The notes under the pieces were generated by a model that saw only the letters and a list, made by a program, of their open reading frames with translations, searched no databases and was not told where the DNA came from. 64,000 bases of DNA from Petrotoga sp. 9PWA.NaAc.5.4 (GTDB lineage Bacteria; Thermotogota; Thermotogae; Petrotogales; Petrotogaceae). Where the stretch lies: assembly GCF_002895485.1 (NCBI RefSeq), contig NZ_AZRK01000002.1, forward strand, positions 124,001-188,000. Direction: 5' to 3'. The position numbers were made by a program, and so were the translations under genes. The stretch's first letter is position 1, and every line of letters starts with the position of its first letter. Positions 1 through 64,000 of this stretch are shown piece by piece.

Positions 1-1815
1 ATTTTCTATAGGTAAATAAGCAATATTTTGGGTTTTTAAATAAATTTCCTTAAAGAAATTGAGCATTTGTTGAGCTTTAGATTTATTATTAATTTCCAAA
101 TAAAAATCTGTAAGGTTAGCATACAATAAGGCTTTTCCATAAATATCTTCTGTATTTTTAAAAATTTCAAGTGAAGTATTGTAACTTTCTTCAGCTTTTT
201 TAAGATCTCCTTTAACCAGGTAAACATTATAAGCTAAATTATTTAAAATCCAAGGTTTCATATCGGTATTTTTATATTTTTCGCATAATAATAGTGCCTC
301 GTTTAAATATTTTTCACTATCATCTAAATTAGATAAATAAGATAAGCTTGTCCCCAATAGATTATACAAAGGTATTTTATAATTCTCATTTTCCTGGCGG
401 ATTTTTTTCAGTAATTCCATACACAAATCTCGAACTTTTTCATATTCTTCCTTATGCCAATAAATACCTATTATTTGAATTTCGATATCAATTAGAGAGA
501 AGTTTTTTTCATTAATCTTGTCAAAATTTTGTTTTGCAATAATGTAATCATTAAGTGCTTCATCAAATTTAGAGTATTTCTCTTTTACAAGTCCTCTATA
601 ATAATGTAAAATATAATATTTATCAAAAGTTGATTGTGGGAGTGAATCCAACCAACTTTCAATAAATGGAAAATCTTTTATTAACTCTTCTGAATGCTGC
701 ATAAAAAAAATTATAGTTTCTTCTATATTTCCTAACTGCATTATACAGTAAAATTGTTCTATAAAATTATTTTCTTTTCTATAAATATTTTGGAGTTCCT
801 CATATATTTTTTCCTTTTCCGAATCTTGCATTTTACTTCTTAGATAGTTTTTTATAATTTCAGGAATATAATAATTTTGATCATCTAATTTTTCCAAAAA
901 ATGTAAATCTACCAGTTTTTCTAAATATTCTAAAATTACAATCTCATCTTTGAAGTTAAAATATTTTTTGCAAATGTTTATATCGATGTTATTAAGTAAA
1001 CTTATAAAACATAAAAATTTTAATAAATTTTTATCAAGGGTATTAAATAAAGTATCCAGGTATAAAGTCAAATCATATGTAATTGGTAATTCGTATTTAT
1101 CTAATTTATCCAAAGATAGTTTGTTTTCCGAAATAGCAGCGGAAAAAATCATTATTAAACCTGGCCAACCATCAAATATTGAATATAATTTTAAAAGAGT
1201 CTCTTTATTAATTTTTATTTTTCTCTTATTTAGAAACTCTTCAAATTCTTCAAAAGTAAATTTGAGATCATTTTCTTCAAAAACACAGACATTATCGTTC
1301 ATTTCAAGTTTTAAAAGAGAGATAGGAAGGCTTTCTTTAGAAGAAAAAATAAAGTGTATGTTTTCATTCGAAAAATTAATTAGCAAATTTAAAATGGGCT
1401 TTAGCTCATCAGTTATCTTAATATTTTCAAATCCATCAAAAAAAATATACACATTTCTTTTTATTTTGGAAAAAACACTTAATAACATTCCTACTTTTTC
1501 TTCTTCATTAAAATAATCGTAAGCATAATAATCCCACTTAAATTTAATATCTTCAATTTTAGTTAAACCAAGCATTAAATGATTCAATAACTGATTGAAA
1601 TCAAAACAATTTTCTGGACAACTTATCCATAACTTATTTTCTTTCAATTTTTCATAATACATACCTAAGGAAATTGTTTTTCCAAAACCAAAAGGTGCTT
1701 TCAAAAGAAGCACTTTTTTTTCTTTATTCTCAAGCATCTCATTTATAAGATTTTCACGATAAACGTAATCAGACTTTATTATTGGTGGTTTTAAAACAAA
1801 ATTCATAATTTCCAT
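1..1815 (-). CDS. MalT/LuxR-type STAND ATPase with TPR-like region, partial
   Basis: This frame is open without a stop from position 1815 to the window edge, so at least 605 codons are present and the C-terminus lies outside. Residues 40-47 form a Walker A loop (APFGFGKT) and residues 123-128 (YIFFDG) a Walker B strand. GWPGL at about 216-220 matches the conserved GWP element of MalT-like regulators. The N-terminus (LKPPIIKSDYVYRENLI) resembles the segment preceding the P-loop in MalT. From about residue 330 the protein is helical and repeat-like (for example LYNLLGTSLSYLSNLDDSEK), consistent with TPRs. Known MalT proteins end in a LuxR-type DNA-binding domain, which cannot be checked here. 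The ATG at 1815 lies 35 bp after the PfkB kinase stop; the ATG at 1806 is an alternative. It may be a sugar-responsive activator, or a STAND protein of other function. Confidence 0.85.
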   Translation of the reverse strand, partial: MEIMNFVLKPPIIKSDYVYRENLINEMLENKEKKVLLLKAPFGFGKTISLGMYYEKLKENKLWISCPENCFDFNQLLNHLMLGLTKIEDIKFKWDYYAYDYFNEEEKVGMLLSVFSKIKRNVYIFFDGFENIKITDELKPILNLLINFSNENIHFIFSSKESLPISLLKLEMNDNVCVFEENDLKFTFEEFEEFLNKRKIKINKETLLKLYSIFDGWPGLIMIFSAAISENKLSLDKLDKYELPITYDLTLYLDTLFNTLDKNLLKFLCFISLLNNIDINICKKYFNFKDEIVILEYLEKLVDLHFLEKLDDQNYYIPEIIKNYLRSKMQDSEKEKIYEELQNIYRKENNFIEQFYCIMQLGNIEETIIFFMQHSEELIKDFPFIESWLDSLPQSTFDKYYILHYYRGLVKEKYSKFDEALNDYIIAKQNFDKINEKNFSLIDIEIQIIGIYWHKEEYEKVRDLCMELLKKIRQENENYKIPLYNLLGTSLSYLSNLDDSEKYLNEALLLCEKYKNTDMKPWILNNLAYNVYLVKGDLKKAEESYNTSLEIFKNTEDIYGKALLYANLTDFYLEINNKSKAQQMLNFFKEIYLKTQNIAYLPIEN

Positions 1816-1849
1816 ATTTCGACACCCATTAAATGATTTTAATTTTAAT

Positions 1850-2791
1850 TTAATTTTTATTTTTTATTAACGTTTCACTTAGTTCATCGGCTACGGTTTT
1901 TAAACTTTTTAGGGTTATTCTTGACGCATTAATACCATAAGTTATGCAATTTTCTATACTTTCATTTTTATAAAGACCGTATATAACTCCAGCTGTAAAA
2001 GCATCCCCTGCTCCGTTGGAATCAACTATTTCTGTTTCACTTAATTCATCAACTTGAAAAAATGCTATTTCTCTTTTAAAATTATCAACAAAATAAATAC
2101 CTAATTCTCCGTTTGTAATTATTATATTTGATACATTTGGAAAGGTATCTTTTAATTTATCTTTTATAGTATCTTTTTCGTAGAAATCTAAATTTTTTCC
2201 CATAATAGATTCTAATTCTATAAAATTCATGGTTAAAAAATCAATATTTTCAGTCACATGCAATAATTTTTTCGCTTTTTTTATTGATACTGCATTTATA
2301 ATTGTTTGTATATTTTTACTTTTTACTAAATTTAATGCATAATTAATAACTGATACATTTAAATTAGTGTCCAAAAATAATATTTTAGATTCTAATATGT
2401 CGTCCTTGCATTTCTCGATATATACTTCATTAACATCGCTTAATATTTCCATGTCTGAAATGGAAACATACATATCTCTTTTTTCGTTTAGTATAGCTAA
2501 ATAACTTCCTGTTTTAAAAGAGTTTGAAACTTTTATACCTTTAGTTATTATGCCTAATTTTTCTAATTCTTTTGAAATTATTTCTCCAAAAGTATCTTTC
2601 CCAATAGCTCCAAAAATTTTTACAGGTATACTCAACTTTGATAAATTATGAGCAATATTTCGAGCCACTCCACCAGAAGAGTAGAACACAGTTCCTGGGT
2701 TAGATGTTCTTAGTTCTAAGGATTCATAAGGATATCCTTTTACATCAATATTTATTCCACCCATCACAGATACAAACTCTGTTCTCTTCAT
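1850..2791 (-). CDS. PfkB-family carbohydrate/nucleoside kinase
   Basis: ATP-dependent sugar or nucleoside kinase of the ribokinase/PfkB fold, 313 residues. The N-terminal GGINIDVKG is the first PfkB signature region, SSGGVARNIAHNLSKL holds the second glycine pair, and DSNGAGDAFTAG near residues 257-268 carries the catalytic Asp and the anion hole. The GGVARN and GGINID segments are reminiscent of pseudouridine kinases, but the substrate cannot be fixed from sequence and no pseudouridine glycosidase lies beside it. The ATG at 2791 directly follows the stop of the upstream reductase gene and has GGAGATG 12 nt upstream. A start at TTG 2812 or ATG 2806 inside that gene would be possible but leaves no spacing for the ribosome site. 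The two genes form a coupled pair. Confidence 0.88.
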   Translation of the reverse strand: MKRTEFVSVMGGINIDVKGYPYESLELRTSNPGTVFYSSGGVARNIAHNLSKLSIPVKIFGAIGKDTFGEIISKELEKLGIITKGIKVSNSFKTGSYLAILNEKRDMYVSISDMEILSDVNEVYIEKCKDDILESKILFLDTNLNVSVINYALNLVKSKNIQTIINAVSIKKAKKLLHVTENIDFLTMNFIELESIMGKNLDFYEKDTIKDKLKDTFPNVSNIIITNGELGIYFVDNFKREIAFFQVDELSETEIVDSNGAGDAFTAGVIYGLYKNESIENCITYGINASRITLKSLKTVADELSETLIKNKN

Positions 2792-2792
2792 T

Positions 2793-3653
2793 TTATAAAT
2801 TTTCATCTCCAAAGTTAATTGCTGATTCTATTCTCTGACAGTTTCTTCTTAGCAATTCTTCTTCAGACAAAGTTAAAGTTGTAAAGTTATCGACAGCTTT
2901 CAAAAGCCATTCTAAAATAGAGATATGACTTGCACATAATACTGACGTAATAGGTTTAGATAAAGAAAATCGAAGTTGTGTTTCTACTTCTTCGTAGGAT
3001 TCTTGAGGAATATATACAAATTCAGAGATCTTTTTCTCATGATTTACTTTAGACAACCTTTTTATAAAGTTCTGATAAATGATTATTCCGATTTCTTTTT
3101 CCTTTGATTTTGATAATAAGCTTCCTCCAATTCCAAGATACCATTTTTTCCAATCTAAGGGAAAAGTAACTACATCAAAATCATAACTGTCAATAAGTTT
3201 AAGACCAATTTCTTCTTTATTAGTAGAAAATCCTACATATTTTATTAACCCTTGATTCTTAGCTTCAAACAAAAACTCCAACGCACCTTCAGGTCCAAAA
3301 ATTGTCTGAATTTCTTCGCCATTTTTGACATCATCTAATTGAATAAGATCAAGGTATTGCAAATTAAATTCATTTAAAAGAAGTTTTATATCTTCTATAG
3401 CATCATTTCTATTACGTGCTTTTGTTCTGCCAGAAATAAAAAGCTTGTCTCTATGATGATTTATACAAAAAACTATTTTTTCATCTAACTCTTTATATGC
3501 CGGAGAAATTTCAAAAAAATTTACCCCGTTTAGAATAAACTTTTCTATAATATTTTTAACTGCTTGAGAGTCATCAAACTTTATTAATTCTTTCAAATCT
3601 AATCCTATTATAGACAATTCTTCTTTAGTTTTTCCAAGCATTCTTTTTTCCAT
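2793..3653 (-). CDS. Aldo/keto reductase family protein, atypical active site
   Basis: A TIM-barrel aldo/keto reductase-like protein of 286 residues. The family layout is recognisable: a GVNFFEISPAYKELDEKIV segment corresponds to the usual G-D-T-A-x-x-Y-G-x-S-E region, and LQYLDLIQLDD to the usual D-Y-I-D-L-Y-x-x-H strand. The catalytic Asp appears as Glu (FEIS) and the catalytic His as Asp (LIQLDD). Tyr and the Lys in SGRTKA are present. The protein may therefore have altered chemistry or a non-catalytic role. ATG 3653 is preceded by GAGGAGG at good spacing, which favours it over the TTG one codon upstream. It is the first gene of a two-gene unit with the PfkB kinase, suggesting a joint role in converting a sugar or polyol. 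Confidence 0.8.
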   Translation of the reverse strand: MEKRMLGKTKEELSIIGLDLKELIKFDDSQAVKNIIEKFILNGVNFFEISPAYKELDEKIVFCINHHRDKLFISGRTKARNRNDAIEDIKLLLNEFNLQYLDLIQLDDVKNGEEIQTIFGPEGALEFLFEAKNQGLIKYVGFSTNKEEIGLKLIDSYDFDVVTFPLDWKKWYLGIGGSLLSKSKEKEIGIIIYQNFIKRLSKVNHEKKISEFVYIPQESYEEVETQLRFSLSKPITSVLCASHISILEWLLKAVDNFTTLTLSEEELLRRNCQRIESAINFGDENL

Positions 3654-3753
3654 CAAAGTTCCTCCTCTTTACCCTATCAACTCCTATACTTAACGCGAAT
3701 TTTTATTATTTATTTTTTTTAACATTTTTTATGTACATTTAATATTTGCTACA

Positions 3754-3759
3754 ATTATA
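3754..3759 (-). promoter_or_regulatory. Putative extended -10 promoter of the AKR-PfkB unit
   Basis: Read on the minus strand this is TGATATAAT, an extended -10 element about 100 nt upstream of the reductase start. No good -35 box is visible at 16-18 nt. The same TGATATAAT string recurs before the LacI, GH31, addA-like and phoH genes. Confidence 0.45.
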
Positions 3760-3790
3760 TCATATTTTCATATTTGCCTAACTGTATACA

Positions 3791-3828
3791 AAAACAGAGA
3801 CTTCTTCTACTTAAGAAGTCTCTGTTTT
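3791..3828 (-). terminator. Rho-independent terminator of the secreted-protein gene
   Basis: A perfect 16-bp stem (AAAACAGAGACTTCTT with its complement) closes a 6-nt loop just after the stop of the 744-residue secreted-protein gene. T-rich flanks occur on both sides. It separates this gene from the promoter of the next minus-strand unit. Confidence 0.85.
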
Positions 3829-3848
3829 AAAGATTTTTGGTAACCTTA

Positions 3849-6083
3849 TTATTTTGCAGAAATCGCAAATATATGCATTGTAGGTATTTGAGGCAAATAT
3901 ATTGAATTTATCGGCACGTTTCTTAGTGGAATTTTCAATAAGTAAAGTTTGGGATTAATATTTTCTTTATTTCCTAAGCTATCGTATCTATAACTTAATT
4001 CCATCAACACTTCTTCACCATAAAATGGTTGTTGACACCAATCTGAAAAATATATCTGTTGCTCTTCAATTAATTCGTCTTCATAGACTATTGTCAAGGT
4101 ACCTTCATAATTTCCGTGATCACTGGAACCTACTATATATAAGTAATTTACTATTTGTTCAAAATCTTTTAAATATATTTCCTGAGAAGTACAAATTAAG
4201 TTATCTTTACCCTCGATTTTAAACTTAAAATAAACATCTTCATTTTCAAAATAATAAATATCCTTTTCTAATAATTTTTGAATCTCTTCTGCGGGATATT
4301 TTGCACCTATAACTCCCTCAAAGTTATCAAAATTTCCTGACTTCCTGTTTGAGAAATTAACTATCCCGTCATTATTAAATAATTCATCTAAATTCAATAC
4401 ATAGCTTTCATTTATTTTCTCGGTAGATACTTCTACTTTTTGAACATACTGGCTTTTTATCTCCGTTGGTTCATATTCTACTTGTATTGTGCCTTCTTTT
4501 GTAAATTCATAGTAATTATCTTTGAACTTGTAAACAAAAAGAGGATCGATAGGTTTTAAAATAACTTGATCTATGTATATGTGGCCGTTGTCTGGTTTGA
4601 AATATAATATTATCTCATTTTTATTCATGTTTATTACTCCCAAGCTATTTATGTCTTTTGATGATTTTATAGTTCCTTCGATGGAATGATCTCCCGATGT
4701 TACTTTAAAATTTGTATTAGGTTCAAAAATGCCACTAACAAATATTTCATAAGTACCCGGGTAAAAGTTATCTATAGTTTGTCTGACTCTAATACTTTCG
4801 TCAGTTTTCAGAACCACATTATTTATGTTTTCGAGAGTAAAACTGTATATTCCTGTATTCATTTTTTCAACCTCAAATAGATGGGCTTTCCTTCCAGAGA
4901 TTATTATTGCTTGCGTTAATTCTTGGAACTCTGAAGGAAGAGTTTTGATTCTTGCTAAACTTAATAATGCACAAATTGTTGACTCTGCACCGGCATTACT
5001 ATTTATATATACAGAATGCAAAGAATCGTATCCTTCTCCGTTCGGTCCGTACATAGGAGTATTCAAATGATTATTTCTTTCATAGAACCCACCAAAAAGG
5101 GCAGCCATAGACGCGTATTGTTCTTCATTTGTAACTTCGTATAATTTTGTCAAAGTAGAGATGATTGGTTCGACTGCATAAGCTATTTGAGGGTATAATC
5201 TAATATACTCGGTTATTTCATAAATAGGTCCCAAAGAAAGTAATACTGGATAAAATTCATCTGCAATAATTTCGGCAGAATCCAAGTATCTCTGGTCCTG
5301 AGTAATTTTATAAAGCTCTAATAAAGCTTCTGCTTGCCTACTGCCCCAACTATGCCATAATAAAATATTTTCACCTTCGTTATAAGCACCTGTTAAAAAT
5401 CCTTCTAATATTTGTGTTTTTAAAATAGAATCTCCTACCTTAACAGCTAATTCTTTAACTTTTTCATCTTTCGTATATTTATAATATTCTATAACTCCCA
5501 GTAAAAATACCGATGAGACATCTGAATTATGGTTTAAAAAGTAATTTTCGTCTAAACTTTTTGACAAAAAATTGTACGATAACTTTGCAGAATTTATCAG
5601 TTGCTCTTGAAATTCTTTATCTACTTCGAATATCTCTATGGCATTTGCAATAGACCAAAACGCTCTTGCCGCCCACCAATTGGCTGATTTTCTACTTGTT
5701 ATTCCTTGCTTGTTTATTTTTCCATCTGAAAAAACAAAATTATAAAAATCTCCGTCTGTATCTTGAAAAGCCATGACAAAATCTAAAGCTTCTTTCGCTC
5801 TTTGCAAATAAAACGCTTTATTGTCGATTTTGTAAAGTTCTGTGTATAATATAGCGACACGTGCTACATCATCCACACAGGTAACTCCTTCTCCTTTAGC
5901 TTCTGTATGGATATATTTATCACCAAATTTTTCTGCATAAATCCAGTAACCTATTTTTGTTTGCCCTTCTACTTGAAATTCATCTCTTAAAAATTCCAAA
6001 TGATTAAAATTTATTTCGGGTAAAGCAAAAGAAATTAGGGACAAAAATATCAATGAAAACATGATTAATAACTCCTTCTTCAC
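3849..6083 (-). CDS. Secreted (alpha/alpha)6-toroid glycosidase/lyase-like protein
   Basis: A 744-residue exported protein with a signal peptide (MKKELLIMFSLIFLSLISFA). The N-terminal 370 residues are regularly helical, with aromatic and acidic motifs (EGVTCVDDVARVAILY, SANWWAARAFWSIANA, LLWHSWGSRQAEALLELY) typical of six-hairpin glycosidases and lyases. A beta-rich part follows (about 390-530, FYPGTYEIFVSG, NGHIYIDQVIL), resembling a carbohydrate-binding module, and the last 200 residues form a further beta domain. No catalytic pair can be assigned and the exact family is not recognised. The GTG start at 6083 has AAAGGAGG upstream. It lies next to a second secreted protein and a LacI-controlled sugar importer, so it probably acts on an extracellular polysaccharide. 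Confidence 0.75.
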   Translation of the reverse strand: MKKELLIMFSLIFLSLISFALPEINFNHLEFLRDEFQVEGQTKIGYWIYAEKFGDKYIHTEAKGEGVTCVDDVARVAILYTELYKIDNKAFYLQRAKEALDFVMAFQDTDGDFYNFVFSDGKINKQGITSRKSANWWAARAFWSIANAIEIFEVDKEFQEQLINSAKLSYNFLSKSLDENYFLNHNSDVSSVFLLGVIEYYKYTKDEKVKELAVKVGDSILKTQILEGFLTGAYNEGENILLWHSWGSRQAEALLELYKITQDQRYLDSAEIIADEFYPVLLSLGPIYEITEYIRLYPQIAYAVEPIISTLTKLYEVTNEEQYASMAALFGGFYERNNHLNTPMYGPNGEGYDSLHSVYINSNAGAESTICALLSLARIKTLPSEFQELTQAIIISGRKAHLFEVEKMNTGIYSFTLENINNVVLKTDESIRVRQTIDNFYPGTYEIFVSGIFEPNTNFKVTSGDHSIEGTIKSSKDINSLGVINMNKNEIILYFKPDNGHIYIDQVILKPIDPLFVYKFKDNYYEFTKEGTIQVEYEPTEIKSQYVQKVEVSTEKINESYVLNLDELFNNDGIVNFSNRKSGNFDNFEGVIGAKYPAEEIQKLLEKDIYYFENEDVYFKFKIEGKDNLICTSQEIYLKDFEQIVNYLYIVGSSDHGNYEGTLTIVYEDELIEEQQIYFSDWCQQPFYGEEVLMELSYRYDSLGNKENINPKLYLLKIPLRNVPINSIYLPQIPTMHIFAISAK

Positions 6084-6105
6084 TTTTGAACCTCCTTTGA
6101 ATTTA

Positions 6106-6158
6106 GGGGAAGGCTTCGCCCCGTACCTACTATAAATTCAAAACACTATTTCCAAAGT
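6106..6158 (-). repeat. Partial copy of the dispersed TIR element
   Basis: Left half only, minus orientation: the GC hairpin (GGGGAAGGCTTCGCCCC on the plus strand), the TAAATTCAAA stretch and a left end ATTTCCAAAGT differing by one base from the family end ATTTCTAAAGT. It lies immediately upstream of the 744-residue secreted-protein gene. Confidence 0.65.
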
Positions 6159-6176
6159 ATCTAATTTAAAGAAAGA

Positions 6177-6200
6177 GTTTAGAGAGTTTTCTCTCTAAAC
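6177..6200 (-). terminator. Stem-loop after the 448-residue secreted protein
   Basis: A perfect 10-bp stem GTTTAGAGAG / CTCTCTAAAC with a 4-nt loop lies about 50 nt beyond the stop of the upstream minus-strand gene. The following sequence is T-rich but interrupted (TCTTTCTTT), so it is probably a weak intrinsic terminator. Confidence 0.55.
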
Positions 6201-6252
6201 CCTAATTAATTAATCACAAGTTTTTATCCTTTTATAAAATATTTTCCGTTAA

Positions 6253-7599
6253 TTATTTAATGAGTAATTTTAAGCTTTGAATTTCATGTGTTCTATTTTC
6301 AAGAAGTTTGATAGCTTCTTCAGTATTTTTAGCTGAGTACATTGAAAAATATCTTGTGTAAGTGAGTTTATCTCCCGCCTTAAACTTCATCATCCAATCG
6401 GCTTCGTTGGTATCTTCAAAGATACCTTTTGTGGCTTCATAAATGTTTAGTTCTCCAGGTACCCATCTAAATATTCCGTCTCTGAACTCTCTGCTTTCAT
6501 AGAACCAAAAATCTCCGTACACAAATTTTTGAAGATCTGAATAAATAATAGGTTTTTCGGGCAATATTTCTGCTGCTATCAGATCGTATTTATCGGAGAA
6601 GTTTGCTCTCCAATTTTCCATAGAAACGTAGCAATAGGTTGCTCCCCACCATAAAGGTCTCATTGACTCGATGGCTGGGAAAACTATATAAGCATTTTCT
6701 CCAACTATATTAACTGCATCTCTTTCTTTCCAGTACTCATAAGGAGAGATTCCCAATTGTTCCGCCCAAATCATTCTTCTAAACATGGGAAGAATATGAA
6801 AAGAGCTGTCATCTAAACTTGTGAGGGGAGCAGTTGCCATGACTTGTAGCTTCATTATATCAACATAATTAGTAAAAGAAAATTCGTTTTCTACAAGGAT
6901 ATCTCCTGTTTTAAAAATATAAGATGTTATTTTTTGATTAAACCCTGGTAGATTTTCATAATATAGCAAAGATTGAACACATACTGCGACAGGACCTGCC
7001 TCATAAATTTTTAAATCTTTTACATTTAATCCTGCAGAAGTAGTTTCAACATGTTTACCTAATTTTCCATCAACATAGTAAGTGCTTCCAGACCATCCAG
7101 CAATTCTCGCAGTTCCCAGTTCATTATACAAATTTCCTTCTGCATTATTAAATTTAGTAAAGCTAACCAATCCATGGTTATTTACCTTTACTGTAAAATT
7201 GTCAGCAGATACTATATACTCACCATCTTTTTCTTCAATTGTAAAAACAGGAGCGAATTGTAGCAATTCCAAATCCCAGTCATCAGAGATAATGATCTTT
7301 GCTTCTTTTTTGAAAGTGAACAATAGTTTATCGCTTGAAGAAATCTTTCCATTTTTGTCAATATCAACAATTTGATATGGAATATCTTTGTTAGTCGCAT
7401 CTTTAACTCTTATAGAATACCAATTTGCATCGAAATCTTCTCCAACTATATCCAATAATTCGGAAAAAGTTATTACGTAAGGTATTTCTAATCCTGTTTT
7501 TTGTTCAGTAGTTATTGTTACAATCTTTTCGGCTGAAAAAATTGACATGGCTAATAAAAGTGTTACACAAACTACTAAAAGTACTCTTAGGTTTCTCAT
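6253..7599 (-). CDS. Secreted protein of unknown function, possible DUF4861-like
   Basis: A 448-residue exported protein with a clear signal peptide (hydrophobic LLVVCVTLLLAMSIFSA, cleavage before EK). The mature part is beta-rich with many aromatic residues (ESMRPLWWGATYCYVSMEN, GDFWFYESREFRDGIFRW), the composition of carbohydrate-active proteins. DIDKNGKISSSD at about residues 78-89 matches an EF-hand or dockerin-type calcium loop (DxDxNGxIxxxD). The overall order of motifs reminds me of DUF4861, but I cannot confirm it. The ATG start follows AGGGGG at good spacing. A LacI-type operator lies 33-46 nt upstream, so the gene probably belongs to the regulon of the divergent LacI gene and helps use the same glycan. 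Confidence 0.7.
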   Translation of the reverse strand: MRNLRVLLVVCVTLLLAMSIFSAEKIVTITTEQKTGLEIPYVITFSELLDIVGEDFDANWYSIRVKDATNKDIPYQIVDIDKNGKISSSDKLLFTFKKEAKIIISDDWDLELLQFAPVFTIEEKDGEYIVSADNFTVKVNNHGLVSFTKFNNAEGNLYNELGTARIAGWSGSTYYVDGKLGKHVETTSAGLNVKDLKIYEAGPVAVCVQSLLYYENLPGFNQKITSYIFKTGDILVENEFSFTNYVDIMKLQVMATAPLTSLDDSSFHILPMFRRMIWAEQLGISPYEYWKERDAVNIVGENAYIVFPAIESMRPLWWGATYCYVSMENWRANFSDKYDLIAAEILPEKPIIYSDLQKFVYGDFWFYESREFRDGIFRWVPGELNIYEATKGIFEDTNEADWMMKFKAGDKLTYTRYFSMYSAKNTEEAIKLLENRTHEIQSLKLLIK

Positions 7600-7631
7600 T
7601 TTATTACCCCCTTTTAAAATTTTATCTTATT

Positions 7632-7645
7632 TGTAAGCGCTTTCA
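7632..7645 (-). promoter_or_regulatory. LacI-family operator before the secreted-protein gene
   Basis: TGTAAGCGCTTTCA, a near-perfect palindrome with the central CG typical of LacI/CcpA operators. It differs in one base from the perfect palindrome in the LacI promoter. It lies just downstream of the putative -10 box of the minus-strand gene and would block transcription initiation. Confidence 0.75.
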
Positions 7646-7650
7646 TATTT

Positions 7651-7678
7651 ATTTTAATACAAATATAAAAAATAACAA
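7651..7678 (-). promoter_or_regulatory. Putative promoter of the 448-residue secreted protein
   Basis: On the minus strand TTGTTA (7678-7673), a 16-nt spacer and TAAAAT (7656-7651), with the operator immediately downstream. Fair match to a sigma-A promoter. Confidence 0.5.
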
Positions 7679-7875
7679 AATGTGATTATAGACGATTATA
7701 ATGGAATAAAGACAATTTAAAAGAATTACAAAGATATAATTTAAAAAATCTTTCAAAATTCAAATTTAAAAAATCATGTTTGGTTGTAAGAATTATTTTT
7801 TTATTTAAAAATTAGATATTTATACCTAAACACAAATAAATTACTATAACTACGTTTAATTGCTTATATTTACCC

Positions 7876-7904
7876 TTGATATTTTGTTCGTCTCATGATA
7901 TAAT
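7876..7904 (+). promoter_or_regulatory. Promoter of the lacI-ABC-GH130 operon
   Basis: TTGATA at 7876-7881, a 17-nt spacer and TATAAT at 7899-7904, which also has a TG extension (TGATATAAT). The start of transcription would fall inside the operator at 7909-7922. Confidence 0.85.
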
Positions 7905-7908
7905 TTTA

Positions 7909-7922
7909 TGTAAGCGCTTACA
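7909..7922 (+). promoter_or_regulatory. LacI-family operator, perfect palindrome
   Basis: TGTAAGCGCTTACA, a perfect 14-bp palindrome just downstream of the -10 box and just before the ribosome site AGGAGG at 7926-7931. The position predicts repression of the operon by its own first gene product. Confidence 0.85.
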
Positions 7923-7939
7923 GATAGGAGGAATAAAAA

Positions 7940-8929
7940 TTGCCTACAATAGATGACGTAGCAAAATTATCTGGAGTCTCTATTGCAACTGTCTCAAGGG
8001 TTTTAAATGGGAAAAATGGTGTGTCCGATAAAGCAAAAGAAGCGGTTCTTCGAGCTATAGAAGAATTGGATTATAAGCCTTCTGGAATTGCCAGAAATTT
8101 AGCCAACAAAAGAAGCTCATTTAATATAGGTATTTTAATTAGTCAAAGAATCGAAAGGATTCTGAATACGAAAGATCTTTTTGGAATTAGAGAATTCTAC
8201 TCAACTGTTTTAACAGGAATAGAGTCTTACGCAAAAGAAAATAATATTAATTTAAGTTTGAAAACCTTTGAAAACTGTGAAAAAAATTTTATTCGATCAA
8301 CGGAGGGGCTTTTAATAATTGGTGGAGATAAGTTACCAAGTTGTATAAAAAACATGGAAATTCCTAAAGTCTTGGTGGATAATTATATTCCAAGTATGAA
8401 GGTGGATTCAATTATCTCTAATGGTTTTGATGGAGCTTATTATGCAATTAAAAAAATAATAGAAAGAGGCTATAAAAAAATCGCTCATATACATGGTTCT
8501 TTAACTTTTTATGGTTTTAGAAATAGATACGAAGGATATGTCGCTGCTATGTCTGAAAAAGGATTATTACCTCAAACATTCGAGTGTGACGAAACACGAG
8601 ACGGAATTTTTTATGCTCTTAATTTAGCTTTGTCAAAAAATCCAGAAATAATTTTTGCTTCAAATGATGTAATAGCTTTAATAATTCTAGACGAATTGAA
8701 AAAAATGAAAATTAAAGTTCCAGATGATATTCAATTGATAGGATTCGATGACATAATATCATCTTCTATTTCTGAGCCAAAATTATCTACTTTAAAAGTG
8801 TTCAAATATGAAATGGGAAACATTGCAGTAAGTAGGTTGATAGATTTGATCAACGGTAAAAATCCTCATCCGGCTGTCATATCTCTTTTTACTACTTTTG
8901 TAGAAAGAGAAAGTACTATTCAAAAGTAG
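7940..8929 (+). CDS. LacI-family transcriptional repressor
   Basis: DNA-binding sugar-responsive repressor of 329 residues. The N-terminal helix-turn-helix (TIDDVAKLSGVSIATVSRVLNG, residues 3-24) and hinge (LDYKPSGIARNLANKRS) are canonical. The rest is the periplasmic-binding-protein-like effector and dimerisation domain, with the usual IGFDDI segment near residues 268-273. The TTG start at 7940 is supported by AGGAGG 8 nt upstream and by the HTH starting at residue 3. It is the first gene of an operon with a sugar ABC importer and a GH130 enzyme, so the effector is probably the imported oligosaccharide or a product. Operators at 7909 and 7632 suggest autoregulation and control of the divergent secreted-protein gene. 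Confidence 0.95.
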   Translation: MPTIDDVAKLSGVSIATVSRVLNGKNGVSDKAKEAVLRAIEELDYKPSGIARNLANKRSSFNIGILISQRIERILNTKDLFGIREFYSTVLTGIESYAKENNINLSLKTFENCEKNFIRSTEGLLIIGGDKLPSCIKNMEIPKVLVDNYIPSMKVDSIISNGFDGAYYAIKKIIERGYKKIAHIHGSLTFYGFRNRYEGYVAAMSEKGLLPQTFECDETRDGIFYALNLALSKNPEIIFASNDVIALIILDELKKMKIKVPDDIQLIGFDDIISSSISEPKLSTLKVFKYEMGNIAVSRLIDLINGKNPHPAVISLFTTFVERESTIQK

Positions 8930-8983
8930 TAAATGAGTGTGTAGTGATACGGTAGTAAAATTTTTAGAAGGAGGTTAGATGGT

Positions 8984-10237
8984 ATGAAAAAGTTATCAGT
9001 ATTATTGTTAATAGTTTTAATATCAACATTTGCTTTGTCTCAAACAAAACTTGTGTTCTGGACAGCGCCAAATCCACAGCAAGAAGCTTTTTGGAAAGAA
9101 GTTGTAGCGGAATATGAATCTTTACATCCTGAAATAGATATTGAATGGTCTACTATTCCAGCAGCTGGTAGTTCTGAAGAAGCGATATTGACAGCAATTG
9201 CATCTGGAAGAGCTCCTGATATTTCTACAAATATTTTTTCAGGATTTGCTGCACAATTAGTTGAAATAGATCAGCTCATGGAATTAGATAAACTTGAGGG
9301 CTTTGATGAATTGGTTGAAACAAGAAAGATGAGAAGTATCATTGAAGGATGGCAAATAAATGGCAAGAATTATGTAATACCTATTTATTCAAATCCCATT
9401 TTGATGTGGTGGCGGTCTTCTCTATTAAAGGAAGCTGGATTTGAAAACCCACCAAGAACCTACAGTGAAATATACGAATTTTCTAAAAATTTTGTTATAC
9501 CAAAGGAAAGGTATTCAGTTCAAATTATTCAAGGAAGAAATTGGTGGGATAGATGGTTTGATTTTATTACTTATTATTACGCAGCAAGTGGAGGAAAATC
9601 ATATGTAGATACATCAAAGGGTAGAGCAACATTTAACGATGAAGCTGGAAAGCAAGTTGCAGAGTTTATAAATACTATGTTTAGAAACGAATGGACAGCT
9701 GTTGATCTTGGCTCTAATCCTTTCTACATTGGTGCTATAGCTGGAGGTTTAAGAGGTCCTTGGGAAATATCTTTTGCTCAAACTCAATTTCCAGATATAG
9801 TAAGTGATATTGTTATTTCTGCTCCACCTGTTCCTGACAGTTATCCTCAAGATGAACCTATTTACACTTTTGCAGATGCAAAGGGACTTGTAATTTTTAA
9901 AACAACTAAACATCCAAAAGAAGCTTGGGATTTTGTAAAATGGGTTTTTTCAAGAGAAGATTTCGATCTAAAATGGCTTGAATACACAAAGATGCCGCCT
10001 GCAAGAGAAGACTTACTCACAAACGATATTTTTAAAGATTTCTGGGATCAAAACCCCTTAGCAGCTCAATATGCTAAATACGTTCCTTATGCTATTCCAC
10101 CAGCAACAATTTCAATGACAGTTGATGTACAAGATTTAATGACCGTTGAGTTAGTGGAACCCTTAATGTATGGATTTAAAAGCCCGCAAAAGGCTTTGGA
10201 TGATGCGGTTAAGGCAATAAATAGAATCCTTTGGTAA
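8984..10237 (+). CDS. ABC transporter sugar-binding protein (family 1)
   Basis: Extracytoplasmic solute-binding protein of 417 residues that delivers an oligosaccharide to the two permeases encoded next. The signal peptide (MKKLSVLLLIVLISTFALS) is followed by TKLVFWTAPNPQQEAFWKEV, the usual start of the family 1 fold. No lipobox Cys is present, so it is released or held by the cell envelope. Many Trp and Tyr residues (ILMWWRSSLL, GRNWWDRWFDFITYYYAA) would stack on sugar rings. The ATG at 8984 follows AAGGAGG. No ATP-binding subunit is encoded nearby; as in many sugar systems a shared MsmX/MalK-like ATPase elsewhere is likely. Association with GH130 suggests a beta-mannoside substrate, which is inference. 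Confidence 0.92.
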   Translation: MKKLSVLLLIVLISTFALSQTKLVFWTAPNPQQEAFWKEVVAEYESLHPEIDIEWSTIPAAGSSEEAILTAIASGRAPDISTNIFSGFAAQLVEIDQLMELDKLEGFDELVETRKMRSIIEGWQINGKNYVIPIYSNPILMWWRSSLLKEAGFENPPRTYSEIYEFSKNFVIPKERYSVQIIQGRNWWDRWFDFITYYYAASGGKSYVDTSKGRATFNDEAGKQVAEFINTMFRNEWTAVDLGSNPFYIGAIAGGLRGPWEISFAQTQFPDIVSDIVISAPPVPDSYPQDEPIYTFADAKGLVIFKTTKHPKEAWDFVKWVFSREDFDLKWLEYTKMPPAREDLLTNDIFKDFWDQNPLAAQYAKYVPYAIPPATISMTVDVQDLMTVELVEPLMYGFKSPQKALDDAVKAINRILW

Positions 10238-10252
10238 AGGTAGGAGAAGATA

Positions 10253-11140
10253 ATGGCTAAAAAGTTGACAAATTTAGCGAAAAGGGAAGCGAGAAAAGGT
10301 TTAGGCATATCTTCGATATATCTTGTATATACTGCAATATTTTGGGGTTATCCATTTGTATGGTTGTTTATCCTCCTTTTTTCGAGATGGAAATTTGTAG
10401 GTACTCCTAAATTTGCTGGTTTATATAATATTCAGAGGGTCTTAACAGACCCTCTTTTTTGGAAAACTGTTGGTAATGTGTTCCGATTCATGCTCTATTA
10501 TATTCCTCTTGTTTTACTGGGTTCTTTACTTTTTGCTATAGCTCTTAATAAACTTAAAGTTGGTAAAACCTTTGTTGCTTTGTCTTTCTTAGTTGCAAAT
10601 GTGTCATCAGGAGTCGCCTATTCTATTATGTTTTCAAATTTATTTTCTGTAAATGGTCCTATAAATAGAACTCTTTACAATCTTTTTGGAATAACCATAC
10701 CTTGGTTCACAAGTCCACAATTGGCAATGTTTTCAATTTCATTGATAGTTATTTGGAAGTTCATAGGATATTATGGATTGATATTATATGCGGGTCTTAC
10801 TGCTATTCCAAAATCTTTGTACGAAGCAGCGGAGTTAGATGGAGCCGGAAATTTAACAAAATTTTTTAGAATTACGCTTCCTCTATTAAATCCATCTATA
10901 GTGATGGTTATGGTTTTAGCTATAACTTTAGCCTTTGGAATATTTACAGAACCTTATATGATAACAGGAGGAGGTCCTATGAGAAGTACTCTGACTCCCA
11001 TGATGCATATGATAACAACTGCTTTTCAAAGAATGGATCCAACTTATGCAGCAACAATGGCTGTATTTGTAGCAGGTATAAGTTTTGGAATGATTTGGGT
11101 TGTGAGGAAAATTATGGAAAGAGAAGTTGATTTAGTATGA
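10253..11140 (+). CDS. Sugar ABC transporter permease, MalF type
   Basis: Inner-membrane permease of 295 residues with about six transmembrane helices. The EAA loop that contacts the ATPase is visible as EAAELDGAGNLTKFFRITLP near residues 197-216. The N-terminus begins with a short charged stretch before the first membrane helix (YTAIFWGYPFVWLFILLFS). The gene starts 15 bp after the binding protein and overlaps the second permease by 4 bp, so the pair is translated together. It forms a heterodimer with the following MalG-type subunit. Confidence 0.93.
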   Translation: MAKKLTNLAKREARKGLGISSIYLVYTAIFWGYPFVWLFILLFSRWKFVGTPKFAGLYNIQRVLTDPLFWKTVGNVFRFMLYYIPLVLLGSLLFAIALNKLKVGKTFVALSFLVANVSSGVAYSIMFSNLFSVNGPINRTLYNLFGITIPWFTSPQLAMFSISLIVIWKFIGYYGLILYAGLTAIPKSLYEAAELDGAGNLTKFFRITLPLLNPSIVMVMVLAITLAFGIFTEPYMITGGGPMRSTLTPMMHMITTAFQRMDPTYAATMAVFVAGISFGMIWVVRKIMEREVDLV

Positions 11141-11967
11141 AAAATCAAAAAATAAAGACAAGTAATATTATTTTGCATATTGTTATGTTTGGTTTAGCTC
11201 TAATTTGGTTGTATCCATATTTATGGCTATTTTTAGCTTCAGTAAAGCCATCGGCGGAAATTTACACAAGGTTTTTACCTTCTAAATTTACTTTGGAACA
11301 TTTTAAATTTATATTGGAAAGTGCCGAAAGGATGAATAGACCTTTTATAAGAGCATTTTTTAACAGTTTATTTGTATCTGTGACTGTAACTGTATGTGTT
11401 CTAATAAGTTCTGCGATAATTGCATTTGCATTATCAAAATATAGATTTAAAGCAAGGGAGGGAATATTTAATTTTCTTATTTTTCAAATGGTTTTTCCCG
11501 GTTTTATGTTTACAATCCCCATGTATATACTTGTAAGAAATTTACATTTATTAAATTCTTATGGAGCTTTAATAATACCTTTTATAATGAGCAGCTGGGG
11601 TATTTTTATGATGACTCAAAGTTTTAAAGGCACTCCTAATGATTATATAGAAGCAGCAAAAATAGACGGAGCTTCAGATTTATTCATCATTTTTAGGATA
11701 ATGCTTCCTTTAAATAATTCTGTTATGGCAATTGTAGGTTTATTTACTTTTATTGGAATATGGGATAATTTTATGTGGCCTCTTATAGTAATACAAGATT
11801 ACTATAAAATGCCATTATCTGTTTTGCTTGCTACTTTCAATCATGAGTATGGAGCATATATAGGTCCTGTAATGGCAGGTTCAGTTATTCAAACTATACC
11901 GATGGTTTTAATATTTATAATATTTAGAAAAGCATTTTTGCAAGGTATCTCAATGTCTTTAAAATAA
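11137..11967 (+). CDS. Sugar ABC transporter permease, MalG type
   Basis: Second membrane subunit of the importer, 276 residues and about six transmembrane helices. The EAA loop reads EAAKIDGASDLFIIFRIMLP near residues 178-197, and NSLFVSVTVTVCVLISSAII is the helix typical of MalG-type subunits. Its ATG overlaps the stop of the preceding permease (ATGA), which indicates translational coupling. The GH130 gene follows after 30 bp in the same transcript. Confidence 0.93.
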   Translation: MKNQKIKTSNIILHIVMFGLALIWLYPYLWLFLASVKPSAEIYTRFLPSKFTLEHFKFILESAERMNRPFIRAFFNSLFVSVTVTVCVLISSAIIAFALSKYRFKAREGIFNFLIFQMVFPGFMFTIPMYILVRNLHLLNSYGALIIPFIMSSWGIFMMTQSFKGTPNDYIEAAKIDGASDLFIIFRIMLPLNNSVMAIVGLFTFIGIWDNFMWPLIVIQDYYKMPLSVLLATFNHEYGAYIGPVMAGSVIQTIPMVLIFIIFRKAFLQGISMSLK

Positions 11968-11997
11968 AAGTAATCAAGATATGAAAGGAAGGGATTT

Positions 11998-12885
11998 ATG
12001 TTGAACTTAAAATTAAAAAGACATACTGCAAACCCTCTGTTTGGGCCTAACCCTATGCATCTTTGGGAATCAAGGTTTGTTTTTAATCCTGCTGTAGTAT
12101 ACGACGGAGAAATTTTTCATATGTTGTACAGAGCTCAAGGAGAAGATATGGTTTCAAGAATAGGATATGCTGTAAGCGCAGATGGGGTGCATTTTAACAG
12201 AATGGAAAAACCCGCTTTTGAACCATCCGATCAAACAGAATTGTATGGAGTAGAAGATCCCAGGATAACTTATTTAAAAGGAAAATATTATATGTGTTAC
12301 ACAGCTTACTCTCCAAAAAACATTAGTATTGCTATGGCTTCAACAAAAAACTTTATAACCTGGGAAAGATATGGAATAGTTTTACCAGAAAGTCCTAACA
12401 AAGATGCCGCATTGTTTCCAGAAAAAGTCGAAGGAAAGTATGTATTAATCCACAGATTAGAACCCGATATTTGGTTTGCATATTCAGATGATTTAATACA
12501 TTGGAATAATTACAAAAAAGTTGCCTCACCACGTGAAAAGTATTGGGATAATTTGAAGATTGGTGCAGGTGGTCCTCCTTTAAAGACACCTTATGGATGG
12601 TTGTTTTTATACCATGGTGTTCAAGATGACATTAGACCAATATATAGACTTGGTTTTATGCTCTTAGATTTAAAAGATCCATCAAAAGTTTTAAAAAGAA
12701 GCGAAGAACCTATTTTAGAACCTAAAGAAAGTTGGGAGGTATTCGGTGGAGTGCCAAATGTTGTCTTTTCTGATGCTTTAGTTGAATATAAAAATCAATA
12801 TTATATCTATTATGGAGCAGCTGATAACTACATTGCATTGGCAACTATAAGTAAAGATGAAGTTTATCAGTGGATAAATGAATAA
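11998..12885 (+). CDS. GH130 glycoside phosphorylase/hydrolase
   Basis: Five-bladed beta-propeller enzyme of family GH130, 295 residues and no signal peptide, so it acts in the cytoplasm. GH130 members phosphorolyse or hydrolyse beta-mannosides. Conserved elements are ESRFVFNPAVVYDGEIFHML, GVEDPRITYLKGKYYMCYTA, GAGGPPLKTPYGWLFLYHG, GGVPNVVFSDALVE and YYIYYGAADNYIALA. The ATG at 11998 follows GGAAGGG. As last gene of the importer operon it most likely cleaves the imported beta-mannosyl oligosaccharide to release mannose-1-phosphate, but a hydrolytic or a different mannosyl-linkage specificity cannot be excluded. Confidence 0.9.
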   Translation: MLNLKLKRHTANPLFGPNPMHLWESRFVFNPAVVYDGEIFHMLYRAQGEDMVSRIGYAVSADGVHFNRMEKPAFEPSDQTELYGVEDPRITYLKGKYYMCYTAYSPKNISIAMASTKNFITWERYGIVLPESPNKDAALFPEKVEGKYVLIHRLEPDIWFAYSDDLIHWNNYKKVASPREKYWDNLKIGAGGPPLKTPYGWLFLYHGVQDDIRPIYRLGFMLLDLKDPSKVLKRSEEPILEPKESWEVFGGVPNVVFSDALVEYKNQYYIYYGAADNYIALATISKDEVYQWINE

Positions 12886-12890
12886 AAAAT

Positions 12891-12919
12891 AAAAACTTGG
12901 GATTAGATCCCAAGTTTTT
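12891..12919. terminator. Bidirectional terminator between GH130 and GH31
   Basis: AAAAACTTGGGAT, a 3-nt loop and ATCCCAAGTTTTT form a perfect 13-bp stem between two convergent genes. It has a T run on both strands and serves both operons. Confidence 0.9.
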
Positions 12920-12922
12920 ATA

Positions 12923-15106
12923 TTAAATTAACATATCTTTTTTGACCACACTTCCGTCACTGTCATATATTTCAAAATGAATAGTTTTAATTTTTAACAT
13001 ATTGTTTTTGTCGTCCTTTTTTATAGCTATTTTGAAATCATTTCTTTCTTTTGTGACATCTATTTTTATAGTTCCAAAGTCACCTTTAACAAAATTGTAG
13101 GTTGTCCCATCATCGTCATAATAATTGTAAAGTGCGTGATCTGTAACCAAACCTGCAACAGTTAATTCAGTTATATCTTTTTCTCCAACAAAATTCATCG
13201 GTTCAGAAAGAACAATCAAACTATTTTCTTTTATGAAGAGTGGAATTTCCGATAAATCAGCTTTTATATAGTAATCTCCAGGTTCATATACTTTCATCTT
13301 TCTTTCCTCATACTTTGAAGCAGTCCAATTTAACCATTTTACTTGGGGTAAATGTACATATCTACCTTTTTTGTTTTGCTCATAAACAGGTGCTACCATT
13401 AAGGATTCTCCATACATATATTGATCTTCAATATCTTTTGACCTTGGGTTTTCGAAAACAAATGATATCGGTTTTACAAATGGATTAGAATCTTTAACCG
13501 AGTTCATATATTCAGAATAAGTGTAAGGTAAAAATGCATACCTTAATCTTACTATATCTCTCATAATATTCAGAGATTCTTCGTCGAATTGCCAAGGTTC
13601 TTGTGGCCTTGTATTAAGAGCTGTGTGATTTCTAAAAAATGGTGTGAATGCGCCGAGTTCCATCCATCTTACAACTAATTCAGCAGAAGCATCTGCACCA
13701 AATCCCCCTATATCAGCTCCTGTATAAAAAAATCCCATCATGTTTAATGATTGTAGCATTCTTATATTGACTAAAATATGTTCCCACCAAGACTTATTAT
13801 CTCCCATCCAAATTGACGCTATTCTGTGAAGTCCTGGGTAGCTACTTCTTGATAGTAATAATGTTCTTTGATTGGGTAATAATTCTTTCATTTCATCAGC
13901 AGTTGCTTGAGTATTTTTAAATCCATATAAATTATGTACTAAATCATGGTTAATCAAGGTTCCATCGTCTAATTTATGATAAAAGCTTCTATAATCTTCT
14001 CTGTTGTTAGAAATTTTAGCGAAACTCTCTTTTGCTAAGAATACTTCAATTCCTAACTCTTCTTTATTTTTTTCTAAATCTTTGAGTAAGTCAAAAAGTT
14101 TATCTAAACTTTTTGGGGTATAAAATATAGACGGTTCGTTCATATCGTTCCAGAATCCTTTTATTCCCATATCTGTAAATACTTTATATTTTTGCCCCCA
14201 CCACTTTCTAACTTTCGAATTTAAAAAATCAGGGAAGTGTGTTAATCCCGGCCAAACAGCAGTTACAAAAGGCTTTCCATCTTTATCAACACAAAAGTAT
14301 CCGTTTTTCTTTCCTTCTTCGTATACTTCGTAACCTTCTTCAATTTTCACTCCAGGATCCAATATAGGAATGACTTTTATTCCTTTTTCTTTTAAATCTT
14401 TTACCATACCTTCGTAGTTAGGAAACGTTTCTTTATTGATCGTAAATACTTTATAACTATCCATATAATCTATATCTGTATATATTACATCCAAAGGGAT
14501 TCCTAATTCTCTATATTTATTTGCAACTTCTCTAACTTCTTTCTCACTAAAATAACTCCATCTCGATTGTTGATACCCAAAAGCCCATTTTGGAGGTATA
14601 TATGGCTTACCCGTCAAATTGAAATACTCTTTTATTATAGTTAATTTTTCATCACAGTCAAAAATATATAAATCAAAATCTTTAGAAAAAATAGTTATTT
14701 TCAAAATATCTTTGTGAGTAAAACCAATATCAAAGATTATTTCTGAAGGGTAATCGATAAATATTCCAAAAGTCTTTTCTCCATCTAATATCATAAAAGG
14801 ATGAGATCCGTACAAAGATTCCTTTTCAGGCGTATGTTCAGGGTCATCTGTAGCGTAAAATCTGTAACGCTTACCTCTTTTATTCAAAGCCCCTAAGGTT
14901 TCACCAAGTCCATATACAACATCATCTTTTGCCATTTCATAAATAAAACTTATTTCGTTACTTCCTTCTTCTATTGTAAAAAAAGTAACATTTGAAACCT
15001 GCTCAAAATTATTGTTATCCATATCTACAATAACGGCACCTGTATTAAAAGGAGTTCCACTTTTGTATAATGTAGTCATATTAGAGATTTGCATCTTTTT
15101 AAACAC
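12923..15106 (-). CDS. GH31 alpha-glucosidase-type glycoside hydrolase
   Basis: Cytoplasmic retaining alpha-glycosidase of 727 residues, without signal peptide. The catalytic barrel contains WAFGYQQSRWSYFSEKEVRE, PLDVIYTDIDYMDSYKVFT and GFWNDMNEPS, where Asp321 of WNDMNEP is the nucleophile. IASIWMGDNKSWWEH carries the acid/base region, and GADIGGFGADASAELVVRWM is the second GH31 signature. A C-terminal beta domain holds LPQVKWLNW and IKENSLIVLSEP. The GTG start at 15106 has AGGAGG 8 nt upstream. A copy of the dispersed repeat lies in its leader and a promoter-like TGATATAAT before that. It faces the GH130 operon and probably processes imported alpha-glucosides. Confidence 0.93.
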   Translation of the reverse strand: MFKKMQISNMTTLYKSGTPFNTGAVIVDMDNNNFEQVSNVTFFTIEEGSNEISFIYEMAKDDVVYGLGETLGALNKRGKRYRFYATDDPEHTPEKESLYGSHPFMILDGEKTFGIFIDYPSEIIFDIGFTHKDILKITIFSKDFDLYIFDCDEKLTIIKEYFNLTGKPYIPPKWAFGYQQSRWSYFSEKEVREVANKYRELGIPLDVIYTDIDYMDSYKVFTINKETFPNYEGMVKDLKEKGIKVIPILDPGVKIEEGYEVYEEGKKNGYFCVDKDGKPFVTAVWPGLTHFPDFLNSKVRKWWGQKYKVFTDMGIKGFWNDMNEPSIFYTPKSLDKLFDLLKDLEKNKEELGIEVFLAKESFAKISNNREDYRSFYHKLDDGTLINHDLVHNLYGFKNTQATADEMKELLPNQRTLLLSRSSYPGLHRIASIWMGDNKSWWEHILVNIRMLQSLNMMGFFYTGADIGGFGADASAELVVRWMELGAFTPFFRNHTALNTRPQEPWQFDEESLNIMRDIVRLRYAFLPYTYSEYMNSVKDSNPFVKPISFVFENPRSKDIEDQYMYGESLMVAPVYEQNKKGRYVHLPQVKWLNWTASKYEERKMKVYEPGDYYIKADLSEIPLFIKENSLIVLSEPMNFVGEKDITELTVAGLVTDHALYNYYDDDGTTYNFVKGDFGTIKIDVTKERNDFKIAIKKDDKNNMLKIKTIHFEIYDSDGSVVKKDMLI

Positions 15107-15139
15107 GTAAATTTCCTCCTAAAAATATAAAATTTACTT

Positions 15140-15227
15140 ACTTTAAGAATTCTAAAACGACAGGGTTCCATCCTGAACCACTCTAAATTCAAAGTCTTAT
15201 TTTTAGAAATTTCTTCATTTCTAAAGT
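15140..15227 (-). repeat. Short copy of the dispersed TIR element before GH31
   Basis: 88 bp in minus orientation. The left end ATTTCTAAAGT (15217-15227) is perfect and the right end (15140-15150, ACTTTAAGAAT) is degenerate. It holds the GC core and the AAATTCAAA segment but lacks the variable right part. The right end is 34 nt from the GTG start of the GH31 gene. Confidence 0.75.
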
Positions 15228-15259
15228 TCTTATATAAAATTTAATAATAAATCAAAGAT

Positions 15260-15265
15260 ATTATA
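15260..15265 (-). promoter_or_regulatory. Putative extended -10 promoter of the GH31 gene
   Basis: TGATATAAT on the minus strand, upstream of the repeat copy, so the repeat would lie in the 5' untranslated region. No strong -35 box is seen. Confidence 0.45.
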
Positions 15266-15315
15266 TCATTTAAAACAATAAATTTATAAGCTATAAAATA
15301 AAAAACAAAAATAAG

Positions 15316-16113
15316 CTATTTAATTATCCAATCAATTCCAATAATACCTTTTCTACCTTTTTTTGCAATACCTATCAAAGCGTCTTCTTTATTAAATTCT
15401 TCTTTTAACTTTTTTATTCTTTGAGAATAATTCTTTAAAACTAATTCGGAATGTTTCAAATTTATCGATTATTAAAATGGAATTAAATTCTTGATTACAA
15501 TGAGATTCTCCTAAAGCCTTAAATTTTTCTATACTTAGAGGGATGATAGCTCCTTTTCTTAAAAATACTGGATGATAAGTACAACATTTATATGTAAAAG
15601 GAGAACCATCGCTATTAATCCATTTTCCATCCCATAAGCTTAGTCATTCTCCTTTTGGTATTTTTATTCTATCTTCTTTTTCTTTATCGAGCATTGGAAA
15701 AACTATGATATCTCTTCCAAAAAAATATGATAAAGGCTGATCGTAAAACGTAAAGTTTTCCAACCATGTTGGATAAGTAAGAGGCCCACTATTTTCTACA
15801 CTATACTTTGCTTCTCGAAAAATATAGGGAGACAAATTCATTCTTAAAGAAGCACAAAATCTATAAAAATCGAGTATTTGATTATATCATTATAATATTT
15901 CGCTATATTCCAAGGTGACCTTTCCGCACTTGGAACAGGATCTCCAGAATGTTCAGAATGAAATTGAAATATAGGGGTAAAAATTGCCAATTCACAAGAT
16001 CTCTTGTAGAGATCAATTTCTGGAAGATCTCCACTAAAACCTGCAATATCCCAACCCCAAAAAGGATTTCCTGAAAGAGAAACATTGAGACCAGCTATAA
16101 TACAGGCCTTTAA
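15316..16113 (-). pseudogene. Remnant of a second GH31 glycoside hydrolase
   Basis: The C-terminal part of a GH31 enzyme is spread over several frames. NVSLSGNPFWGWDIAGFSGD and the region around FQFHSEHSG match the active-site half of the family. A frameshift at about 15850 leads to ASLRMNLSPYIFREA, GPLTYPTWLENF and YFFGRDIIVFPM. An in-frame TGA at 15644-15646 interrupts PKGE/LSLWDGKW, followed by TYHPVFLRKGAIIPLS, and a further frameshift near 15400 leads to a tail ending in IIGIDWIIK. The N-terminal catalytic nucleophile region is absent. The sequence resembles YihQ/xylosidase-like GH31 more than the intact neighbour, so it is a separate lost gene rather than a fresh duplicate. Confidence 0.88.
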
Positions 16114-16457
16114 GGCTTCGTAAGAATCGTCAGGTATTTTCTTAATATGCTGACGCAATAAAAGAATACCAAAGATATTAAAAAATGAATATAACACTAT
16201 TCCTACGTAGGTATTTAGCAATTTTATATTCCGTAGTATTAATTGGTAATAAGTGTAACACTACCAGGTATCATCATAGTGATAATAAATAAACCGAACA
16301 AGAATTCTCTACTCTTAAAAGGAATCTTTGCAAATACATAAGCTGCCATACTCGCTGAAAGAACACTTATAAATGTTATAGAAATAGAAACTATAATACT
16401 ATTTAAAAAAGCTTTACCGAAAGGAAAGAAGTTGAATAATTTAGAATATGCTTCAAA
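16114..16457 (-). pseudogene. Remnant of a MalG-type ABC permease
   Basis: Minus-strand translation gives FEAYSKLFNFFPFGKAFLNS, ASMAAYVFAKIPFKSREFLF and LFIITMMIPGSVTLIT, the middle membrane helices of a MalG-type permease. After stops and a frame change it continues as LNTYVGIVLYSFFNIFGILL, LLRQHIKKIP and DDSYEALKA, the start of the EAA loop. It then runs directly into GH31 sequence in the same frame, so a deletion fused the two genes. The upstream end coincides with a fragment of the dispersed repeat. Together with the ROK fragment it marks a decayed sugar-uptake operon. Confidence 0.88.
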
Positions 16458-16490
16458 ACTTCGTTTTTAGAAAATTCTCATTTCTAAAGT
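16458..16490 (-). repeat. Left-end fragment of the dispersed TIR element
   Basis: Carries the perfect end ATTTCTAAAGT at 16480-16490 and the adjoining TTTTTAGAAAATTCTC stretch, directly abutting the permease remnant. It may mark a deletion or recombination breakpoint. Confidence 0.6.
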
Positions 16491-16517
16491 CACTACTAAA
16501 TCTTTTCGATTCATATG

Positions 16518-16877
16518 TTAAACCTTAATATCGAACAACTCCTCTTGAATTACTTGATATACACCTTCTAATGTCCAAGCTTCTGGTACAAAAGCATCGA
16601 CATCAAAGATTACACGTTCTCCTAAATTTCCAAAAGCATTTTCCTTTGCAAAGTTTACAGCTTTTTCTAAAAAGTAGTCAGAGAATTCTATTGCTTCTCC
16701 TCCTATTAATATATCCTGGGGCGCAAACACATTGATCAAACCTTTTTGTATAAGTTCGGAGACTATCTTAGTCACTGTTCCACCGCTTAATCCTGTTTTC
16801 CTAGATAGTGAAGCCCTATCAATCTTTTGTTCTAAGAATATTTCTTTCAATATTGTTTTTTCATTTATATTTCTCAT
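16518..16877 (-). pseudogene. Internally deleted ROK-family regulator
   Basis: A 119-codon frame with both ends of a ROK/NagC repressor but not its middle. Residues 1-48 are the winged HTH (MRNINEKTILKEIFLEQKID, ASLSRKTGLSGGTVTKIVSE). Residues from about 50 on (NVFAPQDILIGGEAIEFSDY to the end) match the last 70 residues of a usual 370-400-residue protein. The sugar-binding and ATPase-fold core is missing, so about 250 residues were lost in frame. A short DNA-binding protein could still be made, but the context of two further pseudogenes argues for decay. Confidence 0.8.
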
Positions 16878-17065
16878 TAATTGTTTGTTACCTAATATAG
16901 CTATTTTTTGCCTCTTTAATGATGTTTATCTTTCTTTCTTTACTAAGAAAAGTAAGTATAAAATAATTACAAATTAAACTTATAAAATAATCAAGCGGAT
17001 TTATAGAAAGTTATTATGAATTAGGGATATTTAAAGGCAATTAAATTCATTTAGCTATAATTTTC

Positions 17066-18799
17066 TTAGAAATATGAATTTTCTATCAAATTTTCTTCTT
17101 TTAATCTCTTTAGATAATATTCTAATTCATATTGTACATCTTCTTTGATATTTAATTCAGATTTGGCAATATTGATAGCATCTTCTTTTGCAAAACCAAG
17201 CTCAAAAAGGTTTAAAAATTCATCAAAAAAGTCATCTAAATTGGGGACCTTGTTTTTAGACGATTTAAACCACAATATATCCTCGATTGTTTGCCATGAG
17301 TTTGAAATAGAACCTTTGTTTTTTCTTATTTTTCTTTTTTCAGTAGGAATCAAAACAAAATCAACTTTTTCTTTAAAAAAGTCAAGTAATTCTTTTTCTA
17401 CTTCAGCATATTTTGATAGTTGATTTAGTTTTGTATAGGTTATATAATTTATATAATTTGCAACTATGCTATTTTTTTCTGCAATAAATTTAAAATGATT
17501 GTTAATTATCTTACCTTCTACTTGCGCTGAAACTTCCTTTGTCATGTTGGAAAGATCGTATATTGTTTTCAGAACGGCTTTTCCTATCCATTCTATTGTT
17601 TCTTTTGAACATTTGTCTACCGTGTCTTCACTTGAATGATAGTATCTATCAGGCCAATTTGTCAAAGACACTGCTGGAATGTTCATGTTAGGATCAGAAA
17701 AGATATAGTGATCAGAACCTCCTGAGTATTTTTCTAAGGATAATCTGAAAAAATGATTTTCTAAATTTATAAAAAGTAATTCTGCTAAAAATGAAGGTAT
17801 CGACCAAGGTGATGGAGTTAAATTCAAGGTTGATCCTGTCTTAAATTGATCCTCTCCTACCATATCTAAGTTTATAACGTAAGCATTTTTGGGGACTTTT
17901 TTAGTTAGGTATGCTGCTGTACCAAACATTTCGGGTACCCATAATCCAATTATTTGCCTATCCAAAGTATCTTCAAATTTTTCTAATACTCTCATTATTT
18001 CTGCTAAAAGAGCGGAACCACTTGCATTATCGTTTGCACCGGGTTTTGGATGGCACAAGTGAGCAGTTAGCAATATTGACTGTTTATCAGTATGTTTACC
18101 CAATGTTTTTTCGATAACCTCTATATTATTTGTGCCTTCGTCGGAATCTAAGAATGCTTCTATATACGTTTCTTTTTTAGATATAGATTCTTTTAATTCT
18201 AGAAATTCATTGTATGGGAGAGCATAACCATACGCATATTTTTTCTTGAAATCTGGAAAAGAAGTGTAATTAACAGTATCTGGCAATAATTCTGGAGTTC
18301 GATCTATAGATTTTTCTTGACTTCTCATGTAATGATTTAATATACATTTAGCTCCAAACTTTTCTACAGCGTAATGATATACTATTCGAGGATTCCCTTC
18401 AGCTAAAACAGCGTTACCCTCTTCAAAGTCCTTATAATCTTCTTCATTTTCCCCGCTTCCTACATCAAAAACTTTTAATTTTTCAACTCCATTGGTTTTA
18501 TCTGATAAAAATATAGCAGAAATGGGGGTTAAATAAAGATTAGAGACTATATATTTACCATTATAATATTTCAAGAAGCCTCCTTTTAAATTCCAACTGA
18601 AAGGACTCTTCCAGCTATTATATGTTTTATCTATTGGAAAAAGAAAAAGATTAGATGATCCTACAAAATTTCTTATTGTTTTTACAGTTTGTGAATATTC
18701 TAAACTTCCTTTAGCTCTGTGAAAAGAAGATATCTTTCCTATTAATTCAATAACGTTTTTTTCTGAAAACTCATAAAATATTTCTTCTAAATTAAACAT
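17066..18799 (-). CDS. M28-like zinc aminopeptidase with DUF4910-type architecture
   Basis: Cytoplasmic metallopeptidase-like protein of 577 residues. Zinc-ligand regions of the M28 family are visible: ILLTAHLCHPKPGANDNASG (His and Asp), LWVPEMFGTAAYL (Glu), INLDMVGED, YSGGSDHYIF and DRYYHSSEDT (His). A protease-associated-like insertion lies in the N-terminal half (GNAVLAEGNPRIVYHYAVEK). The C-terminal 130 residues form a helical winged-helix-like extension. The ATG at 18799 comes right after the galT stop, with GGGTGG upstream. The longer frame starting at 18832 would overlap galT and lacks a ribosome site. Close coupling to galT suggests co-transcription, though the functional link is unclear. 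Confidence 0.85.
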   Translation of the reverse strand: MFNLEEIFYEFSEKNVIELIGKISSFHRAKGSLEYSQTVKTIRNFVGSSNLFLFPIDKTYNSWKSPFSWNLKGGFLKYYNGKYIVSNLYLTPISAIFLSDKTNGVEKLKVFDVGSGENEEDYKDFEEGNAVLAEGNPRIVYHYAVEKFGAKCILNHYMRSQEKSIDRTPELLPDTVNYTSFPDFKKKYAYGYALPYNEFLELKESISKKETYIEAFLDSDEGTNNIEVIEKTLGKHTDKQSILLTAHLCHPKPGANDNASGSALLAEIMRVLEKFEDTLDRQIIGLWVPEMFGTAAYLTKKVPKNAYVINLDMVGEDQFKTGSTLNLTPSPWSIPSFLAELLFINLENHFFRLSLEKYSGGSDHYIFSDPNMNIPAVSLTNWPDRYYHSSEDTVDKCSKETIEWIGKAVLKTIYDLSNMTKEVSAQVEGKIINNHFKFIAEKNSIVANYINYITYTKLNQLSKYAEVEKELLDFFKEKVDFVLIPTEKRKIRKNKGSISNSWQTIEDILWFKSSKNKVPNLDDFFDEFLNLFELGFAKEDAINIAKSELNIKEDVQYELEYYLKRLKEENLIENSYF

Positions 18800-18800
18800 T

Positions 18801-19841
18801 TTATTTCCACCCTTCGTTTTTAAAGTTGGCATAAAGCTTATCTTTTTCTTCGGTTAAGTCGATGCAAGCCTGTTCAGGGGATATATGATTGATATAAAAT
18901 CCCGTTCCCCATTCAAATCCTGCAATATTGGTTAACCTTGGAATTATTTCTATATGCCAATGATAATAAGCATCTAAACCCTCAATGAAGGGGGAAGTAT
19001 GTATAAACAAATTAAATGGAGGATCCCCTATTCTTCTTTCAAATTTTTCTGCTATACAGGAAAGGGTTTTAGATAATTCTTCAACTAATATAGGTTTTGT
19101 TTCTAAAGAACCAAAATCATGAGAATGTTTTGTAGGTAAAATCCAAGTTTCATATGGGAATCGGGAAGCATAAGGTTCCATTACGATAAAGTCATCTGTT
19201 TTTAGAACTATTCTTGTTTTATCTTTTAATTCTTGATTTATAATATCACAATATACACATCTTTCTCTAAAATCGTAATAAGCCTTTGAACCTTCTATTT
19301 CTGATCTTATAGTTATAGGAACTATAGGTGTAGCTATCAATTGAGAATGTGGGTGAGATAACGAAGCTCCAGCTTCTTTTCCTTTGTTTTTAAATATTTG
19401 AATGTACTTAATATTATTATCTTTTCTTATATCTTGGAATCTTTTAATGTAAGCCCAAATTATTTCTCTAATTTGATTTTCAGAAATTTTAGCCCAAGAT
19501 GCGTTGTGCTCCGGGGTTTCTATGATTACTTCATGATATCCATATCCAGATATCTGGTCGTATATGCCTAATCCTTGTTTTTTTAAACTATTATCAGGGC
19601 TTAATGCGGGGAATTTATTAGGAACCACTCTCAGCCACCAACCAGGAGAATTAGGAGGAGAAGAAGGTTCTCTAAAAGCCAAAACTTCCGGTGGGGTACT
19701 AAATTCATTTCCATAATCAAAAGGACAAAAATTGTTGTCAGGTACTTCTCGGGATTTTTTAAAGTCCATGGGTCTTTTTGATCGTTCTGAGGAAACTATA
19801 ACCCATCTTTTTGTGATGGGATCTTTTCTTAATTCAATCAT
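18801..19841 (-). CDS. galT: Galactose-1-phosphate uridylyltransferase
   Basis: Leloir-pathway enzyme of 346 residues exchanging UMP between UDP-glucose and galactose-1-phosphate. The HIT-like active site is visible in SLSHPHSQLIATPIVP (His-Pro-His), and the zinc-binding motifs as NNFCPFD and CVYCDI. EIIPRLTNIAGFEWGTGFYI near the C-terminus is also typical. No galK or galE lies nearby. It is the first gene of a unit with the M28 peptidase. An operator-like AAGCGCTTA lies about 45 nt upstream of the start and may link it to the LacI repressor at 7.9 kb, consistent with sugar-controlled expression. Confidence 0.95.
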   Translation of the reverse strand: MIELRKDPITKRWVIVSSERSKRPMDFKKSREVPDNNFCPFDYGNEFSTPPEVLAFREPSSPPNSPGWWLRVVPNKFPALSPDNSLKKQGLGIYDQISGYGYHEVIIETPEHNASWAKISENQIREIIWAYIKRFQDIRKDNNIKYIQIFKNKGKEAGASLSHPHSQLIATPIVPITIRSEIEGSKAYYDFRERCVYCDIINQELKDKTRIVLKTDDFIVMEPYASRFPYETWILPTKHSHDFGSLETKPILVEELSKTLSCIAEKFERRIGDPPFNLFIHTSPFIEGLDAYYHWHIEIIPRLTNIAGFEWGTGFYINHISPEQACIDLTEEKDKLYANFKNEGWK

Positions 19842-19852
19842 ATTTTTACCCT

Positions 19853-19886
19853 CATTTTTATTTTTTGAAAATCATCATTTCTAAAG
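19853..19886 (-). repeat. Left-end fragment of the dispersed TIR element
   Basis: Contains ATTTCTAAAG at 19877-19886 with the adjacent ATTTTTTGAAAATCATC stretch; the rest is missing. It overlaps the operator-like site before galT. Confidence 0.45.
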
Positions 19887-19894
19887 CGCTTATA
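19881..19894 (-). promoter_or_regulatory. Possible LacI-type operator before galT
   Basis: CTAAAGCGCTTATA shares the core AAGCGCTTA with the two operators at 7632 and 7909 and matches the perfect palindrome in 10 of 14 positions. It lies downstream of the putative galT promoter. Confidence 0.4.
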
Positions 19895-19924
19895 TTTAGA
19901 GACAATCGTATATATAGGTTGTCT

Positions 19925-19955
19925 ATTATATGAGATTTAGTAGTACAATTATCAA
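19925..19955 (-). promoter_or_regulatory. Putative galT promoter
   Basis: TTGATA (19955-19950), a 19-nt spacer and TATAAT (19930-19925) on the minus strand. The spacer is long. Downstream, GACAA and TTGTC form an inverted repeat at 19901-19923 that could be another operator. Confidence 0.5.
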
Positions 19956-19974
19956 TTAACTCTTTTAAGCAAAA

Positions 19975-21423
19975 TCAATTAAATTTTTTTGCTATAGCTT
20001 TTTTATATAATTCTACATAACTTTTAGCAGTTTTTTCATAAGAGAAATCAGCTTGCATGCAATTTTTAAAAATTATCTTCCATTCTTCTTCTTTCTTTTG
20101 ATTGTAGTAGGTAGCTTTTAAAATTGTGTACAATAAATCTGTTTCACTATAATCATAAAATCCAAAGCCTGTACCTTTTTTTGTTTCAGAGTCATATTCT
20201 TGCACTGTATCTACTAATCCTCCAGTATATCTTACCACAGGAATAGTGCCGTATCTCATTGCATACATCTGGCCAAGTCCACATGGTTCATACCGGGAGG
20301 GCATCAAAAAAATATCTGAACCCGCATAAATTTTTTGTGCAAGGTCAGCATCGAACTTAATGTTAATAGAAACTTTTTCTGGAAAAGAATCCTCTAAAGA
20401 AATTAAAAATCGTTCGTATTTTTTGTCTCCTGTTCCAAGCATCACGAATTGAACATCTGCAAGAAGAAAATAGTTAATTACATTTGAAATCAAGTCTAAT
20501 CCTTTTTGGTCGAACAATCTTCCAATAAAAGAAATTAGGGTAGAATATTTTTTAATTGGAAGCTCCAAATATTCTTGCAATTTTATTTTATTATTAAGTT
20601 TATCTTCATATGTACGTATTGGATAAAATATATGGGGATCTGTTTCGGGATTGTAAATGTTATAATCTATCCCATTAATTACACCGTATAAATCTTCAGA
20701 TCGTATTTTTAAAATACCTTCTAATCCATAGCCATATTCACTTGTTTGTATTTCTTTTGCATATGTGGGACTAACTGTATTTATTATGTCACTAAACATT
20801 AAGCCACCTTTTAATACATTGATTTTTCCATAGAACTCCAAAGCATCGATATTAAAAAGATAGCCAGGTAAACCTGCCTGAAATATAAATTCTGGTGCAA
20901 ATACTCCTTGATATCCAATATTGTGTATGGTCAAAAGAGTTGATAGCTTACCAAGTGCTTTATCTTCAAAATAATTTGTTTTCAAGTAAACGGGAATAAG
21001 TGAAGTATGCCAATCATTAATATGAACGATATTTGTATCAGGTTCAATTTCTTTTATGGTTTTCAAAGCAATGTCGCTAAAATAAGAGGTTTTTAAAAAA
21101 ATATTTTCTTCTTCGTATACATTTTCTGAATCAAATAAACCTTCTGTCTTTAGAAAATAGATTTTAACGTCGGAATCAGGTAAAAAACTCTTATATATAG
21201 AAAAAGGAGCTTTATATTTATGTGAATCAGGAACTAAATCTTTTTTTACAATTTCGAATTTTGAAGTATCGAAATTGTCCTCTATATTTTTGTGAAAAGG
21301 CATTATTACATAGCATTCTTCACCCAATTTTTTTAAATATTTTGGTAGAGCTCCAGCAACGTCTGCTAAGCCTCCAACCTTTACGAAGGGAGAAACTTCA
21401 AAAGATACAAATGAAATTTTCAA
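19975..21423 (-). CDS. glgA: Glycogen (starch) synthase
   Basis: ADP-glucose-dependent alpha-1,4-glucan synthase of family GT5, 482 residues. The N-terminal KVGGLADVAGALPK binds the nucleotide sugar, HINDWHTSLIPVYLK and LLTIHNIGYQGVF are conserved in the first Rossmann domain, and MPSRYEPCGLGQMYAMRYG followed by GGLVDTV forms the C-terminal active site. Its start overlaps the stop of the CBS-ACT gene by 4 bp, so the two are co-translated. It probably links sugar intake in this region to glycogen storage. Confidence 0.96.
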   Translation of the reverse strand: MKISFVSFEVSPFVKVGGLADVAGALPKYLKKLGEECYVIMPFHKNIEDNFDTSKFEIVKKDLVPDSHKYKAPFSIYKSFLPDSDVKIYFLKTEGLFDSENVYEEENIFLKTSYFSDIALKTIKEIEPDTNIVHINDWHTSLIPVYLKTNYFEDKALGKLSTLLTIHNIGYQGVFAPEFIFQAGLPGYLFNIDALEFYGKINVLKGGLMFSDIINTVSPTYAKEIQTSEYGYGLEGILKIRSEDLYGVINGIDYNIYNPETDPHIFYPIRTYEDKLNNKIKLQEYLELPIKKYSTLISFIGRLFDQKGLDLISNVINYFLLADVQFVMLGTGDKKYERFLISLEDSFPEKVSINIKFDADLAQKIYAGSDIFLMPSRYEPCGLGQMYAMRYGTIPVVRYTGGLVDTVQEYDSETKKGTGFGFYDYSETDLLYTILKATYYNQKKEEEWKIIFKNCMQADFSYEKTAKSYVELYKKAIAKKFN

Positions 21424-22040
21424 TTTTCTTGACCTCCTTTCTCTTCATATACACCTTCATACTCAATATTTTGTTCGTCCAATATATCTGAAACATAGTT
21501 AATATCTGTTATACCTAATTTTAAGCTGACCATTCTTTTATCTTTACTTATTTTTGCGGTCATTAGGGATAAAACATTGATTTTCTTCAAGGCAAACACA
21601 TTGAGTACTTTGTTCAATTCTCCTGGTGAATCGCTTATGATAATAATTGCTCTTGTACCTGATTCATCCATAGCAGAGATAGTTTTAAAAGCTTTCAACA
21701 CTTGAAAGAATCCAAAAATGCCAACAGGATAAAGTTCTATATCAACAACGGGTACTACTTTTATTTTGCTATCCATCATTAAAAGTAAGGCATCTTCTAA
21801 AAGGTCATCATCAAATAGAAAATTATCAGTAGGATCTAAAACTTCCAAAAGAGATTTAGATGGATCCATTGTATCAAGTATGGGCAAATCCCCTTGAGTA
21901 AGTAAATTATAAAGAGTACCGTCTCTTCGTATTATAATTAAATTTTCACTACCTTGTTTTAACTTTGCTATAGCTTTTTCTACTTTTTCATTGTAGTCTA
22001 TAGTATCAAAGTGAGTATCCTGCCAAATCTTTACGTACAT
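21420..22040 (-). CDS. CBS-pair and ACT domain protein (AcuB-like)
   Basis: Cytoplasmic sensor-like protein of 206 residues. Residues 1-120 form two CBS repeats (ENLIIIRRDGTLYNLLTQGD and SKIKVVPVVDIELYPVGIFG), which usually bind adenine nucleotides. Residues 130-195 form an ACT domain (TRAIIIISDSPGELNKVLNV), which usually binds amino acids. The arrangement is that of AcuB-like proteins. Overlap with glgA suggests a role tied to energy state or to glycogen synthesis, but this is inference from position only. Confidence 0.88.
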   Translation of the reverse strand: MYVKIWQDTHFDTIDYNEKVEKAIAKLKQGSENLIIIRRDGTLYNLLTQGDLPILDTMDPSKSLLEVLDPTDNFLFDDDLLEDALLLMMDSKIKVVPVVDIELYPVGIFGFFQVLKAFKTISAMDESGTRAIIIISDSPGELNKVLNVFALKKINVLSLMTAKISKDKRMVSLKLGITDINYVSDILDEQNIEYEGVYEEKGGQEN

Positions 22041-22082
22041 CTTATAACCCCCAATATGTGTATGAGAATAGAAAAATAAATA

Positions 22083-23306
22083 TTATAACTTTGACATTAA
22101 ATAAGCAAAAACATTTGTGTCATTTATCAGATTAGCTATTTTTACATATTCATTAGGTTGATGAGCTGTTCCATCTATAGTTGACCAAACAACGGCGGGA
22201 AAACCCGCTGCTCTAACTATAGCTGCACACGTTCCACCACCAATTCCCCCAACTTTCACATCAATTCTTCTAAGTTCTTGAATAGACTCTATCAATTTAT
22301 TTACTGCTGGGTGATCTTTTGGAGTAGGTTTAGTAGCTTTCTCAAAATGTTCTGCCTCTATTTTAATTTTCACATTCCATTTTTTTTCATATTCTTTGGA
22401 AAGGGTTCTTAAATTCTCGATGATTTCTTCTACATCATAGTTAGGTAAAATTCTTCCATCAAAGTATACAACATCCGTTCCAGGGATTGTATTTATATTT
22501 TCAACGTTAGTTATTTTTTTGGTAGGTTCAAAAGAAGAGTAAGGGAAGTTAAATAAATCGTCCTTCAAATTATAATTTTCATGAACATACTTATCAGCTG
22601 CCAAAGCAAAATCCATTCCTGCTCTATGAGCGTTTATCGAAATATCTGGCATTGAAGCATGTCCTTGTTTGCCAAAGGTGGTAATCTTTAACCAAATAAT
22701 TGATTTTTCTGCAATTTCAATAAAACTTCCGTCGCTTTCTCCCGCATCGGGAACATAGAACCAATCTCCTTCTTTGAATAAACCTTGCTTCAACAAATAT
22801 TTTATTCCGTATTCAGATCCCGTTTCTTCATCTGATACTAACGCTATAGCTATGTTATCTTTTGGTTTAATTTTTAAATCCATCAAGCTTTTAATGGCAA
22901 ATATAGTTGAAATTAAAGAAGCTCCGTTATCTTCGCTACCTCTACCATAAATTTTTCCGTCTTTTTCGACAGGTTCAAACGGATCTGTTTCCCATAAACT
23001 TATATCTCCTGCTGGGACTTTATCCATGTGAGTGATAAACCAAATTGTTCTTTTCGGTTCACTGCCTTTGTATATGCAAACAATATTTGGCCTATAACCT
23101 TCTTCAACGGCATCATCAGGTGCGTCATATCTTTTAATTTCATCAAATCTCCAAGTTTTCATTAGTGATTCTAACCACTCAGCGGCTTCTTTTTCACCAG
23201 GGCCCCCAGCTCGCGGATTAACCGAATTAATTGATATGAACTTCTTAGAACTTTCTATTATCTCATTTTTTAAGTCTTCTATTCTTCTTAATATAGATTC
23301 TTTCAT
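22083..23306 (-). CDS. M20-family metallopeptidase
   Basis: Zinc-dependent amidohydrolase or peptidase of 407 residues, of the ArgE/DapE/PepV group. The metal-binding and catalytic segments are visible: IWFITHMDKVPAGD (His and catalytic Asp), GRGSEDNGASLIS (bridging Asp), VSDEETGSEYGI (catalytic Glu plus ligand Glu), YVPDAGESDG and the C-terminal DGTAHQPNEYV (His). The dimerisation domain (TTFGKQGHASMPDISINAHR) lies between. The ATG at 23306 follows AAGGAGG. A dispersed-repeat copy ends 34 nt upstream of the start. It may cleave dipeptides or N-acyl amino acids; the exact substrate is unknown. Confidence 0.92.
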   Translation of the reverse strand: MKESILRRIEDLKNEIIESSKKFISINSVNPRAGGPGEKEAAEWLESLMKTWRFDEIKRYDAPDDAVEEGYRPNIVCIYKGSEPKRTIWFITHMDKVPAGDISLWETDPFEPVEKDGKIYGRGSEDNGASLISTIFAIKSLMDLKIKPKDNIAIALVSDEETGSEYGIKYLLKQGLFKEGDWFYVPDAGESDGSFIEIAEKSIIWLKITTFGKQGHASMPDISINAHRAGMDFALAADKYVHENYNLKDDLFNFPYSSFEPTKKITNVENINTIPGTDVVYFDGRILPNYDVEEIIENLRTLSKEYEKKWNVKIKIEAEHFEKATKPTPKDHPAVNKLIESIQELRRIDVKVGGIGGGTCAAIVRAAGFPAVVWSTIDGTAHQPNEYVKIANLINDTNVFAYLMSKL

Positions 23307-23340
23307 ATAAAATTCCTCCTTGATTAACTAATTTTTACTC

Positions 23341-23482
23341 ACTTTAGAAATCCCAAAATTCTCCCACTAATCCTTAATTTCTGTATTTCTTTGCTACGTG
23401 TAGCGAAAGAGGGGGGAGGGTTCCGCCCTGGACCCGTTATAAATTCAAATGCTTATTTTTCAAAAATCTTTAATTCTAAAGC
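23341..23482 (-). repeat. Copy of the dispersed TIR element before the M20 gene
   Basis: 142 bp in minus orientation. The right end ACTTTAGAAAT at 23341-23351 is perfect and the left end near 23472-23482 is degenerate. The GC hairpin and a palindrome GCTACGTGTAGC (23393-23404) are present. The latter differs from GGTACAAGTACC of other copies by a compensated base pair. Confidence 0.85.
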
Positions 23483-23496
23483 TCCTATAACTAATT

Positions 23497-23514
23497 TTTA
23501 CTCACTTAGAAATC
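23497..23514 (-). repeat. Extra right end of the dispersed element
   Basis: On the minus strand GGATTTCTAAGTGAGTAAAAA directly follows the corA stop, a second right-end copy upstream of the full element. It indicates nesting or tandem growth. Confidence 0.5.
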
Positions 23515-24573
23515 CTAAAACCATTTATTCCTTTTAAATAGAATGATCATTATTATAGCAATAGTTGCCATAACTCCCAAAACTATGAAATATCCATATT
23601 TAAAGGTTAATTCAGGCATGTAAGTAAAATTCATTCCATATATTCCCGCAATGAATGAAAGCGGAATAAAAATGGTTGAAATGATCGTCAATATTCTCAT
23701 TATTTCGTTTAATCGATTGTTTACTATTGAAAGATAAATGTCAGTCATATTAGATAAACTTTCTCTCATGGAATCAAGTGATTCATTTATTCTTATCGTA
23801 TGATCGTATAAATCCAAAAAATAGATCTGATTTGTTTCGTTTATAAAACCTTTTTCTTTTCGTTGAAATTGAAAAATAAGGTCTTTCATTGGAATTATAT
23901 ACCTTCTAAAGTTAAGTATATCTTTTTTTAATTGTTTTAGTTTAACAAAAAGATCCTCTGTCACGTCTTCAGGAATTTTTTCATCTACCTCTTCAATATC
24001 TATGGAAAAATAATTTAGCTTTGAAAAATAACTATCCACAACTATGTCTAATAAAGAAAAAACTAAGTATCCAATATCCTTATTTCTTATATTGCCTGCA
24101 TTTGATTTTAAATTGTTCTTAAGTAGAGAAACGATATAGTTTTCTTCTTCAAAAAATGTTATCAAAATATTATCTCTCACAACAATACTTAATTGCTTTA
24201 ATCCTTCATCTTCTTTCTTCAATCCTGATAATATTTTTATAACGATATATATATAATTTTCATAAAACTCTGTCTTTGTTCTTTGGTTAATATTAACTAT
24301 ATCTTCAAGGGTTAATTTATGAATACCAAAAATCGTTCCTATTTCTTGGAGTTTCTGAGAATCTGAAATATGAAGAAAGTTTATCCAATGAATTCTATCT
24401 TGTTCGAGATTTTTCAATGATTCAGCATCAACATTTTCACTTTCTTTGTAAAGTGATTGATTATAGGAAACCACATTTATAATAGCTTTAGTAGGTTTCA
24501 ATTCACCTGTATATATTAACTCTCCGGGTGCTTTTCCAAGTTTACTTCTAATTTTTTGTGTGTTGTTTCTCAT
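23515..24573 (-). CDS. corA: CorA-family magnesium/cobalt transporter
   Basis: Divalent-cation channel of 352 residues with a large cytoplasmic domain and two C-terminal membrane helices. The selectivity loop YGMNFTYMPE follows the first helix (IISTIFIPLSFIAGI), and the second helix reads GYFIVLGVMATIAIIMII. A basic tail (LFKRNKWF) is at the end. Its ATG overlaps the stop of the upstream addA-like gene by 4 bp, which indicates coupling in one transcript, an unusual pairing with no clear functional reason. Confidence 0.95.
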   Translation of the reverse strand: MRNNTQKIRSKLGKAPGELIYTGELKPTKAIINVVSYNQSLYKESENVDAESLKNLEQDRIHWINFLHISDSQKLQEIGTIFGIHKLTLEDIVNINQRTKTEFYENYIYIVIKILSGLKKEDEGLKQLSIVVRDNILITFFEEENYIVSLLKNNLKSNAGNIRNKDIGYLVFSLLDIVVDSYFSKLNYFSIDIEEVDEKIPEDVTEDLFVKLKQLKKDILNFRRYIIPMKDLIFQFQRKEKGFINETNQIYFLDLYDHTIRINESLDSMRESLSNMTDIYLSIVNNRLNEIMRILTIISTIFIPLSFIAGIYGMNFTYMPELTFKYGYFIVLGVMATIAIIMIILFKRNKWF

Positions 24574-27500
24574 TTTTGATGTCCTTCTTTCAATTGATTG
24601 GTTATTCTTATTATTAATTCTTTTTCAAAATCTGGTTCATATTCAATCTTTATGGGCTCTTTCAAAGTTTTTATACTCAATATGTATCCAGCTTTAGGGA
24701 TACCAAAATCAGATAATAAGTATAAATAAAACAAAATTTGAAATTTATAATCATTTATCTTTTTTTTATCTTTTAAATCAGAGTACTTGTAATCTAGTAT
24801 CTCTATTTCATTATTTTTAATTATTACTTTATCGGGTATGCCAAAAAGCATATAATTTTTACCTTCGAAATAAAAACATTTCATTAACCGCCATTCGTTC
24901 TTTATTATTGTATTTGCATTTCGAGTAAAAGCCTTTTTCACTATCTCTATTTGATCAAATCCTTTGGGTAATTCACCATTTTCAGTCATATTTCTAATTT
25001 GGCTTAAGTTCTGAGCACTTTGGAGTTTATCATGTAGTTCGGATCCCTTAAATAAACGTTCTTCATCTGAGAAGATATTCTTTGGTTCAGAGAATAACGT
25101 TTTGACTTCATTTGTATTTTCTATATCTTCAATTAACTTCGCTTCAGAGGGTTTTAATTCATTTATCAGATAAGTAGGAGCTATGTATTTTTTATAGGAA
25201 AGATAATTAAAATCTTCAAAGTTTTGTGTGGGGATTTCTTTAAAAGTGTTCTCGTTAAAATAACTTTTTTCAAGACTTTTTTCTTTAATATCTCTGAAGT
25301 TGATTATATCTATTTCTGAATCTAAAGCATTTAAAAAAAGGTCCGTCATAGAAGAAGCCCTGCTATTTTTCAATAAAATGGGGATCAATAAATCTTTTGC
25401 TCTGGTAATTCCAACGTAAGCGATTCTATGGGTTTCTGTTCTTTCCAAAAAATCGTTATTTCTAAACCATTTAAATAACCAATTATCTGTGTTTTCTAAA
25501 GTATCTTTGAAAATGTTTTTCAAAATATAGTATCTGTTACCTTCAGTATCCGGTAAAGAAAATTCTATATAAGGCTTTTTAATTTTTTTTTCTAAAGAAT
25601 CATGTAATCCAATTAAAAAGACTATAGGAAATTCCAAACCTTTAGACTTATGAATGGTCATTACTTTGACACTGTTAGAAGTTTCGTCTTCTAAAGAAGC
25701 TTCTTCTTCTGAGATAACAGAAGCCTTTTTTAAAAATCTTATTAATTCAGAAAAAGAATTAGCTATTCTATTGTATTCTTCAGCTTGATTTATAAGTTTT
25801 CTGACATTTGATATTGAACTTTCAGGTTCATTAGTTAGAGAAAGTTTTAGAAAATAATTATTTTCATTTATAATACCTTTAAAAATTGTTGAAGGAGGTA
25901 GATAGTACTTAAGGTCAGAATATTTTTTAATTACTTCGTAGCTATTTACTATATCCTTAGAGTAATTTTCTTTTATTTTTTCAAAAGTTTCAAATAAACT
26001 ACCGCTTCGATTTTTTATTAATTTTGATAAATCTTGCAAACTCAAACCTACCAACGCAGACATCATATATTTTACGAATTCATAGTCGTTATATGGGTTT
26101 TGAACACAGCTCATGGCTGCAAATATAGCTTGAATTTCTGGTTTATTATAAAAGGATTTACTACCTACAATGTAAAATGGAATTGCATATTTAGATAAAA
26201 TTTTTCTGAGTGGTTCTTCTATATTTTTCATATCTCGAGTAAGAATAGCGATATCTTTTGGTTCGATTTTCCTTCTTTCGTATGTAGCTTTTCCATCTTT
26301 GCGTATTCTAAAATCATGTTCTTGACCTAATAATCTTGTTATTGCTTTAGCTACTACTTCCGTTTCAATATTTATGCGTTCCTCTGCATTTCCTAAATGT
26401 AACTCTTCGTCATCTTCTACCAAGATAAATTTAACCCTTTTTTTATCGTTATCAGTCAGAGAGGGGATTTTTTCATCTTGCATAGGAGCTAACTCTGCTT
26501 CAGATATATCCTCTTCTTTAAAAGAAAGGTTGTCTAATAAAATGGGCTCAATTTCTTCAATTTGTATATTCTCTTTTTTGAAGAGCACTTCTTTTGATAA
26601 AAAGTTTGAAAAATCCACTATTTCTCTGTGAGACCTTCTGTTTGTTTTCAATTCTCCTACAGCTACTTCTTCGCTTGAATTTTCTATTTGGGTTAAAGTT
26701 TTTGAAAAAACCGAAACATCTGCTCCTCTAAATCTATATATGGATTGTTTCCTATCTCCTACATAAAAAAAGTAATTATTAGAAGTATGAAGTTTATCAA
26801 AAATCTCTTTTTGTAAATAATTTGTATCTTGAAATTCGTCTACTATGATATACTTAAATTTATTTTGATATTTTTTGAGTATAGTATCATCGTTTAATAT
26901 CTCAAGAACCTTTTCCAGAACACCTTTAAAATCATACATAAAAAGATCGATAGTCAATCCTATATAAAACTCTGAAGCTATAAGTGATACTATCTTAATA
27001 AACCATAAAAAATTAGCATAAATAGCAGAAAGATTTTCATCGGCTAATTCAATTTCATCTGCTATTTTTGCTCTCGACATTTCCAGTCTCCAATTACGAA
27101 CGATTATGCTTAACATTTCTCTTATTTCATCTATACTTTTTTCTTTTAGAATCTTTTTAAAAGTATCTTTAAATCTTTCCTTATCTTTTAATAACTCTTT
27201 GATGTAGTTTTCAATATTCTCATTTCTTTTTTTTGAAACAAGATTGATCCAATCAATCTCTTGATCCTGATACAGTTCTAAAGCCACTCTTACAGAAGAG
27301 TTAACCGATCTCTCAATTTCTCTATCCCTTTGAAAATCGCTAATGATAGAAAAATTAGGATCTACACCAATAGAGACATTGTTTTCTCTTATTATACGGG
27401 AGCAAAAACTATCTATGGTTTTTATCCACGATCTTGACATATTTATTTTTATTTCATTCCAATATTTATACCATTCCAAGGCAGTATAATTAGAAGGGAC

Positions 27501-27746
27501 TTTTTCTTCCAATTTTTGAGTAAGCGCCTCAACTATCCGGCTTTTCATTTCTAAAGCAGCTTTGTTGGTAAACGTAACAGCTAAAATTCTATCTACAATT
27601 TCTGAATTGGGGTAATTTTTTTCGAGGATTTTTATGTAATATTGGGTAAGTAAATATGTTTTCCCCGTTCCTGCTGACGCAGAAATAAAAAAATTTCTGT
27701 TGGGATTATTTATCTCTTTGTAAACATCTATTTTTTTAACACTCAT
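24570..27746 (-). CDS. AddA/RecB-like UvrD helicase with C-terminal nuclease
   Basis: ATP-dependent DNA helicase-exonuclease of 1058 residues for double-strand-break processing. Motif I is SASAGTGKTYLLTQ (residues 22-35), motif II YIIVDEFQDTN, motif III YVGDRKQSIYRFRGADV, motif V TIHKSKGLEFPIVFLIG and motif VI RIAYVGITRA. The C-terminal part holds a RecB-type PD-(D/E)XK nuclease with MLFGIPDKVIIK and IEILDYKYSD. No AddB partner is encoded beside it: upstream is an ABC transporter, downstream corA. The partner may be elsewhere. The ATG start lies 37 nt after a dispersed-repeat right end. Confidence 0.93.
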   Translation of the reverse strand: MSVKKIDVYKEINNPNRNFFISASAGTGKTYLLTQYYIKILEKNYPNSEIVDRILAVTFTNKAALEMKSRIVEALTQKLEEKVPSNYTALEWYKYWNEIKINMSRSWIKTIDSFCSRIIRENNVSIGVDPNFSIISDFQRDREIERSVNSSVRVALELYQDQEIDWINLVSKKRNENIENYIKELLKDKERFKDTFKKILKEKSIDEIREMLSIIVRNWRLEMSRAKIADEIELADENLSAIYANFLWFIKIVSLIASEFYIGLTIDLFMYDFKGVLEKVLEILNDDTILKKYQNKFKYIIVDEFQDTNYLQKEIFDKLHTSNNYFFYVGDRKQSIYRFRGADVSVFSKTLTQIENSSEEVAVGELKTNRRSHREIVDFSNFLSKEVLFKKENIQIEEIEPILLDNLSFKEEDISEAELAPMQDEKIPSLTDNDKKRVKFILVEDDEELHLGNAEERINIETEVVAKAITRLLGQEHDFRIRKDGKATYERRKIEPKDIAILTRDMKNIEEPLRKILSKYAIPFYIVGSKSFYNKPEIQAIFAAMSCVQNPYNDYEFVKYMMSALVGLSLQDLSKLIKNRSGSLFETFEKIKENYSKDIVNSYEVIKKYSDLKYYLPPSTIFKGIINENNYFLKLSLTNEPESSISNVRKLINQAEEYNRIANSFSELIRFLKKASVISEEEASLEDETSNSVKVMTIHKSKGLEFPIVFLIGLHDSLEKKIKKPYIEFSLPDTEGNRYYILKNIFKDTLENTDNWLFKWFRNNDFLERTETHRIAYVGITRAKDLLIPILLKNSRASSMTDLFLNALDSEIDIINFRDIKEKSLEKSYFNENTFKEIPTQNFEDFNYLSYKKYIAPTYLINELKPSEAKLIEDIENTNEVKTLFSEPKNIFSDEERLFKGSELHDKLQSAQNLSQIRNMTENGELPKGFDQIEIVKKAFTRNANTIIKNEWRLMKCFYFEGKNYMLFGIPDKVIIKNNEIEILDYKYSDLKDKKKINDYKFQILFYLYLLSDFGIPKAGYILSIKTLKEPIKIEYEPDFEKELIIRITNQLKEGHQK

Positions 27747-27782
27747 AGTTCAAGCCTCGCATAAATATTTAAAAAAAACTGT

Positions 27783-27935
27783 CTTAGGAAATTCCAAAAT
27801 ATGATTACTATATCTTAACTAAGTATAACAACAGATATGTCACACGCTCTCAGGTTGAAAGCATGACATCCCTGTAGAAAGAGAAATGCGGCTCCTGCTG
27901 GGCCCTCTCTAAATCCAAAAACTTATTTCTAAAGT
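27783..27935 (-). repeat. Divergent copy of the dispersed TIR element before the addA-like gene
   Basis: 153 bp in minus orientation. The left end ATTTCTAAAGT at 27925-27935 is perfect; the right end is degenerate (GGAATTTCCTAAGAC). The centre differs from other copies and holds a 33-nt hairpin at 27837-27869 (ATGTCA/TGACAT and CTTTC/GAGAG arms). A GC-rich segment near 27891-27905 takes the place of the core hairpin. Confidence 0.7.
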
Positions 27936-27972
27936 CCCTAAGGTTTAGAAAATTTAATTTTATGTTTTTATT

Positions 27973-27978
27973 ATTATA
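27973..27978 (-). promoter_or_regulatory. Putative extended -10 promoter of the addA-like gene
   Basis: TGATATAAT on the minus strand, upstream of the repeat copy. No good -35 box is seen. The repeat would lie in the transcript leader. Confidence 0.45.
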
Positions 27979-28020
27979 TCATATAAAAATTGTGAAACTG
28001 TATTAATGTTTGACTTATGT

Positions 28021-28055
28021 AAAAAAACACATTATCCCTATATAGGGATAATGTG
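28021..28055 (-). terminator. Terminator of the TrpXYZ-type ABC operon
   Basis: A perfect 28-bp palindrome (CACATTATCCCTA and its complement, 28028-28055) followed on the minus strand by a run of seven T. It lies 26 nt after the stop of the ATP-binding gene. Confidence 0.92.
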
Positions 28056-28080
28056 CTCACATAACTTTTTATGAGGATTG

Positions 28081-28809
28081 TTAATTAGCTACCACTTCTT
28101 CTTTTAAGCCGCTTTCTTCTGTTCTTTCGTATACAAAATCTTTAGTAACTTTACCATCTTTTATTTCGACAATTCTACTTGCATATTTTTCAACTATTTT
28201 CATATTGTGAGTTACCATAATAATTGTCAAACCTAACTCTTTATTTATTTTCAAAGTTAAGTCCATCACTTTTTCCACATTTTTAGGATCTAAAGCAGCG
28301 GTGTGTTCATCTAATAAAAGTAGATCTGGTTTTGTTATCGAAGCAAGGATCATAGCAAGAGCTTGTTTTTGACCTCCGGAAAATTCACTAACCTTTGTTT
28401 TTAGCCTATTTTCTAAACCCATATTCAAAGATTTTATCAACTCAAGTCCTTGGTATTTTCCAAAAGAAAAAAATCTGTTTCCTTTTTTGGAACCAAGAAT
28501 AAGATTTTCTTCAAGAGTAAGATCTGGGAAAACACCTCTATCAGGTTCTTGATATACTATTCCAACATTTCTAAATAATTTATATGGTTTGGTCTTCTTT
28601 ATGTTTTTGGTGCCCAGAGTATATTGGCCGCTTTCTAATTCTACTTCACCTGTTAGAAGCTTCAGTAAAGTGGTTTTTCCCGCGCCATTTGGTCCTATGA
28701 TAGTAACAAATTCACCTTTTTTTATAGTTAGGTTCAAGCCATCTAAAGCTCTTTTTTCATTATTTTTGTTTTTATTATAAATTACTCGGATGTTCTTAAG
28801 CTCAACCAT
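28081..28809 (-). CDS. ABC transporter ATP-binding protein (TrpZ-like)
   Basis: Nucleotide-binding subunit of 242 residues. Walker A is GPNGAGKTTLL (residues 39-49), the signature is SEFSGGQKQALAM and Walker B LLLLDEHTAALDP. The H-loop His is in IIMVTHNMK. It overlaps the permease gene by 28 bp. With the permease and the binding protein it forms a three-gene importer of the TrpXYZ/YtrBC-like type whose transcript is controlled by an aromatic leader peptide, suggesting aromatic amino-acid uptake. Confidence 0.93.
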   Translation of the reverse strand: MVELKNIRVIYNKNKNNEKRALDGLNLTIKKGEFVTIIGPNGAGKTTLLKLLTGEVELESGQYTLGTKNIKKTKPYKLFRNVGIVYQEPDRGVFPDLTLEENLILGSKKGNRFFSFGKYQGLELIKSLNMGLENRLKTKVSEFSGGQKQALAMILASITKPDLLLLDEHTAALDPKNVEKVMDLTLKINKELGLTIIMVTHNMKIVEKYASRIVEIKDGKVTKDFVYERTEESGLKEEVVAN

Positions 28810-29771
28810 TTTTTTAATTCAACCCTCCTTAAACCAATCACTATAATAATAAACAAAGAAGTTATCAATTTCATATCGCTTGATTGGAATCCGATTACAT
28901 AACCATATCTCATAGCTAAAGCTAATAAAAATTGATAAACTACGGCTCCTATTAATGGACACAACATATTGTAGAATAAATGCATTTTTCCAAATATTAT
29001 TTCTCCAAGAATAACGGCAGCTAAAGAAGTAACAACGATTCCTTGACCCATGTTTACATCAGAAAATCCTGCGTACATAGAAAATAAAGATCCGGATATA
29101 CCAGCAAAAAAGTTTCCTAAAAAAAGACCTATAATACTCATCATTTCAGGATTTATGCCTAAGTTTTTTATACCTAACTTATTACTTCCATATCCTCTTA
29201 AAGCTATTCCAAACTCTGTCCTTAAAAAAATAATAGTAATAAAAAATGAAATCAATACAATAGAAAGTAGTAAAGTAGTTGAATTATAGCCAGAATTATC
29301 CCTAAATGGCGAGAGGGTCCTTTTGTTTTCATCGTTTTGAATAGTCTGTTGAGAATCTTTGTTAGTACTCATACCTAAAAGATCGTCTAATTTTGTTTTT
29401 TCTGTATAATAAGCTGTTTGCTGTGACTTAATTTCTTTGGGAGTGGAAATATTTGGACCGTTCATTACTCTTATATTTATGGAATAAAGCATAGTCATAA
29501 CAAGAATACTTGCGAGTAACACGTTTACTTTTAATTTGTTATATATCAAAGCAGTAATTATTCCAAAAAATCCTGCCATTATTCCTCCAAGAATCATACA
29601 CAATATCCATGGCAATCCCGCATACATAAAAGCGACAGTTACGGCTCCACCCAAAACATAAGAACCGTCGGGGGTTAAATCTGGAAGATCTATTACTCTA
29701 AAACTTATAAAGACTCCCATTGCGACAAGAGATGCTATGAGACCTTGTTCTAAAATTCCTATCAAATCCAT
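28782..29771 (-). CDS. ABC transporter permease (TrpY-like)
   Basis: Membrane subunit of 329 residues with about eight hydrophobic helices, of the branched-chain amino acid/sugar permease superfamily (BPD_transp_2). MGVFISFRVIDLPDLTPDGS at residues 19-38 is the characteristic N-terminal motif of the group paired with PF04392 binding proteins. A hydrophilic insertion of about 50 residues (around 110-160, rich in N, T and K) is unusual. GYGSNKLGIKNLGINP holds the loop contacting the ATPase. The spacer before this gene carries a right-end fragment of the dispersed repeat. Confidence 0.9.
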   Translation of the reverse strand: MDLIGILEQGLIASLVAMGVFISFRVIDLPDLTPDGSYVLGGAVTVAFMYAGLPWILCMILGGIMAGFFGIITALIYNKLKVNVLLASILVMTMLYSINIRVMNGPNISTPKEIKSQQTAYYTEKTKLDDLLGMSTNKDSQQTIQNDENKRTLSPFRDNSGYNSTTLLLSIVLISFFITIIFLRTEFGIALRGYGSNKLGIKNLGINPEMMSIIGLFLGNFFAGISGSLFSMYAGFSDVNMGQGIVVTSLAAVILGEIIFGKMHLFYNMLCPLIGAVVYQFLLALAMRYGYVIGFQSSDMKLITSLFIIIVIGLRRVELKKWLSLRTSE

Positions 29772-29798
29772 AATTTTCCTCCAAAAAAAGAACTTTTA

Positions 29799-29830
29799 CA
29801 GTTACTGTCTTTAGAAATTCTAAAATTCGT
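29799..29830 (-). repeat. Right-end fragment of the dispersed element before the permease
   Basis: Minus strand GAATTTCTAAAGACAGTAAC, 28 nt upstream of the permease ATG, matching the right-end consensus ATTTCTAAAGnnAGTAA. Confidence 0.6.
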
Positions 29831-29917
29831 TTTATCAATCTCAATTCTAATCTTTGGTAATTGCATATTTTAAAACCTATGAGCAAGCTTTATGAATTAT
29901 AATTAATATTTAGATTT

Positions 29918-30859
29918 TCACAAACTACCTACCACTTCATCTGCTATATCTATAAATTCTTGAGGAACCTTTACATTAAGTTTTTTTGCTCTATCTAAAT
30001 TTATATAAAAAGTTAAAGCGTTTGCTCCAACTATTCTTGATTCAATTTCAGAAGGTTTCTTTCCGTTTATAAGATCTAACACGATTTTTCCTGTTTCTAT
30101 ACCTACTTGATAATAATTAAATCCGAAACCTATAACCGAAGTATTTTTAGCTATGTCTATATCTCCTGCAATAACGGGGATACCCAATTTATCAAAAATT
30201 TGACCTAAAATTTCTGCTGAAGAGGCTACAAGGTTATCTGTATATAGATAAGCAATATCTATTCTATTAGCGTTAGCATTCAACGAAGTAACAAGTTCAT
30301 TCACAGTTGTTCCGGTAATTTCTATAACTTTAAAATTAAGTGCTGGAGCAATTCTTTTCGTTTCCTGAGCTAAAAATACCGAATTGGCTTCACCAGGATT
30401 GTAAAGTATCGCTAAATTTTTGGCTTCTGGAAATATGGTTCTCATTAAGTTAACGTGTGTTTCTACTGGTACCATATCGCTTATTCCTACGACGTTTCCA
30501 GGATTTTTACCCCATTTTGGAATTAACCCGGCACTTATCGGATCTGTAACGGCACTAAATACAACTGGTTTATCTTTTATAGTTGTTGCCGCTGCTTGGG
30601 CAGAAGGAGTTGCTATAGCAACGATTATATCCACATCTGTTTTAAATTTATTGGCTATTGCAATTGCATTTTGAAAATTATTTTGAGCACTTTGGTGGTC
30701 AACTTCAAATTTTACTCCAGATTCATTTAAATAGTCTACTATACCGTCATAGATTTTGTTTAAAGCGGGATGATCAACAATTTGGGTAATACCTATTTTT
30801 ACAGAAAATGCCATCGAGAATAATAACAATACTATCAACATCACTCCAACTTTTTTCAT
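29918..30859 (-). CDS. ABC transporter substrate-binding protein (TrpX-like, PF04392)
   Basis: Exported binding protein of 313 residues. The signal peptide MKKVGVMLIVLLLFSMAFS precedes VKIGITQIVDHPALNKIYDG, the typical start of the ABC_sub_bind (TrpX/YtxX) family. AIATPSAQAAATTIKDKPVV, PVVFSAVTDPISAGLIP and LAILYNPGEANS are conserved in that family, which transports Trp or related amino acids in several Firmicutes. The ATG at 30859 has GGAGGTG at 7 nt and a fitting signal peptide; the frame open to 31018 only reads through the attenuator and is not coding. The gene starts about 54 nt after the attenuator terminator, so its expression depends on read-through. Confidence 0.93.
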   Translation of the reverse strand: MKKVGVMLIVLLLFSMAFSVKIGITQIVDHPALNKIYDGIVDYLNESGVKFEVDHQSAQNNFQNAIAIANKFKTDVDIIVAIATPSAQAAATTIKDKPVVFSAVTDPISAGLIPKWGKNPGNVVGISDMVPVETHVNLMRTIFPEAKNLAILYNPGEANSVFLAQETKRIAPALNFKVIEITGTTVNELVTSLNANANRIDIAYLYTDNLVASSAEILGQIFDKLGIPVIAGDIDIAKNTSVIGFGFNYYQVGIETGKIVLDLINGKKPSEIESRIVGANALTFYINLDRAKKLNVKVPQEFIDIADEVVGSL

Positions 30860-30912
30860 ATCGTTACACCTCCTGAATTTTTTATGACCCCGATTTGTCA
30901 ACTTACGTTTAT

Positions 30913-30942
30913 AAAAAAAGGTGTCTACTTTTTGTAGACACC
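30913..30942 (-). terminator. Attenuator terminator upstream of the TrpXYZ-type operon
   Basis: On the minus strand GGTGTCTAC, loop AAAAA, GTAGACACC and seven T: a perfect 9-bp intrinsic terminator placed before the first gene. Its 5' arm shares seven bases with the antiterminator arm at 30936-30949, so the two structures exclude each other. Confidence 0.93.
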
Positions 30943-31006
30943 CAATTTGTTTAGCCTCTGCTTGTAATTTCTGAAAAGGTATCAGAAGGCACCAAATTGG
31001 GTGTCT
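30936..31006 (-). promoter_or_regulatory. Antiterminator stem of the aromatic-leader attenuator
   Basis: AGACACCCAATTTG and CAAATTGGGTGTCT, a perfect 14-bp inverted repeat with a 43-nt loop. The loop pairs further (GCCTTCTG with CAGAGGC, one bulge). The upstream arm (31006-30993) lies inside the leader reading frame, immediately after the aromatic codons; the downstream arm overlaps the terminator. Pairing of the two arms would prevent termination. Confidence 0.88.
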
Positions 31007-31095
31007 TTCCAATACCAAAAGTAAAAATGTTTTTTATTTTCAAACTTTAAATTATCAATATTCTTAAAGATTTGTACATATGAAATTTTTTTCAT
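30982..31095 (-). CDS. Aromatic-rich leader peptide of the TrpXYZ-type operon
   Basis: A 37-codon reading frame with ATG at 31095 and the ribosome site AGGAGA 5 nt upstream, ending with TGA at 30984-30982. Residues 24-29 are FYFWYW (two Phe, two Tyr, two Trp in a row); the last residues are KDTQFGAF. It begins right after a consensus promoter and overlaps one arm of an antiterminator stem, followed by an intrinsic terminator. This is the layout of a ribosome-mediated attenuation leader. A ribosome waiting for charged aromatic tRNAs would leave the antiterminator arm free, whereas translation to the stop would cover it and allow termination. Too short for default gene callers. The peptide itself need have no function. 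Confidence 0.9.
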   Translation of the reverse strand: MKKISYVQIFKNIDNLKFENKKHFYFWYWKDTQFGAF

Positions 31096-31130
31096 AGTAA
31101 TCTCCTATTCAACTAAAATTAATTTTTTTA

Positions 31131-31160
31131 ATTATACCACCAATAACTTAGATTTGTCAA
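31131..31160 (-). promoter_or_regulatory. Consensus promoter of the leader-TrpXYZ operon
   Basis: TTGACA (31160-31155), an 18-nt spacer and TATAAT (31136-31131) on the minus strand, both hexamers identical to the sigma-A consensus. Such a strong promoter with a terminator downstream fits control by attenuation. Confidence 0.93.
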
Positions 31161-31172
31161 TAGATAAAAATT

Positions 31173-32639
31173 TTACAAAAGATTTGAAAAGATTCTGCAA
31201 AAAGCTTCGGTAAATTTAATTGGTAACGGTAATTTATCAAAATAATCAAAAGAAACTTTCGTACTTATACTTAAATCGTCAAAAAAAATTTTTTCAATTT
31301 CCTGAGTTTTTTCTTTGTCAAATATTAATAAATTTGTTTCATAGTTCAAATCCATGCTCCTAATATCTAAGTTAGCTGTTCCTACAGTGGATATTGTACC
31401 ATCTATTGACACAAACTTTGAATGCGTAAATCTATCTTTAGGATAAAGAAATACTTCTGCTCCATATTTTACAAGTTCTTCCAAATAAGTTCTTGAAGCA
31501 TAATAGACTAAAAAATGATCTCCTTTTTCGGGGAACAATATTTTTACATTTACTCCAGAAAGAGAAGCTACTTTTAAATCAGTAATAATACTTTCATTTG
31601 GAATAAAATAAGGAGAAGCTAAATAAATATGATCTGTTGCAATTGATATCATCTTATGGATCATTTGCATTATGGATGAAGATTCGGATTCTGGTCCGCT
31701 CACAGCTATTTGTAATAAAGAATTTCCTATATTTTCTTGTTTTTTGAAATATTTTTTTAAATCTTCAGGGTTTTCATTTTTTCTCTCGATTTGTTTTATT
31801 TTGTAATAATCTTCTAAAAAAACTTTTTGAAGCCCATTTACTGCTTCACCTATTACTTTCAAATGTAAATCTCTCCAATATCCAAGATCACTATTTCCAA
31901 TATACTCATCTCCTATATTTATACCGCCTACATAAGCAATTTCGCCATCTATAACAGCTATCTTTCTATGATTTCTATAATTTACTTGCGTATTTATAAA
32001 TTTTAAAACGGGAGAAAGAAAATAAGTGTAAAAAGCAACATCTATACCGGCTTTTTTTAAATCTTGAATATAACTTTTTTTAAGTCTGCCAGATCCGATT
32101 TTATCCATAATAAACTTTATTTCTACGCCTTCTATAGCTTTTTTTATAAGAAGATTTTTCAATTTTTCGCCTGTTTCGTCACTTTTTACGATATAGTATT
32201 CTAAATGTATACTTTCTTTTGCATTTTCAATGTCTTTAAAAAAAGAACCAAATTTTTCCCTGCCATCCTTAAAAATTGTTACTTCATTGTTAGAAAACAA
32301 AGGAGATCTTGAATTCTTTTTTAGAAGTGTTATTAGTTGTAAATATTCTACAGGTATATTTTCACCAAACGCTTCCATAAGTTTTTCTTTTTCTTTATCG
32401 GTTATGCTATGATTATAATCTAAATAAAGATTACTTGTTAACTTTTTCTTTTTCCAATTTCTTCCAAAAAAAAGATAAACTCCAAAACCTATTAACGGAA
32501 ATACCGCAAATACTAAAAGCCAACTAATAGTTTTTTCGGGCCTTTTCCTTTCTAATATAACTATTGTTATTGCTATAACAGCATAGATTAAAACAAGAAA
32601 CGTCCAGTATCCAAATTTGTAAACTAAAGCAAATGCCAT
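31173..32639 (-). CDS. cls: Cardiolipin synthase
   Basis: Membrane phospholipase-D-family enzyme joining two phosphatidylglycerols to cardiolipin, 488 residues. Two N-terminal membrane helices (WTFLVLIYAVIAITIVIL and ISWLLVFAVFPLIGFGVYLF) precede two HKD motifs: HRKIAVIDGEIAYVGGIN and HSKFVSIDGTISTVGTANLD. The ATG at 32639 has TTAGGTGAG upstream and lies 12 nt after the tmk stop. The frame could start at 32672 but that would overlap tmk without a ribosome site. It is the second gene of a tmk-cls unit. Confidence 0.94.
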   Translation of the reverse strand: MAFALVYKFGYWTFLVLIYAVIAITIVILERKRPEKTISWLLVFAVFPLIGFGVYLFFGRNWKKKKLTSNLYLDYNHSITDKEKEKLMEAFGENIPVEYLQLITLLKKNSRSPLFSNNEVTIFKDGREKFGSFFKDIENAKESIHLEYYIVKSDETGEKLKNLLIKKAIEGVEIKFIMDKIGSGRLKKSYIQDLKKAGIDVAFYTYFLSPVLKFINTQVNYRNHRKIAVIDGEIAYVGGINIGDEYIGNSDLGYWRDLHLKVIGEAVNGLQKVFLEDYYKIKQIERKNENPEDLKKYFKKQENIGNSLLQIAVSGPESESSSIMQMIHKMISIATDHIYLASPYFIPNESIITDLKVASLSGVNVKILFPEKGDHFLVYYASRTYLEELVKYGAEVFLYPKDRFTHSKFVSIDGTISTVGTANLDIRSMDLNYETNLLIFDKEKTQEIEKIFFDDLSISTKVSFDYFDKLPLPIKFTEAFCRIFSNLL

Positions 32640-32650
32640 ATATTTCTCAC

Positions 32651-33337
32651 CTAATCTTTTATTTGTTTCCAAAACGAGTATATTTCTTCGTGTATTTTTT
32701 CTATTGTTTTTAACTCTCTATTGTTTTTTAAACAATCTATTATCTTCCAATTATATTTATAAGCAATATATTTAGCGTTTTTGTATGTTTTATTTATGTA
32801 ATTAAGATCGTTTTCATGTATGTCTAACTTTCCCAATCCCTCAACTTTTTGTACTCTTTTTTTAAGTAAGTTAATACTAATTTCCGGAGGAATATCCAAA
32901 AATATAACATAAGAAGGAATAGGAAGATTAAATTTATTAAATTCTAAATCCCATAACCAATCCAAAAAATTATCTTTATCTTTTTCATTTTCAAATTTTG
33001 AAGACTGATAAATCATATTTGAAGTAGTATATCTGTCACACAATATAGTAACTCCAGATTCATAAAACTGTTTTAATTCTTTCGTATAAGTTGCAAACCT
33101 ATCAACAGCAAAAAAAGTGGAAGCGGCATAGGGATTTACTGATTCAGGATCTTCTCCAAATTCTCCTCTAAGGTACATTTTTATGAGGCTTGAAGATTCA
33201 CTTTTATAGTTTGGAAATTCAGCCTTTAAGATGGGAAAGTTTTCATTTTTTAATCGATTATAGAGTAATTCGATTTGAGTGGCTTTGCCGCTAGCATCGG
33301 TACCTGATTCAATAACAATTAACTTTCCTTTTTTCAT
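32651..33337 (-). CDS. tmk: Thymidylate kinase
   Basis: dTMP kinase of 228 residues making dTDP for DNA synthesis. The P-loop is ESGTDASGKATQ (residues 9-20), and CDRYTTSNMIYQSSKF near the middle is the DRY/Q motif of the family. LDIPPEISINLLKKR and the Lid-like VEGLGKLDIHEND follow. It starts a unit with cls. A promoter-like pair (TTGACT, 17 nt, TAATGT) lies about 140 nt upstream. Confidence 0.93.
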   Translation of the reverse strand: MKKGKLIVIESGTDASGKATQIELLYNRLKNENFPILKAEFPNYKSESSSLIKMYLRGEFGEDPESVNPYAASTFFAVDRFATYTKELKQFYESGVTILCDRYTTSNMIYQSSKFENEKDKDNFLDWLWDLEFNKFNLPIPSYVIFLDIPPEISINLLKKRVQKVEGLGKLDIHENDLNYINKTYKNAKYIAYKYNWKIIDCLKNNRELKTIEKIHEEIYSFWKQIKD

Positions 33338-33360
33338 ATTTTATAAACTCCCTATGGTTA

Positions 33361-33390
33361 AATTTTTACTCATTTTAGAAATCTTGAAAT
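33361..33390 (-). repeat. Right-end fragment of the dispersed element before tmk
   Basis: Minus strand GATTTCTAAAATGAGTAAAAA, some 25-50 nt before the tmk start, matching the family right end. No GC core is seen further upstream. Confidence 0.6.
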
Positions 33391-33477
33391 CTCATTTATA
33401 TATGTGGTAGAGTTAAATTTTTTATAAAGTGTCTTCTCATTTGGAAACTCTCATGGAGAATGTTTTTACATGTAATT

Positions 33478-33506
33478 ACATTAATACTTTCGGTACTTTT
33501 AGTCAA
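33478..33506 (-). promoter_or_regulatory. Putative tmk-cls promoter
   Basis: TTGACT (33506-33501), a 17-nt spacer and TAATGT (33483-33478) on the minus strand. The region also holds a small inverted repeat CAAGG/CCTTG and the palindrome ATGTAATTACAT. Nothing else was found between tmk and the chromate transporter genes. Confidence 0.4.
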
Positions 33507-33555
33507 GGATATGATACACCTTGTCTTGGTTTTAGCAGATTAAATATTTTTTTAA

Positions 33556-34119
33556 TTAGAACTTAAATATAATACCTATAACAGCAGCTATTCCAAGATA
33601 TATTACAGGATGGAACTTAAATTTCTTCATTAAAAAAATAATGACTACAAATAAAATAATCGCCTTGTAATTAAATAGAGAAAAAAATTTGCTCGTTTCT
33701 AAAAAAAGATTAAGATTTAAAAGAGAAACTTTAGCAACTTCATAAGCAGCAGCACCAATTAATCCAATAACAGCAGGCCTTAATGTATAAAAGCCATTTT
33801 TTATAAGTGGTTTTTCATTTATTTTACCAAAATATTTTGCTATCAAACTAATTATTATTATTGAAGGTGTAACTATCCCAATTGTTGCCAATATCCCTCC
33901 AAACACACCTGCAGTCTTAAAGCCAACAAAAGTAGCTGTATTTATACCAATAGGTCCAGGGGTTGATTCCGATATTGCTATCATATCGGCAAGCTCTTGA
34001 GAGGTTATCCAACCATACTTATCGACAAGATCTTGCAGAAAAGGAAGAGTTGCTAATCCCCCACCTATAGAAAATAAACCTATTTTGAAGAATTCAAAAA
34101 ATAAAGTTAAGTAAATCAT
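33556..34119 (-). CDS. Chromate transporter, short-chain subunit 2
   Basis: Membrane protein of 187 residues with one CHR domain. GLFSIGGGLATLPFLQDLV, WITSQELADMIAISESTPGP and GINTATFVGFKTAGVFGGI are the conserved N-terminal elements of the family. It overlaps the preceding CHR gene by 4 bp. Short-chain CHR proteins act as pairs of homologous halves that insert in opposite orientation. They export chromate in characterised cases; the physiological anion here is unknown. Confidence 0.92.
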   Translation of the reverse strand: MIYLTLFFEFFKIGLFSIGGGLATLPFLQDLVDKYGWITSQELADMIAISESTPGPIGINTATFVGFKTAGVFGGILATIGIVTPSIIIISLIAKYFGKINEKPLIKNGFYTLRPAVIGLIGAAAYEVAKVSLLNLNLFLETSKFFSLFNYKAIILFVVIIFLMKKFKFHPVIYLGIAAVIGIIFKF

Positions 34120-34673
34120 TTACTATCAGCCTTGTTTAATTTAATTATATTTCCAACTGCAAAAGATATTATTATAACTATAACTGGTGAAATGTCAATA
34201 AGAGCAACTCCTAAAAAAGAAATTAAAAATACTATAACACCAATATAATCTTTAACCGATTTTTTCCACATATTAATTATTGTATTTAGAATTAAAGCTA
34301 TTACAGCTACGCGTATTCCTCCAAATGCATTTTGAACTATTGTATAATCTTGAAACTTCTGAAAAAAGGCAGCTATAATGCTAATTATAACCAAAGACGG
34401 AAATACCATCCCTAAGCTGGCTACAATGGCTCCTATAACTCCTTTTAATTTATATCCCACAAACGTTGCAGTATTTATAGCTATTATTCCCGGAGTACTT
34501 TGACCTATAGCGTAATAATCTATTATCTCTTCTTCACTAACCCATTTTCTTTTTTTAACTAATTCTTCTTGCATCATAGGGAGCATAGCATATCCACCAC
34601 CAAAAGTCAAACTCCCAATGCGAGCAAACGTTGTAAATATATCTAATAAAATCATAGAAAACGGCAACCTCAC
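34116..34673 (-). CDS. Chromate transporter, short-chain subunit 1
   Basis: Membrane protein of 185 residues, the first of the CHR pair. Conserved elements are RIGSLTFGGGYAMLPMMQEE, WVSEEEIIDYYAIGQSTPGI and AINTATFVGYKLKGVIGAI. Its start lies immediately beside the stop of the TM0106-like nuclease gene, so the three genes are in one transcript. Confidence 0.92.
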   Translation of the reverse strand: MRLPFSMILLDIFTTFARIGSLTFGGGYAMLPMMQEELVKKRKWVSEEEIIDYYAIGQSTPGIIAINTATFVGYKLKGVIGAIVASLGMVFPSLVIISIIAAFFQKFQDYTIVQNAFGGIRVAVIALILNTIINMWKKSVKDYIGVIVFLISFLGVALIDISPVIVIIISFAVGNIIKLNKADSK

Positions 34674-35792
34674 TTAAGCATTTTCATTATTTGTAATATT
34701 TTTTAACTTTTCTATTACTAATTTAGTAGCTCTACAATCTTGCTCATTATATTTAAAAATTCTTTTTAAAGCTTCTTTGTCTCCTTTTAAATAAGCTCGA
34801 TATTCAATAATAACTGCAAAACCATTTAATTCGGTTTTCCATTCAAAACCAAAATATTTGCTTATATCCTTTAATGAATAAGAAACCACAGGCAAAGTAT
34901 AATTTTCATTGACAATCTCAAATAAATCTACAGATTTTGAGATTATTTTCCTAATTTTACCTTTAAGGTCCGGATAATTAAATGTAAACTTATTTAAAGC
35001 TTTTATATCATTCTTGTCGTAATGAATCAGGAACTTATCTTTCGAATAAAGAAAATCTATCATCTTATGAATAGTTTTAGCACCATTATTTCCTATAAAA
35101 AAAGGATAATAATCATCATTATCTAAAAATCCAAATAAAAAGTCCTTGTTCATATAAGTTTCAACGTCAAAAACAATATAATCATTCGGAAAAATGTACT
35201 TGCCAACAACAAAAGTTTCATCTTTTATCAAAGATCTTAAGTTATATAAAGGTTTCCTAAATTTTTTGTCTAACTTTTCTATTTGATCAGTAGCTATAAC
35301 AGTTATAGGATCTAAATTCATTTTATTTAGTTGTTCAACTACTTGCTGGCTGAAGTTTGGAACTACAGAAAAATCTCCTTGCTTTAGAAATTCCAAGTGA
35401 CAAGATTTTTTTATTTTACAAAATTTACAATGGCTTCCATGAGTTTTTCTGGTATTTTTGAGGTTATTGAGTTCCTTTTTTATCCATTTTTCTCTAAGTA
35501 AGATGTCACTATAGTTTACTTCGTAAGTAGCATTTAAAGTTTCTAATATTATTCTTTTTAAATTTTCATCTTTTTCTTTGAAATGATAATAAGCGGCATA
35601 TATGTGAAGCCAATATGATTTTTTGAAATTTTTACCAAATCTGCTTATCTTAATTACACCGTTTTCCAAGGGTTCATAATTTGCTTCGATTTGGAGACCA
35701 TCTATACTAGTCGTAAAATATGTTCCTTTTCTTTTATACGTAGGTACAAAATAACTACAATTTTTATAGTTTTCATAGTATAACAAATCCAT
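34674..35792 (-). CDS. TM0106-like nuclease: Cas4/RecB-type plus RNase H-like domain
   Basis: Two-domain protein of about 372 residues. The N-terminal half resembles the RecB/Cas4-like domain of the TM0106 family: an early Cys (ENYKNCSYF) and a later cluster (HCKFCKIKKSCHL) could hold an iron-sulfur centre. The C-terminal half is a DEDD-type RNase H-like exonuclease of YprB type: YIVFDVETYMN (Asp, Glu), FLIHYDKNDIKAL (Asp) and YNEQDCRATKLVIE (final Asp). The start is uncertain. ATG 35792 has AAGGTG upstream and lies 28 nt after the glyS stop; ATG 35858 overlaps glyS by 38 bp and shows no ribosome site. It may act in DNA or RNA repair. Confidence 0.82.
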   Translation of the reverse strand: MDLLYYENYKNCSYFVPTYKRKGTYFTTSIDGLQIEANYEPLENGVIKISRFGKNFKKSYWLHIYAAYYHFKEKDENLKRIILETLNATYEVNYSDILLREKWIKKELNNLKNTRKTHGSHCKFCKIKKSCHLEFLKQGDFSVVPNFSQQVVEQLNKMNLDPITVIATDQIEKLDKKFRKPLYNLRSLIKDETFVVGKYIFPNDYIVFDVETYMNKDFLFGFLDNDDYYPFFIGNNGAKTIHKMIDFLYSKDKFLIHYDKNDIKALNKFTFNYPDLKGKIRKIISKSVDLFEIVNENYTLPVVSYSLKDISKYFGFEWKTELNGFAVIIEYRAYLKGDKEALKRIFKYNEQDCRATKLVIEKLKNITNNENA

Positions 35793-35820
35793 CTTATTTA
35801 TACACACCTTATCTTTATAT

Positions 35821-37887
35821 TCAACCTTTGTAAAGTTTTTCAATATCTCCGATTTCATAAAAAAGGCTCGATAAATTCTTTAAAAAACTTAACCTATTAA
35901 TTCTAATAGCTTCATCTTGTGACATAACAAAAACATTATCAAAATATCTATCTATATCTTCTTTTAAAGAAACAAGAGTCAATATAGCGCTTTCATAATC
36001 CAATTGTTTTATATATTTCTCAAATTCAGCTTTAACTTCCAAATATCTTTGAAACAATAATTTTTCTTCCTTTTCAACAAAAAGACGCCCTTCATAATCG
36101 TAACTCGAATGATTTTTAGAGATATTATTAATCCTTTGAAATGCGATTATAAAATTTTTAAACTCTTCCTTGTCTATATATTTGCTTATTGCTTTAGCTG
36201 ATAGATAAGATCTCAAAGGTCTAAAGCAGTTTATCAAAACAGCGTTTGAAGCTTCTTTGGGAATGTTTTCCTTTTCTAATATTGTTTCTAATCTACTACT
36301 TATAAAATCTTTTAATATTTCTTCTTTTCCATCTAATGAAACGTCAGATTTACCCGCATCAAAATAATTTTTCTCTGCAAGAATTAAAAGCTCTTTTAAA
36401 TCAAGATCCCACTCATATGTAATTAATATTCTAAGGATTCCAAAAGTTTTCCTTCTTAAACCAAAAGGGTCTTTTGAACCGGAAGGAATTTTATTCATTC
36501 CAAAATATCCAACCAAATCATCAATTTTATCAGCCAAAGACACAATATTAGCAACTATATTATTTGAAACTTCTCCATTTTCTGAAATAGGTTTATAATG
36601 TTCTTGAACAGTTTGATAAACGTCTTCATTTTCACCTTTGTATTTTAAATAAATTTTACCCATGATACCTTGTAGTTCAGGAAATTCATAAACAATTTTC
36701 GAGGGTATATCTATTTTGCACAGCATTGCAGCTCTTTCTATAATTTCTAATTTTTTGAAGTTAAGTTTTTGTGCTATTTCTATAGATAATTTAGAAATTC
36801 TTTCGACTTTTTCTTTATAATTTCCGAGTCCCTGTTGATATACTATATCTTTAAGTTCAGCCAATCTCTTTTCTATATCAACTTTTAAATCGTCTTCGTA
36901 GTAAAAAGCAGCGTCATCTAAACGAGCATTAATTACTCTAGTGTAACCTTTAATTACATTTTGCTCTCTTCCAAAACCATCTTGAAAAGATATGAAATAA
37001 TTCGTAAGTTTATTGTTTTTTTTGGCAATAAAACTTCTTTGATGATGTTTTATAGCTATTGTAGCTATTTCCTGGGGTAAGAATAAGTACTTCTCATCAA
37101 ATTTCCCTAAAACAGCTGAAGGATATTCTGTTAACTTGGAAATTTCTTCCACTAAGTCTTCGTGGTTTTCCAATTGTACCGTGAAATTGTTAGTTTTCTC
37201 TATCGTGTTTATTTGATTTTTTATCCTTTCTTGTCTTTCATTCAGCGTTGGAATCACATAGTTTTCTTTCAAAATGTCAAAAAAACTATCTATGTCTTTT
37301 ATCTCTATTTTTTTACCAAAAAAACGGTGACCAATTGTTACATTACTTGATTTTTTTCCAAAAAGTTCAAAATCTATGATTTCTTTGTTGTATAAAGCTA
37401 AAATCCAATGAACTGGTCTAACAAAACTAAATTCTCCTTTTCCCCATCTCATCGGTTTTTTAAAATTCATATTGTTTATAATCTCGGCAAAAATTCTTTT
37501 TAATAAATCTTTGATAAATTCACCTTTTTTTATTAATTCAGCAAAGGCATATTCAACACCATTTATATTTTTAAATTTTATTTCTTCTAAATCTATCCCT
37601 AAACTTTTCGAAAAACCTTCAAGAGCGTTAGTGGGATTGTTTTTTTCATCAAAGCATATCTTTTTTGGTGGTCCTTTTCTTTCTTCTTTTTGATCTGGTT
37701 GCTTATCAGGTAGTCCTTCAATGTAGATTCCAAAACGTCTTGGAGAGATAAAAGTTTTAAAATGTGTAAAAGTAATTTTATTTTTCTCAAAAGACCTTTT
37801 GAGGTTATCTTCTAACTGATATATTATGTTATCATATTCACTTGGCGGTAAATCTTCGACACCTATTTCGAATAAAGCTTTATTCAA
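35821..37887 (-). CDS. glyS: Glycyl-tRNA synthetase beta subunit
   Basis: Beta subunit of the bacterial heterotetrameric glycyl-tRNA synthetase, 688 residues. The N-terminus ([20 protein letters not shown]) and [18 protein letters not shown] and the HD-like [37 protein letters not shown] are typical. The C-terminal part is the tRNA-binding DALR-like region. It overlaps glyQ by 8 bp, so the subunits are translated together. Confidence 0.97.
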
Positions 37888-38743
37888 CGTTTATAACCTC
37901 CAATTTTAAACTTCTTTGGTAAAGTTCTGCACAATTTTTTGCCATATTTCTTATTTCCAAAATATATTTCTGTCTTTCATTTGTGCTAATAGCATTTCTT
38001 GCATCTAACAAGTTAAAAACATGCGCCGATTTAGCTAAATAATCGTAAGCAGGTAAATATAAATCTTTAACGATTAATCTTTTAAACTCTTTTTTGTACA
38101 TTTCATAGAGAGAATGAAGCATATCAACATCAGCCTCTTCAAAATTATATATTGAAAACTGCCTTTCATTTTCTTTGTATATTTCTTTGTACTTAACATT
38201 TTTGTTCCACTTTGTTTCGTAGACGTTGTCAAGACCTTGTAGATACATAGCTATTCTTTCTACACCATAAGTTAGTTCTACAGGGATAAATTGTAAAGTA
38301 ATTCCTCCCATTTGCTGAAAATAAGTAAATTGGGTTATTTCCATACCATCAAGCCAAACCTCCCAACCGACTCCCCACGCACCAAGCGTCGGAGATTCCC
38401 AATTGTCCTCAACAAACCTTATATCATGATCTTTTGGACTAAGACCTAATGAATTTAAAGAATTTAAATATATTTCTTGAACATCCTCTGGTGATGGTTT
38501 CAAAATTACTTGATACTGATAAAATCTTTGCATTCTATTAGGATTTTCTCCATACCTCCCATCGGTAGGTCTACGGCATGGCTGAGCATATGCCACTTTC
38601 CATGGGGTATTTCCTAAAGAACGAAAAAAAGTAGAAGGGCTGTAAGTTCCAGCCCCCATTTCTAAATCATAGGGCTGATCTATTACACAACCCTGATCAG
38701 CCCAAAATTTTTCTAATGTTATTATCACATCTTGAATATACAA
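37880..38743 (-). CDS. glyQ: Glycyl-tRNA synthetase alpha subunit
   Basis: Class II catalytic subunit of 287 residues that activates glycine. Conserved segments are [60 protein letters not shown] (motif 2) and [11 protein letters not shown] (motif 3). It is 16 bp downstream of the FakA-like gene, with no room for a T-box leader. Confidence 0.97.
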
Positions 38744-38758
38744 AGTTTATAACCCCCG

Positions 38759-40423
38759 TTATTCAACCGAAATAAGTAAAGGATAGTGCATTTGTCCGCC
38801 TTCATGAACTTCAATTTCGATATTAGGATATTTTTTGTTCAAATTTTTTATTAGTTGATCTATTTTTTCTTTTTTAGCGCCGTCACCGTAAATGATTGTA
38901 ACAATTTCATAACCTTTTTTTATAAGTTCTTCTATTACTTTTTCAGTTTCCTTATAAACGTTTTTACTATGTGCCTTCAATTCTTTACCTACAAAAATTA
39001 AGTATTCCCCTTTTTTTATTTTTTCTCCGTTGATTTGTGAATCTCTCACTGCATAAGTTACTTCTATAGGTACTACGGATTTAATATATTGCATCATAGA
39101 TTCTATTAGATATTCTTTTTCAAGATTATCATCAAAACCTAACATGGCACTTATGCCTTCTTGGACATATTTAGTAGGAAAAACTATAACTTCCTTATCT
39201 GTCAATTCGCTGGCTTTTTCGGCTGCTAATATTATATTTGCATTGTTAGGAAGAATAATAACCTTTTTTTGAGGGAGCTTATTAATTGCATCTGCAAAAT
39301 CTTTTACACTCGGATTGGTTGTTTGACCACCAAATATTATTTGGTCTACTCCCAAGTTCTTAAAAATTTTGGAAATGCCTTTACCGGGCGAAACAGCAAT
39401 TATACCCCACCTTTTGTTTCTTGAATCGTTATTTTCTGCAACTGTTGCATGTATAATTTCTTGAGAAGCTGCTTTTTGTTCTTCAATTACGTGTTCATGT
39501 TGAGTTTTCATATTATCCACTTTAACTTTAACCAATTCTCCATATTCAAGAAATTTTTCGAAAACACTCCCCGGATGATTAGTATGAACATGAGTTTTTA
39601 AAATATCATCTTGATTAACTAAAACGATAGAATCACCTATATTTTCTAAGAAAGCTCTAATTTCTTCTAAATCACTTTTTTTTATCGGGACTTTGTTAAA
39701 TTTAACTATAGCTTCTGTGCAATACTGAAAAGCTAGTTCTTCATATGCTATTTGAGCGAGACGTTCGGGAGAAGCTTCTTCCAATTCAGTTAAGGATATT
39801 TCCGTGTCACCATGTATAGCATCTCTCATACCTTTAAATATATACGCAAGTCCTTTTGCGCCAGCATCTACTACATTAGCATCACGTAACTTCTTTAAAT
39901 ACTTAGGAGTTTCTTCAACTATTTCAAAAGAATATTTAACAACGTAATCGAAGAAAATCAAAAAATCTTTCTCCACATGCATCGTTTCCTGTGTCTTTTC
40001 TGAAAGTCTTCTTATGAGCGTTAACATAGTTCCTTCAACAGGTTTCATAACAGCATTATACGCTTTTTCCTTAGCATTGTTAAAAGCTTTGATAAAATCC
40101 TGAGTATTTATCCTGCTTTTTTTTTCAAACACTTCAGTAATGCCTCTAAAAATCTGTGATAGTATTACTCCCGAATTTCCTCGAGCACCTAACAATAAGC
40201 CCTTTCTCAAAGCTTCCATCATTTCTTTCATATTGTTCTTATCTTCAACTTCATCCATCCATTTGCAAGCTTCCAGCATTCCTGCCAACATATTATTACC
40301 GGTATCACCATCTGGTACTGGAAAAACATTTAATGCATTAATTTCATCTTTGTTTTTAGACAATTCTTCAGTACCTTTTTTTAGAGCTATATATAAATCT
40401 TTAGCATTCAAATATCTTTTCAT
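38759..40423 (-). CDS. DAK2/DegV-type fatty acid kinase (FakA-like)
   Basis: Cytoplasmic kinase of 554 residues of the YloV/FakA family that phosphorylates acyl groups bound to a FakB (DegV) protein. The N-terminal DhaL-like domain holds NVFPVPDGDTGNNM (metal-binding Asp residues) and GARGNSGVILSQIFRG. The middle part and the C-terminal DegV-like region (GIISKIFKNLGVDQIIFGGQ-type segment, ATKYV) follow. Its start is about 16 bp after the Asp23/Gls24 gene, a pairing conserved in many bacteria. No FakB gene is seen in this window. Confidence 0.92.
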   Translation of the reverse strand: MKRYLNAKDLYIALKKGTEELSKNKDEINALNVFPVPDGDTGNNMLAGMLEACKWMDEVEDKNNMKEMMEALRKGLLLGARGNSGVILSQIFRGITEVFEKKSRINTQDFIKAFNNAKEKAYNAVMKPVEGTMLTLIRRLSEKTQETMHVEKDFLIFFDYVVKYSFEIVEETPKYLKKLRDANVVDAGAKGLAYIFKGMRDAIHGDTEISLTELEEASPERLAQIAYEELAFQYCTEAIVKFNKVPIKKSDLEEIRAFLENIGDSIVLVNQDDILKTHVHTNHPGSVFEKFLEYGELVKVKVDNMKTQHEHVIEEQKAASQEIIHATVAENNDSRNKRWGIIAVSPGKGISKIFKNLGVDQIIFGGQTTNPSVKDFADAINKLPQKKVIILPNNANIILAAEKASELTDKEVIVFPTKYVQEGISAMLGFDDNLEKEYLIESMMQYIKSVVPIEVTYAVRDSQINGEKIKKGEYLIFVGKELKAHSKNVYKETEKVIEELIKKGYEIVTIIYGDGAKKEKIDQLIKNLNKKYPNIEIEVHEGGQMHYPLLISVE

Positions 40424-40439
40424 GAAAAAGCACCTTCTC

Positions 40440-40793
40440 TCAATACTTCAAGCCAGCTATATTTACATTCACCTTTATATTTCCAAAATTTATCATGGAA
40501 CTGATTCTGTGATGAACATTTTCTTGAATATTCATAGCTACTTTTTTTATAGGAAGTCCATGTTCCAAGATCAAATAAAGATCTATTATCAAACCATTTT
40601 CACTTTCAGTAACATCAATTCCCTTATCTTCACTTCTTGCCCATAAGCTTGATATTTTATCAAAAAAACCCTGTTTTCCCGACATCTCAACAGCTCCATA
40701 AGATTCTATAACGGCCTTGTAAACTAAATCTTTAATCACTTCATTTTTAATATCGATAGTTCCTAATTCTGTTTCTATTAACATGAGGTCCAC
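40440..40793 (-). CDS. Asp23/Gls24 family envelope stress protein
   Basis: A 117-residue protein of the Asp23/Gls24 family (YloU-like). ETELGTIDIKNEVIKDLVYK and AVIESYGAVEMSGK at the start, and GLPIKKVAMNIQENVHHRIS in the second half, are the family core. It precedes the FakA-like gene as yloU precedes yloV in Bacillus. The function is not well known; family members associate with the cell envelope. Confidence 0.92.
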   Translation of the reverse strand: MDLMLIETELGTIDIKNEVIKDLVYKAVIESYGAVEMSGKQGFFDKISSLWARSEDKGIDVTESENGLIIDLYLILEHGLPIKKVAMNIQENVHHRISSMINFGNIKVNVNIAGLKY

Positions 40794-40828
40794 CTCCGTT
40801 ATTTTATTTAAGTTTTTAAAACACTCAA

Positions 40829-41641
40829 TCAGAAGCCTTCAAAAACCGCTGATAAATACCCCACAACGGCATTATAATCCCCACTTTTGTCACCACTTGT
40901 AGTATGATCAATTATTTCAACTTTTTTAAAGCCTATATTTAGTAGGGCAGCGACTGCTCCAAAACCACACATAGTGATATTGTATCTTTTTATTGTATCA
41001 TACATTGCTTCTACATCCATGTTTTGAATTGCTTGTATAACTTTATTATCTTTTTCTATAGTTGTTAAATGATTCTCATAATGATTCATATCTGTGGAAG
41101 CAATTACTAAATCTCCTTCTTTCAGCAAGTTTCTTATAACATACGCTATTTTTTTTGCAGTTTCTAATCTCTGATCCATTAAGCATATAGGAACTATTTT
41201 GAAATTATTGCTCAGTACAAATTGTAAAAAAGGTAATTGCACTTCCAAACTATGTTCTTTAAAATGCGCGAATGGGTCGTTGCTTAAATTCAAATCTTTT
41301 ATAATCTTTTGGCAAGCCTTATCATCTACATCAATTGTTCCAAGGGGTGTTTCCCAACTTCCTTCTTCAAACAAAGATATTGGTGATCCTAATCCAGTAT
41401 GATTTGGGCCAATTAAAATTACTCTTTTAGCAATACCTTGTTCAAAAACTCTTTTATAGGCTTTCACAGCTGTTTCACCAGAATATATATAACCAGCATG
41501 GGGAGTTATAATTCCCATCGGTGAAATTATATGATTTGTGTCAGGACTGAAATTTTCACCGTAAAAATTTTTAAGGGTATTTTTTAACTTTTGCGGGTTT
41601 GAAGGATAAAAAGTGCCTGCCACTACTGCTTTTCTCTTCAC
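40829..41641 (-). CDS. amrB: Memo-family protein (AmmeMemoRadiSam system protein B)
   Basis: A 270-residue protein of the Memo family, related to extradiol dioxygenases. MKRKAVVAGTFYPSNPQKLK, GIITPHAGYIYSGETAVKAY, ILIGPNHTGLG, EHSLEVQLPFLQ and ASTDMNHYE are diagnostic and supply His/Asp metal ligands. Its usual partners (AmmeCR1 and a radical SAM protein) are not in the window. It follows the secretin gene by 38 bp and precedes the Asp23 gene, so it probably belongs to the same long transcript. The biochemical role is unknown. Confidence 0.9.
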   Translation of the reverse strand: MKRKAVVAGTFYPSNPQKLKNTLKNFYGENFSPDTNHIISPMGIITPHAGYIYSGETAVKAYKRVFEQGIAKRVILIGPNHTGLGSPISLFEEGSWETPLGTIDVDDKACQKIIKDLNLSNDPFAHFKEHSLEVQLPFLQFVLSNNFKIVPICLMDQRLETAKKIAYVIRNLLKEGDLVIASTDMNHYENHLTTIEKDNKVIQAIQNMDVEAMYDTIKRYNITMCGFGAVAALLNIGFKKVEIIDHTTSGDKSGDYNAVVGYLSAVFEGF

Positions 41642-41678
41642 AATTTATCCCTTCTTTTCTTGTAGATGCTTACAATTT

Positions 41679-43823
41679 TTAATAATGATCCTTCACGTCT
41701 GGTTGATTTAAAACCTCTACATGAATAAGAATTACTAAGTCATAGATATTTTCAGTTGTATCATATGTTGAGAAAAGTTTTCCTATTACTGGTATATTCT
41801 TTAAAATAGGAATGCCTTTCTCACTTTTTATTGTATTTGTAAAATTCAAACCACCTAATTTTATGAAACCACTATTTGGAATTATAAAATTACTTTTAAT
41901 ACTTCTTTCATCTACAATATTCTTCTCTTGATTTTTCAATTCACTAATACTCACTTCTAAAGTGGTATCTACCATTTTAGTAATATGATTATAATCGCCT
42001 TTTACATCTATTTTAAACCCAGATTCTATCTTAGAAGAAATCTTACCTTCTTCGTCGAAAATTGGAACAGACAATACAGATCTTATAGATGCAGTTTCAC
42101 CTTCATTTACATATACTACGGGGTTTGAAACTAAAAAAGCACTATCTTTGCTACTCTCTATTATACCATTTCTTTGCTTAATTAATAGATATAATTCTTC
42201 TATGGATAATTTATCTATGTTTTGACCAGAAAAGACAAAGGTTTCATACTTTAATAATTTTTTGTTTTCAAAGAATCTGATCGTATTTTCTTCTATATAA
42301 TCATAAATTATTCCTTGAGAAACTAAATAAGGCATCAATGTTGACATATTTAAATTAAAATTATTAATCATCACTTTTTTATTTTCTTCAAAGTCACAAA
42401 TAACATTTATTTTTTCGGATTTTCCCACATAAAATAGTAAATCTTTTAAATAAATTTCACCCTGTATTTCTTCTAATGAAAGTGTTTTTATAATATTTTC
42501 TATTAAATCTTGTTTGTCTTCTTCGAATTCCAAACTATATAAAACTTTTTCTTTATAATTATCGATTTTTTGAAAAGTAATTTTTTGGTTCACTAATATT
42601 TTATCAAAAATTTCAGATATTTTAAAAGGTACAACTACAAGTTCTTTTTTTATAAAGGGTACAGATTCATTTTTTGAACCTTCATCAAAGGTTCTTTCAA
42701 TGTCTTTATTCTCATTGTTAAGTAGTTCAATTATCTCTTTAGAAGCTTGAAGAGATTCAAAATTTCCATTTAAAAAAAATAGATTGTTCCCTAAATTATA
42801 GATATCTATTTCCATAACTCGGGTTAAAAAAGATAAATCATAATTTGACTTTACGATTATATAATTAACCTGATTCAAATTTTTTGTGTTTTCACTTAGA
42901 TTTTGATTTACTGATGTAGATGTAAATAAATCCAAATTTTGTTGAGATATTTCTCCTTTATTGCTTTTGGATATATTGTCAAGAAAATTCACTAATTCTA
43001 TAATTTGTTTTGCCTCTCTTTCTTTTGCTAAAATGGCGTAATAACTTTCTCCAAAGGATGCGACCTTACAATTAAAAAGTCCTTTAATAATATTTAAATC
43101 GTAATCTGATTCAATAAATAATAATTGTTCTTCTTCTTTAGTTTCTACTTTTTCGTTGGGCATTTCTAACTTAGTTATAGAAATGGGAGAACTTTCTAAG
43201 GCAAATTCTTCTTGTTTTTCCGTTTTACTTTCAACTATTATTGGCAGATCATTTTCAAAAGCCTCATTAGATTTTCCAACAAGTACAGTTTTTTTATCAT
43301 AAAATATAATATTTAACTTATAAATATCTTCCAACATTCTTAAAAAATATTCAATATGAATTTCGTTTGTATTAAATGACAATTCAACATCAGGTACATC
43401 ACTTGTTTTAATCCAATTCCAACCTGCATAATTGAAAATCATTTCTATCGCATCTTTTAGTTTTAACTTTTCAAAATTTATATTTTGAAATTGATAAGGT
43501 GAATATCCATAAAAAATAATTTTATCGTCATTTAATTCAACGCTTTTAGCAGGATAAAGCAACTTTATGGTAACTGTATTCTTAGAAGTTACAATTTCTT
43601 TAATGGGACCTTTTTTTATTTTTATGTTTTGGTCTTCGAATAGATTTTCCATAAATACAATTTTATAAATAGTCTTAGTATCATTAGAATAATACTGAAA
43701 ATTACTTTCAGTTTCGAAAGAAATAAAGTTTGCATTTTTGGAAGAATCGTAATCTATATAAAATCCAAAAAATATAGATGAATAAATTAGTAAAACCAAA
43801 AAAGATATTAATTTTTTGTTCAT
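41679..43823 (-). CDS. Secretin of a type IV pilus/type II secretion system
   Basis: Outer-membrane channel subunit of 714 residues with signal peptide (KLISFLVLLIYSSIFFGF). The N-terminal 400 residues hold several small repeated N-domains (IIVESKTEKQ, LEEIQGEIYLKDLLFYVGKS). The secretin domain near 560-700 shows ETASIRSVLSVPIFD, NFIIPNSGFIKLGGLNF and KGIPILKNIPVIGKLF, the family signature. Divergence is high in the periplasmic part, as expected in Thermotogota with their separate outer sheath (toga). It lies last in an operon with PilP-, PilO-, pseudopilin- and GspF-like genes. Confidence 0.9.
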   Translation of the reverse strand: MNKKLISFLVLLIYSSIFFGFYIDYDSSKNANFISFETESNFQYYSNDTKTIYKIVFMENLFEDQNIKIKKGPIKEIVTSKNTVTIKLLYPAKSVELNDDKIIFYGYSPYQFQNINFEKLKLKDAIEMIFNYAGWNWIKTSDVPDVELSFNTNEIHIEYFLRMLEDIYKLNIIFYDKKTVLVGKSNEAFENDLPIIVESKTEKQEEFALESSPISITKLEMPNEKVETKEEEQLLFIESDYDLNIIKGLFNCKVASFGESYYAILAKEREAKQIIELVNFLDNISKSNKGEISQQNLDLFTSTSVNQNLSENTKNLNQVNYIIVKSNYDLSFLTRVMEIDIYNLGNNLFFLNGNFESLQASKEIIELLNNENKDIERTFDEGSKNESVPFIKKELVVVPFKISEIFDKILVNQKITFQKIDNYKEKVLYSLEFEEDKQDLIENIIKTLSLEEIQGEIYLKDLLFYVGKSEKINVICDFEENKKVMINNFNLNMSTLMPYLVSQGIIYDYIEENTIRFFENKKLLKYETFVFSGQNIDKLSIEELYLLIKQRNGIIESSKDSAFLVSNPVVYVNEGETASIRSVLSVPIFDEEGKISSKIESGFKIDVKGDYNHITKMVDTTLEVSISELKNQEKNIVDERSIKSNFIIPNSGFIKLGGLNFTNTIKSEKGIPILKNIPVIGKLFSTYDTTENIYDLVILIHVEVLNQPDVKDHY

Positions 43824-43904
43824 AAAACCTCTCCTTTAATTTTCAATAACAGATGTCCAAATTTGTTATCTTTACTTTTTAAATTTAAAACCTTACTTTA
43901 GACT

Positions 43905-44507
43905 TTATTTATATAGTGCTTTTATTTGGCCATCTTCATCTATTAATAAAATTCCATCTTTAAAAGCTGCAATTACCTTATTTTCTCCAAGCTTGTCTCC
44001 TATGGCAAGTTTTAAAAGGCTATCATAAAAATATATAAAGCTTATAATCTCGCCTTTTGAGTCTTTAAAATATCCTGCAAATTCGATTCCTTGAGTTTCA
44101 TACTTTGGTAAGGAATCTTTATATTTCCAGAGCTCGTTTAATTCTATCTCAAAGTAAGAAAAAAGGTTTGAGTTATTAAGTGCTATATATTTTGTAACTT
44201 CTAAAGAATCGATATTTTCTGCAATATAGTTAAATTGTGGATAAGAAAAAGAGGAGGAGATAACGAATTCATCTTTTAACTCGAGCAAACTGTAATTTTT
44301 ACGTTTAATGGATAATTTTTCTATAATCATCTCGGTGTTTAATATTTTTTCTAATTCCTTTACCAGATTTTCAGAATCACAGTCCTTACTTATAGGATTC
44401 TCTGTTAATAAGGTATATTTTTCCATAGGACTCTCTATTTGATAGTCTGATATAAAAATTATGGCGATGATCAAAAAAAATATTATTGTTATATAATGTC
44501 TAATCAT
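43905..44507 (-). CDS. PilP/GspC-like assembly protein
   Basis: A 200-residue protein with one N-terminal membrane helix (YITIIFFLIIAIIFISDY) and an exported body. The last 60 residues (FAGYFKDSKGEIISFIYFYD, LAIGDKLGENKVIAAFKDGI, LLIDEDGQIKALYK) look like the HR/PilP beta-domain, with a GDKLGxxxV turn and a terminal L-x-x-L strand. In known systems this domain binds the secretin, which is encoded next. The middle part is not recognised. Identification rests on the short domain and position. Confidence 0.6.
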   Translation of the reverse strand: MIRHYITIIFFLIIAIIFISDYQIESPMEKYTLLTENPISKDCDSENLVKELEKILNTEMIIEKLSIKRKNYSLLELKDEFVISSSFSYPQFNYIAENIDSLEVTKYIALNNSNLFSYFEIELNELWKYKDSLPKYETQGIEFAGYFKDSKGEIISFIYFYDSLLKLAIGDKLGENKVIAAFKDGILLIDEDGQIKALYK

Positions 44508-44516
44508 TTTAGTTGT

Positions 44517-44912
44517 CTACCTTTTGATTTCTAAAACGACGTAAAATTTTTCGCCTATTTTTAACTTTGAAATTTCATTGATTGAATATTTAGAAATAAT
44601 TTTTTCATTTAATTCTAAAAGTGCCGATACTTTTGCAGTTGGGCCATTGGAGTAAGAATAATCGAATTCTATTAAATAAAATTCATTTTCTATTAAAAAA
44701 GTTAAAAATTCTTGTATTTCATTTCTTTGATTTTTTGACTGAGATAAGTAATTAAAATATGAAAGTTGTTCATATTCTTTAAATTTTTTATTATTTAAAT
44801 ACTCACTATACTTATCATATATTCGGAGTATCAAAATAAAAGAAAAAATTACCAAAATTGTTATCAATAAATAATTTATAATCTTTCTCAAATTAGATTC
44901 GATTAAAAACAT
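44517..44912 (-). CDS. PilO/GspM-like single-span membrane protein
   Basis: A 131-residue protein with one N-terminal membrane helix (YLLITILVIFSFILILRIYD), a short charged coiled region (EYLNNKKFKEYEQLSYFN) and a small C-terminal beta/alpha domain (FYLIEFDYSYSNGPTAKVSA, KIGEKFYVVLEIKR). This is the layout of PilO/PilN or GspM proteins, which link the secretin to the cytoplasmic platform. No sequence signature proves it. The N-terminus overlaps the previous gene by 20 bp. Confidence 0.5.
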   Translation of the reverse strand: MFLIESNLRKIINYLLITILVIFSFILILRIYDKYSEYLNNKKFKEYEQLSYFNYLSQSKNQRNEIQEFLTFLIENEFYLIEFDYSYSNGPTAKVSALLELNEKIISKYSINEISKLKIGEKFYVVLEIKR

Positions 44913-45342
44913 TTTTCTTCTCCTGTAAGCTTCTTTTAGCGATAATAATCAATTCATCGTTATCAATAAAAAAAGTTGCTGCTTCTTTAGAAGGTAAGCC
45001 AGAAAAGGCGAATTCTTTGTTTCTTATAAACTCATAATTGTTGAAAGGTGTACCAACAATATAGTTACCTTCGGGCAACTCTAAAACCTTTTTCAAGATG
45101 ATAGATTGAACGGGAAGATATATATCATATAATAAAGAATACTTACATCTTCTATAATCTCTTTTCGACATTACAAGGTAATAATTCGTATCCGAGGAAT
45201 AAAGTTTTTTAAACTCAATAAGTTTATTTTTTATTTCTTCAAAGTAAATCTTTCTTAACTGAAAGTCATTCTTGAAAGGTTTTATGAATAAATCTAAATG
45301 ATTTATACAGACTTTTTTTCCTTTATAATTGAATTTAATCAT
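44893..45342 (-). CDS. Unrecognised protein in the pilus/secretion operon
   Basis: A 149-residue soluble protein of unknown family without signal peptide or membrane helix. It has charged helices in the first half and FAFSGLPSKEAATFFIDNDE followed by LIIIAKRS near the end. By position, between pseudopilin and PilO-like genes, it may replace a PilM/PilN or GspL component. The ATG at 45342 has AGAGGA close upstream; the ATG at 45360 has no ribosome site. Confidence 0.55.
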   Translation of the reverse strand: MIKFNYKGKKVCINHLDLFIKPFKNDFQLRKIYFEEIKNKLIEFKKLYSSDTNYYLVMSKRDYRRCKYSLLYDIYLPVQSIILKKVLELPEGNYIVGTPFNNYEFIRNKEFAFSGLPSKEAATFFIDNDELIIIAKRSLQEKKNVFNRI

Positions 45343-45382
45343 ATTTCCTCTTTCTCTCATATTTGTCTACTAAAACACTATA

Positions 45383-45811
45383 TTACGGGTTTGTTAAAGC
45401 CCCTGTAACTGGCACAACATTGAAAATAGTTTTTTTATCTTTGTTTACCAATCTTCCACCTGGACCCGTTATCCTTCCATATCTCCAAAATAAAGTTTTT
45501 GCTTGTGAACCCTCAATTTCGTATGTTATATCCATTGTGACAAATTTAACTTTCCCCTGAACTATTTGAGTATAATATATACCGTTTAGATTGTAATCGT
45601 CTCCATAATGCATAGAAGCGCTTCGAGTTTTATAAACTACTTCAGATGCAATGAATTTTTCTGTAAGGGCATTAAAATAACTTTGCAAAGGATATATTGT
45701 AAAAAAGCCTATAGTACTAAAAAACAGTATTTCTACAGCTAAATTTGTTATCAATTCCATTAGTAAAAATCCTTCTTTTAGTTGCTTAGAATTATGAAAT
45801 TTCAAACCCAA
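45383..45811 (-). CDS. Type IV pseudopilin
   Basis: A 142-residue prepilin-like protein. Residues 12-31 (KEGFLLMELITNLAVEILFF) show a prepilin peptidase site (KEG before FLLME), with the conserved Glu at +5 of the mature protein and a hydrophobic N-terminal helix. The body (YYTQIVQGKVKFVTMDITYE, WRYGRITGPGGRLVN) is small and beta-rich, more like a minor pseudopilin than a main pilin. It overlaps the GspF-like gene by 20 bp. The prepilin peptidase must be encoded elsewhere. Confidence 0.78.
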   Translation of the reverse strand: MGLKFHNSKQLKEGFLLMELITNLAVEILFFSTIGFFTIYPLQSYFNALTEKFIASEVVYKTRSASMHYGDDYNLNGIYYTQIVQGKVKFVTMDITYEIEGSQAKTLFWRYGRITGPGGRLVNKDKKTIFNVVPVTGALTNP

Positions 45812-46931
45812 TTCCCCCTAAATAAACATTTGAATAAATTTCAAATGCAAGGCTTAACACAATTATAGATAAAAATATAATTAGAGTTGGTTCAAGCATT
45901 TTCATAATTTTTTCTACAGCGTTTTTAAAAGATGCATAATAAAACTTTTCTAAAAAATCGAAAACCTCTTTGTAATCTCCTTTCCATTTTGAAAGGCTCA
46001 TTGTCAAAGAAAACTCTTTGATATCTTTTATTTTTGAAAAAACTTCGTTTAGATCTTTTCCGCTTTCTATTTCTATAGACGCTCCTAAAAACCTTGATAA
46101 TATATATTGAGATTTTGTGTTAGAAAGAACAAGTTCTAAGGAATTGTAAATTGTTAAACCACTTTTCAATAGCAAGTTAATATCTCGAGTAAATTTATAT
46201 AATATATAATTTTTGTATAATAATTTTAAAATAGGAACTTTTGTCCACATAATGTCATTTTTTTTCCCTAATAAAAAAATTATCAACCCATTCGAAAAAG
46301 TTATAAACATAAATATCAACAAATATGTTGATAACTCAATTTTTATTTCATAATCAAGCATTGAAGAAAACTGAGGAATAATTAAAAAATTTAAAAAAAT
46401 TAATAAAATCATAATAGAACAAAGCACCATAAAGGGATAAATAAGTGATTTTTCTGCAGAAAGTTTTGAGAGTTTTACATTTTCATAATAATCTTTTAAA
46501 TATGAAAGATTTTTTCTCAAGGAATCCTCTGTTTTAGATATGTTTAACGTGTATATAAAATATTGATCAAGTTCATAAAAATCAAAAGCTTTATTATAGT
46601 CAAATCCTTCTCTCAATAGAAAATAACTTTTGAACAATACACCTTTTATGAACTTATCAACTTCTTCGTTGAAAACTAGAAAATTTAGAGCATCCAATAC
46701 AGTTAATCCAGAGTTTACAAGTAAGTATAAGTTATCAACAATTACTATCATTTTATCAACATTTAATTTTTTTGATGAAAAATAAAAGTTATCAACATTA
46801 ATGTTGATAACTTTTATTTTCAGACTATTTAAAAAACTATATACTTCATCCTCATTATCCAAAAGAAGATAACAGTTATAGAATTTATTTAAAGTAATAT
46901 CTTCAACTCTAACTCTGAATAGTTTTTTCAT
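45792..46931 (-). CDS. GspF/PilC-like inner-membrane platform protein
   Basis: Polytopic platform protein of 379 residues. Two GspF repeats are visible, each with the helix signature VDNLYLLVNSGLTVLDALNF and TRDINLLLKSGLTIYNSLEL, and membrane helices PFMVLCSIMILLIFLNFLII, TYLLIFMFITFSNGLIIFLL and MLEPTLIIFLSIIVLSLAFE. The N-terminal cytoplasmic domain (first 60 residues) is short and divergent. The gene contains a 42-bp perfect palindrome near its 5' end. The cognate ATPase (PilB/GspE) is not in the window. Confidence 0.87.
   Translation of the reverse strand: MKKLFRVRVEDITLNKFYNCYLLLDNEDEVYSFLNSLKIKVININVDNFYFSSKKLNVDKMIVIVDNLYLLVNSGLTVLDALNFLVFNEEVDKFIKGVLFKSYFLLREGFDYNKAFDFYELDQYFIYTLNISKTEDSLRKNLSYLKDYYENVKLSKLSAEKSLIYPFMVLCSIMILLIFLNFLIIPQFSSMLDYEIKIELSTYLLIFMFITFSNGLIIFLLGKKNDIMWTKVPILKLLYKNYILYKFTRDINLLLKSGLTIYNSLELVLSNTKSQYILSRFLGASIEIESGKDLNEVFSKIKDIKEFSLTMSLSKWKGDYKEVFDFLEKFYYASFKNAVEKIMKMLEPTLIIFLSIIVLSLAFEIYSNVYLGGIGFEIS
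46779..46820. repeat. 42-bp perfect palindrome inside the GspF-like gene
   Basis: Arms of 21 bp (AAAATAAAAGTTATCAACATT and its complement) meet without a spacer. It encodes the segment KIKVININVDNFYF. In RNA it would form a long hairpin close to the 5' end of the gene. Related TTATCAACA words occur at 46313-46335 and 46731-46762. Confidence 0.9.
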
Positions 46932-47580
46932 TATTTCCCCCTAAATCAAAGACCCTTACTCTATTTTTAGATTTAACTTTATTAATTCCTAATTCATAAA
47001 AGTATTTGCTTCTTATAACTTGAATAGATTTATACAATCTTTGTATAGTTGAATGTTTATAATACTCATAGGGTATCTCGTATATTTCTATTTCTTCGTC
47101 TTTCATTTCTAATAAAGAATAACAAGGGGTTCTTGTAAAAGAAGCTGTATTATAAAAATCATTAAAAGGGGGTCTCAAACCAGGCACAAGGGTCGAATAA
47201 AAAAAAGCCTCTTTTAAACTACCAACTTTTTTTAGAATTATTTCTTCTGTTTTTAAATTTATCAATTCTATTTCCAAATCTATTTTTAATTCGTTATCTT
47301 CTTTTAATTCATAGGCTAAATTTCCGTAATTGTGAGAAAGTTTCATACAATTTTTTATATTTCCTATGAAGAAATAATCTTTATCAATTATATTAAGATA
47401 AGGTTTTAAATATTTGATCGTATTTTCTAAAACATTTAATTTTTTTAATAATATACAAGATATACCAAACCCACTAAAACCATTTGTTATTATTTTATCA
47501 TATTTTTCAAAATTCAAATTTTTAATTTTTTCTACTATCTCTATACCTTTCCATCCAAACCCACCTGTAACTAAAATCAT
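46909..47580 (-). CDS. Patatin-like paralogue with eroded active site
   Basis: A 223-residue protein that aligns by eye with the patatin-like lipase encoded just upstream. MILVTGGFGWKGIEIVEKIK corresponds to the GGGAKGAAHVGALLELEK start, DKIITNGFSGFGISCILL to DMIVGSSIGALVGAGYAIL, and LKEAFFYSTLVPGLRPPFND to LKASMAIPGAFKPVKI. The canonical G-x-S-x-G elbow is altered and the catalytic Asp of the DGG motif is replaced (FYNTASF). It is therefore probably non-catalytic. The start overlaps the lipase stop by one base (TAATG), and the stop overlaps the GspF-like gene. Confidence 0.6.
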   Translation of the reverse strand: MILVTGGFGWKGIEIVEKIKNLNFEKYDKIITNGFSGFGISCILLKKLNVLENTIKYLKPYLNIIDKDYFFIGNIKNCMKLSHNYGNLAYELKEDNELKIDLEIELINLKTEEIILKKVGSLKEAFFYSTLVPGLRPPFNDFYNTASFTRTPCYSLLEMKDEEIEIYEIPYEYYKHSTIQRLYKSIQVIRSKYFYELGINKVKSKNRVRVFDLGGNNEKTIQS

Positions 47581-48380
47581 TAAAGATTCTCCAATATATA
47601 TTCTTTATTTTCAAAAATTGTTTTTTGACCAATTTCTATTAATTTTTCAGTTTGCGTAAAGTCTAATGTGTTGAAGTCTTGTGTAGGTAATTCAATAATT
47701 ATATTATCTTCTTTAGATATATCTTCCATAATATTTTCCCTTATATTGTCTATTCTTTCAAACGCTTGTGCAGCGCTTTTAATTTCATTATATTTGATCT
47801 TTTTGGCTAAAAGTTTCAATCCTATTATCTTTTTTGCTCCTAACATTTTAGCAGGCAATATGGGAAGGTTTTCCAAAGTTCCTCCATCTATGTATTTTTT
47901 TCCATTAATCTTTACGGGTTTAAAAGCTCCTGGAATAGCCATGCTTGCTTTTAAAGCAGGCAGCACATATCCTTCGTCAAAAAAAATTTTTAATTCCCCA
48001 TTTTCTATGTCTACTGCGGTACATGCAAATCTAATTTTCAAGTTTTCGAACTTCCAATCTTTTAAAAATCTTTTTAGAGGCCAAAAATATATGAAAGATG
48101 GCAAAGTCGATGGTAACAAATTAGCTCCAAAACATTCGATAAAAGAGGGTATTTGCCTTGAAGAGGGTGTTTTTTTCAAAAAAGTCAATTTTTGCAATCT
48201 TAAAGCATATTCATGCAATGCTTTAGCATTACCCAAAATAGCATAACCTGCTCCTACTAAAGCACCTATACTACTTCCTACTATCATATCGAATTTTAAA
48301 CCCATTTTTTCTAATTCAAGTAGAGCGCCTACATGTGCAGCTCCTTTAGCTCCACCTCCAGACAAACAAATTGCAAGCAA
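47580..48380 (-). CDS. Patatin-like phospholipase
   Basis: Cytoplasmic or peripheral acyl hydrolase of 266 residues. LSGGGAKGAAHVGALLELEK is the oxyanion-hole motif, VGSSIGALVGAGYAI the nucleophile Ser elbow and KYIDGGTLENLP the catalytic Asp (DGG). It is of RssA/YchK type. It starts 2 bp after alaS and continues into the secretion operon. A link to the envelope machinery is suggested only by position. Confidence 0.92.
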   Translation of the reverse strand: MLAICLSGGGAKGAAHVGALLELEKMGLKFDMIVGSSIGALVGAGYAILGNAKALHEYALRLQKLTFLKKTPSSRQIPSFIECFGANLLPSTLPSFIYFWPLKRFLKDWKFENLKIRFACTAVDIENGELKIFFDEGYVLPALKASMAIPGAFKPVKINGKKYIDGGTLENLPILPAKMLGAKKIIGLKLLAKKIKYNEIKSAAQAFERIDNIRENIMEDISKEDNIIIELPTQDFNTLDFTQTEKLIEIGQKTIFENKEYILENL

Positions 48381-48382
48381 AA

Positions 48383-51013
48383 TTATTCCTCCAAAATATT
48401 TTCCAAATTATCGATAACTTCTTCTAATTTTTTTACTTTTTTACCTCCAGCTTGAGCAAAAGTAGGGCTTCCACCACCCCCACCACCTAAATAAAAAGCT
48501 ATTTTTTTTGCTATATTTCCAGCATGGAATTTATTTGTCAATTCTTTGGAAACTTTAACTATGAAACTTACGTTGTTTTCTTCATTTTTGTTAAAAAGGA
48601 TTACGACTCCTCTTCCTAACTTTTGAATTAAAACATCTGCTGTATTAGCATGCACATCTTTTTCTAAATTTTCTAAAATACCAACAACTACCTTTTCTCC
48701 CTTTATAATTTTTGGATTATCAACTAATTTTTCAATAGTCTTAGTTGCTAACTGGGACTGTAATTTCTTGATTTCCTTTTCTTGAGTTTTCAATATTTGA
48801 AGAATATCTTCTATTTTTTCTTGAATTTTATATATCGGTATGTCTAACATCTGTGATATCTTAACAATAGTATCCTGAAGACCATTTACAAAATTTAAAC
48901 CTTCCATGCCAGTTAAAGCTTCTATTCTCCTGACCCCAGAAGATACGGAGGATTCTGAAATGATTTTAAATATCCCTATTTCTCCTGTATTAGAGACATG
49001 GGTTCCACCACAAAATTCTCTTGAAAAATCTCCAATTTCTACGACTCTTACAACATCTCCATACTTTTCTTCAAATAAAGCTACTACATCCATATTTCTT
49101 GCTTCTTCTAAACTTTTTACATAAGTAACAACAGGAATAGCTTTTTGAATCTGTTCATTAACCAAATATTCGATATGGTACATCTGTTCCCTGCTTAAAG
49201 GTTCAAAATGTGAAAAATCAAATCTCAACCTTTCAGGTCCTACATATGAACCAGCTTGTTTTACATGATTACCTAAAATTTTTCTCAATGCTGCATGTAG
49301 AAGATGCGTTGCAGTATGATTTTTTTCAGTAGCTTTTCTTAAAGTTTCATTAACCTCTAAAACTACTTTTTCTCCCGTTTTTATACTACCTTTTTTTATC
49401 TTGACAAAGTGAGATATTATTTCACCCGAAATCATTTGAACATCATTTACTTCAGCCATGAATTTATCGTTGACGATTACGCCTTTGTCTGAAACTTGGC
49501 CTCCCTTTTCTGAATAAAAAGGAGATCTTGCAAAGAATAATTCAACTTCTTCGCCCTCAAAAGCTTCATTAATAATATTCCCATTGTTAATTATTGCTTT
49601 GAGTTCTTCTTCGATGCGCAAAGCTTCATAACCAATAAACTCTGTTTTTGACAGTATTTTTGATAATCTTTTGTAAACAGGATTTGATTCATCATATTCC
49701 ACTTTTCCTAAAGCTTCTCTTGCCATTTCTTTTTGTTTGTTCATAAGTTCTTCGAATTCTTTTTCATTAACCTTAATTCCTTTTTCTTCTAAGATTTCTT
49801 TTGTAATATCCACAGGGAACCCATACGTATCGTAAAGTTCGAAAGCAACGCTTCCGGGCAATGTATTTCCTTTATCAAAGTTAGAAATTATAGTGTTTAA
49901 CCTTTCAACCCCTTTTTCTAAGGTTGAAAAAAACTTTTCTTCTTCTATTTTAGAAATTTTTTCAATCAAATCACGTTTTTCAAGAAGTTCGGGATAAACA
50001 TCACTCATTTTCCAAATAACAGTTTCAAGTATATCTTTTAAAAAAGGACCTTTCGATCCTAAAAGAGTGCCATGTCTAACCGCTCTTCGTATTATTCTTC
50101 TTAATACATATCCTCTTGCCTCGTTCGAAGGAATAACCCCATCTGCGATCAAAAAAGCAATGGCTCTAACATGATCGGCAATAACTTTTATAGATACGTC
50201 TGTATTAGAATCTTCGCCAAATTTTACAGAAAAAGTTTTTTCTATTTTTTCAATAATTTCTTTAAACAAATCAGACTTAAAATTATCATAAACATCTTGA
50301 ACTGCTGCACAGATTCTCTCAAAACCTGCTCCGGTGTCTATATTCTTTCGAGGAAGAGGAGATAGATTGCCGTTTTCATCACTATAATACTCTGTGAAAA
50401 CGATATTCCATATTTCAACAAAACGTCCACAATCACAAGCTGGTGTGCAGTTTTCGTGATCTTGACAGTTTTTAGAATTTCCTGTGTCAAAATAAATTTC
50501 AGAGCACGGGCCACAAGGGCCTGTAGGTCCAACTGGTCCCCACCAATTGTCTTCTTTACCAAACTTCATTATTTTGTTTTCAGGAACACCTATTTTATAT
50601 TTCCAAATATTAAAAGACTCTTCATCTGTTTCATAAACAGAGACCCATAATTTTTCAATTGGCATTTCTAATTCTTTAGTTAAAAATTCCCAAGCCCATT
50701 CAATAGCTTCTTCTTTAAAATAATCTCCAAAAGAAAAATTTCCAAGCATCTCAAAAAAAGTGTGATGTCTTGGAGTTCTACCCACATTCTCTATATCATT
50801 CGTTCTTATACATTTTTGACACGTAGTAATTCTTGTATAAGTAGGCTCTACTTTTCCCCAAAATATAGGCTTAAAAGGTACCATCCCAGCAACTGTAAAC
50901 ATTAATTGTGGATCGTTCGGTATCAAAGATGCACTTGGAAACCTTTTATGTCCTTTACTTTCAAAAAATGCCAAAAACATTTCTCTAATTTCATGCGATG
51001 ATAAATATTTCAT
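48383..51013 (-). CDS. alaS: Alanyl-tRNA synthetase
   Basis: Class II synthetase of 876 residues charging tRNA-Ala. The catalytic core holds RTPRHHTFFEMLGNFSFGDY, GPTGPCGPCSEIYFD and RGYVLRRIIRRAVRHGTLLG. The editing domain has KNHTATHLLHAALRKILGNH and SREFCGGTHVSNTGEIGIFK (zinc ligands). The C-Ala domain ends with a glycine-rich FYLGGGGGGSPTFAQAGGK. Normal length. No T-box leader: the next gene lies only 3 bp upstream. Confidence 0.98.
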   Translation of the reverse strand: MKYLSSHEIREMFLAFFESKGHKRFPSASLIPNDPQLMFTVAGMVPFKPIFWGKVEPTYTRITTCQKCIRTNDIENVGRTPRHHTFFEMLGNFSFGDYFKEEAIEWAWEFLTKELEMPIEKLWVSVYETDEESFNIWKYKIGVPENKIMKFGKEDNWWGPVGPTGPCGPCSEIYFDTGNSKNCQDHENCTPACDCGRFVEIWNIVFTEYYSDENGNLSPLPRKNIDTGAGFERICAAVQDVYDNFKSDLFKEIIEKIEKTFSVKFGEDSNTDVSIKVIADHVRAIAFLIADGVIPSNEARGYVLRRIIRRAVRHGTLLGSKGPFLKDILETVIWKMSDVYPELLEKRDLIEKISKIEEEKFFSTLEKGVERLNTIISNFDKGNTLPGSVAFELYDTYGFPVDITKEILEEKGIKVNEKEFEELMNKQKEMAREALGKVEYDESNPVYKRLSKILSKTEFIGYEALRIEEELKAIINNGNIINEAFEGEEVELFFARSPFYSEKGGQVSDKGVIVNDKFMAEVNDVQMISGEIISHFVKIKKGSIKTGEKVVLEVNETLRKATEKNHTATHLLHAALRKILGNHVKQAGSYVGPERLRFDFSHFEPLSREQMYHIEYLVNEQIQKAIPVVTYVKSLEEARNMDVVALFEEKYGDVVRVVEIGDFSREFCGGTHVSNTGEIGIFKIISESSVSSGVRRIEALTGMEGLNFVNGLQDTIVKISQMLDIPIYKIQEKIEDILQILKTQEKEIKKLQSQLATKTIEKLVDNPKIIKGEKVVVGILENLEKDVHANTADVLIQKLGRGVVILFNKNEENNVSFIVKVSKELTNKFHAGNIAKKIAFYLGGGGGGSPTFAQAGGKKVKKLEEVIDNLENILEE

Positions 51014-51016
51014 CAG

Positions 51017-51382
51017 CTATTGAACCTCCTGGTTATGCTGTTTGTTTAAATCTCTCAGTTCAAAATAAACAATAAAAATGCTAAAAACTCCAAATATTAT
51101 AACATAAAAATTTAATTTTATATTTAAAAGCTCTCCTGAAATTAAAGAAAACAATATGTTTAAAATTTCGTAGGCCATCAAAAAAATACCTATTAATGAA
51201 GATACAATTATATGAGCCGATTTATGATACCATATTTTTGAATTACTTGAAAAACCATATATAGAAGTTAAAAATATAACAAAAAAAGAAAACACATAAA
51301 AAAAATTTTTAGAGATACTCAAAATTAAAAATATAAGGGATAAAATAGAAATTGTAAAAAGAGTCAAATTTTTATTTTTCAT
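51017..51382 (-). CDS. Small membrane protein of unknown function
   Basis: A 121-residue integral membrane protein with about four hydrophobic helices (LFTISILSLIFLILSI, FFYVFSFFVIFLTSIY, SAHIIVSSLIGIFLMAYEIL, LNFYVIIFGVFSIFIVYFEL) and a hydrophilic tail (RDLNKQHNQEVQ). The family is not recognised. The ATG at 51382 overlaps the feoB stop (ATGA) and has GGAGG upstream. The longer frame to 51472 would lie inside feoB. It is probably translated with feoB and alaS. Confidence 0.75.
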   Translation of the reverse strand: MKNKNLTLFTISILSLIFLILSISKNFFYVFSFFVIFLTSIYGFSSNSKIWYHKSAHIIVSSLIGIFLMAYEILNILFSLISGELLNIKLNFYVIIFGVFSIFIVYFELRDLNKQHNQEVQ

Positions 51383-53394
51383 AGGAATATGCCTCCAATA
51401 AAGAAAACGATATTTGCAATTAAATAAGCTACTATAATGGTGTAGAAGAAGCTGAAAATCATCCACTTCCAACCGTTAGTTTCCGCCTTTATAGTGGCTA
51501 AAGTTGCAAAACATGGAATATATGTTAAAACGAAGAATATCAAGGATAAAGCAGAAACGGGGGTAATAGAATTTTGCAAAGCAAAACTTAACGACTCTTC
51601 ACCTACATTAAACAAGGTAGAATAAGAAGAAACGACTATTTCCTTTGCTGCAACACCAAAAACTAAGCCTGTATTTATTCTCCAATCCCAACCCAAATGA
51701 CGGGTCAACGGTTCGAAAATCTTTCCTATGACTGCTGCGTAACTATTGTTTATATCTTCTCCAAAATTTGGGAAAAAAGACAGTGTCCAGATAATAATAG
51801 TGGCAACAAATATTACTCCCCCAGCCTTTTGTAAAAAGTGCTTACCTCTGTTCCACGTATAAATTGATAAATTTTTCAATGTAGGCATTCTAAATCTTGG
51901 TAATTCTATTGTAAAAGGAATATCATCAGCTTGTGTTATGAAAATCTGTAAGAATTTTGAGGATATTAAGACTAACGCTATACTTGACAAATATACTAAC
52001 ATCATGATAGTTGCAGCATGTGCTGAAAAAAAGGCACTTATAAATACTATATACACGGGTAATCTTGCGCTACATGAAGAAAAAGGAAGACTAAGTATAA
52101 GAGCTAATCTTTCTTTTTTGTTAGCGATAGTTTTTGTAGAAATAATAGCCGGAACATTACATCCAAAGCCTAAAATTATAGACATAAAAGATCTACCACT
52201 CAAACCAAAGTTTCTTGCAATTCTGTCTACAAGGAAAGCAGCTCTGGGCAAATATCCTGATTCTTCCAAGAATCCTAAAAAGAAAAACAAAATAAAAATC
52301 TGAGGTAAGAAAATTAAAACACCTCCAACACCTGCAATTATGCCATCTACAATCAAAGAATTTAGCCAAGGAATATTTATATAATTAGAAGCAAAGTTTC
52401 CTAAGAAATTAAACGAACTCTCTAATAAGTCGGACAAAGGTTGAGCTACGCTAAAAGTTAAAGAAAATACAGAAAATAAGGCAAAGATATATATCAATAT
52501 TCCTAAAACCTTGTGAGTAAACACATGATCTAAAATATCTCTTAAAGACCAATCGATTCCCTCTTTTATTATTGAGGAAGTTACTAAGTAAGAGATGAAG
52601 TTGAATTTCCAATTCAGGTACTCATTTTTTAAAGCGGCTAAATCAAATTTTTCGCTGATATCTTCCATAAATGTTTCTGGTAGTTCTAAATCATTGTTTC
52701 CAAACTCCAACAAATAAATAGGTAACCATCTATTTTCGCGATCTCCATAGTACTTAGCTTCAATATCTTTATATTGAAAAGCTTTTTCTTGAAAATAATA
52801 TACAAATTTTTCTATAGGTTCTGGATATTTGATTTTATTTTTTATTATATTCTTGGTTCCTGAAAGGCTGTATACCTCTTCTAACAATTTTTCTATGCCT
52901 TCACCTGTTCTTGCCGAAGTAAGAATTACAGGAATATTTAAAGTTTTGGAAATGGGAGATGTATCTATAACTCTGCCTTTTTCTTTTGCTTCATCTATAG
53001 CATTTATCACTAAGATAATTTTAACTTCCATTTCAATTAATTGAAACAATAAAAACATAGAACTCTCTAAGTTCAGTGCATCTGCAACCAAAATAACAAT
53101 TTCAGATTCTTTGCTCAATATATAATCTTTAGCTACTTTTTCATCTTCACTTTTTGATGAAAGAGTATATACTCCAGGAAGATCAACTAATTTAAAAGAT
53201 TTTCCTTTATATTTGAAGGTCCCAACCTTTTTTTCAACAGTAACTCCTGGCCAGTTTGCAACATATTGTTTTGCTCCCGTTAAAGCATTAAATAAAGAAG
53301 TTTTTCCGACATTCGGATTACCAATTATTGAGATTTCTGATTCTGAGTCTTCGGTTAATACAGTATTTTCAACGTGATCATGATGATGGCCCAT
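51379..53394 (-). CDS. feoB: Ferrous iron transporter FeoB
   Basis: GTP-dependent Fe(II) importer of 671 residues. The N-terminal G domain has G1 IIGNPNVGKTSLFNALTG, YVANWPGVTVEKK (G2), LVDLPGVYTLS (G3) and INAIDEAKEKG (G4). The C-terminal part holds two gate repeats with many membrane helices (GFLEESGYLPRAAFLVDRIA, GFGCNVPAIISTKTI). A His-rich start (MGHHHDHVEN) may bind metal. The ATG at 53394 has GGGAGG 8 nt upstream; the ATG six codons earlier lies before that site. It is third in a feoA-feoC-feoB order. Confidence 0.97.
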   Translation of the reverse strand: MGHHHDHVENTVLTEDSESEISIIGNPNVGKTSLFNALTGAKQYVANWPGVTVEKKVGTFKYKGKSFKLVDLPGVYTLSSKSEDEKVAKDYILSKESEIVILVADALNLESSMFLLFQLIEMEVKIILVINAIDEAKEKGRVIDTSPISKTLNIPVILTSARTGEGIEKLLEEVYSLSGTKNIIKNKIKYPEPIEKFVYYFQEKAFQYKDIEAKYYGDRENRWLPIYLLEFGNNDLELPETFMEDISEKFDLAALKNEYLNWKFNFISYLVTSSIIKEGIDWSLRDILDHVFTHKVLGILIYIFALFSVFSLTFSVAQPLSDLLESSFNFLGNFASNYINIPWLNSLIVDGIIAGVGGVLIFLPQIFILFFFLGFLEESGYLPRAAFLVDRIARNFGLSGRSFMSIILGFGCNVPAIISTKTIANKKERLALILSLPFSSCSARLPVYIVFISAFFSAHAATIMMLVYLSSIALVLISSKFLQIFITQADDIPFTIELPRFRMPTLKNLSIYTWNRGKHFLQKAGGVIFVATIIIWTLSFFPNFGEDINNSYAAVIGKIFEPLTRHLGWDWRINTGLVFGVAAKEIVVSSYSTLFNVGEESLSFALQNSITPVSALSLIFFVLTYIPCFATLATIKAETNGWKWMIFSFFYTIIVAYLIANIVFFIGGIFL

Positions 53395-53471
53395 AGGATT
53401 TCCTCCCAACATTATCCTTATTAAAGAATAGGATTTTTAAAAGGGGTACCTTTAAATAAACAAATATTTTA

Positions 53472-53696
53472 CTACTCACATTTTTTAAAAAAACCTTTTT
53501 TACACTCATCAATTAGGGGACATTTATTACATGCCGGCTCTATTTTATTTATATTTTGAATACCAACATCCATGGTTCTAAAAAAGGGAATCAAAATATT
53601 GATTTCACTTTCAGTTAAGTTAAACTCCTCTTTAATTTCAGAAAATGTAACCTCTTTGTTCTTTTGCGCATATTCTGTTATAGCTAAAAAATTCAT
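53472..53696 (-). CDS. FeoC-like winged-helix protein with Cys cluster
   Basis: A 74-residue protein between feoA and feoB. The first 50 residues form an HTH (LAITEYAQKNKEVTFSEIKE, EFNLTESEINILIPFFR). The C-terminus has four Cys (ACNKCPLIDECKKGFFKKCE), a spacing that could bind an iron-sulfur cluster or zinc. The size and position fit FeoC, which is thought to sense iron or redox state and protect or regulate FeoB. Confidence 0.82.
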   Translation of the reverse strand: MNFLAITEYAQKNKEVTFSEIKEEFNLTESEINILIPFFRTMDVGIQNINKIEPACNKCPLIDECKKGFFKKCE

Positions 53697-53699
53697 CTT

Positions 53700-54158
53700 C
53701 TATGCCACCTTTTTACAAAAGATTTTTTCAGCCTTTCCTCTTCCAATTTCGAAAGTGTCTCCTTTTATTTCTACACTAATTTTGTTACCATATTTGTTTA
53801 CCTTTTTTATTTTAATTCCTTCCAAAATCCCCATTTTTTTCATTTCCTTATAAAAAGTTCTTCCACCCTCTAAATGAATAACTTCATAATCACCAGATTC
53901 TATTTCAAACAAGTTTTCTATTATGTATTCTACTTCTACAAATATATTAGCTGCTTCAGATTTTCTTAAAACAAGTTTCCTTTCTCCTGTTTTAAATACT
54001 AAAGGATCTCCAAAAGGAGAAATATGAACCAATTCAATCATTTTACCAGGAATCATTCCCATAGAAATAAAACGATTGTTTAAATCTTCGCTTTTTAGAG
54101 ATAGTTTATGTATTTTCCCTTTTTGACCTATAAATAATTTGCTTAATGGTATAATCAC
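53700..54158 (-). CDS. feoA: FeoA protein with two tandem FeoA domains
   Basis: A 152-residue cytoplasmic protein with two SH3-like FeoA domains in tandem. The first (IPLSKLFIGQKGKIHKLSLK, FISMGMIPGKMIELVHISPF, GDPLVFKTGERKLVLRKSEA) is canonical. The second (FEIESGDYEVIHLEGGRTFY, MKKMGILEGIKIKKVNKYGN, KISVEIKGDTFEIGRGKAEK) repeats the layout. Usual FeoA is about 75-80 residues, so this is a fusion or duplication. Its leader contains two dispersed-repeat copies between promoter and start. Confidence 0.92.
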   Translation of the reverse strand: MIIPLSKLFIGQKGKIHKLSLKSEDLNNRFISMGMIPGKMIELVHISPFGDPLVFKTGERKLVLRKSEAANIFVEVEYIIENLFEIESGDYEVIHLEGGRTFYKEMKKMGILEGIKIKKVNKYGNKISVEIKGDTFEIGRGKAEKIFCKKVA

Positions 54159-54189
54159 TTTTCCTCCTAAATTTGAAAAAATTTTACTG

Positions 54190-54355
54190 CCTTTAGAAAT
54201 TTCAAAATTTAAATTTTGCCAATATTTTAGTCCTAATTAATTCCTAATTTTTTAACTTTTTCGCTACATGTAGCTAAGGAGAGAGGGGAGGGCTCCGCCC
54301 TGAACCCATTGTAAACTCAAATGCTTATTTTCTGAAAATCTTCGTTTATAAAATC
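54190..54355 (-). repeat. Dispersed TIR element, copy 1 in the feoA leader
   Basis: Minus orientation. Right end CCTTTAGAAAT at 54190-54200, GC hairpin AGGGCTCCGCCCT at 54289-54301, palindrome GCTACATGTAGC at 54263-54274 and a degenerate left end near 54344-54355. Its right part (ACTAAAATATTGGCAAAA on the minus strand) matches the copy at 63563-63762 closely. Confidence 0.88.
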
Positions 54356-54360
54356 TCTAT

Positions 54361-54488
54361 CTAATCCTTGCAAAATATGAATTTCTTTAGTTTTTCGGTA
54401 CTTGTACCGAAGGGAGGGGGAGAGGGCTCCACCCTGAACCCGTTGTAAATTCAAATACTTATTTTTAAAAAATTCTCATTTCTAAAGT
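54361..54488 (-). repeat. Dispersed TIR element, copy 2 in the feoA leader
   Basis: Minus orientation with perfect left end ATTTCTAAAGT at 54478-54488, hairpin AGGGCTCCACCCT (54423-54435) and palindrome CGGTACTTGTACCG (54396-54409). The right part is truncated where it meets copy 1, so the two are in tandem. Confidence 0.88.
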
Positions 54489-54521
54489 CCCCACTGAAAA
54501 AAATTTACTGTCTCTTTTGCT

Positions 54522-54550
54522 ATTATACTACTCTTAAAAAAGTTAGACAA
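54522..54550 (-). promoter_or_regulatory. Promoter of the feo operon
   Basis: TTGTCT (54550-54545), a 17-nt spacer and TATAAT (54527-54522) on the minus strand. It lies upstream of both repeat copies, so the transcript leader of feoA would be about 350 nt and contain them. No clear Fur box is seen. Confidence 0.72.
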
Positions 54551-54582
54551 GCCTAAAAATTAAGAAATAAAAAAGAAAATGT

Positions 54583-54611
54583 AAAAAAAGGGATCTAAAA
54601 AAGATCCCTTT
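54583..54611 (-). terminator. Terminator of the tRNA-Gln gene
   Basis: AAAGGGATCT and AGATCCCTTT around a 5-nt loop, followed on the minus strand by a run of T, 10 nt beyond the tRNA 3' end. Confidence 0.88.
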
Positions 54612-54620
54612 CGTAGTAGG

Positions 54621-54691
54621 CTGGGGGAAGAGGATTCGAACCTCTACTCGCGGAGTCAGAGTCCGCTGTCCTGCCGTTAGACGATCCCCCA
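54621..54691 (-). tRNA. tRNA-Gln (anticodon CTG)
   Basis: Minus strand, 71 nt. Acceptor TGGGGGA pairs with TCCCCCA, the discriminator is G and CCA is not encoded. The anticodon arm GCGGA-CTCTGAC-TCCGC gives anticodon CTG (reads CAG). The T arm AGAGG-TTCGAAT-CCTCT is canonical. It reads CAG, the rarer Gln codon in such an AT-rich genome. Confidence 0.95.
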
Positions 54692-54704
54692 TTTGGTAGT
54701 ATTA

Positions 54705-54733
54705 ATTATAACATAAAAAAAATTAGTTGACAA
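54705..54733 (-). promoter_or_regulatory. Promoter of the tRNA-Gln gene
   Basis: TTGTCA (54733-54728), a 17-nt spacer and TATAAT (54710-54705) on the minus strand. The -35 box overlaps the -35 box of the divergent promoter on the plus strand. Confidence 0.8.
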
Positions 54734-54754
54734 GCTACGGTTGCAATTTATGAT
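54727..54754 (+). promoter_or_regulatory. Promoter of the outer-membrane barrel gene
   Basis: TTGACA at 54727-54732, a 16-nt spacer and TATGAT at 54749-54754. It is divergent from the tRNA promoter and shares the palindromic TTGACAA with it. Confidence 0.65.
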
Positions 54755-54794
54755 AAAATTGCATAATGAGATTTTGATCCTTTTTTAAATATCT

Positions 54795-54858
54795 GCTTAG
54801 AAATAAAGATTTTAGAAAAACAATGTTTTGAATTTAAGTTTGATTCAGGGTGAAACCC
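54795..54858 (+). repeat. Left-half copy of the dispersed TIR element
   Basis: Plus orientation: CTTAGAAAT, the TTTTGAATTTAAG segment and the hairpin AGGGTGAAACCCA, in which the last pair is T-A instead of C-G of other copies. The annotated GTG start of the next gene lies inside this hairpin. Confidence 0.65.
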
Positions 54859-55728
54859 AGTTTGGAAGTGATAATTATAGAATATATAAAAATTAATTTC
54901 ATCATAAAAATTATTTTTATTATATTTTTATCTTTTTATTATTTCCCTCCTTCTTCAATTTTTTCTAAAAATTTATCTTTTGAAGATATTGATATTGAGC
55001 TTTCGATAGAATCATATCATTTTCATTATAAAGAATTCGATGAAGAAGGGAAGTTATTTATGCAAGAATATGGACTTATAACAAGTATATCTTATTCATA
55101 TGTTTATAATGTTAATGATTTCTTATTCAATTATTTAGGGCGGATATCTTGTGGAAAAGTTAATTATAATGGAAGAACTATGAATGGAAGACCTCTATAT
55201 TTAGAAAATATTTTTAACTGTGCATGGGAAACAAAAGCTACCTTAGGAAAGAAATTTTTGTTAAATTCAAAAATTGGTTTTACACCTTCGGTGGGGATAG
55301 GATATCGCTATTTAAATGACGATCTTGGAAAAGTATATTATGGAGGATACGAAAGAGAATCGAGATATTGGTATATTCCCTTGAACTTTGAAACAAACAT
55401 CAATTTCTCAAGTAGTAAAACTTATGGATTTAACTTAGAATTTGACTACTTTTTAAAAGGGTTGCAGAAAAGCCATTTAAGTGATTTTAACCCTTATTAT
55501 AACGATGTAGTGAACGTTCAAAACAGTGGTTTTGGTATAAAATCACGGGTTTTTATTGAAAAGGAACTTGATAAATATGAATTTTTGGGGGCATTGTTTA
55601 GTAATTTTTGGTATATTAAAAAATCTGAAATAAGCTTTCTTAAATATGGTGATGAGATTGTAGCAGAAGTTTGGGAACCAGAAAACATTACCTTAGAAAT
55701 AGGATTGATAATGGGATTAATTTTTTAA
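54850..55728 (+). CDS. Probable outer-membrane beta-barrel protein
   Basis: An exported protein of up to 292 residues. After a short lead there is a hydrophobic segment (IKINFIIKIIFIIFLSFYYF) acting as signal peptide. The rest alternates polar and aromatic residues (VGIGYRYLNDDLGKVYYGGY, SKTYGFNLEFDYFLKGLQ) and ends in a strand with terminal Phe (LEIGLIMGLIF), as outer-membrane barrels do. In Thermotogota it could reside in the toga. The family is unknown. The start is uncertain: GTG 54850 lies in a repeat hairpin without ribosome site; GTG 54868 is an alternative. Confidence 0.65.
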   Translation: MKPSLEVIIIEYIKINFIIKIIFIIFLSFYYFPPSSIFSKNLSFEDIDIELSIESYHFHYKEFDEEGKLFMQEYGLITSISYSYVYNVNDFLFNYLGRISCGKVNYNGRTMNGRPLYLENIFNCAWETKATLGKKFLLNSKIGFTPSVGIGYRYLNDDLGKVYYGGYERESRYWYIPLNFETNINFSSSKTYGFNLEFDYFLKGLQKSHLSDFNPYYNDVVNVQNSGFGIKSRVFIEKELDKYEFLGALFSNFWYIKKSEISFLKYGDEIVAEVWEPENITLEIGLIMGLIF

Positions 55729-55817
55729 ATAGTCTTCAATAATAAGCAATGATTTTATGAGAAAATTATTTTACAAAGTAAAACCTAAAGAGTCGCAAGG
55801 AGTTGAAAGATTGTTAT

Positions 55818-56915
55818 ATGAAATGTGAAGGTTGCGGCATAGAAATCCAAAGTAAAGATCCCAACAAAGCGGGTTATGTGCCTGAAAATGTGATTATAGA
55901 AAAATTGGCAAATGATGAACCAATAGTTTGTCAAAGATGTTTTAAATTAAGGCATTATAATCAACTGCTTCCTATAAACATTGATTCGGATTTTTCTTGT
56001 CAAATTGATAAAATCTTGAAAGATTTTAAAACCGTTATATGGCTTGTCGATGTTATTGATTTTGAAGGTACTTTTAGAAAAGAAATATTAGATAAATTAA
56101 AGGGGAAAAATGTCTTTCTTGTTGTAAACAAAATAGATCTTTTACCAAGAAGTACTTCTTACACCCAATTGAAGGAATGGTTGTATGAAAGAATAAAAGA
56201 TTCGGATTTAAAAATACCTAAGGAACATATTAGAATGATTAGTGTAAAAAATGGAGTGGGAATGGAAAGAACAAAAAAACTTTTAATAAAATCAGAAAGG
56301 GAGAAAGCTTTAATAATAGGAGTTGTCAATGTTGGTAAATCTTCTTTTTTAAAAAAATTAGGTGCAGAAAATTTAACTGTTAGTTCTTATCCCGGAACCA
56401 CACTTAATGTATTAAGAACAAAAATAAATAACATGGATTTAGAATTTTATGATACCCCAGGAATTTTTACAAAAGATCGGCTGTGCGATTTTTTCGATAT
56501 TTATTCTCAAGTCAAAATGATACCTTCCAAAAAGATTATTTCTAAAACTTTTACTGTTAATAAAGGAAATGTACTTTTTATTAGCGGTTTATTTTGGATA
56601 AAAGTTATAGAAAATGGAATAAACGATTTACCCCCTATTATGACAGTATTCCATCCAGAAGGTGTCTCTACACATAGAGCAAAGCAAGAAAGAGTAGATG
56701 AATTATTAACAAATAGAGATGTGCTGTTTCCGCCTTATTATTCAAGTTTTAAATATGAAAAAGTTAACTTTGAAAATATTGTATTAAGAGTAGATAAAGG
56801 TAATGATATAGCAATAGCAGGGGGAGGTTGGATTTCTATAAAAAGAGGGCCTTTAATAGCAGAAATAATAAAACCGAAAGAGCTTAAAGTTATTATTAGA
56901 AAGTCTATTAAGTGA
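55818..56915 (+). CDS. yqeH: YqeH-like circularly permuted GTPase
   Basis: Ribosome-assembly GTPase for the small subunit, about 365 residues. An N-terminal zinc finger (KCEGCGIEIQS and CQRCFKLRHYN) is followed by permuted GTPase motifs: G4 VVNKIDLLPRS, G5 ISVKNG, G1 GVVNVGKSSFLKKL, G2-like SYPGTTL and G3 YDTPGIF. The C-terminal domain ends with WISIKRGPLIAEI. ATG 55818 begins next to the zinc finger; a TTG at 55803 directly after AAGGAG is the alternative. The stop overlaps the frame of the next gene. Confidence 0.9.
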   Translation: MKCEGCGIEIQSKDPNKAGYVPENVIIEKLANDEPIVCQRCFKLRHYNQLLPINIDSDFSCQIDKILKDFKTVIWLVDVIDFEGTFRKEILDKLKGKNVFLVVNKIDLLPRSTSYTQLKEWLYERIKDSDLKIPKEHIRMISVKNGVGMERTKKLLIKSEREKALIIGVVNVGKSSFLKKLGAENLTVSSYPGTTLNVLRTKINNMDLEFYDTPGIFTKDRLCDFFDIYSQVKMIPSKKIISKTFTVNKGNVLFISGLFWIKVIENGINDLPPIMTVFHPEGVSTHRAKQERVDELLTNRDVLFPPYYSSFKYEKVNFENIVLRVDKGNDIAIAGGGWISIKRGPLIAEIIKPKELKVIIRKSIK

Positions 56916-56944
56916 GTAAAAATATCAATGTGGAGGTGTATATT

Positions 56945-57535
56945 TTGCAATTAAAAGAACCAGGTATAATAGTTGGAGTATCTAATAGACATGTTCATCT
57001 GTCACAAGAACACTTGGAGGTACTTTTTGGGGAAAATTATGAATTAACACCTATAAAACCTCTTGGTCAGCCGGGGCAGTATGCTTGTGATGAATGTGTT
57101 GATTTAATAGGACCTAAGGGTATTTTTCAAAAAGTAAGAATATTAGGCCCTGTAAGAAAAGAATCACAAGTTGAAATATCTCGAACAGATTCCTTTAAAT
57201 TAGGAATAACTCCACCAGTAAGAGACTCTGGAGATATACAAGGTACTCCAGGAATTACTCTAAAAGGTCCAAAGGGAGAAGTTGTTTTAGATAAGGGTGT
57301 TATCATAGCTAAAAGGCATATACATATGCTTCCAATTGATGCAGAACACTATGGAGTAAAAGATAAAGATATAGTATCAGTTTATTGCAATAAAGAAGGA
57401 AGAAGACTGATTTTTCAAGATGTTTTAATAAGAGTTAGTGAGAAGTTCGCATTAGAATTTCATGTAGATATAGATGAAGCAAATGCAGCTTTATTAAACA
57501 GTGGTGACTACATAAAAATTATTGAAAGGTTTTAA
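56945..57535 (+). CDS. PduL-type phosphate acyltransferase
   Basis: Phosphotransacylase converting acyl-CoA and phosphate to acyl phosphate, 196 residues. Two beta-barrel halves carry the zinc ligands: VGVSNRHVHLSQEHLE in the first and IIAKRHIHMLPIDAEHYG in the second, with LKGPKGEVVLDKGV between. No microcompartment targeting tail or shell genes are present, so it probably serves as the housekeeping phosphotransacetylase for acetate formation. The TTG start at 56945 has GGAGGTG 6 nt upstream; the frame open to GTG 56912 would place that site inside the gene. Confidence 0.9.
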   Translation: MQLKEPGIIVGVSNRHVHLSQEHLEVLFGENYELTPIKPLGQPGQYACDECVDLIGPKGIFQKVRILGPVRKESQVEISRTDSFKLGITPPVRDSGDIQGTPGITLKGPKGEVVLDKGVIIAKRHIHMLPIDAEHYGVKDKDIVSVYCNKEGRRLIFQDVLIRVSEKFALEFHVDIDEANAALLNSGDYIKIIERF

Positions 57536-57570
57536 AATGCTGGTAATTTCTTACCAGCATTTTTATTTTA
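57534..57570. terminator. Bidirectional terminator between pduL and rbgA
   Basis: TGCTGGTAA and TTACCAGCA around a 4-nt loop (57538-57559), with A and T runs on both sides, between convergent genes. Confidence 0.92.
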
Positions 57571-58380
57571 AAAATCTGAAGGAGTTTCATATGTAATGCA
57601 ACCGTACTTACCATCTGATAATTCCTTTAAAAAAATATTTCTGCCTCTTTCATAATCAAAGATTCCACCTTTTTTTATGAAATTTCTTTTTAAAGAAAAA
57701 AGTTCTATGAACTCGTACGAATTTTTGCAGCCTTCCCAATTAAGGAGTACTTTGCTTAAAATTTCTGGATACTCAATTCTCAAAAAATTAAATGCGTAGT
57801 TAAAAGCTTCTTCTAATTCATGATCCTCCGATTTTAAAGAACCTATCAAAATCAATTTGTTCACAATATTTTTATTGTAGAGTTTTGGGTACAATACTCC
57901 GGGAGTATCTAAAACTCTTAGTTTTTCTCCGATATTTATCCACTGAATGCCTCTTGTAATTCCTGGCTCATTTCCAACCGCTGCGGCTTTTTTACCTTTT
58001 AGTCTATTTATAAAAGTTGATTTTCCTACATTTGGTATTCCGACAATCATTATTCGCTTTTCATTAAATTTTTCTGGGATGAGAGGATCAATTTTTTTTA
58101 AAAAAAATTCTCTTAAATTTAGATTTTTAAGACTTAGTGAAAAAACTTCATTTCCATTAGCCTTATAATAATTTTCCCATTCTTTAGTTTTTTTCTTATC
58201 ACATAAATCGTATTTGTTCAGAACAATTATTCTATTTTTATTCCTGAAAAGTTGCTCTTCTTCATAAGCTCTACTTGCATAAGGAGCTCGTGCATCTAAA
58301 ATTTCAATCACAGCATTTACTATACTTAAATTATTTTTTATTATCTTTTTGGCTTTCTCAATATGACCGGGATACCACAT
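57568..58380 (-). CDS. rbgA: RbgA/YlqF-like ribosome-assembly GTPase
   Basis: Circularly permuted GTPase of 270 residues for large-subunit maturation. The N-terminus MWYPGHIEKAKKIIK and VIEILDARAPYASR are diagnostic. Motifs in order: G4 VLNKYDL, G5-like SLKNLN, G1 VGIPNVGKSTFINRL, G2 GITRG and G3 LDTPGVLYPK. The C-terminal helical domain binds RNA. It lies opposite and close to the small-subunit GTPase gene yqeH. Confidence 0.94.
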   Translation of the reverse strand: MWYPGHIEKAKKIIKNNLSIVNAVIEILDARAPYASRAYEEEQLFRNKNRIIVLNKYDLCDKKKTKEWENYYKANGNEVFSLSLKNLNLREFFLKKIDPLIPEKFNEKRIMIVGIPNVGKSTFINRLKGKKAAAVGNEPGITRGIQWINIGEKLRVLDTPGVLYPKLYNKNIVNKLILIGSLKSEDHELEEAFNYAFNFLRIEYPEILSKVLLNWEGCKNSYEFIELFSLKRNFIKKGGIFDYERGRNIFLKELSDGKYGCITYETPSDF

Positions 58381-58430
58381 GCTTATAACCCCTTTTAAAG
58401 AGAGTTTTTCATAGAAAATATTTTTGATAA

Positions 58431-58439
58431 ATTGTGTGA
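58431..58439 (+). promoter_or_regulatory. Putative extended -10 promoter before phoH
   Basis: TGATATAAT in the divergent region between rbgA and phoH. No clear -35 box is seen. Confidence 0.4.
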
Positions 58440-58453
58440 TATAATATTATTGA

Positions 58454-58468
58454 ATTGTATTATACAAT
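58454..58468. promoter_or_regulatory. Operator-like palindrome before phoH
   Basis: ATTGTAT, one base, ATACAAT: a perfect 7-bp inverted repeat downstream of the putative -10 element. Its binding protein is unknown. Confidence 0.35.
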
Positions 58469-58532
58469 AATTAGGAAATATGTAAATTAACGTTTCGTAA
58501 AACTTTATAAGTGTAAGGAGGGACATTAAATA

Positions 58533-59507
58533 TTGAGAAACACGATTTCAATTCCTAACAATGTGGAACCGATAGAAATATTTGGAGCTTATGATAGCAG
58601 GACCAAGTATTTGAAAAAAGAGTTAAATGTAGATATTCATTACAAAGATAGAAAAATATACATTGAAGGAAAAGATGTAGATTCCGTAGATAAGACTTAT
58701 AAAATATTTTCTGAACTATTAGAAATTTTAGATGAAGGACAATTGCTTGATTGGGATCAATTTCAATATATAGTTTCTCGGTATAAAAACAATGGCAATG
58801 GAGAGAATAGCGAGAAAAAGCAAAAATCAATGAAAGAAGTAGTTAATACTCAGATAGTAGGAACAAAAATCTTTGCAAAGACAGAAGGACAAGCTAATTA
58901 CATAGAATTATTAAAAAATAATGATATAGTTTTCAGCATAGGCCCTGCTGGGACGGGGAAAACTTATTTGGCAGTAGCAATGGCTGTCGATTATTTAAGG
59001 GCAGGTAAAGTACAACGTTTAATTTTAACGCGACCCGCGGTAGAAGCTGGAGAGAAATTGGGATTTTTGCCAGGAACATTATACGAAAAAGTAGATCCTT
59101 ATCTTAAGCCTTTGTTTGATGCTCTCTTAGATTTCATGGATTCTGATAGGTTAATTTCTTATAGGGAAAGAGGTATTATAGAAATATTACCATTAGCTTA
59201 TATGAGAGGTAGAACCTTAAATAATTCTTTTATCATATTAGATGAAGCTCAAAATACTACTTATCAACAAATGAAAATGTTTTTAACAAGAATCGGATTC
59301 AATTCAAGGGTGGTTATTACAGGAGATATTACCCAAATAGATTTAGAAAAAAAGAAAGATTCTGGACTCTTATCAGTTAAAGAGATTTTAGGAGAGAACA
59401 TTAAAGGAATTACATTTATTGAATTGAAAGAAGACGACGTTGTTAGAAACCCTTTGGTGAAAAATATAATAAAAGCTTATGAAAAGTATGAAAAAAATGA
59501 AAAATAA
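58533..59507 (+). CDS. PhoH-like ATPase
   Basis: RNA-associated ATPase of 324 residues (YbeZ/PhoH family). An N-terminal KH-like region (KIYIEGKDVDSVDKTYKIFS) precedes the ATPase core: Walker A IGPAGTGKTYLAVAMAVD, RPAVEAGEKLGFLPGTLYEK, Walker B FIILDEAQNTTYQQMK and FLTRIGFNSRVVITGD. The TTG start has AAGGAGGG about 10 nt upstream. It heads the conserved phoH-HD-ybeY cluster that is linked to rRNA maturation. Confidence 0.94.
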   Translation: MRNTISIPNNVEPIEIFGAYDSRTKYLKKELNVDIHYKDRKIYIEGKDVDSVDKTYKIFSELLEILDEGQLLDWDQFQYIVSRYKNNGNGENSEKKQKSMKEVVNTQIVGTKIFAKTEGQANYIELLKNNDIVFSIGPAGTGKTYLAVAMAVDYLRAGKVQRLILTRPAVEAGEKLGFLPGTLYEKVDPYLKPLFDALLDFMDSDRLISYRERGIIEILPLAYMRGRTLNNSFIILDEAQNTTYQQMKMFLTRIGFNSRVVITGDITQIDLEKKKDSGLLSVKEILGENIKGITFIELKEDDVVRNPLVKNIIKAYEKYEKNEK

Positions 59508-60912
59508 ATATTCATTTATAAAAAGACGTATAAAAAATAGATCCAATAATGAAAAGAATAATATTCATAATAAATATAGCGGAGTTGTTTTAAGAATATT
59601 TTTGTTCATTTTGTTATCTATTTTTACAGAAATTTTAGTTTATAATAGAATAACTTTTTATTTTCAAATTTCTTTTAATTTAGTTTTTTTACCGCTATGG
59701 TTTTTTATAGTAGAACTTGCTTTAAGAAAAAACCAATTGTTTAAATTACATTCTAAAAATTATTGGGCGGCTTTTTTAACGCCTCTTTTTTTAAATATTA
59801 TTCTAAACTTATTGGTGTACAAATACATAAACATAGTAGCTATATCAACCATATTAAGTACTTTAATAGTAACTTTGCTTATAAATTATGAGGTCGGAAT
59901 TTTAGCAGGATTTATATTTTCTGTATATTTTGGGATTTTATTTGGCTTTGATTTAAAATTCATGCTTTTTTTATTTTTGCCCGCATTTATCGTAGCTTTT
60001 TTTTCAAGAAAAATAAAAAGGAGAATAGAAATTATTTTACCTTTTATCTTAGCCTCGTTAACCCAAATGATTTTTTCTTATATAATTAATATTAATTATT
60101 CTGTATTTGATTATTTAATAATTTTGGAAATTAATTTCTTTAGTGTTCTAATAACAATGGGAATACTTCCTTTTTTTGAATACATGACCCGTGTTTACTC
60201 TGAAATAGGGTTATTAGAACTGGGAAATTTAAGTAATCCTCTTTTAAAGGAATTATCTTTAAAAGCACCTGGTACTTATTATCATAGTATGATCATTTCA
60301 AATCTTGCTGAAAGTGCCACCGAAACAATAAATGGGAATAGTACTTTAGCGAGAGTTTCAGCGTATTTTCACGATATTGGAAAAATATGGAGGCCACAAT
60401 TTTTTTCAGAAAACCAAAAAGTTAAAAATCCACATGTTAATATAAGTCCCAAACTCAGCTCGCTTATTCTTAATAATCATGTTACATATGGAATAGAATT
60501 AGCAAAAAAATATCGTTTACCTGTTTTGATAGAAGATATAATTTCTCAACACCAGGGAACAAGAGTAAAACAGTTTTTTTATAATGAATATTATCAAGAA
60601 ACAGGAATAAAGGATTCATCAATGTTTAGATATCCAGGTCCTATACCCCAATTTAAAGAATCTGCTGTCCTTATGATATGTGATGTGTCAGAAGCGGTAA
60701 CTCGTTCTATGCAGGAGATAAATCCTATAGAAATTAATCAGAAACTGGATGAAATAATTAATTCGTTGTTTTTAGAAGGCCAGTTGGATGATTGTGGGCT
60801 AACATTACGGGAAATAAAAAAGATTAAAGGAAGAATAGTTAAAACTATTTTAGAAATGAATCATAAAAGGATAAGTTATCCAAAAATTGACGTAGAAGAA
60901 TTAAAAGAATGA
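59479..60912 (+). CDS. Membrane HD-domain phosphohydrolase (PgpH-like, short form)
   Basis: Membrane protein of 477 residues with about seven helices and a cytoplasmic HD domain. Metal ligands are visible: TYYHSMIISNLAESA (His), SAYFHDIGKIWRP (HD), ILNNHVTYGIELAKKY and ISQHQGTRV (His), and MICDVSEAVTRSM (Asp). Full PgpH proteins (about 700 residues) carry an N-terminal extracytoplasmic 7TMR-HDED domain, which is absent here. In known cases the HD domain cleaves cyclic di-AMP. The start lies within the end of phoH (29-bp overlap); ATG 59488 is also possible. No good ribosome site is visible. Confidence 0.88.
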   Translation: MKSMKKMKNKYSFIKRRIKNRSNNEKNNIHNKYSGVVLRIFLFILLSIFTEILVYNRITFYFQISFNLVFLPLWFFIVELALRKNQLFKLHSKNYWAAFLTPLFLNIILNLLVYKYINIVAISTILSTLIVTLLINYEVGILAGFIFSVYFGILFGFDLKFMLFLFLPAFIVAFFSRKIKRRIEIILPFILASLTQMIFSYIININYSVFDYLIILEINFFSVLITMGILPFFEYMTRVYSEIGLLELGNLSNPLLKELSLKAPGTYYHSMIISNLAESATETINGNSTLARVSAYFHDIGKIWRPQFFSENQKVKNPHVNISPKLSSLILNNHVTYGIELAKKYRLPVLIEDIISQHQGTRVKQFFYNEYYQETGIKDSSMFRYPGPIPQFKESAVLMICDVSEAVTRSMQEINPIEINQKLDEIINSLFLEGQLDDCGLTLREIKKIKGRIVKTILEMNHKRISYPKIDVEELKE

Positions 60913-60926
60913 AAAGGTGTTCGTGA

Positions 60927-61352
60927 ATGAGGGTAAATATAATTAATCAGCAAGAGATCAAAAAAATAAATTCAAAAAAAATCAAAGAAATAGTAAAATC
61001 AATTTTAATAAAAGAAATTGGAGATAAAAAATCAGAAATAAATATATTAATAGCTGACGATGAAACGATTAAAAATTATAATAAGTATAGAGGAAAAGAT
61101 GAACCTACAGATGTATTATCTTTTGCTTATGGATTAAGCCAATCTATCATAGGAGATATAGTTATATCTGTTGAAAGTATAGAAAGGCAAGCAGGTGATT
61201 TTGGTAATACCTTTGAAGAAGAATTTTTCTACATACTCATTCATGGAGTTCTTCATATTATAGGTTACGATCATGAAGTTTCTGAAGAAGAGGCAAAAAA
61301 AATGTTTAAAATTCAGGATGAATATTTTGAAAGATTAGTAAAGAGGAGGTAG
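60927..61352 (+). CDS. ybeY: Endoribonuclease YbeY
   Basis: Zinc-dependent RNase of 141 residues needed for 16S rRNA 3' end processing and ribosome quality control. The metal site is LIHGVLHIIGYDHEVSEE (three His). GKDEPTDVLSFAYG and GDIVISVESIERQA are also conserved. It follows the HD gene by 14 bp, and phoH-HD-ybeY is a widespread order. Confidence 0.96.
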   Translation: MRVNIINQQEIKKINSKKIKEIVKSILIKEIGDKKSEINILIADDETIKNYNKYRGKDEPTDVLSFAYGLSQSIIGDIVISVESIERQAGDFGNTFEEEFFYILIHGVLHIIGYDHEVSEEEAKKMFKIQDEYFERLVKRR

Positions 61353-61357
61353 TAACT

Positions 61358-62590
61358 GTGGCAATTATTAGACCTTTTAAAGCTTTACGACCTTTTAAAG
61401 GAATAGAACAATGTTTTTCGTGTCCTCCATACGATGTTCTTGAAGAAGATGAAGTAAAAGAAATTATAAAAAGAAACCCCAATTCGTTTCTAAAAGTAAC
61501 GAGGGCTGAAGTTGAAGTAAAAGATAATCCTAAAGAAGATCCTTACGAAAAAGCCAAAGAGAATTTTCAGTCTTTTTTAGAAAGAGGTTCTATAGTACAA
61601 GACGATGAAGAAGCATTTTATATTTATCAAGAGATATGGCAAGGCATTTCCCAGACGGGATTTTTTGCGACAGTGAGTGTTGAAGAATATAAAAAAGGAA
61701 TAATAAAAAAACACGAGTTAACAAGGAAAGATAAAGAAGATGATAGAACAAATCATATACTGAATTTAAAAGCCCAAACAGGACCTGTCTTTTTATCTTT
61801 CAAAAGTAAAATAGAAATAAAGAACTTAATAAATTCTCTTATTCAAAATAAGCAACCACTTTATAATTTTTGTGATGAAAATAACATAAATCATAAACTC
61901 TGGAAAATATCAGAAAAAGAAAACATTGAAAAATTGAAAAAATCTTTCGAAGAGATAGATTATTTATATATCGTTGATGGACATCATAGAGCTGCAGCAG
62001 CTTCCCGAGTACAAGAAATAATGAGAGAAAAAGATCCTTCCTACGATGAAAATGAACCGTATAATTTCTTTATGGCCGCCATCTTTCCTCATGACGAACT
62101 GCGAATCCTTCCTTACCATAGAATAGTAAAAGATCTAAATGGACTGAAAGAAGAAGAATTTTTGAAAAAATTAGAAACATATTTTAAAATTGAAAAAGCA
62201 CCCCATCCTCATTATTCTCCTGAAGAAATGCATACTTTCGGCATGTATTTAAGAAAAGAATGGTATAAACTTACCTTTAAAGGACAATTAAGCAACGATC
62301 CCGTTGAAAACCTTGATGTACAAATACTGCAAAAATATATATTAGAACCTGTACTTTCAATAGAAGATCCTCGTAGTGACCCAAAAATATATTTCATTGG
62401 TGGTATAAAAGGTATAGGAGAATTGGAGAAATGGGTGGATGAAAAAGGTTGGAAAGTGGCATTTTCTATGTACCCAACTCAAATGAACCAGCTTTTTGAA
62501 GTAGCAGATTCTAACAAGATAATGCCTCCAAAATCCACATGGTTTGAACCAAAATTAAGGAGTGGTTTATTGATTCATAAAATCAGCTAA
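61358..62590 (+). CDS. DUF1015 family protein
   Basis: A 410-residue protein of the DUF1015 family of unknown function. FKALRPFKGIEQCFSCPPYD at the start, FYIYQEIWQGISQTGFFATV, GIIKKHELTRKDKEDDRTNH and YLYIVDGHHRAAAASRVQEI (a ParB/SerK-like nucleotide-binding segment) are conserved. SerK-type serine kinases share this fold, so it may be a kinase. The GTG start at 61358 has GAGGAGGT upstream; it is 5 bp after ybeY. Confidence 0.88.
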   Translation: MAIIRPFKALRPFKGIEQCFSCPPYDVLEEDEVKEIIKRNPNSFLKVTRAEVEVKDNPKEDPYEKAKENFQSFLERGSIVQDDEEAFYIYQEIWQGISQTGFFATVSVEEYKKGIIKKHELTRKDKEDDRTNHILNLKAQTGPVFLSFKSKIEIKNLINSLIQNKQPLYNFCDENNINHKLWKISEKENIEKLKKSFEEIDYLYIVDGHHRAAAASRVQEIMREKDPSYDENEPYNFFMAAIFPHDELRILPYHRIVKDLNGLKEEEFLKKLETYFKIEKAPHPHYSPEEMHTFGMYLRKEWYKLTFKGQLSNDPVENLDVQILQKYILEPVLSIEDPRSDPKIYFIGGIKGIGELEKWVDEKGWKVAFSMYPTQMNQLFEVADSNKIMPPKSTWFEPKLRSGLLIHKIS

Positions 62591-62726
62591 ACATGTTTTT
62601 TGCTGTTTAAATTTATGTTTGTACAAGTGTCAAGAAATATAGAAAACGAAACTCTCTCTACTCCTTCTTCTTCGATAATGGAGCGAAAAATTGAAAAAAT
62701 TCATAGCTGATAAGGATTAAATAGGG

Positions 62727-62929
62727 ACTTTAGAAATGAAAATTTTTTAAAAATAAGCTTTTGAATTTAAAATGGGTCCAGGGCGGAGCCCTCTCCCCCC
62801 TTCCTTTGGTACAAGTACCGAAAAAGGCAAAGAAATTAAGAATTAGTAAGGATTAGAGGCGGGGAGGTATTTTGTAAAAAAATCAACGCTAAAATATACA
62901 TATAATAAGGATTTTGGAATTTCTAAAGT
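62727..62929 (+). repeat. Full copy of the dispersed TIR element (reference copy)
   Basis: 203 bp. Left end ACTTTAGAAAT at 62727-62737 and right end ATTTCTAAAGT at 62919-62929 are perfect 11-bp inverted repeats. Inside are TTTTGAATTTAAAATGGGTC, the hairpin AGGGCGGAGCCCT, the palindrome GGTACAAGTACC (62808-62819), AATTAAGAATTAGTAAGGAT and GGGGAGGTATTTTG. The 455-nt space before the pspC gene holds only this and the next entry, plus an unremarkable AT-rich stretch at 62591-62726. Confidence 0.92.
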
Positions 62930-62935
62930 GAGTAA

Positions 62936-63016
62936 AAAGGATTAAAGTTAAGGAGGCATTTTATAAAAATTTAATTTTAAAACATATATAAAAATAGGTT
63001 TTTATAATTTCTAAAG
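62936..63016 (+). repeat. Duplicated right half of the dispersed element
   Basis: AAGGATTAAAG, GGAGGCATTTTATAAAAATT and the end ATTTCTAAAG (63007-63016) repeat the right half of the preceding copy. The duplicate ends 30 nt before the pspC start. Confidence 0.8.
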
Positions 63017-63045
63017 AAAGTTAAAAATATAGAGAGGAGAACAAT

Positions 63046-63492
63046 ATGAAAAGACTGTATAGATCAAGAAAAAACAAAGTATTAGCCGGAGTTTGCGGAG
63101 GAATTGGAGAATATTTTGAAATTGATCCCGTTCTTGTTAGGCTTATTTGGATCGTATTTTCTTTACTTTGGGGTTTTGGAATTTTGTTATATATAATCGC
63201 TATTCTTGTTATTCCCTTAGAACCTAAAGATTCTGTTTATTCTGAAAATGAACAACAAAATGATAATACAGAAACCGAACATCATAAACATATTCAGGAA
63301 TTAGAAGATTCAGACAGAAAAACAATTTTGATTTTAATTGCAGCTCTACTTATTGTCGTAGGAATACTTATTGTGCTAAGTATGGTAATTTCTTCAACTT
63401 TCTTTTTTAGGAATTTTGTCAAAATTGTTTTGAGCGTTTTATTAATTGGAATAGGAGCTTATTTAATATCAAAGTCCAGAACGAAAAAATAA
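63046..63492 (+). CDS. PspC-domain membrane protein
   Basis: A 148-residue protein with an N-terminal PspC domain (KRLYRSRKNKVLAGVCGGIG, EYFEIDPVLVRLIWIVFSLL) and a membrane helix (WGFGILLYIIAILVIPLEP), an acidic linker (NEQQNDNTETEHHKHIQELE) and two further helices (ILILIAALLIVVGILIVLSM, KIVLSVLLIGIGAYLI). The family takes part in envelope stress sensing in enterobacteria; here the role is not known. It stands alone between two repeat clusters. Confidence 0.9.
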   Translation: MKRLYRSRKNKVLAGVCGGIGEYFEIDPVLVRLIWIVFSLLWGFGILLYIIAILVIPLEPKDSVYSENEQQNDNTETEHHKHIQELEDSDRKTILILIAALLIVVGILIVLSMVISSTFFFRNFVKIVLSVLLIGIGAYLISKSRTKK

Positions 63493-63543
63493 AAATGAAG
63501 ATTTTCACAAAATAAGCATTTGAATTTATAATGGGTTCAAGAC
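63493..63543 (+). repeat. Left-half fragment of the dispersed element
   Basis: AATGAAGATTTTCACAAAAT, AAGCATTTGAATTTATAATG and GGTTCAAG directly follow the pspC stop and match the left half of the family without its GC hairpin. Confidence 0.65.
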
Positions 63544-63562
63544 AGTAAAATATTCTATAGGG

Positions 63563-63762
63563 ACTTTAGAAATGAAAATTTTTTAAAAATAAGTTTTTGA
63601 ATTTAAAATGGGTCCAGGGCGGAGCCCCCTTCCCTCTCTCGGTACAAGTACCGAAAAAGTTAAAAGAATTAAGAATTAGTAAAGATTAGAGCTATGGAGG
63701 TATTTTTGAAAAAATTTAAAACTAAAATATTGGCAAAACTTAGGTTTTGGAATTTCTAAAGT
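63563..63762 (+). repeat. Full copy of the dispersed TIR element before the HydC-like gene
   Basis: 200 bp with perfect ends ACTTTAGAAAT (63563-63573) and ATTTCTAAAGT (63752-63762), hairpin AGGGCGGAGCCCC and palindrome CGGTACAAGTACCG (63640-63653). The right end lies 33 nt from the GTG start of the next gene. With the preceding fragment it fills the whole 302-nt spacer. Confidence 0.92.
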
Positions 63763-63794
63763 AAGTAAAATATTTTATATTAGGAGGTGTTTTT

Positions 63795-64000
63795 GTGGAA
63801 AAATATTATGAAAAAGAGTTACTTGAGGAATTGCATGATGTTCAGGAAACGTACGGTTTTATTTCTGAAGAAGACATTTTAAGAATTTCCAAAAAAAGGA
63901 ACATACCAAAAGCCCATTTATACGGCGTTATAAGTTTCTACTCCATGTTTCATTTAGAGCCTACAGGTAAGTACATTATTCGAATATGTGACAGTGTATC
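63795..64000 (+). CDS. HydC/NuoE-like [2Fe-2S] subunit, partial
   Basis: Start of a thioredoxin-like ferredoxin subunit; 68 codons are inside the window. ELHDVQETYGFISEEDILRI, HLYGVISFYSMFHLEPTGKY and IIRICDSV are typical for NuoE/HndA/HydC proteins, ending just before the first cluster Cys pair is complete. The GTG start at 63795 follows AGGAGGTG. In Thermotogota such a subunit usually belongs to the electron-bifurcating hydrogenase (HydABC) or a related NADH-ferredoxin enzyme; the genes that would decide lie outside. Confidence 0.88.
   Translation, partial: MEKYYEKELLEELHDVQETYGFISEEDILRISKKRNIPKAHLYGVISFYSMFHLEPTGKYIIRICDSV

Follow-up and report, generated by a model that had tools for sequence, protein, structure and literature searches.

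A very probable ribosome-mediated attenuator with a mixed Phe/Tyr/Trp leader upstream of a putative aromatic ABC importer in Petrotoga and other Thermotogota

The window analysed here is a 64,000-nt stretch of the genome of Petrotoga sp. 9PWA.NaAc.5.4 (contig NZ_AZRK01000002.1, positions 124,001 to 188,000). It carries three adjacent genes for ABC importer components, a substrate-binding protein, a permease and an ATPase, all of which score above the Pfam cut-offs (Table 1). The binding-protein gene comes first, behind its own Shine-Dalgarno sequence (AGGAGGTG, 30874-30867), and is separated from the permease gene by a 146-nt gap (29772-29917). Between the promoter and this first gene sits a putative leader open reading frame with a ribosome site, and an intrinsic terminator precedes the structural gene both in the window and in relatives. 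The promoter, ribosome site, leader, aromatic codon run and both stems had been described in a sequence-only reading of the same DNA, and on the minus strand that description proved exact to the letter. The antiterminator and terminator helices overlap by 7 nt (30942-30936).

Table 1. Features of the importer locus and its upstream leader, with positions in the window.
Feature	Position	Strand	Basis
-35 box TTGACA	31155..31160	-	sequence; shared with Petrotoga-type relatives
-10 box TATAAT, spacer 18 nt	31131..31136	-	sequence
Shine-Dalgarno AGGAG of leader	31102..31106	-	sequence
Putative leader peptide gene, 37 codons + TGA, MKKISYVQIFKNIDNLKFENKKHFYFWYWKDTQFGAF (ATG at 31095, TGA at 30984-30982)	30982..31095	-	counterpart (homologous or analogous) leader in 47/47 orthologous copies
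Putative sensor codons Phe24 Tyr25 Phe26 Trp27 Tyr28 Trp29	31009..31026	-	sequence and codon counts
1:2 (pause-type) hairpin around antiterminator 5' arm	30986..31007	-	folding
Antiterminator 5' arm (segment 2) AGACACCCAATTTG	30993..31006	-	14 bp perfect with CAAATTGGGTGTCT
Antiterminator 3' arm (segment 3) CAAATTGGGTGTCT	30936..30949	-	14 bp perfect with AGACACCCAATTTG
Terminator hairpin (segments 3:4) GGTGTCTAC-AAAAA-GTAGACACC (arms 30942-30934 and 30928-30920, loop AAAAA)	30920..30942	-	perfect 9 bp
T7 tract	30913..30919	-	sequence
ABC importer substrate-binding protein (PF04392), first gene under the proposed control	29918..30859	-	Pfam match
Importer permease (PF02653)	28782..29771	-	Pfam match
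Importer ATPase (PF00005)	28081..28809	-	Pfam match; overlaps end of permease gene

A further hairpin (31007-30986), absent from the earlier description, was added here by folding the region behind the aromatic run. In the window this hairpin has low stability (-7.6 kcal/mol, compared with -5.6 for shuffles); in most relatives it reaches about -10 to -20 kcal/mol, usually well under shuffles. Its 5' strand begins in the codons directly after the aromatic run, and thus a ribosome stalled in the run would cover that strand. With this predicted hairpin the classical 1:2, 2:3, 3:4 set is complete.

The importer had been called TrpXYZ-type. The three-gene type holds, but the name is loose for the binding protein: it scores 214.7 bits, under the TrpX cut-off of 390 (NCBIfam NF041285), and at the two selectivity positions named for this protein family in work on Clostridioides difficile CD0873 (PMC6816091) it has Asp233 and Tyr249, where pneumococcal TrpX (SP1069) has Ala and Gln. 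Because it falls below the cut-off and is without the Trp-pocket residues of SP1069, we call it an aromatic amino-acid binding protein and not TrpX. The pocket residues give no clear ligand prediction; "aromatic importer" is the safer label for a system whose ligand is presumably an aromatic amino acid.

A search with the binding protein across 103 Thermotogota genomes returned 47 orthologous copies in 40 genomes. One additional match, in genome G041, was set aside as not orthologous (weak, 35% identity over 65 residues). The leader, the aromatic run, the antiterminator and the terminator are present at all 47 copies; two of these loci, L039 and L020, were counted by reading, L039 by hand because a second terminator closer to the gene misled the script. 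Leader lengths vary, and the arms are mostly dissimilar between families (GACACCC, GCCCTCTTCC, GGCATCCAC, ACGTCCTTTCT). Nevertheless, pairing is kept as the arms vary. Arms paired with their own partners give a mean score of 25.7, as opposed to 16.8 when partners are swapped among 11 families, and none of 20,000 permutations reached the observed value, although these 11 sequences are not wholly independent, since some of the families have similar arms. Within the Petrotoga type, pair 9 occurs as A-T, G-C, G-T and T-A, and pair 10 as T-A, A-T and G-T. An antiterminator that excludes the terminator is therefore conserved with compensating changes. In one relative (L031, G008) the stop codon of the leader falls within the antiterminator 5' arm (WKDT followed by TGA), and the 3' arm is altered to fit (GACACCTGATTT/AAATCGGGTGTC).

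The regulatory codons likewise cluster at a near-fixed distance upstream of segment 2. Over 46 leaders, aromatic residues occupy 212 of 367 positions (0.58) in the eight-codon stretch ahead of the arm, compared with 122 of 1276 (0.10) elsewhere in the same leaders. When the same script was applied to 72 homologous genes of other phyla, no attenuator was found in any of them, and all seven named Thermotogota loci of the control set (Pseudothermotoga, Kosmotogaceae and others) had one. The earlier reading of the locus as a ribosome-mediated attenuator is thus supported by its conservation in 47/47 copies and by arms re-paired after change. That reading had named homologous loci lacking the reading frame or stems as grounds for its refutation, and none of the orthologous copies lacked either. 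Very probably, then, this is a classical attenuator in which one mixed Phe/Tyr/Trp leader reads the aromatic supply and controls an aromatic ABC importer.

In the window, the two alternative folds of the full leader differ at equilibrium by only 0 to 3 kcal/mol. These differences are too small to decide between the folds, and equilibrium folding of the full leader was therefore dropped as a test of the switch; with folds so nearly balanced, kinetics must decide the switch, as they do in E. coli. Instead, the transcript was folded as it would be before the terminator 3' arm exists, with the RNA ending at the terminator 5' arm, at 58 C, and with the ribosome edge placed 12 nt beyond the first base of the A-site codon (an assumed, E. 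coli-like value). In this model, a stall at F24, Y25, F26 or W27 leaves the antiterminator formed at 0.98, 0.98, 0.98 and 0.92, respectively, and a stall at Y28, W29 or K30 at 0.69, 0.44 and 0.04. In all 10 leaders modelled (the window and nine others, from dissimilar sequence families), the step coincided with the end of the aromatic run. The values agree with the earlier suggestion that part of the arm would be hidden by a ribosome stalled at the last Trp (0.44 there, 0.92 at the first Trp), and they point to Phe24, Tyr25, Phe26 and Trp27 as the effective sensors, one or two per amino acid. The absence of translation also gives antitermination in the folding model, an outcome that a co-transcriptional 1:2 hairpin may alter.

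The proposed switch would operate as follows. When charged tRNA-Phe, tRNA-Tyr and tRNA-Trp are plentiful, the leading ribosome would translate through the aromatic run, cover the 5' arm (31006-30993) and reach the stop at 30984; the free 3' arm would then form the terminator, and transcription would end near 30913. If any one of the three charged tRNAs is short, the ribosome would stall at codons 24 to 27 and mask the 5' strand of the 1:2 hairpin, such that the antiterminator 5' arm stays open. The 14-bp antiterminator would form first and tie up seven nucleotides of the terminator stem; read-through into the importer genes would follow. The window leader stop is 22 nt past the arm start, where a terminating ribosome would still lie over most of the arm. 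In most relatives, the stop follows the arm start by about 36 to 45 nt, which puts the terminating ribosome off the arm, so that the 1:2 hairpin must occupy it. The stronger 1:2 hairpin of most relatives probably does the covering job of the terminating ribosome.

The same attenuator could also sense one amino acid (e.g. Tyr or Trp), with the other aromatic codons as neutral neighbours. For instance, paralogs with Trp-only, Phe-only and Tyr runs exist, so that mixing is not obligatory, and the final Tyr and Trp codons are so close to the arm that stalls there would not give full antitermination. However, Phe, Tyr and Trp all occur before the arm in 33 of 46 leaders, and Tyr and Trp in 5 more; the mix is retained across families with otherwise dissimilar leaders; and each of F24, Y25, F26 and W27 in the window leaves the arm at least 0.92 formed. 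We consider single sensing unlikely, and mixed sensing the better reading.

Nascent-chain arrest, for which TnaC is a precedent, would make the leader peptide itself, while in the ribosome tunnel, the sensor of a free aromatic amino acid. The leader is indeed aromatic-rich, but the order and spacing of the residues vary at the same place (FYFWYW, YAYWWF, YYYWY, VYYFWY, WWW, FAF), the constant feature is the distance of the codons to the arm, and the geometry fits expression on shortage, not on excess. Such a mechanism is highly improbable. Slightly less probable again is a T-box, a riboswitch (tRNA- or ligand-binding RNA) or a protein-controlled antiterminator with an incidental reading frame. 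It would have a parallel in Streptococcus suis, in which an importer of the homologous family is under a Trp T-box (PMC9382623). Against it, all copies retain the frame and the aromatic run, and no primary sequence is conserved between families; additionally, a search with the Rfam T-box, Trp and Phe leader families retrieved nothing from the window leader or from seven other loci.

Finally, a chance arrangement of an AT-rich leader is rejected as having a negligible probability. None of 5000 upstream shuffles (dinucleotides preserved, terminator kept) matched the quality of the antiterminator, and 2 of 1000 full shuffles reached the strength of the window's terminator. Among 29 terminator-like sites in the window, only the attenuator has a Shine-Dalgarno-led reading frame with at least four aromatic codons upstream of the arm; it also has the highest antiterminator score, 34, compared with 22 at the next best site. 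Conservation, the other-phyla control and the arm-swap permutations also contradict chance.

Attenuators of this kind are also found upstream of other aromatic genes, which were looked up individually in the window genome. This genome encodes trpE, trpA, pheA and tyrA and is thus probably prototrophic; several relatives in the other genera searched are without trpA and yet have the importer attenuator. An attenuator with the run FYYWYF (leader MNFKNYFEKVNMFYYWYFRKTPILVPLFVRTQT; L164:5510-5611, minus strand, G000:C43) precedes aroF-tyrA-aroA-aroE-aroC, and its arms (AGACACCCATTTTGG/CCAAAATGGGTGTCT) are close kin of those of the importer and of the same sequence type. A second precedes trpE (leader MKKEKITKIDFVEKNKNIVNTRNWWWHL; L162:9328-9414, minus strand, G000:C22) and ends NWWWHL, then stop. 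In the window genome there are exactly two terminators of the Petrotoga type and one of the trp type. The aroF attenuator is also present in the closest relatives (g3, g4), with other forms in a few more genera, and the trp attenuator in those close relatives (L165-L169) and two others. No attenuator was found before trpE or the DAHP synthase gene in the Thermotoga-like g37 genomes, or before tyrS/trpS-type synthetase genes or hisG in the window genome. Upstream of DAHP synthase in family f5 (L200, L202), the attenuator leaders YAYYYYYHH and AYHYYYYHP are nearly pure Tyr.

Where a genome has several importer copies, the leaders differ between copies. Those of G005 carry WWW, FSFF and FSFYFYYW; in both G039 and G051 one run is mixed, one holds Phe only (FVFAF, FAFAF) and one is a Tyr run (VYAYY, LYAYY); and G033 has one mixed run and one WWW. 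In the binding-protein tree, Tyr-less leaders arose at least three times. The second selectivity position is Tyr in all Thermotogota copies, and the first is Asp except in three copies, all with Tyr-less leaders and derived from two independent events, in which it is Phe. A clean rule by which leader codons predict the pocket residue is only partly true, as the two Tyr-less copies of G005 retain Asp233; the putative correspondence between leader and pocket is thus a lead, not a rule. The importer copies of G039 and G051 (L059, L066) lie in tandem, three in each genome; in their Phe-only copies, the residue aligned with Asp233 of the window protein is Phe.

At L038 (G005:C5, 128348-129271 and 131210-132325), tandem copies have a common leader start (MIKDNNKNLINIFSF), and the aromatic run and arms differ (FFRGGT and YFYYWRHT); one copy has an N run. 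From the leaders, this seems to be a recent duplication with a rewritten sensor. At L039 (G005:C10), the importer leader (MFESNYSNFNMNNWWWHL) has the same ending as the leader of the trp operon in the window genome (NWWWHL, stop), as if a trp attenuator had been borrowed. A serious but still tentative possibility is a phylum-wide, re-programmable aromatic regulon, in which the mixed leader would sense Phe, Tyr and Trp, and the run would be rewritten after importer duplication, alongside compensatory changes in the arms and, for two of the three independent cases, replacement of Asp by Phe at residue 233, a predicted ligand contact. If this is true, the leader could be read as a forecast of the ligand of its importer.

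Leader runs that combine several amino acids are known, e.g. in the ilv (Ile, Val, Leu) and thr (Thr, Ile) operons. The trp, pheA, pheST and ilv attenuators of Proteobacteria likewise have a leader with regulatory codons, three mutually exclusive hairpins and a U-tract terminator. In contrast to these, the present system combines Phe, Tyr and Trp codons in a single run, would control an importer and belongs to the phylum Thermotogota, and in most relatives the leader stop comes after the antiterminator 5' arm. The earlier reading knew of no described case in Thermotogota. Among the papers searched, none describes leader-peptide attenuators in this phylum; however, Vitreschak et al. (2004) reportedly placed Thermotogales among the groups with candidate attenuators, for biosynthetic operons, which would be leader-peptide attenuation in the same phylum, and this speaks against the claim. 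Leader-peptide attenuators of Proteobacteria are also treated in PMC9413887 and PMC1262725. The trpXYZ system of Streptococcus suis and its relatives has a binding protein of the homologous family, is of the same three-gene type and is switched on at aromatic shortage, but through a Trp T-box riboswitch and not a leader peptide, and its pocket residues differ from those of the window protein (PMC9382623). The uORFC-13-1 motif of Acholeplasma (PMC8632094), a putative Phe-codon uORF and terminator before aroF, is similar in its arrangement but differs in phylum and sequence and in having Phe only.

Overall, the mechanism is classical; the mixed sensor and the rewritten codon runs are the parts that may deserve more. 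Under the proposed switch, a deep-branching phylum of thermophiles would use E. coli-type attenuation as the standing control of its aromatic import, and this implies close coupling of transcription and translation in these bacteria at high temperature. Because the arms are largely unlike between families and the geometry is near-fixed, the loci form a ready comparative data set on the geometry that an attenuator requires. The paralogs with rewritten runs would offer a direct route from leader to prediction of the importer ligand.
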